A stretch of 39,649 nt of DNA from Candidatus Aquidulcis sp. (GTDB lineage: Bacteria; Chloroflexota; Anaerolineae; UBA4142). Below, piece after piece: positions 1-39,649 of this stretch; position 1 is the first letter of the stretch, and the number at the start of each line of letters is the position of its first letter. Under the pieces are notes generated by a model that was given only the letters and a program-made list of their open reading frames with translations, did no database searches and was not told the DNA's origin. The translations under genes were made by a program, and so were the position numbers. Location of the stretch: the NCBI GenBank assembly GCA_020723345.1, contig DYJA01000062.1:1-39649 (forward strand). The letters run 5' to 3'.

Positions 1-62
1 GGACGCAGATTAACGCTGATTTACACCGATTTTCAATTCTCTATCTGTGTTCATCAGTGTCC
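1..62. repeat. Dispersed repeat, cross-matches an in-gene copy
   Basis: The stretch is built from words such as GATTAACGCTGATTTACACC and ATCTGTGTTCATCAGTGTCC. Closely related words recur at 654-733 inside the next gene. This marks it as a copy of a dispersed imperfect inverted repeat rather than unique upstream sequence. No clear promoter was identified between it and the gene start at 102. Confidence 0.6.
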
Positions 63-101
63 AAATTTAATTCCGATAAAGTCTAATGTAGATCGAGGAC
101 G

Positions 102-2642
102 ATGATGTTGCTCTACTTTGCCATCGCGCTGATTTCCGCCGCCGGGCTGGCGTTTGAAATCGCGCTGACGCGCATCTTTGCAATCGCGCAGGGCTATCAC
201 TTTGGTTTTCTCGCGATCATGCTCGCGCTCTTGGGATTCGGCGCGAGCGGGACCGCGCTTGCGCTGCGTCCTGCGCTCGCGCGCGCTGACGTGATGCCGC
301 GCCTTGTGCGATTTTCGCTCGCGTTCTCGCTCTCCCTCGTCGCCAGTTACCTCGCGATCAATTATCTCCCGTTCGATGCGTACCGCGTCGCGTTCGAGCG
401 CGCGCAATTGCTGTACTTGATACTCTACTATCTCGCGCTCGTCGCGCCGTTTTTTGTTGGCGGACTCATTCTAGGCATCCCGCTCGTCGCGTTCCCAACG
501 CGCGCCGCGCGCGTGTACGCCGCGAATCTCGCGGGTTCCGGGTTGGGTTGCATCGCCGCGCTTGCCGCGCTGACACTCTTTGGCGGGCCCGGCGCGGTGA
601 TTTTTGCCGCGCTCCTCGCCGCGCTTGCCGCGCTCGCATTTGCAGCGCAAGATGATCGGACACGGATTAACACAGATGAACACGGAAAAAGCAAATTATC
701 TGTGTTGATCAGTGTTCATCTGTGTCCAATTTCAATTTTGCCTTTCGCGCTCATTCTCCTCTGGCTCGCGTTGCTCATCGCGCCGCCGCCTCTTTTCGAA
801 TTGCAGATTTCGCCCTACAAAGGATTGAGCCAAATAATGCGCCTGCCCGACGCGCGGCGCGTTTTCTCCGCATCGAACGCGTACGCGCGCGTTGAGGTCG
901 TCGAGAGTTCGGCGATACGATCCGCGCCCGGGCTGTCGCTCGCGTATCGCGGCGATTTGCCGACGCAGCGCGCGCTGTTCGAAGACGCGGAGAGCGCCAG
1001 CCCGCTCACCGCTGCTGCGCCGACTGCGCTGCTCGACGCGCTGCCGGTCACGCTCGCGTATCGCCTGCGCCCGAACGCGCGCGCGTTGATTCTGAAACCC
1101 GGCGGCGGACTCGAAGTGCTTGCCGCGCTGAACCATGCCCTGAGCGAAGCCGAAGGGGTGGGCGCGCGCGAAATCATCGCGGTCGAAGAGAATCCGCTGA
1201 CGGCGCAAGCCGCGCGGGAATACGCGCCGCGCGCGTTTGGCGATTCGCGCGTGCGCGTCATCGCGACCGGCGCGCGCAGTTTCGTCGCGCGTGCGCCTGA
1301 TCGATTCGACATCGTGCATCTCGCGCTCAGCGATTCGTTTCGACCGGTAACGGCGGGCGCGTACGCGCTCGGCGAGAATTATTTGTACACGCGCGAAGCG
1401 TTCCGCGATTATTTGAATCACTTGAACGACGATGGCATTCTCGTCGTCAGTCGCTGGCTCCAACTTCCGCCGACGGAAGAAGTGCGCGTCGGCGCGCTCG
1501 CGCTTGCCGCGCTCGACACGACTGATCCAACTCAGCACATTCTCGCGTTGCGTTCTTTTTCGACGATGCTGCTGCTCGTCAAGCGCACGCCATTCACCGC
1601 GCGCGAAATCGCGATCGCGCGCGCGTTCGCGGAGCAGCAGCAGTTTGATTGGATCGCCGCGCCGGATATTCGTCCCTGGGAAACGAGTCGTTTTTATCCC
1701 GAGACGAATCGCTACAATTTTCTGCCAAACAATGATTACTTTAACGCGTTTCAACCGTTGCTCGACCGCGAACGGCGCGGCGCGTTTCTCGCGAATTACG
1801 CGTACGACATCACGCCGCCGACGGATGATCGTCCGTTCTTTTTTCATTTTTTCAAATGGGAACAAACGCCGCAGGTTTTGCAGTTGATGGGCAAGCAGTG
1901 GCAGCCGTTCGGCGGCAGCGGCTATCTCATTTTGTTTGCGCTGCTCGCGCTGAGCGTCGTCGCGTCGGGGTTGTTGATTGGGGTGCCGCTTGTGTCATTG
2001 CGAGGAGCGTTTTTCGCGACGAAGCAATCCCCAAATCGTGGATCGGAGACACCTGCGCTTGCGTGCGGTGCGAGTGTTGCTTCGTCGCAGACTGCGCTCC
2101 TCGCAATGACAAACGAGTGGTTCTATTTCGCGTGTCTCGGCGTCGGATTTTTGTTCGTCGAGGTTCCGCTGATTCAGCGATTCATTCTATTTCTCGATCA
2201 GCCGGTCTACGCGTTCGCGACGGTTTTGTTCGCGCTGTTGATCGCCTCGGGCGCGGGGAGTTTCGCCTCCGCGCGCGTGTCGCTGCGCGGCGCGTTCATC
2301 GCGCTCGTCGTCGCGATCCTGATCTATCCGACGCTGTTGCCGTTCGTCTTTCAAATGTTTCTGGGTTACGCGTTCGCGGCGCGCGTACTGATCGCGCTCG
2401 TGCTCCTCGCGCCGCTGGGATTTCTGATGGGCATTCCATTTCCGAAAGGGATCGCGCGCTTGAACGAGATCGCGCCGAACCGCGTGCCGCTGGCGTGGGG
2501 CATCAACGGCTGCGCGTCTGTGATCAGTTCGATCCTGGCGACGATGGGCGCGCTGACGTGGGGTTTTTCCTGGGTGATGCTCGCGGGAGCGGGGGCGTAT
2601 GTGTTGGCGTTGTTGGCTGGGACGCGTAGGACAAATTTGTAA
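102..2642 (+). CDS. Membrane protein with spermidine-synthase-like methyltransferase-fold domain
   Basis: This 846-residue protein has about eight hydrophobic helices at the N-terminus (to about residue 235), a soluble Rossmann-type domain and a C-terminal block of about six helices. In the soluble part, ALILKPGGGLEVLAAL followed by EIIAVEENPLTAQAAR resembles the aminopropyltransferase/SAM nucleotide-binding signature, and FDIVHLALSDSF the following strand. Such membrane-embedded spermidine-synthase-like proteins are widespread, but their substrate is mostly unknown, so polyamine synthesis should not be assumed. ATG at 102 or 105 follows a weak GAGGA. The gene is odd in carrying at least three dispersed repeats in frame (about residues 185-210, 347-353 and 631-670), and its stop codon lies in a fourth. 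It converges with the methyltransferase gene at 2650. Confidence 0.75.
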   Translation: MMLLYFAIALISAAGLAFEIALTRIFAIAQGYHFGFLAIMLALLGFGASGTALALRPALARADVMPRLVRFSLAFSLSLVASYLAINYLPFDAYRVAFERAQLLYLILYYLALVAPFFVGGLILGIPLVAFPTRAARVYAANLAGSGLGCIAALAALTLFGGPGAVIFAALLAALAALAFAAQDDRTRINTDEHGKSKLSVLISVHLCPISILPFALILLWLALLIAPPPLFELQISPYKGLSQIMRLPDARRVFSASNAYARVEVVESSAIRSAPGLSLAYRGDLPTQRALFEDAESASPLTAAAPTALLDALPVTLAYRLRPNARALILKPGGGLEVLAALNHALSEAEGVGAREIIAVEENPLTAQAAREYAPRAFGDSRVRVIATGARSFVARAPDRFDIVHLALSDSFRPVTAGAYALGENYLYTREAFRDYLNHLNDDGILVVSRWLQLPPTEEVRVGALALAALDTTDPTQHILALRSFSTMLLLVKRTPFTAREIAIARAFAEQQQFDWIAAPDIRPWETSRFYPETNRYNFLPNNDYFNAFQPLLDRERRGAFLANYAYDITPPTDDRPFFFHFFKWEQTPQVLQLMGKQWQPFGGSGYLILFALLALSVVASGLLIGVPLVSLRGAFFATKQSPNRGSETPALACGASVASSQTALLAMTNEWFYFACLGVGFLFVEVPLIQRFILFLDQPVYAFATVLFALLIASGAGSFASARVSLRGAFIALVVAILIYPTLLPFVFQMFLGYAFAARVLIALVLLAPLGFLMGIPFPKGIARLNEIAPNRVPLAWGINGCASVISSILATMGALTWGFSWVMLAGAGAYVLALLAGTRRTNL
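654..733. repeat. In-frame dispersed inverted repeat inside the synthase-like gene
   Basis: Words such as GGACACGGATTAACACAGAT and GTGTTCATCTGTGTCC match the repeat at the left edge of the window. They are translated in frame as DDRTRINTDEHGKSKL..., a polar patch between two membrane helices. This is visible as an abrupt change from Ala/Leu-rich membrane sequence to repeat-encoded sequence and back. Confidence 0.75.
1139..1160. repeat. Short LSEAEG-coding repeat in frame
   Basis: CCTGAGCGAAGCCGAAGG is a member of the short CCTGAGC...TCGAAGG repeat family also seen at 21403, 21985, 33136 and 34705. Here it is read as LSEAEG within the nucleotide-binding domain, just before the strand AREIIAVEENP. 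Confidence 0.65.
1993..2111. repeat. 119-bp inverted-repeat element inside a coding region
   Basis: The ends are perfect 17-bp inverted repeats (TGTCATTGCGAGGAGCG at 1993-2009 and its complement at 2095-2111). The interior includes GACGAAGCAATCC and, in opposite sense, TTGCTTCGTC. The element is MITE-like in form and is translated in frame (VSLRGAFFATKQSP...TALLAMTN) between two membrane helices of the synthase-like protein. Confidence 0.85.
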
Positions 2643-2653
2643 ATTTGTCCTAC
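2626..2653. repeat. 28-bp palindrome holding the stop codons of two convergent genes
   Basis: GTAGGACAAATTT and AAATTTGTCCTAC are perfect 13-bp arms around a GT loop. The TAA of the plus-strand gene (2640-2642) and the TAG of the minus-strand gene (2650-2652) both fall inside. It may also work as a two-way hairpin at the convergence point. It belongs to the GTAGG/CCTAC-ended family found at 10267, 10663, 15178 and 36936. Confidence 0.8.
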
Positions 2654-3366
2654 TTGGCGCGCGTCAACGGCACGAACAACACACCCATCACGTTCTCGGT
2701 GAGAACTTGATCGCCGCGTTTGAACACGCGCCGCAGCGTTTGGAATCCGCCGACGGGACCGACCGGGATGATCATTCGTCCGCCGTCTTTCAACTGCGCG
2801 ATCAACGGCGGCGGAATGTGATCGGGCGCGCAGGTGACGAGAATCGCGTCGAACGGCGCAAACTCTTGCCAGCCGTTGTAGCCATCCGCGTTTTTCACGA
2901 CGACGTTGGTGTAGCCAAGTCGTTTCAAGTTTGCCGCCGCGCTCTCCGCGAGCGCGGGAATGATTTCGACCGAGTAAACCTGATCGGTCAGCGCGGCAAG
3001 AATCGCGGCTTGATAGCCCGATCCTGTACCGATTTCGAGGACGCGGTCGCCGCGTTTGATTTGCGCGAGTTCGGTCATCGCCGCGACGATGTACGGCTGG
3101 CTGATCGTTTGCCCGTGTCCAATTGGGAGTGGGTGATCTTCGTACGCTTGCGCGAGCCATTCGACAGGCACGAATTCGTGGCGCGGGACGGTTTCCAGCG
3201 CGCGCAGCACCGCGACGTCGCGCACGTCGCGCGCGCGAATTTGCTCGGCGACCATTTGTTGGCGCGGCGCGTTGAAACGGTCGGCAGTCGCAGGCGGAGT
3301 TGGAGTTGGCGCGCACGCGCAGAGTACGACGGCAACGAAAATCGTCAGACGCAGACAGAGGAACAT
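2650..3366 (-). CDS. pcm: Protein-L-isoaspartate O-methyltransferase, predicted lipoprotein
   Basis: The 238-residue product carries the PCMT fold: SAM-binding VLEIGTGSGYQAAIL near residue 110, the family-typical GHGQTISQPYIVAAM before it, and a C-terminal GGRMIIPVGPVG. PCMT methylates isoaspartyl residues in damaged proteins as the first repair step. Residues 1-20 form a signal peptide ending in a lipobox (VLCAC, then APTPTPP), so the enzyme should be exported and lipid-anchored. The start is well supported: GGAGGT lies six bases upstream of the ATG and a promoter sits at 3387-3415. An extracytoplasmic location is unusual for a SAM-dependent enzyme. Confidence 0.9.
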   Translation of the reverse strand: MFLCLRLTIFVAVVLCACAPTPTPPATADRFNAPRQQMVAEQIRARDVRDVAVLRALETVPRHEFVPVEWLAQAYEDHPLPIGHGQTISQPYIVAAMTELAQIKRGDRVLEIGTGSGYQAAILAALTDQVYSVEIIPALAESAAANLKRLGYTNVVVKNADGYNGWQEFAPFDAILVTCAPDHIPPPLIAQLKDGGRMIIPVGPVGGFQTLRRVFKRGDQVLTENVMGVLFVPLTRAK

Positions 3367-3386
3367 CTTGTACCTCCACTGGCTGA

Positions 3387-3415
3387 ATTATAGCATAGTC
3401 GGACAAGTCAACCAA
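3387..3415 (-). promoter_or_regulatory. Promoter of the pcm-like gene
   Basis: On the minus strand TTGGTT (3410-3415), a 17-base spacer and TATAAT (3387-3392) preceded by TGC form an extended -10 promoter. The start of transcription would fall near 3380, giving a leader of about 14 bases. Confidence 0.6.
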
Positions 3416-3469
3416 GTGGCAATCCGTAAGCACGCGTCATCCGTATTTACTAGCGTTGGAAAAACTCGC

Positions 3470-3498
3470 TTGCGTCAATTCTTGTCTCGTGCTATACT
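3470..3498 (+). promoter_or_regulatory. Promoter of the SARP regulator
   Basis: TTGCGT (3470-3475), a 17-base spacer and TATACT (3493-3498) with an extended TGC lie about 80 bases upstream of the regulator. The CGTGCTATACT core is identical to that of the promoter at 28841. Confidence 0.6.
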
Positions 3499-3576
3499 TT
3501 CGCCCACAAACGATTCCATACTTTTGCAAATGCAACAATCCGTCAGTGGTGATGGCTGCTGCTAGATCGGAGTGCC

Positions 3577-6201
3577 ATGCTCAAAGTGAAGCTGCTTGGG
3601 CAGTTCGACGTTCGTCAAGACAGCGCGTCAATTGCCATTCCCTCGCGCCCTGCGCAATCCCTCTTGGCTTTTCTCATTCTCAATGCTGGTACGGCGTATC
3701 GCCGCGAAAAACTCGCCGGGCTGCTCTGGCCCGATGCAGCCGAAGAAAACGCGCGCGGTTATCTCCGGCATGAACTCTGGCGTCTCCGTAAAGTAATCGA
3801 ACCGAACGCGCCGCGCAATCACGCGGCGCCGTATTTGCGCGTCGATGAAATTTCGATCGCATTTGACGCCGCCGCCGATTATCGACTCGACGTGTCCGCG
3901 CTCAAGCAGGTGAACGAACAAGCCGCGTCCACAAATGATCTGATGAACGCGCTCGCGACGTACACCGGCGAACTCTTGCCCGGCTTTTACGACGATTGGG
4001 TCATTCTGGAACGCGAACGCGTGCAGGCGATCTTTGAACAGAAAATGGCGCGGCTCGTGGATATGCTTGTGGAAGAAAGACGCTGGAGCGAGGTCCTTGA
4101 TTGGGGCGAACGTTGGATCGCGCTCGGACAAACGCCCGAACCCGCGTACCGCGCGCTGATGCGCGCGCACAGCGCGCTCGGCGATCTCTCGAAAGTGGCA
4201 GTGGTCTGCCAACGGTGTACCGAATCGATGCGCGCGCAACTTGGCGTGGAGCCATCGGAACAGACGCGCGCGCTGTTCGAGCAACTCCGCAACGGGACTC
4301 GTCCGCCCGACAGCTCTCTGGCAAGCGAGAACGATTTTGTTCCCCGCTTTGCCATCGCACAAGACGCGCGGCTCGCGCTGAGCGCGATGCCCGCTGCGCC
4401 GGTTGCGCCGCCGCGTTCCAATGTGCCGGTCCCACTGACCACGTTCATCGGACGCGAGGAGGAGGTTGAAGAGATCAAGCGTCATCTCTCCACGACGCGC
4501 TTGCTGACTTTGACGGGCATGGGCGGCGTTGGGAAAACACGGCTGGCAACCGAAGTGGCAATGGCTCTGCATTCCATCGGTCATTTTCAGGATGGCGCGC
4601 GGTGGGTTGAGTTGGCGCCGTTGACGAATCCGGCTTTTGTTCCGCACGCGGTCGCTAAGGCGGTAGACGCGTGCGATGTGTCCGACCAAACCTTGCACGA
4701 AACACTCGCAGGTTGTCTCGTGTGGAAGCAGTTGTTGTTGGTGCTAGACAATTGCGAGCATCTGGCTGGAGCGTGCGCCGAACTGGTAGAGAATTTGCTC
4801 CACGCGTGTCCGGAGTTGAAAGTCTTGGCGACGAGCCGCGAACCGTTGGGCATCACGGGCGAAACCGTTCGACAAGTGACGCCCTTGCCGCTGCCCGAGT
4901 TGACGCAAGTTCCGCCGCTGGAAGAACTGGAGCACTATGCGAGCGTGCGCCTCTTTGTCGAACGCGCGCGCGCGGTCAAATCGGAGTTTGGGTTGACGGA
5001 ACAAAACGCGTCGGCGGTTGCTCAGATCTGTCGCCGTTTGGACGGCAACCCGCTCGCCATCGAACTGGCGGCGGCGCGGCTCAACGCCTTGTCGGTTCAA
5101 GAAATCGCAGCGCATTTGGACGATCGTTTCAATTTATTGACCGAGGGAAGTCGGACTGCGCCGCCGCGCCATCAATCTTTGCGCGCGGCGTTGGATTGGA
5201 GTTACGATCAATTGACCGAGCCGGAGCGAATGTTGTTTCGGCGCTTGGCGATCTTGGAAGGCAGATTCACGCTTCCGACAACGCAAGCCGTGGCGGGCAC
5301 GTTGAACGTTCAGACGCTGGGCGGGACGAGAGTGTTCGATCTGTTGACGCACCTGATTGCCAAGTCGCTCGTGCTCGTCGATCATGCGCGTCACACCGGC
5401 GAGACGCGCTATCGCATGTTGGAAACGGTGCGCGAATACGGGCGGCAAAAATTCATCGAGTCGGGCGAAGTCGACGCGGTGTTTCTGCAATGGGGCGAAA
5501 CGGATCCGAACCGGGCGCGTTTTCAGATCGAAACGACTTTGGCAAAAAGCATCGCGTCCGGCGACAAGTGGAATATCGCGACCGCGCTGCGCAACCTGGG
5601 ACTCGTCGCGAATTTGCAAGGCGATTATGAGTCCGCGCGCGCATTCCTCGAACAGAGTCTCGCGGTTGGACGAGAATTAGGACCGGCGGGCAAGTACGGC
5701 GTCAGTTGGTCGCTTATCTTCCTCGGCGATGTGGCTCTGAATCGCGGTGAGGCGGAAGGAGCAGAAGCGTTCTATAACGAAAGCGTCGCTTTGCTGAGCG
5801 AACTGGGGGAAAAAAGTTTCTTGGCGTATTCGCTGCGGCGGTTGGGAATGATCGCGCTGCGCCGGGGCGATCATGCGCGGGCAGCCACGCTGTGTCGGAC
5901 CAGTCTCGCGCTCAATGTGGAACTGGAGGAACAACCCGGCGTCGCCATGTGTCTCGCGGCGATGGCGGCGAGCATTGCCGCGCAAGGAAAAACAGTTCAA
6001 GCCGCCGAACTCTTCGGCGCGGTCGAAGCGCTGATCGATAATCTCACGACGCCGCTTCCGATGACCGACCGACGCGCATATGATCACAATCGAGCGGCAG
6101 TGCGCGCCGCGTTGGACGACGCGACATGGATGGCGGCGCTTGCGCGCGGACGCGCGTGGACGTTGACGAACGCTATCGAGATCGCGCAGGGCGCGATCTG
6201 A
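3577..6201 (+). CDS. SARP-family transcriptional activator with BTAD and NB-ARC ATPase domains
   Basis: This 874-residue protein has an N-terminal OmpR-type winged helix (about 1-95) and a bacterial transcriptional activation domain (about 100-245). An NB-ARC/STAND ATPase follows, with the FIGREEEVEEIK entry motif, Walker A GMGGVGKTRL (Lys320), Walker B LLLVLDNCEH and LATSREPLGI. The C-terminus has TPR-like repeats (ALRNLGLVANLQGDYESARA and later). Such proteins are ATP-gated DNA-binding switches. The arm between VREYGRQKFIESGE (about residue 628) and the TPRs is abnormally short: the usual segment leading into the repeats is missing, which suggests an internal in-frame deletion. The gene is monocistronic, with its own promoter and a terminator after it. 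What it regulates cannot be told. Confidence 0.85.
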   Translation: MLKVKLLGQFDVRQDSASIAIPSRPAQSLLAFLILNAGTAYRREKLAGLLWPDAAEENARGYLRHELWRLRKVIEPNAPRNHAAPYLRVDEISIAFDAAADYRLDVSALKQVNEQAASTNDLMNALATYTGELLPGFYDDWVILERERVQAIFEQKMARLVDMLVEERRWSEVLDWGERWIALGQTPEPAYRALMRAHSALGDLSKVAVVCQRCTESMRAQLGVEPSEQTRALFEQLRNGTRPPDSSLASENDFVPRFAIAQDARLALSAMPAAPVAPPRSNVPVPLTTFIGREEEVEEIKRHLSTTRLLTLTGMGGVGKTRLATEVAMALHSIGHFQDGARWVELAPLTNPAFVPHAVAKAVDACDVSDQTLHETLAGCLVWKQLLLVLDNCEHLAGACAELVENLLHACPELKVLATSREPLGITGETVRQVTPLPLPELTQVPPLEELEHYASVRLFVERARAVKSEFGLTEQNASAVAQICRRLDGNPLAIELAAARLNALSVQEIAAHLDDRFNLLTEGSRTAPPRHQSLRAALDWSYDQLTEPERMLFRRLAILEGRFTLPTTQAVAGTLNVQTLGGTRVFDLLTHLIAKSLVLVDHARHTGETRYRMLETVREYGRQKFIESGEVDAVFLQWGETDPNRARFQIETTLAKSIASGDKWNIATALRNLGLVANLQGDYESARAFLEQSLAVGRELGPAGKYGVSWSLIFLGDVALNRGEAEGAEAFYNESVALLSELGEKSFLAYSLRRLGMIALRRGDHARAATLCRTSLALNVELEEQPGVAMCLAAMAASIAAQGKTVQAAELFGAVEALIDNLTTPLPMTDRRAYDHNRAAVRAALDDATWMAALARGRAWTLTNAIEIAQGAI

Positions 6202-6242
6202 ATTCAGGTCTGGCTCAGATTATCTCTGCTCGCTGTACATTG

Positions 6243-6276
6243 AAAAACCGGAGGATGCTTTCCTCCGGCTTTTTGT
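6243..6276. terminator. Rho-independent terminator, bidirectional
   Basis: CCGGAGGA (6248-6255), a five-base loop and TCCTCCGG (6261-6268) are flanked by an A-run on the left and CTTTTTG on the right. It can terminate both the SARP gene and the convergent secreted-protein gene. Confidence 0.85.
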
Positions 6277-6325
6277 TGGGCAGACACAGGACTGCCCGGT
6301 GGCGCTCTCTTCTGACACAGACGAT

Positions 6326-6616
6326 CTACTGTTCGAACAACACTTCGAACTTGTCGTTGCGGTCATCCATCCGCGCGGGATCGGTGACTGGAGATGAAAC
6401 GTTGAGGTTCGCACTGCTGGGCGAGGTCATACTAGCAGTGCCAAGTGCGGCGCCTATCGCCGGAAAGTTCACGATAGGATCAAAGTTCGGCCCATAAATC
6501 GGTGCGCAATCGGCGGTACTCAAAGTGGAGCAAGCCGCTGCCGCTGGCACGCCGTATCCTGCATACGCGAGTAGCGCTGCGGCGAGTAGAAACACGAACA
6601 AAATTTTCTTGAACAC
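6326..6616 (-). CDS. Small secreted protein of unknown function
   Basis: The best start is GTG at 6616, behind a strong AAGGAAGGGG, giving a 96-residue protein. It opens with FKKILFVFLLAAALLAYAGY and AAAA just before a cysteine, i.e. a clear export signal. The mature part is about 70 residues with two early cysteines (CSTLSTADC) that could form a small disulfide loop, followed by Pro/Asn/Ser-rich sequence without recognised motifs. The longer reading starting further upstream adds only charged sequence before the signal peptide and is unlikely. It converges on the SARP gene across a shared terminator. Confidence 0.6.
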   Translation of the reverse strand: MFKKILFVFLLAAALLAYAGYGVPAAAACSTLSTADCAPIYGPNFDPIVNFPAIGAALGTASMTSPSSANLNVSSPVTDPARMDDRNDKFEVLFEQ

Positions 6617-6752
6617 TTTTCCCCTTCCTTGATCGGGCTTGGTTTTGTTTCTCCCGATCTGCGGCATCATGCTACCAGAGCCATGTCCTTCAGCGTGTTC
6701 GTGCGCGTGGATTCAGCGTGTTTTTCAGGTATCGCGGCAAGTCTTACGATCT

Positions 6753-7583
6753 TCAAACACTGGTGTGTAGAAAACGTTCGCCCAACCGCCGCGTCCATAG
6801 ACGAATCACTTGCAGCACAATCAGCCAATATCCAATATACACCGCAACTTCGAGCCAGGAAGGTCGAGCGTTGTATCCAATCAGCGCGCGCAACAGGGAT
6901 CCGAGCGCCGAGCCGTTGTCGAGCCAGCCGCGCGTGTCCCACGCCGCGCTCGCTAAAATCGGCAGCCATCCGATCTCTTGAAATTCGTGGACGGCGTGCG
7001 CGAGCAAGCCCGCCGCAAAGACGATCAGCAAAATGCTCGTCGCGTCGAAAAACAGTTTGAGGTCGAGCCGCACAGAGTACGCATAGATCAGCACGCCCGC
7101 CGCGCTGGCGAACGCGATGCCGCTCAGCGCGCCAGCGAATGTGCTCATCGCGTCCGACGCAAACGCGTTCGCCGCCAGAAAGAGCGCGGCTTCCACGCCT
7201 TCCCGGAAGACCGCGAGGAACGTCACGCCGAACAACCCCCACGCCGCGCCGCGCGTCACGGCGGTTTGCGCCCGGTTTTCCAAACGGCGTTTGAGAAACT
7301 GGGCTTGTAGGCGCATCCAGAACACCATCCACGTCAGCACGGCGACGGCGAGCAGCATCGTCGTTCCCTCAAACATCTGCTCGAAGGGTGTTTCCAATTC
7401 CGCGCCGATGGCGCGCACCGCGACGGCGATCAGCACGCTCGCCGTTGCGGCAGCCCCGACGCCCAGCCACGCCGAACGCATCTGATCCCCGCGACCGATC
7501 TGGCGCAAGTAGCCGCGGACAATCCCGACAATCAACGCGGCTTCGAGTCCTTCGCGCAAAGTGATTAAGAACGCTGAAACCAT
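6753..7583 (-). CDS. FTR1-family high-affinity iron permease
   Basis: The 276-residue integral membrane protein has about seven helices and two copies of the iron-binding REGxE motif, LREGLEAALIVG at the start and FREGVEAALFLA near the middle, as expected for the internally duplicated FTR1/EfeU family. It imports ferric (or oxidised ferrous) iron. The start at 7583 is chosen because AAAGGAC lies just upstream; a longer reading begins ten residues earlier without support. It is divergent from a DtxR-type metalloregulator with palindromes between them, so iron-dependent repression is likely. No EfeO/EfeB partner is present. Confidence 0.88.
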   Translation of the reverse strand: MVSAFLITLREGLEAALIVGIVRGYLRQIGRGDQMRSAWLGVGAAATASVLIAVAVRAIGAELETPFEQMFEGTTMLLAVAVLTWMVFWMRLQAQFLKRRLENRAQTAVTRGAAWGLFGVTFLAVFREGVEAALFLAANAFASDAMSTFAGALSGIAFASAAGVLIYAYSVRLDLKLFFDATSILLIVFAAGLLAHAVHEFQEIGWLPILASAAWDTRGWLDNGSALGSLLRALIGYNARPSWLEVAVYIGYWLIVLQVIRLWTRRLGERFLHTSV

Positions 7584-7604
7584 TATTTGTCCTTTCCGCG
7601 CGAT

Positions 7605-7632
7605 TTTACACACACGCGCTTTGGAGTATAAT
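7605..7632 (+). promoter_or_regulatory. Promoter of the DtxR-family regulator
   Basis: TTTACA (7605-7610), a 16-base spacer and TATAAT (7627-7632) point towards the regulator. Transcription would begin near 7639, next to the palindrome at 7642. Confidence 0.65.
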
Positions 7633-7641
7633 TAGAGGCGA

Positions 7642-7693
7642 ACCTGAGTTCAGGTAAGCCAAGTCACACTTGTATTGTTAGCGTAATCTAACA
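7642..7693. promoter_or_regulatory. Two palindromes, candidate metalloregulator operators
   Basis: ACCTGA-GT-TCAGGT (7642-7655) lies at the likely transcription start of the regulator and upstream of the divergent permease. TGTTAG-CGTAAT-CTAACA (7676-7693) is a second palindrome in the regulator leader. Their place between a DtxR-type gene and an iron permease makes them candidate binding sites. They are not a perfect match to the classical DtxR box. Confidence 0.55.
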
Positions 7694-7752
7694 TTTAGTA
7701 TTTGTCAACTCGAAGAAACGAGGTCGCGCGGGCTACGCGTCAGGAGGCAGAC

Positions 7753-8418
7753 ATGACCACTTCGACGGTCGAAGCGTACTTGGAAATCATTTACATGATG
7801 GCGGCAGAAGGACAGCCGGTCATCGGCGCGCGGCTGGCGGACGCGCTGCGCGTCTCGCGCCCGACCGTGACCGCGACCTTGCGGCGCATGGTGCGCGATG
7901 GTCTGGTGAAACTGAACGAGCATAAAGAAATTCAAATGACCGCCAAAGGGCAAGCCATCGCCGAACATTTGCAGCAGCGCCACCGCGTCGTCGAGCGCTG
8001 GCTGACCGACGTGTTGGAATTCGATTGGGCAAAGTCGGACGCGGAGGCGCACAAACTCGAACACGCGATGTCGGACGAGGTGTTCGAGTTGCTGAACAAG
8101 CAACTGGGGTATCCGGCGACTTGTCCGCACGGCAACCCGATTCCGGGCAACGCGCGCGCGGTGGGCGATGGCAAGGCGCTGCAACTCAGCGCGGCGCGCG
8201 AAGGCGAACGCGTGACGGTCGTCCGCATTTCCGAGTATGCGGAGAATGTCAGCGAACTGCTCGATTATCTCGGAGCGCGCGGACTCGTGCCCGGCGCGCA
8301 ACTTTCGGTGACCGAGATCGCGCCGCTCAACGGTCCGCTCACGTTGAAACTGGGCAGCAAAGTACTCTCGATGAGCCGCGAAGTCGCGAATTTTGTGTGG
8401 GTCAAACGCGCGGGGTGA
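7753..8418 (+). CDS. DtxR/MntR-family metal-dependent repressor with FeoA-like SH3 domain
   Basis: The 221-residue protein begins with the winged helix MTTSTVEAYLEIIYMM...VSRPTVTATLRRM, continues with the metal-binding and dimerisation domain (residues about 65-140, with HxxE-type ligands in RHRVVERWL and AHKLEHAMSDE, and CPHGNPIPG), and ends in an SH3/FeoA-like domain. This is the full three-domain architecture of DtxR, IdeR and SirR proteins. The start at 7753 follows AGGAGG; an upstream start would add 17 residues without support. It probably represses FTR1 and itself in response to Fe(II) or Mn(II). Pyruvate kinase follows after three bases and may be co-transcribed. Confidence 0.9.
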   Translation: MTTSTVEAYLEIIYMMAAEGQPVIGARLADALRVSRPTVTATLRRMVRDGLVKLNEHKEIQMTAKGQAIAEHLQQRHRVVERWLTDVLEFDWAKSDAEAHKLEHAMSDEVFELLNKQLGYPATCPHGNPIPGNARAVGDGKALQLSAAREGERVTVVRISEYAENVSELLDYLGARGLVPGAQLSVTEIAPLNGPLTLKLGSKVLSMSREVANFVWVKRAG

Positions 8419-8421
8419 ACG

Positions 8422-9888
8422 ATGGCGCAACGAACTCGCATTGTCTGCACGCTGGGTCCCGCGTCCGATTCGGACGCGAGCGTGCGCGCGCTGATGCGCG
8501 CCGGGATGGATGTGGCGCGGCTCAACTTTTCGCACGGCGATCACGCGACGCACGCCGCGCGCATCGAACGCGTCCGCCGGATCGCGCGCGAAGAACACGC
8601 GGTCGTCGCGCTGCTGGGCGATTTGCAGGGACCGAAGATTCGCGTCGGCAAAATTGCGCGCGGCGCGATCCAACTCACGCCGGGCGCGACATTCACGCTG
8701 ACGACGCGCAGAATCGATGGTTCGCCTGAATCGATCAGCATCGATTTCGCGGATTTGCCGCAAGCGGTGCGCCCCGGCGACCGCATCTTGCTCGCCGACG
8801 GCTTGCTGGAACTCCAAGTCATCGCGGTGAGTGAGAGCGATGTACAGACGCGCGTCATCACCGGCGGCGAACTGACGCCGCACAAAGGCGTCAACCTGCC
8901 CGGCGTGCCGCTGAAAATTTCCGCGCTCACCGACAAAGATCGCGCGGACGCCGCGTTTGCGGTCGAGCACGATCTGGATTATCTCGCCTTGTCGTTCGTG
9001 CGAAGCGCGGACGACGTGATCGAACTAAAACATTTGATTGATGCGCGCGGCGCGGCAATCCCCGTCGTCGCGAAAATCGAAAAACCTCAAGCCATCGATC
9101 ACATCGACGCGATTCTTGCCGCGAGCGACGGCGTGATGGTCGCGCGCGGCGATCTCGGCGTGGAAGCGTCGGTGGAGCAGGTGCCGCTTTACCAAAAGAC
9201 GATCATCCGCAAAGCGAACGCGGCGGGCAAGCCGGTCATCACCGCAACACAGATGCTCGAGTCGATGATCGAAAATCCGCGCCCGACGCGCGCGGAAGCG
9301 AGCGACGTCGCGAACGCGATCCTCGACGGCACCGACGCGGTGATGCTTTCCGGCGAGACGGCGGTAGGCAAGTATCCGGTCGCCGCGGCGCAAACGATGG
9401 CGCGCATCGCAGACGCGGTCGAGGCGAGTCGACAATTCGAGTCGTGCATTCGCAAATACGGCGGCGACGCGATGAGCGTGACCGACGCGATCGGCAACGC
9501 GACGTGCGAAATCGCGGAACAGTTGGGCGCCAAGTTGATCATCACCGCGACGTTCAGCGGTTTTGCCGCGCGCATGATTTCGCGGCATCGTCCCTTGACG
9601 CGCATTTTTGCGGTGACCGCGAATGAAAAGACGCAGCGGCGTCTCGCGCTGGTATGGGGCATTCAGTCGATGCTGATCACGCACGTGGACACGATGGAGA
9701 AAATTGTCGTGCAGAGTATCGGCGCGGCGCTGGAGCAAGGTTTGGTTGGAGAGGGTGATCGCATCGTCATCACCGGCGGCGTCCCGGCGGGCGTATCGGG
9801 GCGGACGAACATGATTCAGGTGCGCGTGGTGGGCGAAACGATGTCGGGCAAATTCCAAGTTTATTCGGCGGAACCGGGGAGCGGCTGA
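8422..9888 (+). CDS. pyk: Pyruvate kinase
   Basis: This 488-residue cytoplasmic enzyme converts phosphoenolpyruvate and ADP to pyruvate and ATP. It shows the N-terminal TRIVCTLGPAS and MDVARLNFSHGDH motifs, the catalytic-lysine motif VAKIEKPQAI, the signature GVMVARGDLGVE followed by AGKPVITATQMLESM, and a complete C-terminal allosteric domain (LGAKLIITATFSGFAARMIS). Length is normal. It starts three bases after the metalloregulator stop, and the next small gene begins inside its stop codon (TGATG), so the three form a translationally coupled unit. Confidence 0.96.
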   Translation: MAQRTRIVCTLGPASDSDASVRALMRAGMDVARLNFSHGDHATHAARIERVRRIAREEHAVVALLGDLQGPKIRVGKIARGAIQLTPGATFTLTTRRIDGSPESISIDFADLPQAVRPGDRILLADGLLELQVIAVSESDVQTRVITGGELTPHKGVNLPGVPLKISALTDKDRADAAFAVEHDLDYLALSFVRSADDVIELKHLIDARGAAIPVVAKIEKPQAIDHIDAILAASDGVMVARGDLGVEASVEQVPLYQKTIIRKANAAGKPVITATQMLESMIENPRPTRAEASDVANAILDGTDAVMLSGETAVGKYPVAAAQTMARIADAVEASRQFESCIRKYGGDAMSVTDAIGNATCEIAEQLGAKLIITATFSGFAARMISRHRPLTRIFAVTANEKTQRRLALVWGIQSMLITHVDTMEKIVVQSIGAALEQGLVGEGDRIVITGGVPAGVSGRTNMIQVRVVGETMSGKFQVYSAEPGSG

Positions 9889-10049
9889 TGCAAGCGAAAC
9901 CGCGTCGCGGTACTTTACGCGAATACGTCACGAATTTGAACGCGCCGCCGCCGATGCCGCGAAAACTTGTCGTCATCGCGCGGAATTTCAGTCGTCGCTT
10001 TATTTTGCGCCAGCCGTGTTGTGGACACGATGGCGAGCCGGGGTGCTGA
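9888..10049 (+). CDS. 53-residue Cys-rich small protein, CCGHxGEPGC motif
   Basis: The ATG overlaps the pyruvate-kinase TGA and the reading frame ends at 10047-10049. The product starts MQAKPRRGTLREYVTNLN, is strongly basic (RKLVVIARNFSRRF), and ends in PCCGHDGEPGC, with three cysteines and a histidine packed into the last eleven residues. This looks like a small metal-binding or Fe-S-type knuckle. I have a recollection of similar unannotated small proteins with a terminal CCG...GEPGC in Chloroflexota, but cannot verify it. Overlap-coupling to an upstream gene argues that it is real. Function is unknown. Confidence 0.7.
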   Translation: MQAKPRRGTLREYVTNLNAPPPMPRKLVVIARNFSRRFILRQPCCGHDGEPGC

Positions 10050-10096
10050 CGCGTGGAGGAAACGCGTCCGGGTCCGACGCGACCATAGGGGCAGAC

Positions 10097-12511
10097 CTAC
10101 ACGTTTCGTTCCACCCAGCGGCGCACGAGTTCGACGCGATACCCCCACCCCGTACCCTCCCCCGTCTGCGACAGGGGAGGGAGACCCCCACCCCAACCCT
10201 CCCCCGTCTGCGACAGGGGAGGGAGCAGGATGTCGCGGTGGACGAGTTTGCGGAGCGCGGCGTTTTGTAGGGGCGCAATTAATTGCGCCCCTACGTCTTT
10301 TTGCGTCGCGATCGCGTGCATCACCGCGCGCTGCGCGTCGTCGCTGTCGCGCGCGTTGCCCCAGAGGTCTTGGAAGTACGCGATGCCGGTCGTCAGCACG
10401 GAATCGAGCGCGCGGTCGGCGTCCGCGAGCGTGGCGCGCGTGCGATTCTCTTCGTTGAGCGCGTTCACCAAATCGCGGCAGGTCGCTTGGACGAGGTACG
10501 GCTGGCAGCCCGTGACCGCAAGGATGCGCTCGACGGCGGCGGGTTCGTACTCCAGCGGGAAATTGTCAATCGGCTTGCAAATCAGTTCGCGCGCTTCGTC
10601 CTCTTTGAGGTTTTCGATTCTGAGGACGCGGACGTTGATGAGGTAGTCGGACAGGGGCGTTTGTAGGGGCGCAATTAATTGCGCCCCTACACGATCGCGC
10701 GCCCCCACGTCGTCCAATGTGTGCGAGCCGCTCAACAGCACGGTGACGCGCGGGTGATGCTGAATGATGCCGCGCAGAAAATCGAAGACGCGCGCGTCGA
10801 TGCGTCCATCGTCAATCATCTGCGCGAGTTTTTCGTACTCGTCGAGGTTGAGCAAAATCCAGCGCGCGCCCACCGCTTCTTCGACGCGGTTCAACCAATC
10901 GCCAAAGACGATGTACGGATCGGCGCGCAAATCGTCGCGCGTGAGCGCGGGCAATTGTACACGGCGATGCGTCAGCGCGTTGCGTTTGATTTGATCAGCA
11001 AGCACAAAGAGCAAGCCGCGCGCATCCTCCGCCGTCGCCGCCGATTGCAAATCCACCTCGACGGGAATCACGTCGGGACCGAGGCGGACGGGCATTTGCT
11101 TGATCGCGGACGTTTTGCCGCTGCGCCGCGCGCCAAAGAGCAAGAGCGTGGGACGCGTTTCCGCCTGGCTCGCCAATTCGCGTTCGAGCGCGACGAAGAG
11201 ATCGTGCCGCCCCTTGAACACCTTGCTCGCGGTGGCAAGCGGCGAACCCGCGACGTAAACGTTGGGGATGACTTCGCGCGCGTCCAGCCCGCGCAGTTCC
11301 TTGCCGAGAACCTGCTCCCACGTTTCGAGTGCGCGCCCAAACCGCGCCGCGATTTGGCGATTGCTGCTCAGCGCGAGACCTGCGCGGACGCGTTGTGTTT
11401 GCGCGATGGCGTTCCGCAGTTGTGTTTGCTTGTTGTAGAGCGAATCGCTTTCCAGCGCGGCTTGCGCGTACGCGGCGATGTCGCGGATGGGCGGCAAGAC
11501 GTTTTCCAAATCTTTGGGCATTGTGGGCGGCAACCACGCGAATTGCTCCGCGATGTTGGCGATGGCTGACGCGTTCTGCGCGCGTTCAACGTCATACGCG
11601 GTCAGTTCAATCAGCGCGTTGCGCGCTGCCCATTGCTGCAAAGTCTGTGATACATCTACAACTAGGTGTTGGGCCTTTCCTCGATCATGTCTGCCAATAA
11701 CGCCTAGATGAGTATCCAAGCTCCAAAGTGGCAGTCCGATTGTTTGATCCCAATTAATAGGTGAAAACCTGAACAGCGATATGGCGCGGTCTGGTGTCAC
11801 TCGTGCGATAAAAGAAAGAATCGCCTGGAGAGGAAATTCGAAAACGTATGGGATAACATGAAAGTAAATAAGTGCACAGAGTAGCCCCCATCCGATACCA
11901 ATGAACATCCCTAACCCCACATCAGAAGACATGGTTACCATCAAACCAGTTGATATAGATATAACCGAGAAGAAAATAAGACCAAGGGATACGTAGGCCC
12001 CAAACCTCTGGTTCGGTACAAGGAGTACACTACTGGTTATCGACCATGCAGGACACAATGCAATCCATGCCAAAGTAAGTGTGTCTGAAAACCTTAAACC
12101 TGACCCAAGAGACACACCTAGAGCTATGCCTAAGGAAACACTACTCGCCATGCTAGAGACCAAGCCAGCCCTAGGACTTACCAAGAGACACGTCAACAAT
12201 CCTAGAAAGACTCCTAGCGCTACACCGAGTATCGCACCTAATTCGCTAATCGTAAAGTTGTTTATAATGAGTATCGACAAAAGTACCAAAACAGTTATGG
12301 CAGGAGTAATCATAGCGTGAAAAAAAGTCAACTCTAACAAGGGTAAAATTTCGGTCCTCCCTACTTTTGCCGTAGATTTTCGAAGGGAAATTAGAGGGAC
12401 ATTGATCTCAATTCCAATATTGCGGACATTCTCGAAAAGCGCTAATGGTTTGAAGAAGACCCAGTAGAGGAAACGCAAAAGGTCTTGCGGGAATTTGAGG
12501 GTGGTGTTCAT
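10097..12511 (-). CDS. Membrane-anchored STAND/AAA-type ATPase
   Basis: The 804-residue protein (ATG at 12511 behind GAGG; a TTG seven codons earlier is less likely) has about six N-terminal membrane helices (to about residue 240). A linker with helical segments leads into a P-loop ATPase: Walker A LLLFGARRSGKTSAIK (Lys466), Walker B WILLNLDEYEKL (Asp557/Glu558) and sensor-1 VTVLLSGSH. A winged-helix-like C-terminus follows. It resembles STAND ATPases of archaeal-ATPase type used as switches or scaffolds. The DNA for the membrane part (about 11650-12500) has few GCGC runs, while the ATPase part has many, so the gene looks chimeric. Four dispersed repeats are translated in frame near the C-terminus. 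It follows a second ATPase gene in the same direction. Confidence 0.75.
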   Translation of the reverse strand: MNTTLKFPQDLLRFLYWVFFKPLALFENVRNIGIEINVPLISLRKSTAKVGRTEILPLLELTFFHAMITPAITVLVLLSILIINNFTISELGAILGVALGVFLGLLTCLLVSPRAGLVSSMASSVSLGIALGVSLGSGLRFSDTLTLAWIALCPAWSITSSVLLVPNQRFGAYVSLGLIFFSVISISTGLMVTMSSDVGLGMFIGIGWGLLCALIYFHVIPYVFEFPLQAILSFIARVTPDRAISLFRFSPINWDQTIGLPLWSLDTHLGVIGRHDRGKAQHLVVDVSQTLQQWAARNALIELTAYDVERAQNASAIANIAEQFAWLPPTMPKDLENVLPPIRDIAAYAQAALESDSLYNKQTQLRNAIAQTQRVRAGLALSSNRQIAARFGRALETWEQVLGKELRGLDAREVIPNVYVAGSPLATASKVFKGRHDLFVALERELASQAETRPTLLLFGARRSGKTSAIKQMPVRLGPDVIPVEVDLQSAATAEDARGLLFVLADQIKRNALTHRRVQLPALTRDDLRADPYIVFGDWLNRVEEAVGARWILLNLDEYEKLAQMIDDGRIDARVFDFLRGIIQHHPRVTVLLSGSHTLDDVGARDRVGAQLIAPLQTPLSDYLINVRVLRIENLKEDEARELICKPIDNFPLEYEPAAVERILAVTGCQPYLVQATCRDLVNALNEENRTRATLADADRALDSVLTTGIAYFQDLWGNARDSDDAQRAVMHAIATQKDVGAQLIAPLQNAALRKLVHRDILLPPLSQTGEGWGGGLPPLSQTGEGTGWGYRVELVRRWVERNV
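10155..10223. repeat. Two tandem copies of a CCCTCCCC...GGGGAGGG palindrome, in frame
   Basis: CCCTCCCC-cgtctgcgaca-GGGGAGGG occurs at 10155-10181 and again at 10197-10223, 42 bases apart. On the minus strand both are read as LPPLSQTGEG within the ATPase C-terminus. Forty-two is a multiple of three, so the tandem copy keeps the frame. Confidence 0.85.
10267..10294. repeat. 28-bp perfect palindrome with GTAGG/CCTAC ends, in frame
   Basis: The arm GTAGGGGCGCAATT is followed by its exact complement. It is read through in the ATPase as VGAQLIAPL. The palindrome is open in only one of three frames (another frame meets TAG and TAA), and that frame is the one used. Confidence 0.88.
10663..10690. 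repeat. Second identical 28-bp palindrome in the same gene
   Basis: This has the same sequence as the element at 10267-10294, and is again read as VGAQLIAPL, between the sensor-1 strand (LLSGSHTLDDV) and the next helix of the ATPase. Confidence 0.88.
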
Positions 12512-12529
12512 GGGTGCCTCGGGGGATGA

Positions 12530-12600
12530 CAACGGACTGGATGGGATTTAACGGACGCTTGCCCACAAGGTTTGTCCGTTCAATCCCATTCCGTCCGTTG
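12530..12600. repeat. Long inverted repeat between the two ATPase genes
   Basis: Two 27-base arms (12530-12556 and 12574-12600; ends CAACGGAC and GTCCGTTG, with about four mismatches) surround a 17-base loop. It fills nearly all of the 96-base spacer between the ATPase genes and may act as an mRNA hairpin. No U-run follows on the minus strand, so it is not a classical terminator. Confidence 0.8.
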
Positions 12601-12607
12601 TAATCTT

Positions 12608-13543
12608 TTAGCGCGGCTTGCTCATACTATCAATCCACGCTTTGAACAATTCTTGTATCGCCGCTTTCGTTGCAGAAATCACCGTACCTTTGGATTTCTG
12701 CCCAACGCGTTTCAATGTTCGCGCCGCGTTCGCTTCCAGTCCAACGCTTTGCAATTGCGTCACAAACTCGCGCCGCAGTTCCGCCCAATCCACCGTGCGG
12801 TGATCGGCTTTGGCTTGGTAGAGCAAACTGCCCGCGAGTTGCAATTTGTACGGATGCTTGTCCGCAAGGAGTAGCGCGTCGCTTTGCTCGGTCGGCGTGA
12901 ACGGGCGGTCGCAGTTCGCGCCGCGCGCAATCAGTTCGCGCGCTTCGTCGTCGGTCAATTCGCCAAGCGGTAGATGCGTGAAGACGTTGAAGAAGGGAGA
13001 AGTGTAGCCAAGCGTTTGCGCGAGATCGATCAGCGGAGATTTGGACGCGGTGATGAACGCAATCGCTTGCTGGTTGATCAAGTAGCGCCACGAATCGTAG
13101 AGGTCGGCGGTGAACTCATCGTGATGATCAGTCAGTTCCTCAAACTCGTCCAAGCAGACAACGGGAAACGCGCCGCGCGCTTTCAGCGCGATGATCGCGT
13201 CTTGAAATTCTGTCAGCGCTGATTTCTTGCCGTCGAGTTGCCCCACGTCAAGTTGCTTGAGAATTCCGTCGAGCAAACCGTCGAGCGTTCGGCAATGCGC
13301 GTCGGACAATTCAAAATAGCCGAAACGATAGTGCGCGGGTTGCGCCAAGTGCGCCGCGAATTTTGTTGCCGCGTAAAACAACAGCGACGATTTGCCGATG
13401 CGGCGCGGACCGACGACGGAGAAACTTTGCATCTGCCCCGTGTGCGCGACTTCCAAGCCCGCAAAGATTCGCTGCAACTCTGCGCGCCGTCCAACGAATT
13501 GCTCTGGATTGACACGTCCGCCGTAGAAGAAGGGGTTGGGCAT
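12608..13543 (-). CDS. AAA/STAND-type P-loop ATPase
   Basis: This 311-residue soluble ATPase starts MPNPFFYGGRVNPEQFVGR, a typical entry motif of archaeal-type STAND/AAA ATPases, with Walker A VVGPRRIGKSSLL (Lys51) and Walker B FPVVCLDEFEEL (Asp132/Glu133). A C-terminal winged-helix-like segment follows. The start at 13543 is chosen because AGGAG lies six bases upstream; the longer reading adds 13 residues. It lies 35 bases downstream of the PIN-like toxin gene and upstream of the membrane ATPase, all in one direction, so the four may share transcripts. Function is unknown; ATPases of this group often sit in conflict or mobile contexts. Confidence 0.8.
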   Translation of the reverse strand: MPNPFFYGGRVNPEQFVGRRAELQRIFAGLEVAHTGQMQSFSVVGPRRIGKSSLLFYAATKFAAHLAQPAHYRFGYFELSDAHCRTLDGLLDGILKQLDVGQLDGKKSALTEFQDAIIALKARGAFPVVCLDEFEELTDHHDEFTADLYDSWRYLINQQAIAFITASKSPLIDLAQTLGYTSPFFNVFTHLPLGELTDDEARELIARGANCDRPFTPTEQSDALLLADKHPYKLQLAGSLLYQAKADHRTVDWAELRREFVTQLQSVGLEANAARTLKRVGQKSKGTVISATKAAIQELFKAWIDSMSKPR

Positions 13544-13578
13544 TGCGGGTCTCCTGAAGGATGAAGGATGAGAAACCG

Positions 13579-14064
13579 TCACTCTTTCTGTATCACGTCT
13601 TTGACGTTGGTGACTGGCGCACGAAAGCCAGCAGCGATCATGCGCGCGAGTAGCGCATCGGCTTCTGCGACAGTGAGTTTGCCATCTTTGACCAGGATCG
13701 CCAACACACCGACCGTCCCCGTAATTGGAATTCCCAGTCGCTGCGCGGCGCGTCGAGCATCCCAGTCATCCGTTGCGAACCGCAACCCGCGCGATTTGGC
13801 GATCACCAAACACGCCGATTCGCCAAGGCCAAGACGTCGCGGTATTTGCTCCAACTCTTTCTGTTCAACTGGCGTCAACTGGAGCACCGTTAGCCAACTC
13901 CAATCGCACGCGGCGAAATGCTCGCCATTCACGCCATTCGCATGCTCAGTGAGGACTGCTGCGACAGTCACGATTTCCTCGCGCGGAAATGCTTGGCGCA
14001 CCAGGTCGGGTTGTGCGATGGCAGAGAAATTCGAGAGAGTCGTGTTGTTCAGCAACACCGTCAT
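13579..14064 (-). CDS. PIN-like toxin (DUF3368 type)
   Basis: The protein has about 161 residues. TVLLNNTTLSNFSAIAQ at the start, LGLGESACLVIAKSRG in the middle and FATDDWDARRAAQRLGIPITGTVGVLAILVKDG match the DUF3368/PIN-like nuclease layout, with the conserved acidic positions in GE-S and TDD. The first PIN acidic residue is, however, replaced by Asn (LNNTTLSN, where DxxxL is usual), so activity may be reduced. The ATG at 14064 overlaps the stop of the antitoxin (ATGA), the usual arrangement for toxin-antitoxin pairs. It would cleave RNA in the cytoplasm if active. Confidence 0.8.
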   Translation of the reverse strand: MTVLLNNTTLSNFSAIAQPDLVRQAFPREEIVTVAAVLTEHANGVNGEHFAACDWSWLTVLQLTPVEQKELEQIPRRLGLGESACLVIAKSRGLRFATDDWDARRAAQRLGIPITGTVGVLAILVKDGKLTVAEADALLARMIAAGFRAPVTNVKDVIQKE

Positions 14065-14360
14065 TGTTGCCGCCACGATTCAATGGCGTTCAATTCCGCG
14101 CGTGCTTCGGCTAAATCTTGTGGACCCACGCGTAGAGGAATGCCTTGCGCGATAAATCGTTTTTGCAGTTCGGCGCGCGGCAACCCTAGCAATTCAGCCG
14201 CGCGTCCCAAATTGATCTCGCGGTCGAGGTACGCACCGACAACTACCGCATACCACAAATCGTCGTGCTCGCGAAAAAGATCGCCGAATACACGACTCGC
14301 AAATTCGGGCTGTTGCTGACTCAACTTGACGACTTGATTCAATTGCCACTGTTCGATCAT
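14061..14360 (-). CDS. UPF0175-family antitoxin
   Basis: This 99-residue protein starts at the ATG at 14360 (GGAAGG six bases upstream) with MIEQWQLNQVVKLSQQQP. The segment REINLGRAAELLGLPRAELQKRFIAQGIPLRVG is the helix-turn-helix core typical of UPF0175 antitoxins that partner DUF3368/PIN toxins. It is the first gene of the toxin-antitoxin operon, with its own promoter at 14394-14422, and probably represses that promoter. Confidence 0.85.
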   Translation of the reverse strand: MIEQWQLNQVVKLSQQQPEFASRVFGDLFREHDDLWYAVVVGAYLDREINLGRAAELLGLPRAELQKRFIAQGIPLRVGPQDLAEARAELNAIESWRQQ

Positions 14361-14393
14361 CAGACGCCTTCCTTTCAACTATCTCTCGCGCGT

Positions 14394-14422
14394 ATTCTAC
14401 CGCACCCAAGCACAATCGTCAA
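14394..14422 (-). promoter_or_regulatory. Promoter of the toxin-antitoxin operon
   Basis: On the minus strand TTGACG (14417-14422), a 17-base spacer and TAGAAT (14394-14399) precede the antitoxin start by about 35 bases. The -35 lies next to the stop codon of the PstS-like gene. Confidence 0.65.
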
Positions 14423-14425
14423 CCG

Positions 14426-15262
14426 TCACGGCGCACGCCCGTACCTCTGTGCGATAATCCGCTGTCCCTCCGCGCTCAGCGCGAACGCGATGAAATCTTG
14501 CGTTTCGATATCAGCCGATTGCGGGACGACGAACGACAGCGTCCGTACGAACGGATACTTTTGGCTCTCGACGTTCTGAATCGAAAGCGGCACGTCGTCC
14601 ACCGTCAGCGCGCGTACGTCGTGCGTCAGCGCGCCCATTGAGGTGTACGCAATCGCGGTCGGATTGCGCGCGACGAAATCCACGACCGCCGATTCGCTCG
14701 GCATCACGAGCGCGGTGCGCGTCACGCGCGTCTTGTTCATCGCCATCGTTTCGAACGCGTCGCGCGTGCCCGAACCCTCTTCGCGGCTGACGACGACAAT
14801 CGGCTTGCCCACCATCGGACCCAGGGGCCACGTTGCGATCTCGCCCGAGAAAACCTGGACGAGTTGCGAGCGCATGATCGCGTTGATCGGATTCGACGGA
14901 TGCACGATCACCGCGACGCCGTCGCGCGCGACGACGACCGCGCGCGTCCCATCGAGTTCGTTCGGCTTGATCGCGCGCGCGACCAAGCCGAGGGTGCCGG
15001 AGTACTCGCGCGCGGCGCGAATGCCGACATCGGAATTCGCCGCGCGGACGGTGATGGTTACGTGAGGGCGTTGCTGCGTGTACGTGTCCGCGAGCGATTG
15101 CGCGATCCCATGCATCGAATCGCTGCCGATCATTTGTAGGTGGACGAGCTTGCGCGGCGGCGGCGCGCAGGCGGATAGTAGGGACGCAATTAATTGCGTC
15201 CCTACAACTAATTGCATCCCTACAAACCATCCGATTCTGGTTTTGCGGCAATCCCGTGTCAT
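14426..15262 (-). CDS. PstS-like phosphate-type substrate-binding lipoprotein
   Basis: The 278-residue protein has a type II signal peptide with lipobox LLSAC, then LVHLQMIGSDSMHGIAQSLA and the anion-binding signature VVVSREEGSGTRDAFE, typical of PBP-like phosphate-binding proteins. It should bind phosphate (or a related oxyanion) outside the membrane, but no PstC, PstA or PstB gene is in the window. The start at 15262 forms an ATGA overlap with the UppP stop, so translation is coupled. The hydrophobic core of the signal peptide (VGMQLVVGTQLIASLL) is encoded by a 28-bp palindrome and a half copy of it. Confidence 0.82.
   Translation of the reverse strand: MTRDCRKTRIGWFVGMQLVVGTQLIASLLSACAPPPRKLVHLQMIGSDSMHGIAQSLADTYTQQRPHVTITVRAANSDVGIRAAREYSGTLGLVARAIKPNELDGTRAVVVARDGVAVIVHPSNPINAIMRSQLVQVFSGEIATWPLGPMVGKPIVVVSREEGSGTRDAFETMAMNKTRVTRTALVMPSESAVVDFVARNPTAIAYTSMGALTHDVRALTVDDVPLSIQNVESQKYPFVRTLSFVVPQSADIETQDFIAFALSAEGQRIIAQRYGRAP
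15178..15223. repeat. Palindrome plus half copy forming a signal-peptide core
   Basis: GTAGGGACGCAATT and its exact complement (15178-15205) are followed by the half copy AACTAATTGCATCCCTAC (15206-15223). Read on the minus strand this gives GMQLVVGTQLIASL, the membrane-spanning part of the lipoprotein signal. Confidence 0.85.
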
Positions 15263-16098
15263 CGCATCACCGCGACGACGATGACCAGCGCGGCAAGCAG
15301 CCAGCGATAGTACACAAAAATGTCCGTCGAGTTGCGCTGCAAAAAGCGCAGGAGGAATTTGATGCACAAATAGCCGCTGATCATCGCCGCGAGAAAGCCG
15401 ACCGCGAAGATCGTCAACTCTGACGACGCGATGCCATCGCGCACGAGATTGAACACACTTTTCGCGCCCGCGCCCGCGATGATCGGCGCGGAGAGGAGAA
15501 ACGAAAAGCGCGCCGCGGCTTCGCGTTCCAAGCCGAGCGCGAGTCCCGCCGTGATCGTCGCGCCCGAGCGCGACACGCCGGGAAAGATCGCGAGCGCTTG
15601 CGCGCAACCGATCAGGATCGCGTCTCTCAGCGAAACGTGCTTCAGCGCGCGTGTGTGCCGCGCGATTCGTTCCGCAATGAACAACGCCGCGCCCAAGAGC
15701 GCGATGATGATGCCCATCGCGATCATCGCGCTTGCGTTGTGCTGCGCGTTCGGCGCGTGAAACAGCTCTTCGATTTTGCTTTCGAACAGTACGCCCGCCA
15801 TCGCGCCGGGAATACTGCCGATGACGAGCCACCACGCGAGCCGTCGATCAATGTCGTCGCCGATCTTGCGTTCGACGATGCTCATAATCCCCGCGCGAAT
15901 CAGGCGCACCCAATCCGCCGCGAAGAACACGAGCAACGCGACGAGCGTTCCGAGATGCAGCGCAACGTCGAACGCAAGACCTGGATCGTCCCAATTGAAA
16001 AGCCACGGGATGATGATCAAATGCGCCGAACTGGAAATCGGAATGAACTCGGTTGCGCCTTGCACGACGCCGAGGAGGATAGCTTGAAGGATGTTCAT
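15259..16098 (-). CDS. uppP: Undecaprenyl-diphosphate phosphatase
   Basis: This 279-residue integral membrane protein shows the BacA/UppP signatures: ILLGVVQGATEFIPISSSAH with the catalytic-region glutamates near the start, and FPGVSRSGATITAGLALGL in the second half. About eight helices are visible. It dephosphorylates undecaprenyl diphosphate, recycling the lipid carrier of cell-wall synthesis, and can confer bacitracin tolerance. Its stop overlaps the start of the PstS-like gene, and cinA lies upstream in the same direction, which makes a likely three-gene unit. One could imagine that the phosphate-binding neighbour handles the phosphate released outside, but that is speculation. Confidence 0.95.
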   Translation of the reverse strand: MNILQAILLGVVQGATEFIPISSSAHLIIIPWLFNWDDPGLAFDVALHLGTLVALLVFFAADWVRLIRAGIMSIVERKIGDDIDRRLAWWLVIGSIPGAMAGVLFESKIEELFHAPNAQHNASAMIAMGIIIALLGAALFIAERIARHTRALKHVSLRDAILIGCAQALAIFPGVSRSGATITAGLALGLEREAAARFSFLLSAPIIAGAGAKSVFNLVRDGIASSELTIFAVGFLAAMISGYLCIKFLLRFLQRNSTDIFVYYRWLLAALVIVVAVMR

Positions 16099-16106
16099 GG
16101 CAACTC

Positions 16107-16161
16107 CGTGATGCGTGATGCGTGAAACGTGAACGGTTCACGCATCACGTATCACGTTTCA
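16107..16161. repeat. Imperfect inverted repeat across the cinA stop
   Basis: GTGATGCGTGATGCGTGAAACGTGAAC on the left is mirrored by GGTTCACGCATCACGTATCACG on the right, built from variants of GTGATGCGTG. The last codons and stop of cinA lie in the right arm. Confidence 0.6.
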
Positions 16162-16639
16162 GATAGCGATACAACAACTCTAGCGCCGCTTCCGCGCTCT
16201 GCTCTTTGTTCTGCAAGCGGTCGCCGCGCCAAATGTGGCGTTCGATAATCACGTCGCGCGCGTCGGCGAGCGCGATGTAGACGAGTCCGACCGGTTTGTC
16301 GGGCGTGCCGCCGCCGGGTCCCGCGATGCCGGTGATCGCGAGTCCAATCGTCGCGGAAAATCTTTCGCGCGCGCCGTGCGCCATTTCCGTAACTGTCTCT
16401 TCGCTGACCGCGCCATGTTTGTTTAGCGTGTCCCACGTTACGCCGAGCGCGGCGACCTTCGCTTCGTACGCGTACGCGATCACCGACGCGATGACGTACG
16501 CCGAACTGCCCGGCACATTCGTCAAGCGATGGGTGATTAGCCCGCCCGTACACGATTCGGCAATCGCGAGCGTCTGTTTTTTCTCGGTGAGTAATCTGCC
16601 CAAGATCACTTCGAGTGGTTCGGTAGATTGTGAATTCAT
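16145..16639 (-). CDS. pncC: CinA C-terminal-domain protein (nicotinamide-nucleotide amidohydrolase)
   Basis: The 164-residue stand-alone CinA-C domain carries TLAIAESCTGGLITHRLTNVPGSS, GAVSEETVTEMAHGAR and AITGIAGPGGGTPDKPVGLVY, the complete set of family motifs. The enzyme deamidates nicotinamide mononucleotide to nicotinate mononucleotide in NAD salvage. The -10 of the promoter at 16648-16676 ends nine bases before the ATG, so the mRNA is probably leaderless or nearly so, which fits the lack of a ribosome-binding site. It is followed by uppP and the PstS-like gene. Confidence 0.93.
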   Translation of the reverse strand: MNSQSTEPLEVILGRLLTEKKQTLAIAESCTGGLITHRLTNVPGSSAYVIASVIAYAYEAKVAALGVTWDTLNKHGAVSEETVTEMAHGARERFSATIGLAITGIAGPGGGTPDKPVGLVYIALADARDVIIERHIWRGDRLQNKEQSAEAALELLYRYLKRDT

Positions 16640-16647
16640 CGGGGCGC

Positions 16648-16676
16648 ATTATATCAGAATTCCAGAACACAGACAA
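16648..16676 (-). promoter_or_regulatory. Promoter of cinA-uppP, apparently leaderless
   Basis: TTGTCT (16671-16676), a 17-base spacer and TATAAT (16648-16653) on the minus strand place transcription start close to 16641, two bases from the cinA ATG. The -35 element lies in the left arm of a dispersed repeat. Confidence 0.6.
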
Positions 16677-16717
16677 AAGAATACAGATTCCAGACATGAT
16701 CTGTCGTCTGTGTTCTG
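16663..16717. repeat. Inverted repeat in the cinA-clpC divergent spacer
   Basis: CAGAACACAGAC (16663-16674) and GTCTGTGTTCTG (16706-16717) are perfect arms; flanking TGTGGTCTGTTGTCTG continues the same word. It resembles other dispersed repeats in the window and carries part of the cinA promoter. Confidence 0.7.
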
Positions 16718-16737
16718 TGGTCTGTTGTCTGAATGGA

Positions 16738-16766
16738 TTGACGCAATATCGCGTTGGGGATATAAT
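16738..16766 (+). promoter_or_regulatory. Promoter of clpC
   Basis: TTGACG (16738-16743), a 17-base spacer and a perfect TATAAT (16761-16766) lie 24 bases upstream of the clpC start. Near-consensus quality suggests strong basal expression. No CtsR or CIRCE-type operator was seen. Confidence 0.8.
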
Positions 16767-16789
16767 TACTACAGAAAGAGGGACTGCCT

Positions 16790-19297
16790 ATGATGCGATT
16801 TGATCGGTTCACCGAACGCGCGCAAGACGCGTTCGCGCGCTCACACGAAATTATCCAACGTTATCGCCATTCGCAACTCGACGCCGAACATCTGCTGCTC
16901 GCGCTGATCGAGCAGACCGGCGGCGCGGTGCAGGCGATTCTCGACCGCGCCAACGTCGACGTGGATATGTTGCGTCAACGGATCGACGAATCGCTGCAGG
17001 GAAGTCTGCGCGGTTACTATAATCCGTACGGCGGCGGACAGGCGCAAGTGTACGTGACGCCGCGCGTCAAGCGGATCGTCGAAGTGGCAAACGAAGAAGC
17101 GAGTCGTCTCAAAGACGAGTACGTCTCGACCGAGCATTTGTTGTTGGCGATGGCGGTGGATCGCGACGGCGCGGCGGGGCGCTTGTTGAACGAATTGGGT
17201 TTGTCGCGCGACCGCATTTTGCAAATCTTGCCGGAGATTCGCGGCGGACAACGCATTACCGATCCGACGGCGGAAGGCAAGTATCGGATGCTGGAAAAAT
17301 ATTCGCGCGATCTCACCGCGCTCGCGCGCGAAAGCAAACTCGATCCCGTGATCGGTCGCGACGAAATCATTTTGCGCGTCATTCAGGTGCTCTCGCGCCG
17401 CACGAAAAATAATCCCGTGCTGATTGGCGAGCCGGGCGTCGGCAAGACGGCGATTGTCGAAGGGCTCGCGCAGAAAATCATCGCGGGCGACGTGCCCGAG
17501 CCGTTGATGAATCGCCGCGTCGTCCAACTCGATCTCGGCGCGATGGTCGCGGGCACGCGCTTTCGCGGCGAGTTCGAGGAACGCCTGAAATCCGCGCTGC
17601 AAGAAATTCAAAACGCCAAAGGCGAAATTATTTTGTTCATCGACGAATTGCACACGGTCGTCGGCGCAGGCGCGGCGATGGGCGCGATTGACGCGTCGAA
17701 CATGATGAAGCCCGCGCTCGCACGCGGCGAATTACAGTGCGTCGGCGCGACGACGCTGGATGAGTACCGCAATCGCATCGAAAAGGACGCCGCGCTCGAA
17801 CGCCGCTTTTCGCCAATTTACGTGGACGAACCCGATGTCGAAGCGACGATCCAAATGCTGCGCGGTCTGCGCGATCGGTACGAGCAGCATCATCAAGTCA
17901 CGATTGACGACAAGGCGATTGATGCCGCCGCGAAGTTGTCGCAACGCTACGTGACGAATCGTTTTCTCCCCGACAAGGCGATTGATTTGATCGACGAAGC
18001 CGCCGCGAAATTGCGCGTCGCGATTTTCTCCATGCCGCCGGAGTTGAAAGAGATGAAGGCGCACTTGCGCGCGTTGCAGAAAGAAGAAGAGACCGCGTGG
18101 AGCGCGCGCAATTACGAGGATGCTGCGAAAGCGCGTGCGGAACGCCTCGCGCTCGAAAACACGTACAACGAAAAACGCGACGCGTGGCAAAAAGACAAAG
18201 GACTCGACGAAATCGTGGACGACTCCGACATCGCCGAAGTGATCGCCAAGTGGACGGGGATTCCCGTCAGTCGGATGATGCAGACGGAAGCGGAGAAACT
18301 TTTGCGGATGGAGTCGAGTTTGCACGAACGGATCGTCGGGCAGGACGAAGCGATCAACGCGATCAGCGACGCGATCCGCCGCGCGCGTTCGGGTCTCGCC
18401 GATCCCAAGCGACCGATTGGCTCGTTTATTTTCTTGGGACCGACGGGCGTGGGCAAGACCGCGCTCGCGCAAGCGCTCGCCGAATTTTTGTTTGACGACG
18501 CGGACGCGCTCTTTCGCGTCGACATGAGCGAGTATCGCGAACGCCACACCGTCTCGCGGCTGATCGGCGCGCCGCCGGGGTACGTCGGTTACGAAGAGGG
18601 CGGACAACTCACCGAAGCGGTGCGGCGGCGGCCGTACCAAGTGATTTTGTTCGACGAGATCGAGAAAGCGCATCCCGAAGTTTGGAATACGCTATTGCAA
18701 GTTTTGGAGGACGGACGCTTGACCGATGGGCAGGGACACATCGTCGATTTTCGCAACACGGTTATCATCATGACTTCGAACATCGGCACCGAGTTCGCGC
18801 AGCGCGGCGGCACGCTCGGTTTTCAGACGCGGCGCGGCGAAACGGATCGCAAACTGGAAAAGAATTACGAACAGATCGAGGAATCGCTCAAGCGAACGTT
18901 CCGTCCCGAATTTCTGAATCGAATCGACGAAGTGATCATCTTCCACGTTTTGAGCCGCGAGCAGATCAAACTGATCGTGGATCTGCAAATGAAGGAAATC
19001 GCCGCGCGTTTGAAGGAACACGACATCGAAATCGAATTGACGGACGCGGCGCGTGAGTGGCTGGCAAAAGAAGGTTTCGATCCGCAATTTGGCGCGCGAC
19101 CGCTGCGCCGGATGTTGCAGCGCAAAGTCGAATCGCCGCTGTCGCGCAAATTGCTCGCGGGCGAATTCAAGTCCGGCGATTTCATTTTTGTGGACGCGGA
19201 CGATAAAGAAGGGATCGTGTTTCGCAAACGCGAGAACGCGGCAGCAGAACAGGGCGCGGTGATGGAGCTGCCCCAGGTTCCAGTGGCGGCGGAATGA
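16790..19297 (+). CDS. clpC: ATP-dependent Clp protease ATP-binding subunit ClpC
   Basis: The 835-residue Hsp100 unfoldase has the double N-domain repeat ([20 protein letters not shown] and a second copy near residue 95), first AAA with [13 protein letters not shown], a short ClpC-type middle domain (about 420-470, [20 protein letters not shown]), second AAA with [14 protein letters not shown] and a C-terminal D2-small domain. An LGF tripeptide in the expected loop (GTLGFQ) fits ClpP docking. It unfolds proteins for ClpP degradation; clpP is not in the window. GAAAGAGG precedes the ATG. Its stop overlaps the start of the HicB-like gene (ATGA). Confidence 0.95.
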
Positions 19298-19494
19298 TAA
19301 GGAGAGCACTGACAAGATATAAACTGCCGATTGAGATCGAATCGCTCGAAGAAGGCGGCTATCTCGCGATCTGTCCGATCTTGCAAGGGTGTCACGCGGA
19401 AGGAGAAACGATCGTTGAGGCGATTGAAAATGTTGAAGATGTCGCGCGCAATCTGATCGCATTGATGCGGGAAGATGGAATCGCGTTGCCGTAG
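19294..19494 (+). CDS. HicB-like (UPF0150) antitoxin-type protein
   Basis: This 66-residue protein, [20 protein letters not shown]...[20 protein letters not shown], is a typical partial-RNase-H-fold HicB domain without a DNA-binding tail. Its ATG overlaps the clpC stop. In intact loci HicB neutralises the adjacent HicA mRNA interferase. Here only the C-terminal tail of HicA remains downstream (19496-19603), so this is probably an orphan. Confidence 0.85.
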
Positions 19495-19495
19495 A

Positions 19496-19603
19496 AGGTA
19501 CACCACGATTCCACGCCATGGCGCGAAAGACATCAAGATCGGTACGTTCAAGAAGATATTGCGCGATTTGGGAATCGGTGCAGATGAGTGGGAAAGATCG
19601 TAG
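19496..19603 (+). pseudogene. hicA: HicA toxin remnant (C-terminal third)
   Basis: The frame reads RYTTIPRHGAKDIKIGTFKK followed by ILRDLGIGADEWERS and a stop at 19601-19603. This is the conserved C-terminal end of HicA mRNA interferases. The N-terminal part, including the dsRBD helix and the catalytic histidine in GSH, is absent: the HicB stop comes directly before it, so about half of the toxin gene was deleted. No plausible start codon exists for the remnant. Confidence 0.8.
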
Positions 19604-19612
19604 GTCAGCGAA

Positions 19613-20038
19613 ATGACGAAAACAATCGAACTGAAAGAAATACGCGAGGCATATGCAATCGAAATTGATCCGGCGCGGCTTGAGCGCGAACCGATCGTGC
19701 TAGAGCGCGATGGGGCGCCAGTCGGCGCGGTGATCTCAATCGAAGAATACGAATCTTATCTCGCGTGGAAACATCGCGCAGTAGAGCCGGAGGATTTTCC
19801 GCCAGAATGGTACGTCGAAAAGGCCGCTTTCGAGCGAATGTTGCCCGAGTTGCTCAAGTCGTATCGCGGCAAGTTCGTTGCGATCTATCAGGGGCAAGTT
19901 GTGGACAGCGATGCTAGGATGGGCGAACTCATTTGGCGAGTCGAGCAAAAACTAGGCGACAAACCATTCTATGTGGATGAGGTTTTGGAGACGCCGCGAG
20001 TCTATCGAATTCCATCCGCGTGGATTCAACACCCATGA
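19613..20038 (+). CDS. PHD/YefM-like and DUF5678-like two-part protein
   Basis: The 141-residue protein has an N-terminal segment (IEIDPARLEREPIVLERDGAPVGAVISIEEYESY) resembling prevent-host-death antitoxins, and a C-terminal segment (YRGKFVAIYQGQVVDSDARMGELIWRVEQKLGDKPFYVDEV) of DUF5678 type. The stop codon overlaps the start of the aspartic protease gene (ATGA), so the two are translationally coupled. The function of DUF5678 is not established; coupling to a protease suggests a regulated or toxin-antitoxin-like pair. Confidence 0.75.
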   Translation: MTKTIELKEIREAYAIEIDPARLEREPIVLERDGAPVGAVISIEEYESYLAWKHRAVEPEDFPPEWYVEKAAFERMLPELLKSYRGKFVAIYQGQVVDSDARMGELIWRVEQKLGDKPFYVDEVLETPRVYRIPSAWIQHP

Positions 20039-20412
20039 AGCCACTCGCGTCTGGCTTTGGTTTGCCTGCGGCGATTGTCGCGGTCACAGTGCAGAATCCC
20101 AACGATCTAACTCGCCAAAGAGAACTGGATGGAATTGTTGATACGGGCGCAGACGTAACGCTGATTCCACATAGACTCGCGCGGCAGATCGGTGTACGCA
20201 GCCACTCGCAAATGCTTATCAGTGGCGTTGATGGTTTGGATGTGGCGCGCCCTACGTATATCGTCAATCTCGAATTTGCGGAAACGAAGCTGGAGCGTCG
20301 CGCGGTTGGTGAATGGAATGGCAGGTTCATCGTCTTGGGACGCGACATGCTTGACGGATTCATTTTCGTCTATGACGGTAAAACGAGGCAGTTTGAAATC
20401 CGCGATCCGTAA
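20035..20412 (+). CDS. Clan AA (retropepsin-like) aspartic protease
   Basis: This 125-residue protein has the catalytic motif GIVDTGADVTLIP near residue 40, and the hydrophobic-hydrophobic-Gly motif FIVLGRDMLDGF near residue 100, the two hallmarks of single-domain retropepsin-like proteases that act as homodimers. It is soluble with no signal peptide. The ATG at 20035 in the overlap is preferred to a GTG at 20020. Target proteins are unknown; the coupled PHD/DUF5678-like protein is the obvious candidate partner or substrate. Confidence 0.85.
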   Translation: MKPLASGFGLPAAIVAVTVQNPNDLTRQRELDGIVDTGADVTLIPHRLARQIGVRSHSQMLISGVDGLDVARPTYIVNLEFAETKLERRAVGEWNGRFIVLGRDMLDGFIFVYDGKTRQFEIRDP

Positions 20413-20416
20413 TTGA

Positions 20417-20452
20417 GAAACCCGCTTTCGGCAAGAAGGCGGGTTTCTGTTT
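20417..20452. terminator. Terminator shared by convergent genes
   Basis: GAAACCCGC (20417-20425) pairs with GCGGGTTTC (20439-20447), followed by TGTTT. It lies between the protease stop and the stop of the convergent kinase-like gene. Confidence 0.85.
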
Positions 20453-21116
20453 AGATTACGGATTTCAACACGACCAGCGCGATCGCCGACGACAGCGGCA
20501 CCGTGAGATTGTCAATCCCAAACGGCGACAGCGCCTCGACGATGCTCGCGATGAACGCGACGACGAGCGCGAAAACAAGACTCGTCGCGATGGGCTGCGC
20601 GAAAAAGAGCAGCGTGAGAAACACCGCGAGCAGACTGAAGACGAACATCGCGAGTGTGCCTTCGATAGATCGCGTCTGTCCAAGAACCGTGAACTTGCGC
20701 GCGCCGAACCGCTGACCGATCAGCGCGGCGAACGCGTCGCCCCAGGTCAGCGGCATCAGACTCGCGACGAGGAGCGCGGGCTGCGACCACAACAGCGGAA
20801 TCAGAATCGAGAACGAAATTGGAAAGTAGACCGTGCCAAGTTGTCCGCGCGCGCCTGTTTCCATCCCCGCAAAAATTTGTCGCCGATACGAAATGTAGTT
20901 GACGACGATGAACGCGAGCGGCGGAATGATCGCAAACTGCCACGACGAAAAGAGCAAAGCGAGCGGAAACGCGATCATTCCAACCGCGATGTGGACGAAC
21001 TTGCGCGTCAGATCAACCGATAAATGCGCGCCGCGCCGCAATATTTCGCTGGTGGCGAGTACGAGAGAGACGTACAGAAACGCGATGAGGAGGGCGATTG
21101 GATCTGTGATGTTCAT
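20451..21116 (-). CDS. Phytol/dolichol kinase-like membrane protein
   Basis: The 221-residue protein with about six or seven helices has RKFVHIAVGMIAFP near residue 40, PLTWGDAFAALIGQRFGARK and RSIEGTLAMFVFS, the motif set shared by CTP-dependent phytol and dolichol kinases and CDP-diglyceride synthetases. It likely phosphorylates a polyprenol or phytol at the membrane. Plausible roles are lipid-carrier or prenol salvage. The start lacks a strong ribosome-binding site. Confidence 0.78.
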   Translation of the reverse strand: MNITDPIALLIAFLYVSLVLATSEILRRGAHLSVDLTRKFVHIAVGMIAFPLALLFSSWQFAIIPPLAFIVVNYISYRRQIFAGMETGARGQLGTVYFPISFSILIPLLWSQPALLVASLMPLTWGDAFAALIGQRFGARKFTVLGQTRSIEGTLAMFVFSLLAVFLTLLFFAQPIATSLVFALVVAFIASIVEALSPFGIDNLTVPLSSAIALVVLKSVI

Positions 21117-21145
21117 GGGTTATCCGTGGCGCGTGAAATGTGATG

Positions 21146-21212
21146 TGTATTGCGTATTGCGTATTGCGTATTGCGTATTGCGTGCTGCGTGTTGCGTGCT
21201 GCGTGTTGCGTT
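21146..21212. repeat. Heptamer tandem repeat
   Basis: About nine tandem heptamers: first GCGTATT units, then GCGTGCT and GCGTGTT variants. It lies in the 118-base spacer between the kinase-like gene start and the PsuG stop, and is followed by a CCAACTTCCAATTTC repeat shared with 34003-34050. Such microsatellites are prone to length change. Confidence 0.9.
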
Positions 21213-21234
21213 GGCGCGTTCCAACTTCCAATTT

Positions 21235-22242
21235 CTAACTTCCGACATCCAGTTGTTTCGCGATTTCCGCCGCGACCGCGACGTTATTCTTCAGCAGCGC
21301 GATGTTTGCGCGCACGCTTGCGCCTTCCGTCAACTCCGCGAGTCGCTTGAGCAGGAAAGGCGTGACTGCGCTGCCGACAATTTGCTGTTCTTCTGCTTCG
21401 CGCCCTTCGACTTCGCTCAGGGCGCGCTCAATGTGCGGCTCGATCACCTCGCGCGGAATCTCGTGCTCGCGCGGAATTGGCACGCAGACGAGCGCGCCGC
21501 TTGTGAATCCCAACTCCCAATGCGTCTTGATCACGCGCGCGGCGTCTTCCGCCGAATCGACGCGCGCCTGCACGCGCAGCCCCGACGAACGCGAATAGAA
21601 CGCGGGAAACTCGTCAGTTTGGTAACCCAGCACGGGCACGCCGTGCGTCTCCAGCCATTCGAGCGTCGCTGGCAAATCGAGAATCGCTTTTGCCCCCGCG
21701 CAGACGACCGCGACCGGAGTTTGCGCGAGTTCGGGCAGGTCGGCGGAAATGTCAAGTGCAGTGTTCAGTGTTCGGTATTCAGTATTCAGTGATCTTGATT
21801 GTGACGACTGAACACTGAAAACTGGATACTGAATACTGCGATGTACTCCACCAATGCCGCCGGTCGCGAACACGCGAATGCCGGCGCGGTGCGCGAGCCA
21901 CATCGTCGCGCTGACAGTCGTCGCGCCGTCGCGTTTCTGCGCGACCGCCAGCGCAATGTCGCGGCGCGCGAGTTTCAGTACCGCCTGCCCTGAGCCTCCT
22001 GAGCGGTAATCGAAGGACGAAGGGTCGCGCGCTTGCGCGAGGTATTGCAGCTCCGCGTCGCTCAAGCCGATCTTGATTTCGCCGCCGATGATCGCGATCG
22101 TGCGCGGCTCAACGCCGTGCGCGCGGGCGACGGCTTCCAGTTCGCGCGCGGTCTCCAGGTTGTGCGGGTAGGGGAGCCCGTGCGCGATGACGGTGGATTC
22201 GAGGGAGAGAAATGATTGCGCGTTCATCGGTTTTGACAACAT
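21235..22242 (-). CDS. psuG: Pseudouridine-5'-phosphate glycosidase with repeat-derived insertions
   Basis: The enzyme splits pseudouridine 5'-phosphate into uracil and ribose 5-phosphate. Family motifs are complete: SLESTVIAHGLPYPHNLETA, DGATTVSATMWLAHRAGI, VFATGGIGGVHR, TPVAVVCAGAKAILDLPATL and AVTPFLLKRLAELT. The 335 residues exceed the usual 300-310 because three repeats are read in frame: RDPSSFDYRSGGSG (after ELQYLAQA), about 28 residues after GGVHR, and LSEVEG near residue 277. The middle insertion lies directly after the conserved GGIGGVHR, so activity needs testing. The start may be 22242 or 22227; neither has a clear ribosome-binding site. Confidence 0.88.
   Translation of the reverse strand: MLSKPMNAQSFLSLESTVIAHGLPYPHNLETARELEAVARAHGVEPRTIAIIGGEIKIGLSDAELQYLAQARDPSSFDYRSGGSGQAVLKLARRDIALAVAQKRDGATTVSATMWLAHRAGIRVFATGGIGGVHRSIQYPVFSVQSSQSRSLNTEYRTLNTALDISADLPELAQTPVAVVCAGAKAILDLPATLEWLETHGVPVLGYQTDEFPAFYSRSSGLRVQARVDSAEDAARVIKTHWELGFTSGALVCVPIPREHEIPREVIEPHIERALSEVEGREAEEQQIVGSAVTPFLLKRLAELTEGASVRANIALLKNNVAVAAEIAKQLDVGS
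21403..21422. repeat. Short LSEVEG-coding repeat in psuG
   Basis: CCCTTCGACTTCGCTCAGGG is a classic member of the CCTTCGAC...CTCAGGG family. On the minus strand it encodes ALSEVEG. Confidence 0.75.
21759..21838. repeat. 80-bp inverted repeat in frame in psuG
   Basis: The left part (CAGTGTTCAGTGTTCGGTAT, TCAGTATTCAGTGATC) is mirrored by ACTGAACACTGAAAACTGGA and TACTGAATACTG. On the minus strand it is read as SIQYPVFSVQSSQSRSLNTE and YRTLNTAL with no stop. Confidence 0.85.
21985..22023. repeat. CCTGAGC...TCGAAGG repeat variant in frame in psuG
   Basis: CTGCCCTGAGCCTCCTGAGC followed by GGTAATCGAAGGACGAAGGG. Read on the minus strand it gives the low-complexity run PSSFDYRSGGSGQ inside PsuG. Confidence 0.7.
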
Positions 22243-22261
22243 AGAACTAGAGTGCTAATAT
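22233..22261 (+). promoter_or_regulatory. Near-consensus promoter of the small gene at 22284
   Basis: A perfect TTGACA (22233-22238), a 17-base spacer and TAATAT (22256-22261) with extended TGC. It overlaps the start region of psuG and points to the small gene next to the TIR-CHAT operon. Confidence 0.75.
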
Positions 22262-22283
22262 ACATTCAAAGGAGATGCTCACA

Positions 22284-22562
22284 ATGGGAATGGATGTTTG
22301 GCTCAAAACTGATATTGAGAATATCTTGCGCGCAACCGCGTTCATGGCAATTGAAATAACACACGAAATCCCTGACTTTGATCGCGAGGCGTATCTCCGA
22401 GGATTTCGTGCCGCGTTGACTACACTGGCGCTGGCACTGGGACTTCCCGAAGCGTCGAACAATTGGCCCCCACCGATACCCGAGGAGCGTCGATTCATCG
22501 AGGAACATGCCCCTCGGCTGAGTGATGTAAAAGTAATCGGAGCGCCTGACGAAGAGACCTAA
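22284..22562 (+). CDS. 92-residue protein of unknown function, convergent with the conflict operon
   Basis: The start at 22284 (MGMDVW) is set by AAAGGAG nine bases upstream; an in-frame ATG at 22275 directly abuts that site and is unlikely. The product is acidic and helical (LKTDIENILRATAFMAIEI, REAYLRGFRAALTTLALALG), with a Pro-rich bend and no membrane segment. I do not recognise it. It has its own near-consensus promoter, and its last four bases overlap the stop of the SPFH gene on the other strand, so its transcript can pair with the 3' end of the operon mRNA. It could be a regulator or immunity protein, but that is a guess. Confidence 0.7.
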   Translation: MGMDVWLKTDIENILRATAFMAIEITHEIPDFDREAYLRGFRAALTTLALALGLPEASNNWPPPIPEERRFIEEHAPRLSDVKVIGAPDEET

Positions 22563-24043
22563 CCGGACGTTCTGCGGCCGAATCCAACCATGGGTGGTGT
22601 CCCGACGTAGATATTTTTCTGCGCGTCGCTCTCGATCAATTGTCGCAATAGTTCCAATTGCCGTTTGGAAGTCACATCCTCGGTGACGGTCTCTTGCGAC
22701 AACTTCTCAACCATTTCCAACAATTGCTTTGCCAAGTCGGGCGGCAACGCACCGGCAGTAGCGGAAATTCCCATCCGGATCTTCTCTAGCAAATCTTGCC
22801 GCGCAATATTTCTCGTCTTCTCTAATAGATCAAGGACTTGGGCTTCCGTCGTACTCATACTCCTGAGCATCGCCGCATCGCGTTCAGTCGCCCACGTCTG
22901 CCACAGTTTTTGCTTCGTAACCTCAGGCAACACGATGTCGTCAATCGCCGCCGCGATCACCGTGATGCCGATAAACGGGCTGGTGATCTTGTTGGTTTCT
23001 TCAATCAATTCTTCGCGTAATTTCTCGCGCGCGATGTCATGGCCGACAAAAAGATCCTCAAGCGTGTGTTTGGCGACTATCGTCCGAACGACAGTTTCGG
23101 CAATCGCTTTGACCGAGTCCCCAGGGTTATCGCCTTTCGTATCCCAAGCAGTCCAGATCATATTTTCATCGAAAGGATAACGTCCGGAGGTGTCGCGTGT
23201 TTTCCTTCCCGACTCCATCTTGTGAAAGACCAACGCGTCGAATTCGTCAATTACCGCGCCATCTTTGGTGATGACATTCTTGACTTTCAACTTGGCTGCC
23301 TGGGTGTTTAGGGGAATGACCATCTCCGGTCGCTCGAAAGATTGCAACCGATGAAAACCTTCCCCGGCGATTCGGAATTGATTTCCCTTGCGCTCCAACA
23401 CGATCGCATGCCCGGTCTGAACGATGAGAATTCCAGGACCGCCGAATTTTGCCAGTGAGCCGCTGGGCGGTCTGATGGTCTGGGTTTTTCCTCCACGGAC
23501 AACCCATGCGCCTTTATTGACGCCAATCTCGGCGTCAACCACGTAGCGTTTGAGTTCCTCCTTTTGAGGTTCCGTCAGTTTCTTGTATTCTTCTTCGCCA
23601 ACTAATAACCTGGCAGCTGGCTCCGCCTGCCAAAACAACGCGTCCCAGCAAATAGACTTGGCAGAGGAAAAACCCAGATAACCCGTACCAACAACAAACG
23701 TGAGATATAGGAACAAGACAACTTTGAGCGGGCTGTCATATAGAAAACCGAGGCGGTGAAGCACGAACTCGTCAACCAGCGCGACCGACGCCATCAGAAT
23801 CCACGATCCTATTGTAATGCCCACCGAAGAAAGCAGCCAGGTCTTTAGAAATTCACTCAGCCAATCGTAAAACCTGCGTTCATACGTTCGCAGCCATTCC
23901 ACATACGGGATTTTTTTGGTCTTGTCCGGAATGTGTTTGACATACCAGGATGCAATGGGCAGGAGCAACCAAATCCAAAACCCGAGCGCGATTACAGCAA
24001 GCAAGCGACCGAGGTGGAAGAGGAGTTTATCACGGCGTGACAT
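22559..24043 (-). CDS. Membrane-anchored SPFH/band-7 (stomatin-like) protein
   Basis: This 494-residue protein (ATG at 24043; a TTG eight codons earlier is possible) has three hydrophobic helices in its first 125 residues and a soluble region from about 195. There, GPGILIVQTGHAIVLERKG, KNVITKDGAVIDEFDALVFH and AIAETVVRTIVAKHTLEDLF match the SPFH fold. The C-terminal helices (LLRSMSTTEAQVLDLLEKTR onward) are typical of band-7 oligomerisation segments. Such proteins form membrane-attached rings that organise microdomains and control proteases or channels. It is the last gene of a four-gene operon and would localise or restrain the TIR-CHAT effector at the membrane. Confidence 0.8.
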   Translation of the reverse strand: MSRRDKLLFHLGRLLAVIALGFWIWLLLPIASWYVKHIPDKTKKIPYVEWLRTYERRFYDWLSEFLKTWLLSSVGITIGSWILMASVALVDEFVLHRLGFLYDSPLKVVLFLYLTFVVGTGYLGFSSAKSICWDALFWQAEPAARLLVGEEEYKKLTEPQKEELKRYVVDAEIGVNKGAWVVRGGKTQTIRPPSGSLAKFGGPGILIVQTGHAIVLERKGNQFRIAGEGFHRLQSFERPEMVIPLNTQAAKLKVKNVITKDGAVIDEFDALVFHKMESGRKTRDTSGRYPFDENMIWTAWDTKGDNPGDSVKAIAETVVRTIVAKHTLEDLFVGHDIAREKLREELIEETNKITSPFIGITVIAAAIDDIVLPEVTKQKLWQTWATERDAAMLRSMSTTEAQVLDLLEKTRNIARQDLLEKIRMGISATAGALPPDLAKQLLEMVEKLSQETVTEDVTSKRQLELLRQLIESDAQKNIYVGTPPMVGFGRRTSG

Positions 24044-24084
24044 TGCATTACTCTCTGGTTCGTACAATCAAGTGGACAACAAAA

Positions 24085-26958
24085 TCATGCTTGGTTCCGG
24101 CTGTCTGATTGTTGGATCAGCACCGGCGCTGCCCAGATGCGGTCATCTTCGTTCGTAGATGCTCTTGCTTGATAAAGGGCTTGAGAAGCATCAAACCTCT
24201 TTAAGAAATTATTATAGAATCGGTTGGCAAGAAACTTGCTCTCGACGTCTTGGATGGGCCAGATGAAACCGATCACTTCAGGCACGCGCGCCTCCACGAT
24301 TGCCTGCGCCATGTTCTCAAATTGTTGAATCTTGTTGGTCAAATCGGGCATCTCAGTGGACGCGCTCCGACAAGTACTTAAATAGACAAAGCGTAAGTCG
24401 GAATTCTCGATCCAATTTTTCAGTTTGATGGCAGTGATCCCTTCGATTTGTTTGCCATCCGCATCGTAATAAACCTGCAAGACTGGCTTACCATCATCAT
24501 CATAGCCGCCGTGACCGGCAAAATGGAGAATGTGGTAGTGCCCGGACGCGATCTCCTGTTGGATCCGACTTGCTGTGGCAGTCTGAGAATCCAACTTGCG
24601 GATGTTCGATTCGGGCCAACCCACTTGGGCAAACAGCTCGCGGAACATCGAATATATCTCTTCAACCTCGCGCTCCACATTTGGAATACTGCCTGTGTTC
24701 GAGGCGATTAACAACACGCGCAAAGGAATTGCGACATCTCCTTCAAGCATAGCGCGCAGGGCAGACCTAGGTTCAGGACATTCGACTAGGAAGCGTCGCA
24801 CAGGATGATTCCGGCATAACGGAGAATTCTGGCCTGCGATGATTGCCCATTCGAAGGGAACCCGCAACCCCGGTCCATCGCTGGCAAAGCAGAATCCAAC
24901 TTGTTCTCTGCGAATCCCTTGGGATTCCAACATTTTCCCGTAGTCTGCAAGCACGCTCTCAAAGACTTTGTGGCGAAATATATCCGTCCCAATGACTTGT
25001 AACGTCTTCTGCCAACCCACTCGATCAGCAATGATCTGAACGGATGAAGAGTACACATTCGCACTCAGTTCGCCAGACTCTAATGCGATTTCGGTGAGAG
25101 TCCCTTTCGTAATCGCCTGGAATGTTCCCATCTTTTTCCTTGCATAGTGGTAAACCGAGCAGAGCTCGCGCAAGGATGGAAGCGATCCGATCTGTAGCCT
25201 GATATCCGGCATGAGCCAGTAGCCCCTAATCATACCGGCTAGGAATTTTTGGTCTTCGATCGAATTTACAAGCCCTACCACATGGGATAAGAGCAATCCC
25301 AATGCTTTTGTACGTGGTTTGAGCTCTTGCGTCCAGCCGGCCAAGTCATCAACTATCTCAATTGCTGCGCGCGTGTTTGTCGGGGCATCTGCACGTATTT
25401 GTTTGAGAATTTCTTCGGACACACCAGCAGCCTGCACTAATGATTTCCGCGCCATTGGCGAGGTCAGTGCAGGGAGAGTGGCTAACAGGTTCACGATCTG
25501 CTCTCGGTCTCTGGGACGTAGATGAACCCTTTTCCCCATCTCGAAGAAACTCACCGCATGTCCCGCAATTCGGGTTATTTTTTCCGCATCACTCCGGGTC
25601 TCTATGAAATCTACTTGCATCTTGGATAAGTCATCGGGCAAACGCGCGCCAGATTCGACAACATAGGCATAGATTTCAATTCTGCCACTGTGAAACAGGG
25701 TGATCGCCTCATCCAACTCAGCCATACAGTTGGGGCTTTGCGTATAGTTTGAGTCAATTACTGCTATGAAGACAAGTGAATTGTTGATTTCCCTGACAAT
25801 CTCATTTTTCCATTCGCTTGATCCTATAAGAATGGCGTCTTTATTTTTGTAATGAAATGCATCTACTGCTCTTTGTTCCAGTTCTTCCTTCAACTTCTCG
25901 ACGAACTCGTTCTGTGCTTTGGGATTGCTGATGAACACTTTCCCGCGCAGTCGGCCTATACTTAGAAAATAGTAGCGCGCTTTTTGTTCTGTCCGCAAGT
26001 CGCGACGCTGATCGGCCATTTTTTGTAGTCGTCTGCCGATCTTTTCTGCCAGCTCGTCTGGCTGACTCCAAAAGATAACCGGTTCCATGTCACCGTCAAT
26101 TTGGTACCTGCTAAGCACTCGCGGCCATCCGTGGCGAACCCGATCCGTCAATTTACCAGTCACGCTAGGCAAGTGCATGGCTACCTTGGCCTCTTCGGCG
26201 ACTTCGTGTTGCTCGAGATGACAGATTCGAATCATTGGTATACATTGACTATGTACTAGACCAAATACATCGGGAGCAATGTAAGGCAGCCGCACCTCTG
26301 AGATTAACACACTATACTGCTCAATATTTTGCAGAAAGAGAAAATCATGCTCGAAAGTTGGGCTCACGGATCGGAGCGAGAACCCGCCTTCAAGCATTCT
26401 TTGCTCAATGATTTCAAGAGTATCGGGGGAATATGCTGTTCCTTGTTTCATATCTGCAAGGAGTGCTACCGGTTTTACCAAGTCTAAATTGGGTGAAAAA
26501 AAAGTATGCGCCTGTTGTGCAAGGCGTGCGGTAGCTTCCATGTAACCGTATTTTTCTTCTTCTAACCACTCCTTCTCTCGGCGAAAAGAGTAAACTTCGC
26601 CGGGCCGGACGCCAAAGATAGTTTCATTCAATCCCTTTTCGACAAAAATCAACCGAGGCTTCTTGGCGCGGATAGCCAGTCCATTTTCAAAAATCTGATA
26701 GGGGGAGCAGTTGTATGGCGGCGAGTCATCGCGGCGTGGAATGACGGCAACAAAACAAGCCGAGCGTCGCATCATCCATTCTAGGTAGGAGATATCCATC
26801 GGTTTGCCCCGATTCTCTTCTGAGTCCACTGTGAAATAGAGATGGTGCTTGCTCAGTAGATCCCAGAAAAAGAGGTTGATTTCCTTTTCGCTGGGACGGT
26901 AACTGTGGCTGAAATATGCCAAAAGAGTTTTGGGTGTCTCCGGAGGATTTGAAATCAT
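24085..26958 (-). CDS. Multidomain TIR-TIR-CHAT protein (predicted NADase plus caspase-like peptidase)
   Basis: The 957-residue soluble protein has four recognisable parts. Residues 10-115: divergent TIR-like domain (TLLAYFSHSY, SPYQIFENGLAIRAKKPRLI, Glu91). About 162-320: a further alpha/beta domain (KPVALLADMKQG, YIAPDVFGLVHSQCIPMIRI) that may be nucleotide-binding. About 338-465: canonical TIR (KVFISNPKAQNEFVEKL, SPNCMAELDEAITLF, predicted catalytic Glu414). About 745-950: CHAT peptidase with LLIASN, ILHFAGHGG (His816) and VYLSTCRSAS (Cys863), the intact dyad. Between TIR and CHAT, helices at 478-570 resemble effector-associated adaptor domains. AAGGAAGG precedes the start. TIR domains hydrolyse or convert NAD+; CHAT peptidases cleave proteins on activation. 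It lies 27 bases after the SLOG gene. Confidence 0.85.
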   Translation of the reverse strand: MISNPPETPKTLLAYFSHSYRPSEKEINLFFWDLLSKHHLYFTVDSEENRGKPMDISYLEWMMRRSACFVAVIPRRDDSPPYNCSPYQIFENGLAIRAKKPRLIFVEKGLNETIFGVRPGEVYSFRREKEWLEEEKYGYMEATARLAQQAHTFFSPNLDLVKPVALLADMKQGTAYSPDTLEIIEQRMLEGGFSLRSVSPTFEHDFLFLQNIEQYSVLISEVRLPYIAPDVFGLVHSQCIPMIRICHLEQHEVAEEAKVAMHLPSVTGKLTDRVRHGWPRVLSRYQIDGDMEPVIFWSQPDELAEKIGRRLQKMADQRRDLRTEQKARYYFLSIGRLRGKVFISNPKAQNEFVEKLKEELEQRAVDAFHYKNKDAILIGSSEWKNEIVREINNSLVFIAVIDSNYTQSPNCMAELDEAITLFHSGRIEIYAYVVESGARLPDDLSKMQVDFIETRSDAEKITRIAGHAVSFFEMGKRVHLRPRDREQIVNLLATLPALTSPMARKSLVQAAGVSEEILKQIRADAPTNTRAAIEIVDDLAGWTQELKPRTKALGLLLSHVVGLVNSIEDQKFLAGMIRGYWLMPDIRLQIGSLPSLRELCSVYHYARKKMGTFQAITKGTLTEIALESGELSANVYSSSVQIIADRVGWQKTLQVIGTDIFRHKVFESVLADYGKMLESQGIRREQVGFCFASDGPGLRVPFEWAIIAGQNSPLCRNHPVRRFLVECPEPRSALRAMLEGDVAIPLRVLLIASNTGSIPNVEREVEEIYSMFRELFAQVGWPESNIRKLDSQTATASRIQQEIASGHYHILHFAGHGGYDDDGKPVLQVYYDADGKQIEGITAIKLKNWIENSDLRFVYLSTCRSASTEMPDLTNKIQQFENMAQAIVEARVPEVIGFIWPIQDVESKFLANRFYNNFLKRFDASQALYQARASTNEDDRIWAAPVLIQQSDSRNQA

Positions 26959-26985
26959 AGATTGTACCTTCCTTGAGTGAGTCTC

Positions 26986-27882
26986 TCACGAAGCACTTAT
27001 GCCTAACGCGGAGAGAACGATTGGTTTGAATTCATCCAAGGGACGCGATAAGAAGTCAAAGCGAACGATCTTGTCGTATTTGGCAATTTGGATCAACCAG
27101 TCAAGAGCCTCTTGAAATTGCTCGGAATTTTTCCCAGCGATCTCATGCTTCATAAGCAAACTAACCCAGTCGCCTTCCGGTGTACCATCAAGCGCAGAAA
27201 CAATGACCTCCGTTGCCCTTTTGCTGCCTTCCAAAATGATAACAGGGCGGTTCCTTTGTACGGTATGGGATGCCTCCTTGAGTGTAATCCGTCCTCCGTT
27301 GGCGATGATGTTGATCACTGGAAGGCGCTGATCGGCCAAATAGTCTATGAATGAAAACATGCATTCGACTTCCTCGCCCCAATCGTAAGCATCCATCACC
27401 ATCACAAAGTAGACATGATTGGGATCAAGTTGCATATTGGGTTTCGGCGAACGGGTATCTCCGGGATAGGTAACTTGAGATTCAGGGACAAATCCCATCA
27501 ATAGTGGCTCATGCCAATCCCTTGTTTCAACTGCAGTATCACCTTCGTGGATACCAATTATGTGTGCCTTGACCCGATGTTTCTTGAATGCTTCGCCAAT
27601 GATCTGCATGACACCCTCCTCTGTGCCTCCATCAACAACGAGCAAATCATACTCGCAGGCAAGAGGGGCGACCACATCTTCGATGAGTGCTACCGTTTGG
27701 TCTTTAATTTCGGTAGGAAAGGCTGTGGCACCTCCACTTATGCAAATGACTCCTTTAGGCAGAGGATTCAAATGTAGTTCCGAGAGGATATTTTCCGGAT
27801 CTACATCTTTTCGAACGAAAACGGAATACGCTTCGTGCCCATTGACGAATTTTATGATTCGAGCGCGTTGTGGATCAGACAT
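26986..27882 (-). CDS. SLOG/LSDAT-type predicted nucleotide-sensor protein
   Basis: This 298-residue soluble protein has a Rossmann-like SLOG signature: PKGVICISGGATAFP (Gly-Gly loop near residue 50), DLLVVDGGTEEGVMQIIGEA (residues 80-97) and IIGIHEGD, followed by PVINIIANGGRITLKEA and PVIILEGSKRATE. This matches the LSDAT branch of SLOG, also found at the N-terminus of TRPM channels, where it binds nucleotide-derived ligands. It likely senses an ADP-ribose- or nucleotide-type signal. AAGGGAGAG precedes the ATG. It sits between the four-helix membrane protein and the TIR-CHAT gene, i.e. where a sensor would be expected. Confidence 0.82.
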   Translation of the reverse strand: MSDPQRARIIKFVNGHEAYSVFVRKDVDPENILSELHLNPLPKGVICISGGATAFPTEIKDQTVALIEDVVAPLACEYDLLVVDGGTEEGVMQIIGEAFKKHRVKAHIIGIHEGDTAVETRDWHEPLLMGFVPESQVTYPGDTRSPKPNMQLDPNHVYFVMVMDAYDWGEEVECMFSFIDYLADQRLPVINIIANGGRITLKEASHTVQRNRPVIILEGSKRATEVIVSALDGTPEGDWVSLLMKHEIAGKNSEQFQEALDWLIQIAKYDKIVRFDFLSRPLDEFKPIVLSALGISAS

Positions 27883-27931
27883 CTGTCTCTCCCTTACACT
27901 GATTGACGAAATGCTTCGAATTGGGTAAGCA

Positions 27932-28561
27932 CTACTTTCTCAGGGCATTCACTTTCTCTTGAAAACGTTCTGTCTGCTCTGATCTGGCAAATTCGTGATT
28001 CAGCACTAAAAGGTACATCCAAACCTGGATGCCGCAAGCTACCCCCAACGTCCCTGCCGCAATCTCGAATGATTGCAACCATTCATAGACAGCTACGCCC
28101 AATACAGCACTATTCATGAGCATTACTGAGAATGAGCTCAGGAAATTGTAGGAAGCCAAACTCTCTTTTTGCGGAACGCTTGGTTCATCCCACAATAGAG
28201 CATTCCGCAAATCCTCGCGGAACAACGTGGGGTGATGCCTGATGTAGTATTGGCGTATCAATGTTTGTGCTTGGTAACTGGCAATAGTGTTCATTCGACA
28301 ACGCGCGAGTGCTACTACTGTGACAAGTCCAAACACAAAAGCAAGGAATGCCAATCCTGCTACAGCCTGCGGAAGTATTCCAGGTATCTGGCTGATGGTC
28401 ACTACTATACCTGTAACAATCAGATAGGATTGGGCAAGCCTATTGCGGTTCGCCTCGATATCGAACAGGTTCTGAGTGGCATGCGCGTATTCCAGTTCGA
28501 GGAGTTTGCTGCCTGCTCGCAGATCATGGCTCGTTGCTTGTTGATCCACATTATCCCCCAT
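27932..28561 (-). CDS. Four-helix membrane protein, first gene of the TIR-CHAT operon
   Basis: The 209-residue protein has two pairs of membrane helices (about 45-60 with 66-87, and 142-161 with 167-187) separated by a charged cytosolic segment (QTLIRQYYIRHHPTLFREDL), and helical tails rich in Glu, Arg and Lys. I do not recognise the family with certainty. The layout recalls the SLATT-type pore-forming membrane proteins that accompany SLOG proteins, but those usually have one helix pair. With the SLOG protein next door it could form a split sensor-channel. It leads the operon, about 280 bases after the promoter at 28841. Confidence 0.7.
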   Translation of the reverse strand: MGDNVDQQATSHDLRAGSKLLELEYAHATQNLFDIEANRNRLAQSYLIVTGIVVTISQIPGILPQAVAGLAFLAFVFGLVTVVALARCRMNTIASYQAQTLIRQYYIRHHPTLFREDLRNALLWDEPSVPQKESLASYNFLSSFSVMLMNSAVLGVAVYEWLQSFEIAAGTLGVACGIQVWMYLLVLNHEFARSEQTERFQEKVNALRK

Positions 28562-28635
28562 CTTGTCGAATCAAGCGATTGAAAATTTGACATCAAAGAC
28601 CGTATCTTGCCGTACCCATCGTAGCAGAAAACCAA

Positions 28636-28687
28636 CAAGCACCTGTCGCCCGCGCGTCTCCCAGACGCGCCAAACGACAGGTGCTTG
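28636..28687. repeat. Nested palindromic repeat in the operon leader
   Basis: Outer arms CAAGCACCTGTCG (28636-28648) and CGACAGGTGCTTG (28675-28687) enclose inner arms GCGCGTCT and AGACGCGC (28652-28659 and 28663-28670). The two-level cruciform looks like a dispersed REP-type unit. It lies in the untranslated leader of the conflict operon. The rest of the 346-base spacer (28562-28907) holds the promoter and no convincing gene. Confidence 0.85.
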
Positions 28688-28840
28688 ACAAATCGCACTG
28701 CAATAATCGCAGATATTCACTTCGCCCCACGAGCAACAGCCAACCATCCAGCGCCCTCCTCGGCAACCGGCCAATCAGCGATCAACTCCGGTTCATTCAA
28801 TTATCCGCACCCCGCGGGACAAAGCCAAACTTGCATTTTT

Positions 28841-28869
28841 AGTATAGCACGCAGCCCTCAAAATTGCAA
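28841..28869 (-). promoter_or_regulatory. Promoter of the TIR-CHAT operon
   Basis: On the minus strand TTGCAA (28864-28869), a 17-base spacer and TATACT (28841-28846) preceded by CGTGC. The leader to the first gene would be about 270 bases and includes the nested palindrome. Confidence 0.7.
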
Positions 28870-28907
28870 GAGTAAAACGCCGCGCAGAGAAACGCGCGGC
28901 ATTTCCG

Positions 28908-30878
28908 CTACACCATCCTTTCCCTGATCTTCGCGCTCGCAAAGTCCATGACCGTCACGACGACGACGATCATCGCTACGACCGTGCCGGCTTTGTGATA
29001 CTGGAGCAAGTCGAAATAGGTCTTGAGCAGAAAACCCACGCCGCCGCCGCCCGCCAGGCCGACAATCGTCGCCATGCGAATGTTGATGTCCCACTGATAA
29101 ATCAAGTATGATACGAACGGTGGAATGATCTGCGGCAAGATCGCATACATGATTACCTGCAAACCCGTTGCGCCCGTCGCGGCAATGGCTTCGCTGGGAC
29201 CTGGGTCGATGTTCTCAATCGCTTCGGAGAAGAGTTTGCCGATCAGCGCAAAACTCGTAATGGCGAGCGCGAGCATTCCGGCAAACGGTCCGATGCCGAC
29301 CCAGATGACAAAGATCAAGACGTACAACAAGACTTCGATGGAACGCAAGACACTCAATGCCCCGCGCACGAAATAGTAGATGACTTGGGCGAGCGGATTG
29401 GCGCCCATCAAATTGCGCGCGGCGAGGAAACTGAACGGGACTGCCAACAAGCCGCCTATGGTGGTCGCGAGCAATGCTTGGAAGATCGTGATGAGCGTTT
29501 GCTTGAGGACGGTGTCGAACACGTCCGGGCTGAGATCAATCGTTACAAAATCACGAATGTTCTTAACGAAGGTTGGCGCCGGCTCGAACAACTTGCGCGG
29601 GTCAATCTCGGAGAGTTGCCAGCACAATACGAAAACTGCCAGCCCAATCACCAGCCACGTGAGCGCGCGGAGCGATGTGTAAAATGGCTTGGGCGCTGCC
29701 GCCGTCACCTTGACCTCGCCAGCCAAAATCCGCTCGCGCCATTTCGCGCTCACATAGTCTACCAGGATAATGATGATAACCACCGCCCAAAATGCCGCCG
29801 CGTATTGCTCGAACGCGCCCTTGTAGATCGTTTCCACGACGAAATAGCCGATGCCGCCGCCCGACACGAATCCGACGACGGTCGCCATCCGCATGTTGAT
29901 GTCCCAACGCAAAAGCGTGTAGGCGAGAAAGGGGGGAATGATTTGCGGGATGACCGCGTAGCGAATCACCTGGAACAGATTCGCGCCGGTCGCCGTGATC
30001 GCTTCAATTGGACCGGCGTCAATGTGCTCGACTTCTTCCGAATACAATTTGCCCAGCGCGGCAATCGAATGAATCGTCAACGCCATGGTTCCGGCAAATG
30101 ATCCCAAGCCGATCCAGACGACGATGATGATACCCCAAATCATCGTATCGATGGAGCGGACAACGTTGAGGAACGCTCGCATCGCGTAATAGATCACCGT
30201 GCCGCCCGGCACGCGCGACATGATATTGTGCGCGGCGAAGAAACTCAGCGGCACGGCAAGGAGGATCGCCAGCAAAGTCGCCATGAGACCGATCGCGATC
30301 GTTTCCGCCATTTTGCCGAGCACCGGCGTCGGCACCTTGGCATCTTTCTGCGCCAAGCCCAATTGGACGAGCCAACCCGGCGCGGGTTTGTCCACGATTT
30401 TGCCGATGATGTCGCCAAAGTTTTCGCTGGGTTGCCAGGAACCGTCCACCTGCGTAAACAAGTCAGGATACATCAGCGCCTTGAAAACCACCTGAACATC
30501 GCTAAAGCGCTTGACGAGCCGGTCAAGGTTGATGTCGGTGACCTGCCAACTGATGAGATAGATGACGATGAGCGGGAGGATCAAGCCCAACCAGTCAACC
30601 GTGGTTTGACCACGCGCCAGGCGATAAGCATCGAAAACATTCCACGCCCAAAACAGCGCCAAGCCGAGCCACAACCAAACCGCGATGGACTCCATCCTAA
30701 AGTTCGTGAGCGCCCAGTTGATCAGATAGATCAGGAAGGGAGTCGTCGCCAGGATGGCAAGCCCGCGATTGCGCCTGGCGAGGTACAGTTGACCTGCGCC
30801 GGGGACGACCAGGGAGAGCGCGCTCGCCAGGGGCGCGTTCTTGGAATGTGGGGGAGATTCAATGGTGGAAGTGTTCAT
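28908..30878 (-). CDS. phnE: Phosphonate-type ABC transporter permease, tandem PhnE fusion
   Basis: The 656-residue protein contains two PhnE permease modules in one chain, each with the cytoplasmic coupling motif: EAITATGANLFQVIRYAVIP and EAIAATGATGLQVIMYAILP, each followed by PPF...WDIN-RMATVVG. A third, N-terminal membrane segment (about 1-115, with VVPGAGQLYLARRNRGL) resembles the small TM2/DUF6677-type domain and is not part of standard PhnE. The dimeric permease of usual systems is thus covalently joined. It transports phosphonate, phosphite or related compounds together with the PhnC and PhnD homologues upstream. No C-P lyase gene is visible. Confidence 0.9.
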   Translation of the reverse strand: MNTSTIESPPHSKNAPLASALSLVVPGAGQLYLARRNRGLAILATTPFLIYLINWALTNFRMESIAVWLWLGLALFWAWNVFDAYRLARGQTTVDWLGLILPLIVIYLISWQVTDINLDRLVKRFSDVQVVFKALMYPDLFTQVDGSWQPSENFGDIIGKIVDKPAPGWLVQLGLAQKDAKVPTPVLGKMAETIAIGLMATLLAILLAVPLSFFAAHNIMSRVPGGTVIYYAMRAFLNVVRSIDTMIWGIIIVVWIGLGSFAGTMALTIHSIAALGKLYSEEVEHIDAGPIEAITATGANLFQVIRYAVIPQIIPPFLAYTLLRWDINMRMATVVGFVSGGGIGYFVVETIYKGAFEQYAAAFWAVVIIIILVDYVSAKWRERILAGEVKVTAAAPKPFYTSLRALTWLVIGLAVFVLCWQLSEIDPRKLFEPAPTFVKNIRDFVTIDLSPDVFDTVLKQTLITIFQALLATTIGGLLAVPFSFLAARNLMGANPLAQVIYYFVRGALSVLRSIEVLLYVLIFVIWVGIGPFAGMLALAITSFALIGKLFSEAIENIDPGPSEAIAATGATGLQVIMYAILPQIIPPFVSYLIYQWDINIRMATIVGLAGGGGVGFLLKTYFDLLQYHKAGTVVAMIVVVVTVMDFASAKIRERMV

Positions 30879-30880
30879 AA

Positions 30881-30963
30881 TGATTTATGATTTACGATTT
30901 ATGATTTCCGATTTACATACGCAAAAGACAGAATCATAAATCAGAAATCGAAAATCATAAATT
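30881..30963. repeat. ATTTATGATT inverted repeat between phnC and phnE
   Basis: Repeated ATTTATGATTTACG/CCGATTT words (30881-30914) are mirrored by AATCATAAATCAGAAATCG and AAAATCATAAAT (30932-30963). The element occupies the whole spacer and reaches the phnC stop. Its AT-richness contrasts with the surrounding genes. Confidence 0.8.
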
Positions 30964-31720
30964 ACAGGATGGTGACCCGTTCTGCCTCTTGACCAAAAAT
31001 CGTCTTGAACTGCGCGTCGTCAATCTCCTGAGGCAATCCTTGGAAGACGAGTTTGCCTTCCTTGAGCCCGATCGCGCGCGTCGAATAGCGATGCACCAAG
31101 TCAAGAAAGTGGAGCGAGCACAGCACGGTGATTCCATCTTCTTTATTCATCTGTTCCAGATACTTGAGAATGGAATGGGACAACACCGGATCGAGCGAGG
31201 CGACCGGCTCGTCCGCCAGGATCAACTTGGGCTCTTGCATCAGCGCGCGCGCAATGCCGACGCGCTGCTGCTGTCCGCCCGAAAGCGAATCGGCGCGCAC
31301 ATACGCCTTTTCGCGCAATCCCAAACGCTCGAGGTTCTTGAGCGCGCGCGCGTGATCGGCGGAGGAAAAATAGTTGAACAAACTTTGATATGGCGAGACA
31401 TAGCCCAGTCGCCCGGAAAGAACATTGATCATCACCGAAGAACGTTTGACGAGGTTGAATTGCTGAAAGACCATACCGATTTGGCGGCGCACCTTCCGCA
31501 TCTCGTCTGCGGATAGCGCGGTGAGTTCGGTGCCATCCCAGAAAATCCGTCCTGAAGTCGGCTCGATCAAGCGATTGATACAGCGCATCAACGTAGATTT
31601 GCCTGAACCGCTCAAGCCGATGACCGCGAGGAATTCGCCATCGGCGACCTCGAAACTGACGTCTTTGAGCGCAACCGTTCCGTTCGGATAGACTTTGTTG
31701 AGATTTTCGACTTTGAGCAT
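30962..31720 (-). CDS. phnC: Phosphonate-type ABC transporter ATPase
   Basis: This 252-residue ATPase shows Walker [20 protein letters not shown]-loop MVFQQFNLVKR, signature SLSGGQQQRVGIARAL and Walker B LILADEPVASLDP with the following His in CSLHFLDL. The sequence closely follows the PhnC family. It powers uptake by the PhnE permease. It lies between phnD and phnE, separated from phnD by a hairpin and from phnE by an AT-rich repeat. Confidence 0.95.
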   Translation of the reverse strand: MLKVENLNKVYPNGTVALKDVSFEVADGEFLAVIGLSGSGKSTLMRCINRLIEPTSGRIFWDGTELTALSADEMRKVRRQIGMVFQQFNLVKRSSVMINVLSGRLGYVSPYQSLFNYFSSADHARALKNLERLGLREKAYVRADSLSGGQQQRVGIARALMQEPKLILADEPVASLDPVLSHSILKYLEQMNKEDGITVLCSLHFLDLVHRYSTRAIGLKEGKLVFQGLPQEIDDAQFKTIFGQEAERVTIL

Positions 31721-31734
31721 GGGGATTTTCCAAG

Positions 31735-31768
31735 AGACCCGAAAGGTTTGGGGAAACCCTTCGGGTCT
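31735..31768. promoter_or_regulatory. Hairpin between phnD and phnC
   Basis: AGACCCGAAAGGTTT (31735-31749) pairs with AAACCCTTCGGGTCT (31754-31768) with one mismatch around a four-base loop. No U-run follows, so it is more likely an mRNA-stabilising or partial attenuation structure that favours binding-protein expression. It could also be another dispersed repeat. Confidence 0.65.
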
Positions 31769-31777
31769 GAACGAGAG

Positions 31778-32923
31778 TTATTTGACCAACGACGCCGCGT
31801 CCACGCCCGCTTTCTTCAAGAGTTCTTTGAATTCATCGTAGAAGGTTGAGGGCACTGTCTTCAGAGCGTCGTACGTGTATGCTCGGCGGACTACGGCTCT
31901 GCCGCCCGGATCAGCCATCATCGAGAGCAAGCCGTCGGTTGTCGCTTTGGCAAGCACCGGATCAAAGCCCTTGATGAATTGCAAACCGTCGTTCGGGATG
32001 CGAATGCTGAGGAAGAACGGCACAACTTTGTCGTTCACGTCGGGATAGGTGCGCAATACGGTCGCATCCGTTCGAGCATCCACATAGGTCGCGCCCGCGT
32101 CGCAGTCACCCTTGTAAACTGCGATGACAACGGCAGGGTGTCCCGTCGCGTGCGTGACGCCCTTCAAATCCTTGTCTGGATTAATTCCGTTGGCTTTGAG
32201 GTTGATGCTGGGAATAATCCAGCCCGAGGTCGAAGTTGCACCGGCACTGCAAAAGGTCTTGCCTTTGAGATCTGCAAGCGTCTTGATGCCGGAGTCCTTC
32301 TTGGTGATGAATTGCCCTTTGTAAAAGTCGGTCTGCTGACCGGCGAGCGCCTTGTCTGGATCGCTATCGCCGCCGCTCGTGTACGCGCGGGTGGATGCCA
32401 GTGCCGGTTCGATGCCGTACTTTTCGCGCGCGAGAATCGCTGCAAAGGTCGCCAGGAATCCGGCGTGCGCTTTGCCCGCGCCCATCGCTTCGATGGAGAC
32501 GGCGTACGACGTACCGACTTCGATCTTGTATGACAAGCCGGTGATCTTGCCCAAACACTCGGCAGTTTCGGTGCCGGCTTTGGTGATTGTGGGTACGTCG
32601 CCAGATGGCACAAACGTAATCACGATCGGTTTTTCCGGCGAACCCAGGTCTCCGGCTTTCACGGTTGGCATATTGGGCAGTTTGGCGCATGCTGCCGGTG
32701 GGACGGTTGCAGTCGGTGCAGCCGTTGGCGCGGTCGTTGGCTTGGGCGCATCGGTTGGCTTGGGTGCTTCCGTCGGCTTGGGGGCGGCGGTCGGCGGCAC
32801 GGCGGTGGGCTTGGGCGCATCCGTCGGTTTGGGCAGCGGGGTCGCGGTGGGTGCCGGCGCGCACGCCGCGAGCGCCGCGAGCACGACGATCAATGCAAGG
32901 ACGAGCAAAACGTACTTTTTCAT
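31778..32923 (-). CDS. phnD: Phosphonate-type ABC transporter substrate-binding lipoprotein
   Basis: The 381-residue protein has a lipoprotein signal (LAALAACAPAPT) and a long Pro/Thr/Ala/Lys linker (about residues 24-77, repeats such as PKPTDAPKPT). The PhnD-type binding domain follows: PIVITFVPSGDVPTITKAG, YKIEVGTSYAVSIEAMGAGK, LADLKGKTFCSAGATSTSGW. The linker probably spans a thick cell envelope. Strong AGGAGGAG precedes the start, and a promoter is found at 33058-33086. Substrate may be phosphonate, phosphite or a related oxyanion; the sequence does not decide. Confidence 0.92.
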   Translation of the reverse strand: MKKYVLLVLALIVVLAALAACAPAPTATPLPKPTDAPKPTAVPPTAAPKPTEAPKPTDAPKPTTAPTAAPTATVPPAACAKLPNMPTVKAGDLGSPEKPIVITFVPSGDVPTITKAGTETAECLGKITGLSYKIEVGTSYAVSIEAMGAGKAHAGFLATFAAILAREKYGIEPALASTRAYTSGGDSDPDKALAGQQTDFYKGQFITKKDSGIKTLADLKGKTFCSAGATSTSGWIIPSINLKANGINPDKDLKGVTHATGHPAVVIAVYKGDCDAGATYVDARTDATVLRTYPDVNDKVVPFFLSIRIPNDGLQFIKGFDPVLAKATTDGLLSMMADPGGRAVVRRAYTYDALKTVPSTFYDEFKELLKKAGVDAASLVK

Positions 32924-33057
32924 TTTCTTCTCCTCCTAGAACGTTTTGGTTTTGGTGGAAACGAGGTCTATCGGTTCGATTTCAAATCGCTGCGCACCAC
33001 CTCCTCCGCTGATCGTTTGGCATCTATTGCGTTGTCCAACCCTGTTGTCGTGTTCCT

Positions 33058-33086
33058 ATGATACTCCACTTTTATCGTTTAAGCAA
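33058..33086 (-). promoter_or_regulatory. Promoter of phnDCE
   Basis: On the minus strand TTGCTT (33081-33086), a 17-base spacer and TATCAT (33058-33063). The leader is about 130 bases. No PHO box was recognised. Confidence 0.6.
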
Positions 33087-33095
33087 GTCAGTCAC

Positions 33096-33200
33096 GACCG
33101 CCGGTCACGACCACTGATGGCAGACCGCCGACTGCTGATCCTTCGACTCCACTTTGTTCCGCTCAGGATGACAGCAGCGGTCGGCGGTCAGTCGGCGGCG
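33096..33200. repeat. Composite repeat: CCGCCG words flanking a CCTTCGAC...CTCAGG element
   Basis: Words such as GACCGCCGGTCACGACC and CAGACCGCCGACTGCTG are mirrored by CAGCAGCGGTCGGCGGTCAG. Between them (33136-33172) lies a CCTTCGACTCC...GCTCAGGATGAC element of the same family found in frame in other genes. The stop and last codons of the neighbouring membrane protein lie in its right end. Confidence 0.7.
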
Positions 33201-33844
33201 GTCTGATTGCGCCACAACACGATCGCGCCGACGATCAACAGCGCCAACATTCCCAACATTCGCGCGGTTGCCATCGGCACGCTGATGAACGCGAGGACAT
33301 TGATGGGGACGAACAGCCAAAACAAAATCGCCGCGACACGATTGAGCCAGCGCTCATTCCAAATGCCGATGCCGAACAGCGCGACCGCGCCATTCGCGCA
33401 CAGATATTTCATCTGCGTGACGATGTTCAAGATCAGCAACTGATCCGAACTGAGCAGCGGCGTCGTGTTCATCACGAATTTTGGAAGGATGTACGCGATC
33501 AAGCCGAGCGTGATGCTGTTCTCCAGCCAATCGAGCGCGCCCGTCGCCAGCGCAAAACCCAAGCCGATTGCCGCGACGAGCGGCGCGCGGCGTCGCGCGT
33601 ACGCCGCCAGCCCGATGAACGCGATCACGTACGCGAGCGCGAACACGTCGTCAAGCGCCATCATGCCGCGCAATTTGCCTTGACTGTTGACGAACAATTC
33701 CGCGACGAGCGACGGCGACATCGAAGTCAAGTTCTCCAAGTCAGGTCCGATTTGCAGACCGACGAAGATCATCGCGACGAGCAGAACCACGGCGACCGCG
33801 CCGGCAATCGCGCCGACGCGCAAAATGAATTTGTCGTTGGGCAT
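33188..33844 (-). CDS. Six-helix membrane protein of unknown function
   Basis: This 218-residue protein has about six hydrophobic helices (IAGAVAVVLLVAMIFVGLQI, DDVFALAYVIAFIGLAAYA, and others) and a conserved-looking LATGALDWLENSITLGLI. AAGGAGG six bases before the ATG supports the start. No family was recognised with confidence. It lies between phnD and uvrA, in the same direction as the transporter but upstream of its promoter, so it is not obviously part of it. Confidence 0.65.
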   Translation of the reverse strand: MPNDKFILRVGAIAGAVAVVLLVAMIFVGLQIGPDLENLTSMSPSLVAELFVNSQGKLRGMMALDDVFALAYVIAFIGLAAYARRRAPLVAAIGLGFALATGALDWLENSITLGLIAYILPKFVMNTTPLLSSDQLLILNIVTQMKYLCANGAVALFGIGIWNERWLNRVAAILFWLFVPINVLAFISVPMATARMLGMLALLIVGAIVLWRNQTAAD

Positions 33845-33937
33845 CCTTGCCTCCTTGAGCAGATTATACCACAGAGACCGGGAATTGGAGATTGGAAATT
33901 CGGTGAAACATGATTTTGAACCGCGAATTTTTCATCG

Positions 33938-33966
33938 TTGCTTATTTTCCCTTTTCGTGATAAAAT
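33938..33966 (+). promoter_or_regulatory. Promoter of uvrA
   Basis: TTGCTT (33938-33943), a 17-base spacer and TAAAAT (33961-33966). No SOS box was recognised nearby. The leader of about 90 bases contains a dispersed repeat. Confidence 0.65.
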
Positions 33967-34002
33967 GACTGTCCGAGCGAACAAAAGTTCGCTTTGAACA
34001 AA

Positions 34003-34050
34003 CCATCCAACTTCCAATTTCCAACATCTAACATCCAGTCTCCACGCTCC
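34003..34050. repeat. CCAACTTCCAATTTCCAACA repeat in the uvrA leader
   Basis: The words CCAACTTCCAATTTCCAACA and CTAACATCCAG recur at 21218-21254. An inverted relative (AATTGGAGATTGGAAATTC) lies at 33884-33902. Read in frame it would add 23 residues to UvrA from a TTG, which I reject as coding. Confidence 0.7.
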
Positions 34051-34062
34051 AATCTCAAACCT

Positions 34063-36924
<2,862 letters not shown>

Positions 36925-36935
36925 GATTTTCGACT

Positions 36936-37013
36936 GTAGGGGCAAAGCATTTTTTTGCGCCCTGAACAAAAGATAGCGAAGCCGAAGGACGCAAAAAAAT
37001 GCTTCGCCCTTAC
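36936..37013. repeat. GTAGG-ended inverted repeat supplying a start codon
   Basis: GTAGGGGCAAAGCATTTTTT(TGCG) at 36936-36959 pairs with 36990-37013 with two mismatches in 24. The right arm contains the ATG at 36999. Its T-run after the uvrA stop may also help termination. Confidence 0.8.
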
Positions 37014-37823
37014 ACCACTCTGGGAACAGAACAACACCAAAAACTCTTGCGCGCCATCGCTGATTTTTACACGAATGATCCGCGCGTTCTGGCGGTTGCC
37101 GTGTTCGGTTCGCTGGCGCGCGGAACCTGGGATCGATTTTCCGATCTCGATCTCGACGTCGTGATCGACGACGCTGTCCGGGTGAATCCGACCGAAGAGT
37201 TGCGGCGTTTGGGCGACGCGCTCGTGTCTGTTGGCGAACGCGTTGCGCTGATTGTTCCCAATGGCGATGATGCGGGCGATGTGGTGCTTGAATCACTGAT
37301 GGAATTTTCGATCCGCTATCACGCGCTCGCGACGACTAGCCCAAACATCGTGGACGATCTGCAACTTGTCGCGGGCAAAATTGATCAAGCGACGATGCAG
37401 CAGGTGGGTTTGCAGAATCGGCGCGCGCAAGATCAATCGCCCGGCGCGCGTCTCGACGCGTGTGTGCGGTACGCGGTCGGCGTGGACGTGGCAATCCACC
37501 GACGCCAAATCTGGATGGCAGTTGAATTGTTGCATCGCATGCGCGGCATCGTGATGGAGTTGTACGCCGCGACGCGCGGCGGCGAACGCCCGCTCAAGTT
37601 TTTCGATCAGCAAGACGCCGCGTTGCAAGCGCGCCTGGGCGCGACGCTTCCGCAGTTTGATTTGCTTGCGGTACAGCAAGCGTTCGCGCGATTCCTCGAT
37701 CTCTTGGAAAACGATCTGGCGCGATTTGCCAATTGCCGACTCAGCGACGCGCAGCGGCGCGTCGCGCAGCAAGTGCGCGCGCGGCAGGCGCAATTGAACT
37801 TGGACAGAGGAAACGATGAGTGA
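36999..37823 (+). CDS. Nucleotidyltransferase-domain protein
   Basis: This 274-residue protein has the Pol-beta-type nucleotidyltransferase motif VAVFGSLARGTWDRFSDLDL near residue 35, with GS and the two catalytic aspartates in SDLDLDVV, and a helical C-terminal half (about 130-270) resembling aminoglycoside- or KNTase-type substrate domains. It may transfer a nucleotide to a small molecule; the substrate is not evident. Its ATG and AAGGA ribosome-binding site come from a dispersed repeat, so the first four or five residues (MLRPY) are repeat-encoded. It overlaps the following methyltransferase gene by eight bases. Confidence 0.82.
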   Translation: MLRPYTTLGTEQHQKLLRAIADFYTNDPRVLAVAVFGSLARGTWDRFSDLDLDVVIDDAVRVNPTEELRRLGDALVSVGERVALIVPNGDDAGDVVLESLMEFSIRYHALATTSPNIVDDLQLVAGKIDQATMQQVGLQNRRAQDQSPGARLDACVRYAVGVDVAIHRRQIWMAVELLHRMRGIVMELYAATRGGERPLKFFDQQDAALQARLGATLPQFDLLAVQQAFARFLDLLENDLARFANCRLSDAQRRVAQQVRARQAQLNLDRGNDE

Positions 37824-38340
37824 TCCGAGCAAAATCGTCCAGCAACAATTCGGCGCGCACGCGCGCGCGTACGCGACGAGCGCTGTCCACGCGCAAGGCG
37901 AATCGCTCGCGCGGCTCGTCGAACTGACGAAGCCGCAGCGCGCTTGGAACGTGCTCGACGTTTCGACAGGCGCGGGGCACACCGCGCTGACCTTCGCGCC
38001 GCATGTCGCGCGCGTCGTCGCAACCGACTTGACGCCGCAAATGCTCGACGAGGCGCGAAAAATCGCGCAAGCGCGCGCAATTACGAATGTCGAATTTCGA
38101 CCCGCCGACGCGCACGCGCTCCCGTTCAATGACAACGCGTTCGACCTCGTGACGAATCGGATCGCGCTGCACCACTATCTCAACGCGCGCAAAGCGATGG
38201 CGGAAATGGCGCGCGTCTGCAAACGCGGCGGCATCGTCGCGCTCGTGGATAATGTCGTGCCGCCCGACCGCTTGACCGCGTTCTACATCAACGATTTCGA
38301 GAAATGCCTGAATCAATTACATACGGATCCATCGGTATAA
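37816..38340 (+). pseudogene. UbiE-like SAM methyltransferase, C-terminally truncated by an insertion
   Basis: The 174-residue reading frame has the class I methyltransferase motifs NVLDVSTGAGHTALTFAP, VVATDLTPQMLDEARK, EFRPADAHALPFNDNAFDLV and GGIVALVDNVVPPD. After AFYINDFEK (ending about 38304), where relatives continue with a further domain of 60-80 residues, the sequence turns into the tail of the neighbouring recombinase locus and stops at 38340. AGAGGAAA precedes the start. The gene probably lost its C-terminal region to integration of a mobile element; the rest should lie beyond the element. Confidence 0.78.
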
Positions 38341-39649
38341 CACAGGTCACGACTGCCTTTTCCTCCGTCAAATTGACGCGTACCCTCAGTAATTCCAAAA
38401 CCCGACGTTTATCCTCAAATGTTGGGGATTGCATGCCGTCAATGATATCCGCCCGGAATTGTAGAGCCGCCTCGATGTCAGCATCATTCAAGGGTTGTTC
38501 ACCCAACGCGGCTTCTAGCTCGTCTCGTCGTTTGATCCGCTCGGTGTGCAACCTTTCAAAATCAGCGATCTTTTCCTGCAAGGCTCTCCTGACTGTGCCT
38601 TCCGGGGTCTGGAATAGAGCATCGGCAAAATCAGCCGCTTTGGTTTCATCTTCGGCGATCTGCTCTATCACAGTCGCCAACTGCTCGCGCTTGGGCGCTT
38701 GTGCATTCCGCTCTCTTTTCTGTGCCTCATGCAAAGCCGCCTCGAATTCTGCGCGGTTTTTGATTATACCGAGAAGGTAGTTCCAAACCTTTTCTTCAAG
38801 CAAGTCGGCGCGTACTTGCTTTCGCTTACACAGATCTTCTGCCATATCTTTGAAACGGTATTTGCCACAACGATAAAACCGCTGGCCACATCCATCAGAC
38901 CGCGCGCATCCAGTCATTGCATAATTACAAATCTCGCACCGAATATGACCAGACAGCAAGTAATCGCGCTTGGCATTACGCTTGGCTCGCAGCTTGTTGT
39001 GCTCCCGTCGTTTATGCGCTGCTTCAAACAGTGACTGTTCAATAATCACAGGCACCGGCACAGCCACCAATTGATCAGTCGGTCGGCGTCCTCTATTTCC
39101 ACGATTCCCCATGCGCTTACCATATCGCCACACCCCTGTGTATGTTTCATTGGCGAGGATACCCGAGACCGTCTCGATACTCCAGACATGGTTACTGCGT
39201 TTGCGGCGAATCTTGCGCCCGTCTGTTTCGGCAGGTGTGGGAATTCCCATCTGGCTCAATCGGAAAGCGATTTGCCACAAGGTCATCGGCTTGTTGTCGT
39301 CATCGCCGGAGACATACCATTGATAGATCCATCGTACGATCTTTGCGTGGCCCTCGACAATAATGAGACGCCCGTCAGCATAGCGGTATCCATAGGGTGG
39401 TTTACCGTTACCTACAACTTTCCCCTGCTGAGCCTTAGTGTATCGCCCGCGTGACGTTCGCTCGATTATCTTCTTCCGTTCATCGCTCCCTTGCCATCCT
39501 TTGATGACAAGCACAATGTCCAGTTCGCTTTCGATCTTGCCAATGTCGCATGCGTGGACTTCTATGCCAGCCCGAATCCATATCCGCACAGTTGCTAGCG
39601 TAGGTTTTGTGCAACCAGACGCCGAATCGTTTACTAGGCTGAAATTCCG
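38288..39649 (-). CDS. Large serine recombinase, 5' end outside the window
   Basis: The frame is open to the right edge, so the N-terminal catalytic resolvase part is mostly missing from view; the visible 453 codons begin within it. Seen are the resolvase-to-recombinase linker ERKKIIERTSRGRYTKAQQG, the recombinase domain (GNGKPPYGYRYADGR, IPTPAETDGRKIRRKRSNHV, GILANETYTGVWRYGKR), a zinc ribbon (CEICNYAMTGC, FYRCGKYR, LCKRKQ) and a long coiled coil (about 38370-38720). Such integrases drive directional integration of phages and conjugative elements. Its 3' end lies exactly at the disrupted methyltransferase, the normal place for an integrase next to its attachment site. Confidence 0.92.
   Translation of the reverse strand, partial: RNFSLVNDSASGCTKPTLATVRIWIRAGIEVHACDIGKIESELDIVLVIKGWQGSDERKKIIERTSRGRYTKAQQGKVVGNGKPPYGYRYADGRLIIVEGHAKIVRWIYQWYVSGDDDNKPMTLWQIAFRLSQMGIPTPAETDGRKIRRKRSNHVWSIETVSGILANETYTGVWRYGKRMGNRGNRGRRPTDQLVAVPVPVIIEQSLFEAAHKRREHNKLRAKRNAKRDYLLSGHIRCEICNYAMTGCARSDGCGQRFYRCGKYRFKDMAEDLCKRKQVRADLLEEKVWNYLLGIIKNRAEFEAALHEAQKRERNAQAPKREQLATVIEQIAEDETKAADFADALFQTPEGTVRRALQEKIADFERLHTERIKRRDELEAALGEQPLNDADIEAALQFRADIIDGMQSPTFEDKRRVLELLRVRVNLTEEKAVVTCVIPMDPYVIDSGISRNR
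38295..38340. other. Probable left attachment junction of an integrated element
   Basis: Homology to the methyltransferase ends near 38304 within the codons for NDFEK, and the recombinase reading frame ends at 38288 on the other strand, so the junction lies in the last codons of both. The core sequence cannot be defined without the other end. Confidence 0.6.

Follow-up and report, generated by a model that had tools for sequence, protein, structure and literature searches.

How does a methyltransferase (MT) gene come to end tail to tail against a gene for a large serine recombinase (LSR), and what becomes of the host function that the gene encoded? We address this question in a stretch of 39,649 nucleotides (the window), which is the entire contig C92 of G000, a draft genome of 6.3 Mb in 132 contigs. 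All genomes compared here are draft assemblies and those named are MAGs. The reading that we favour, with a probability of about 85 %, is that an LSR element has split the MT gene and brings a complete copy that replaces the host allele, and that an insertion sequence (IS) subsequently interrupted the recombinase gene of the element copy in the window.

A methyltransferase gene split at codon 163

The features of the window are the following:

33994..36924, + strand: uvrA-like gene, host left flank; relatives 84-87 % identical lie directly upstream of uninterrupted MT
36999..37823, + strand: nucleotidyltransferase-domain protein, host left flank (PF01909, 1.5e-7)
37816..38304, + strand: N-terminal 163 codons of the split SAM-dependent MT, host half on the attL side (Methyltransf_11, 9e-24)
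38288..39592, − strand: LSR gene, 3' part only (434 codons), from its Recombinase and Zn-ribbon domains and its relatives
38295..38303, + strand: attL core TTTCGAGAA, from junction comparison; present in degenerate form in the attR on C35 and in attL and attR of G008, G012 and G017
39595..39598: CTAG beside the IS end, a probable 4-bp target duplication
39599..39649, + strand: terminal 51 bases of the IS that interrupts the LSR, up to the contig break; an identical 55-mer stands at other contig ends

The homology of MT to its full-length relatives stops at codon 163 of 256 (…YINDFEK), and the frame then runs through 11 unrelated residues, CLNQLHTDPSV, to a stop. An initial sequence-only reading of this DNA had put the end of the homology at about 38304 and the junction in the overlapping tails of the two genes. 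Both statements hold, with MT homology reaching 38304 and the LSR gene ending at 38288 on the opposite strand. Eight relatives provide the empty site for comparison: in six genomes of the same family as G000 and two of another family of the order (G003, G004, G005, G007, G009, G013, G014 and G016), MT is uninterrupted and reaches residue 253-256. A relative that is uninterrupted and naturally ends at the same residue would speak for a short gene, and none was found among the uninterrupted genes examined. Where the gene does stop at codon 163, as in G008:C63, G012:C164 and G017:C326, it is partial and lies tail to tail with a related LSR. A paralogue on contig C33 of G000 itself, 256 residues long, continues past the cut codon as FEK-ERDRSHNW.

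The C-terminal half that MT lacks was found elsewhere in G000, near the end of contig C35. Downstream of intact MT in G009 and G005 lie a second methyltransferase gene (D) and then a radical-SAM/TRAM gene (E); on C35 both D and E follow further on, with about 6.5 kb between the MT half and D that is absent from the intact relatives. On the other flank, intact MT adjoins relatives of the uvrA-like gene (a name that we presume from its sequence) in G009:C16 and G005:C142. The half on C35 lies behind sequence matching the right end of the element in relatives, and is 67 % identical to intact MT of G009 and 52 % identical to the C33 copy. The proposal that a mobile element has integrated in the MT gene is thus borne out by the uninterrupted relatives, by the displaced half beside an element-like arm and by three further genomes with the same junction.

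The recombinase, its attachment sites and the insertion sequence

The window LSR matches Recombinase (1.6e-17) and Zn_ribbon_recom (2.5e-10). It lacks the Resolvase domain that its relatives have, because the IS has cut the gene. Its identity is 69 % to the LSR of G008, which is complete at 528 aa and has the Resolvase, Recombinase and Zn-ribbon domains, 69 % to that of G012 and 61 % to that of G017. The end of the LSR gene crosses attL (38288-38300), such that host-derived DNA to the left of the core supplies the final codons and the stop; in G012 the frame (L068:6393-6455) extends about 60 codons further into MT, so that integration changes the C-terminus. In G008, G012 and G001:C200 the gene immediately upstream of the LSR encodes a stand-alone Resolvase-domain protein of about 125 aa (L067:3785-4171, L068:4261-4632 and L113:2553-2924). 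This protein is probably catalytically dead, because it reads YARTA at the position of the catalytic serine where the LSR reads YARVS, and it could be a partner or regulator.

A short repeat at both ends of the element had been sought, and what we found is a degenerate core common to attL on C92 and attR on C35. Left junctions read (A/G)A(T/C)TT(T/C)GA(A/G)AA, after which comes element DNA, TCAAT standing nine bases on; right junctions consist of the element arm, the core again and the C-terminal half of MT. The core common to all four genomes (G000, G008, G012 and G017) narrows to TTYGA; in the right core of G000 one base is changed and one is added. In G008 and G012 the arms, AATTG-T-TATTA before the core and TAATATCAAT(T/A)G after it, form an imperfect inverted repeat, as would be expected of a serine-integrase attP. 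Displaced C-terminal halves starting at the FEK motif stand behind homologous element arms in G000 (C35), G008, G012, G017 and G019. Several marks of an LSR integrative element were found, namely the three LSR domains (in G008), a short common core and eight uninterrupted sites. We read the junction in the window as attL of such an element, whose LSR would insert at a TTYGARAA core inside MT; integration separates the first 163 codons from the rest.

The sequence-only reading had the LSR beside MT, which stands, but needs correcting in that the gene does not simply run off the contig: it is cut at 39595 by the IS, which that reading had not noticed, and that is why contig C92 ends. The identical 55-mer is found at the ends of C92, C52 and C30, with 51 of its bases in C86, in each case next to unrelated flanks; the opposite IS end is found in five places (the start of C30, C62, C85, C125 and C132). 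CTAG stands at seven of the nine IS ends in G000, the remaining two reading TTAG and CTAT, and homology of the window LSR resumes at T95-V96 of the G008 protein. Based on these two observations the IS is placed within the window LSR, after about codon 94. A Resolvase family search of G000 returned three loci only, none of which is a piece of the window LSR; the missing catalytic N-terminal part is for this reason probably on an unbinned contig. Since its LSR has been cut, as seen up to the contig break, the copy of the element in the window is probably immobile.

The IS is multi-copy, with the terminal repeat AGCGTAGGTTTTGTGCAAC and a CTAG target, and it breaks the G000 assembly at C30, C52, C62, C85, C86, C92, C125 and C132. 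The G000 bin holds the IS ends only, the interior being absent. Terminal repeats alike within 2 mismatches occur in nine other genomes of 60 searched, with no transposase read. The CTAG targets are reminiscent of IS5/IS701-type elements.

A profile scan for the LSR in 84,980 species gave 11 loci. Together with 10 others (some at the same place) 21 LSR loci were checked, and MT lies beside the LSR only in G008, G012 (twice) and G017. A relative 55 % identical to the window LSR (L112 in G060, an Anaerolineae MAG) splits a DUF255 gene (PF03190) at …PHFEK, and the tail after the cut, CVNQIHLALPE, resembles the tail of the window MT. In the same genome a complete DUF255 gene (a frame of 722 codons) was found close to a TrwB-like gene. 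With element ends lying on separate contigs, this TrwB-like hit (1.4e-8) is the only sign of relaxase or conjugation genes. Four C-terminal-only DUF255 pieces with similar arms lie on the G060 contigs C17, C142, C72 and C3, and all begin at the HFE motif, two with HFEK and two with HFER. The DUF255 case lends support, short of proof, to the idea that these elements commonly bring along a copy of the gene they target. At L113 the LSR stands at the 3' end of a gene that we assume to be PEPCK-like.

A change within the core itself led us to consider whether the element copy is immune to its own recombinase. The core codon AAR is CAR in four of five element copies (G008, G012, G017 and G019, with C33 keeping AAR) versus one of eight uninterrupted hosts (G009). 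We do not claim such immunity because the distant relative G033 also has Q at this codon, the rows compared are related, and two of the four split DUF255 C-halves in G060 share the changed core (FER) of the complete copy.

A complete methyltransferase copy inside the element

The same junction, at the same codon and with an LSR 61-69 % identical to that of the window, occurs in three further Chloroflexota genomes (G008:C63, G012:C164 and G017:C326), of which G017 belongs to a different family from G000. We read G008 and G012 as separate acquisitions of one element type because their LSRs are 94 % identical, their element MT copies have diverged less (dN 0.07) than their host halves (dN 0.18 and 0.29) and their left flanks differ. 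A CRISPR array with 32 repeat copies at a spacing of about 73 nt (L107:1-2470) lies on the G012 contig that holds the left end of the element.

Each carrier examined has one complete MT copy, located just inside attR wherever attR is on the contig. In G008, G012, G017 and G019 it lies on the same contig about 90-820 bp before the displaced half, and it is inside the element because attR comes after it. The distance is about 820 bp in G008 and G012, with a gene of 192 residues (ORF192, no Pfam match) or its relative in between, and about 115 bp in G017. In G019 a single contig (C436) carries, in this order, an MT N-terminal remnant that contains a stop, some 5 kb of cargo including a heavy-metal P-type ATPase and an ArsR regulator, the full MT and the MT C-terminal remnant. 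Its left flank is the same gene pair as in G017, and there is no LSR within the 18 kb read.

For the window element, the presence of a complete MT is deduced from C33 and C35. C33 has the same MT-ORF192 pair as G008 and G012 and the arm on C35 matches the arms of these genomes, and for these reasons both contigs most likely belong to the far end of the window element. No overlap joining the ends of the two contigs was found, and C33 could lie elsewhere. C33 also holds, in a row (L006:18-5463), genes for a DnaE2-type polymerase, an IMS-family polymerase and a RecA-like protein; this row, possible cargo, is presumably of the imuA-imuB-dnaE2 type.

The element copies are under purifying selection, with dN/dS between copies of 0.10 and 0.12. 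Selection on the host halves is weaker (0.20-0.28 for G008/G012 and C35/G009), with G017N/G014 (0.11) and C92N/G012N (0.15) as exceptions. Because of the purifying selection on the element copies, we think that the element copy replaces that of the host. It would take over the host function, and integration would then amount to an exchange of alleles and not to a knock-out, a refinement that was out of reach for the sequence-only reading.

It is conceivable that the element is an ordinary recombinase-borne island in which MT is chance cargo, the host function being lost or unneeded; we consider this improbable. The remaining cargo is variable and, with 6 of 20 genomes of the order showing no full-length MT match (drafts may miss it), the gene is not essential in the order, as this explanation would have it. 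Against it, every carrier examined has a complete copy of precisely the gene that is split, placed by attR where attR is on the contig. Chance cargo would also be at odds with the purifying selection on these copies, and the second target, DUF255, again combines a split copy with a complete one.

The origin of the complete copy was examined with trees of the two gene halves, leaving out G013:C109 (frameshifted), short fragments in G011 and G001, the N-terminal pseudogene and C-terminal fragment of G019, and more distant hits. The host halves of G017 group with G014 and G016 of its own family (N half 100/100, C half 98/100) and stand apart from the G017 and G019 element copies; in family f2, to judge from these trees, the element copy did not arise by duplication of the host gene. 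For the C half, the element copies of C33, G008 and G012 form one group (97/90). For the N half, C33 is joined to the host fragment. A single clade of all element copies is neither shown nor rejected: the N half does not unite them (AU p 0.08), and the C half gives a support of 58/32 for a common side.

A block comparison of MT copies, from which the G017C row was excluded, indicates that C33 is a mosaic: its codons 1-40 and 164-256 are of the element type, and codons 41-163 mostly resemble the host. A second mosaic is found in G015 (L124:5067-5831), with a host-type first half, an element-type second half and a switch near codon 120. Since both genes are mosaic, host halves and element copies evidently recombine. 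In G015 recombination could have removed the element, and the mosaic is likely a scar of its loss. Conversion is also our explanation for part of the failure of the trees to unite the element copies.

These results bear on the idea that the full MT is a pre-existing tandem duplicate of the host gene, of which only the older copy was split, with no replacement strategy involved. A duplicate of this kind should most resemble the host fragment, as codons 41-163 of C33 mostly do, and the N-half tree joins C33 to that fragment at 100/96. The same gene, however, is element-type in codons 1-40 and 164-256; in the first two blocks compared its identity is 93 % and 82 % to G012, versus 65 % and 62 % to the host fragment. 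The nearest match of the full copy in G017 and G019 is not the gene of its own host, and attR follows the full copy, which puts it within the element. Moreover, full-length MT occurs in 14 of 20 genomes of the order, one each except in G005, which has in addition a paralogue of 42 % identity, and G013, with a further copy that is frameshifted, and none of the 20, including those with an unsplit gene, has two intact close copies. We consider the tandem duplicate improbable, slightly more so than chance cargo. A misassembly truncation or a naturally short gene, without any integration, is very improbable: a MAG contig with a nearby break, in a window that ends in a repeat, might suggest it, but the same junction is seen in four independent assemblies with different flanks, and the displaced half has been found.

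Known systems and a possible turnover of host alleles

Gene splitting followed by restoration is already known, and genomic islands are stated to restore, in many cases, the genes into which they integrate (PMC12884075). A 65-kb island in tmk of Pseudomonas putida KT2440 splits a gene whose lost activity is restored by the last gene of the island, and restoration is reported for other genomes carrying it too (PMC10653934). As with the MT element, the target is split and the island supplies a replacement; as described there, however, that island uses tyrosine-type recombinases and not an LSR, its replacement is a non-homologous phage-type dNMPK and not a copy of the split gene, and its function was shown by experiment, whereas the MT element is known from sequence (PMC10653934). 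Islander islands are likewise marked at the far end by a displaced fragment of the split target, and function is restored in them (PMC4383910). They differ in using tyrosine integrases and tRNA or tmRNA genes, with an attP fragment completing the target at the junction, where the MT element has a separate whole protein gene (PMC4383910). Regeneration of the Islander type was not what we found, since attL reads CLNQLHTDPSV-stop after codon 163 and the whole gene is at the other end. A survey of LSR elements also has LSRs splitting protein-coding genes site-specifically; its passages on disrupted targets mention no replacement copy, unlike the MT element, which carries one (PMC10083194). In the literature on replacement copies, LSR elements and Chloroflexi, subscription papers lying outside the search, we found no description, in the text available, of a serine-recombinase element with a whole orthologous copy of its target.

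The MT element would be a case, spanning several genomes, in which an integrative element splits a protein gene and brings a whole orthologue to replace it. Its att sites can be put to the test for this serine recombinase clade in Chloroflexota. From such replacement one would also expect that integration costs the host little, that housekeeping alleles are exchanged horizontally and that mosaic genes remain as scars once the element is lost.

More tentatively, and with odds that we put somewhat below even, allele replacement may be part of the integration strategy of a whole LSR clade, in which each lineage splits the conserved F-[EK]-K stretch of a housekeeping gene and carries a complete homologue. 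If this is true, repeated rounds of integration, as in G060 with its five DUF255 pieces and one full copy, together with scars such as those in G015 and C33, would result in a horizontal turnover of host alleles.
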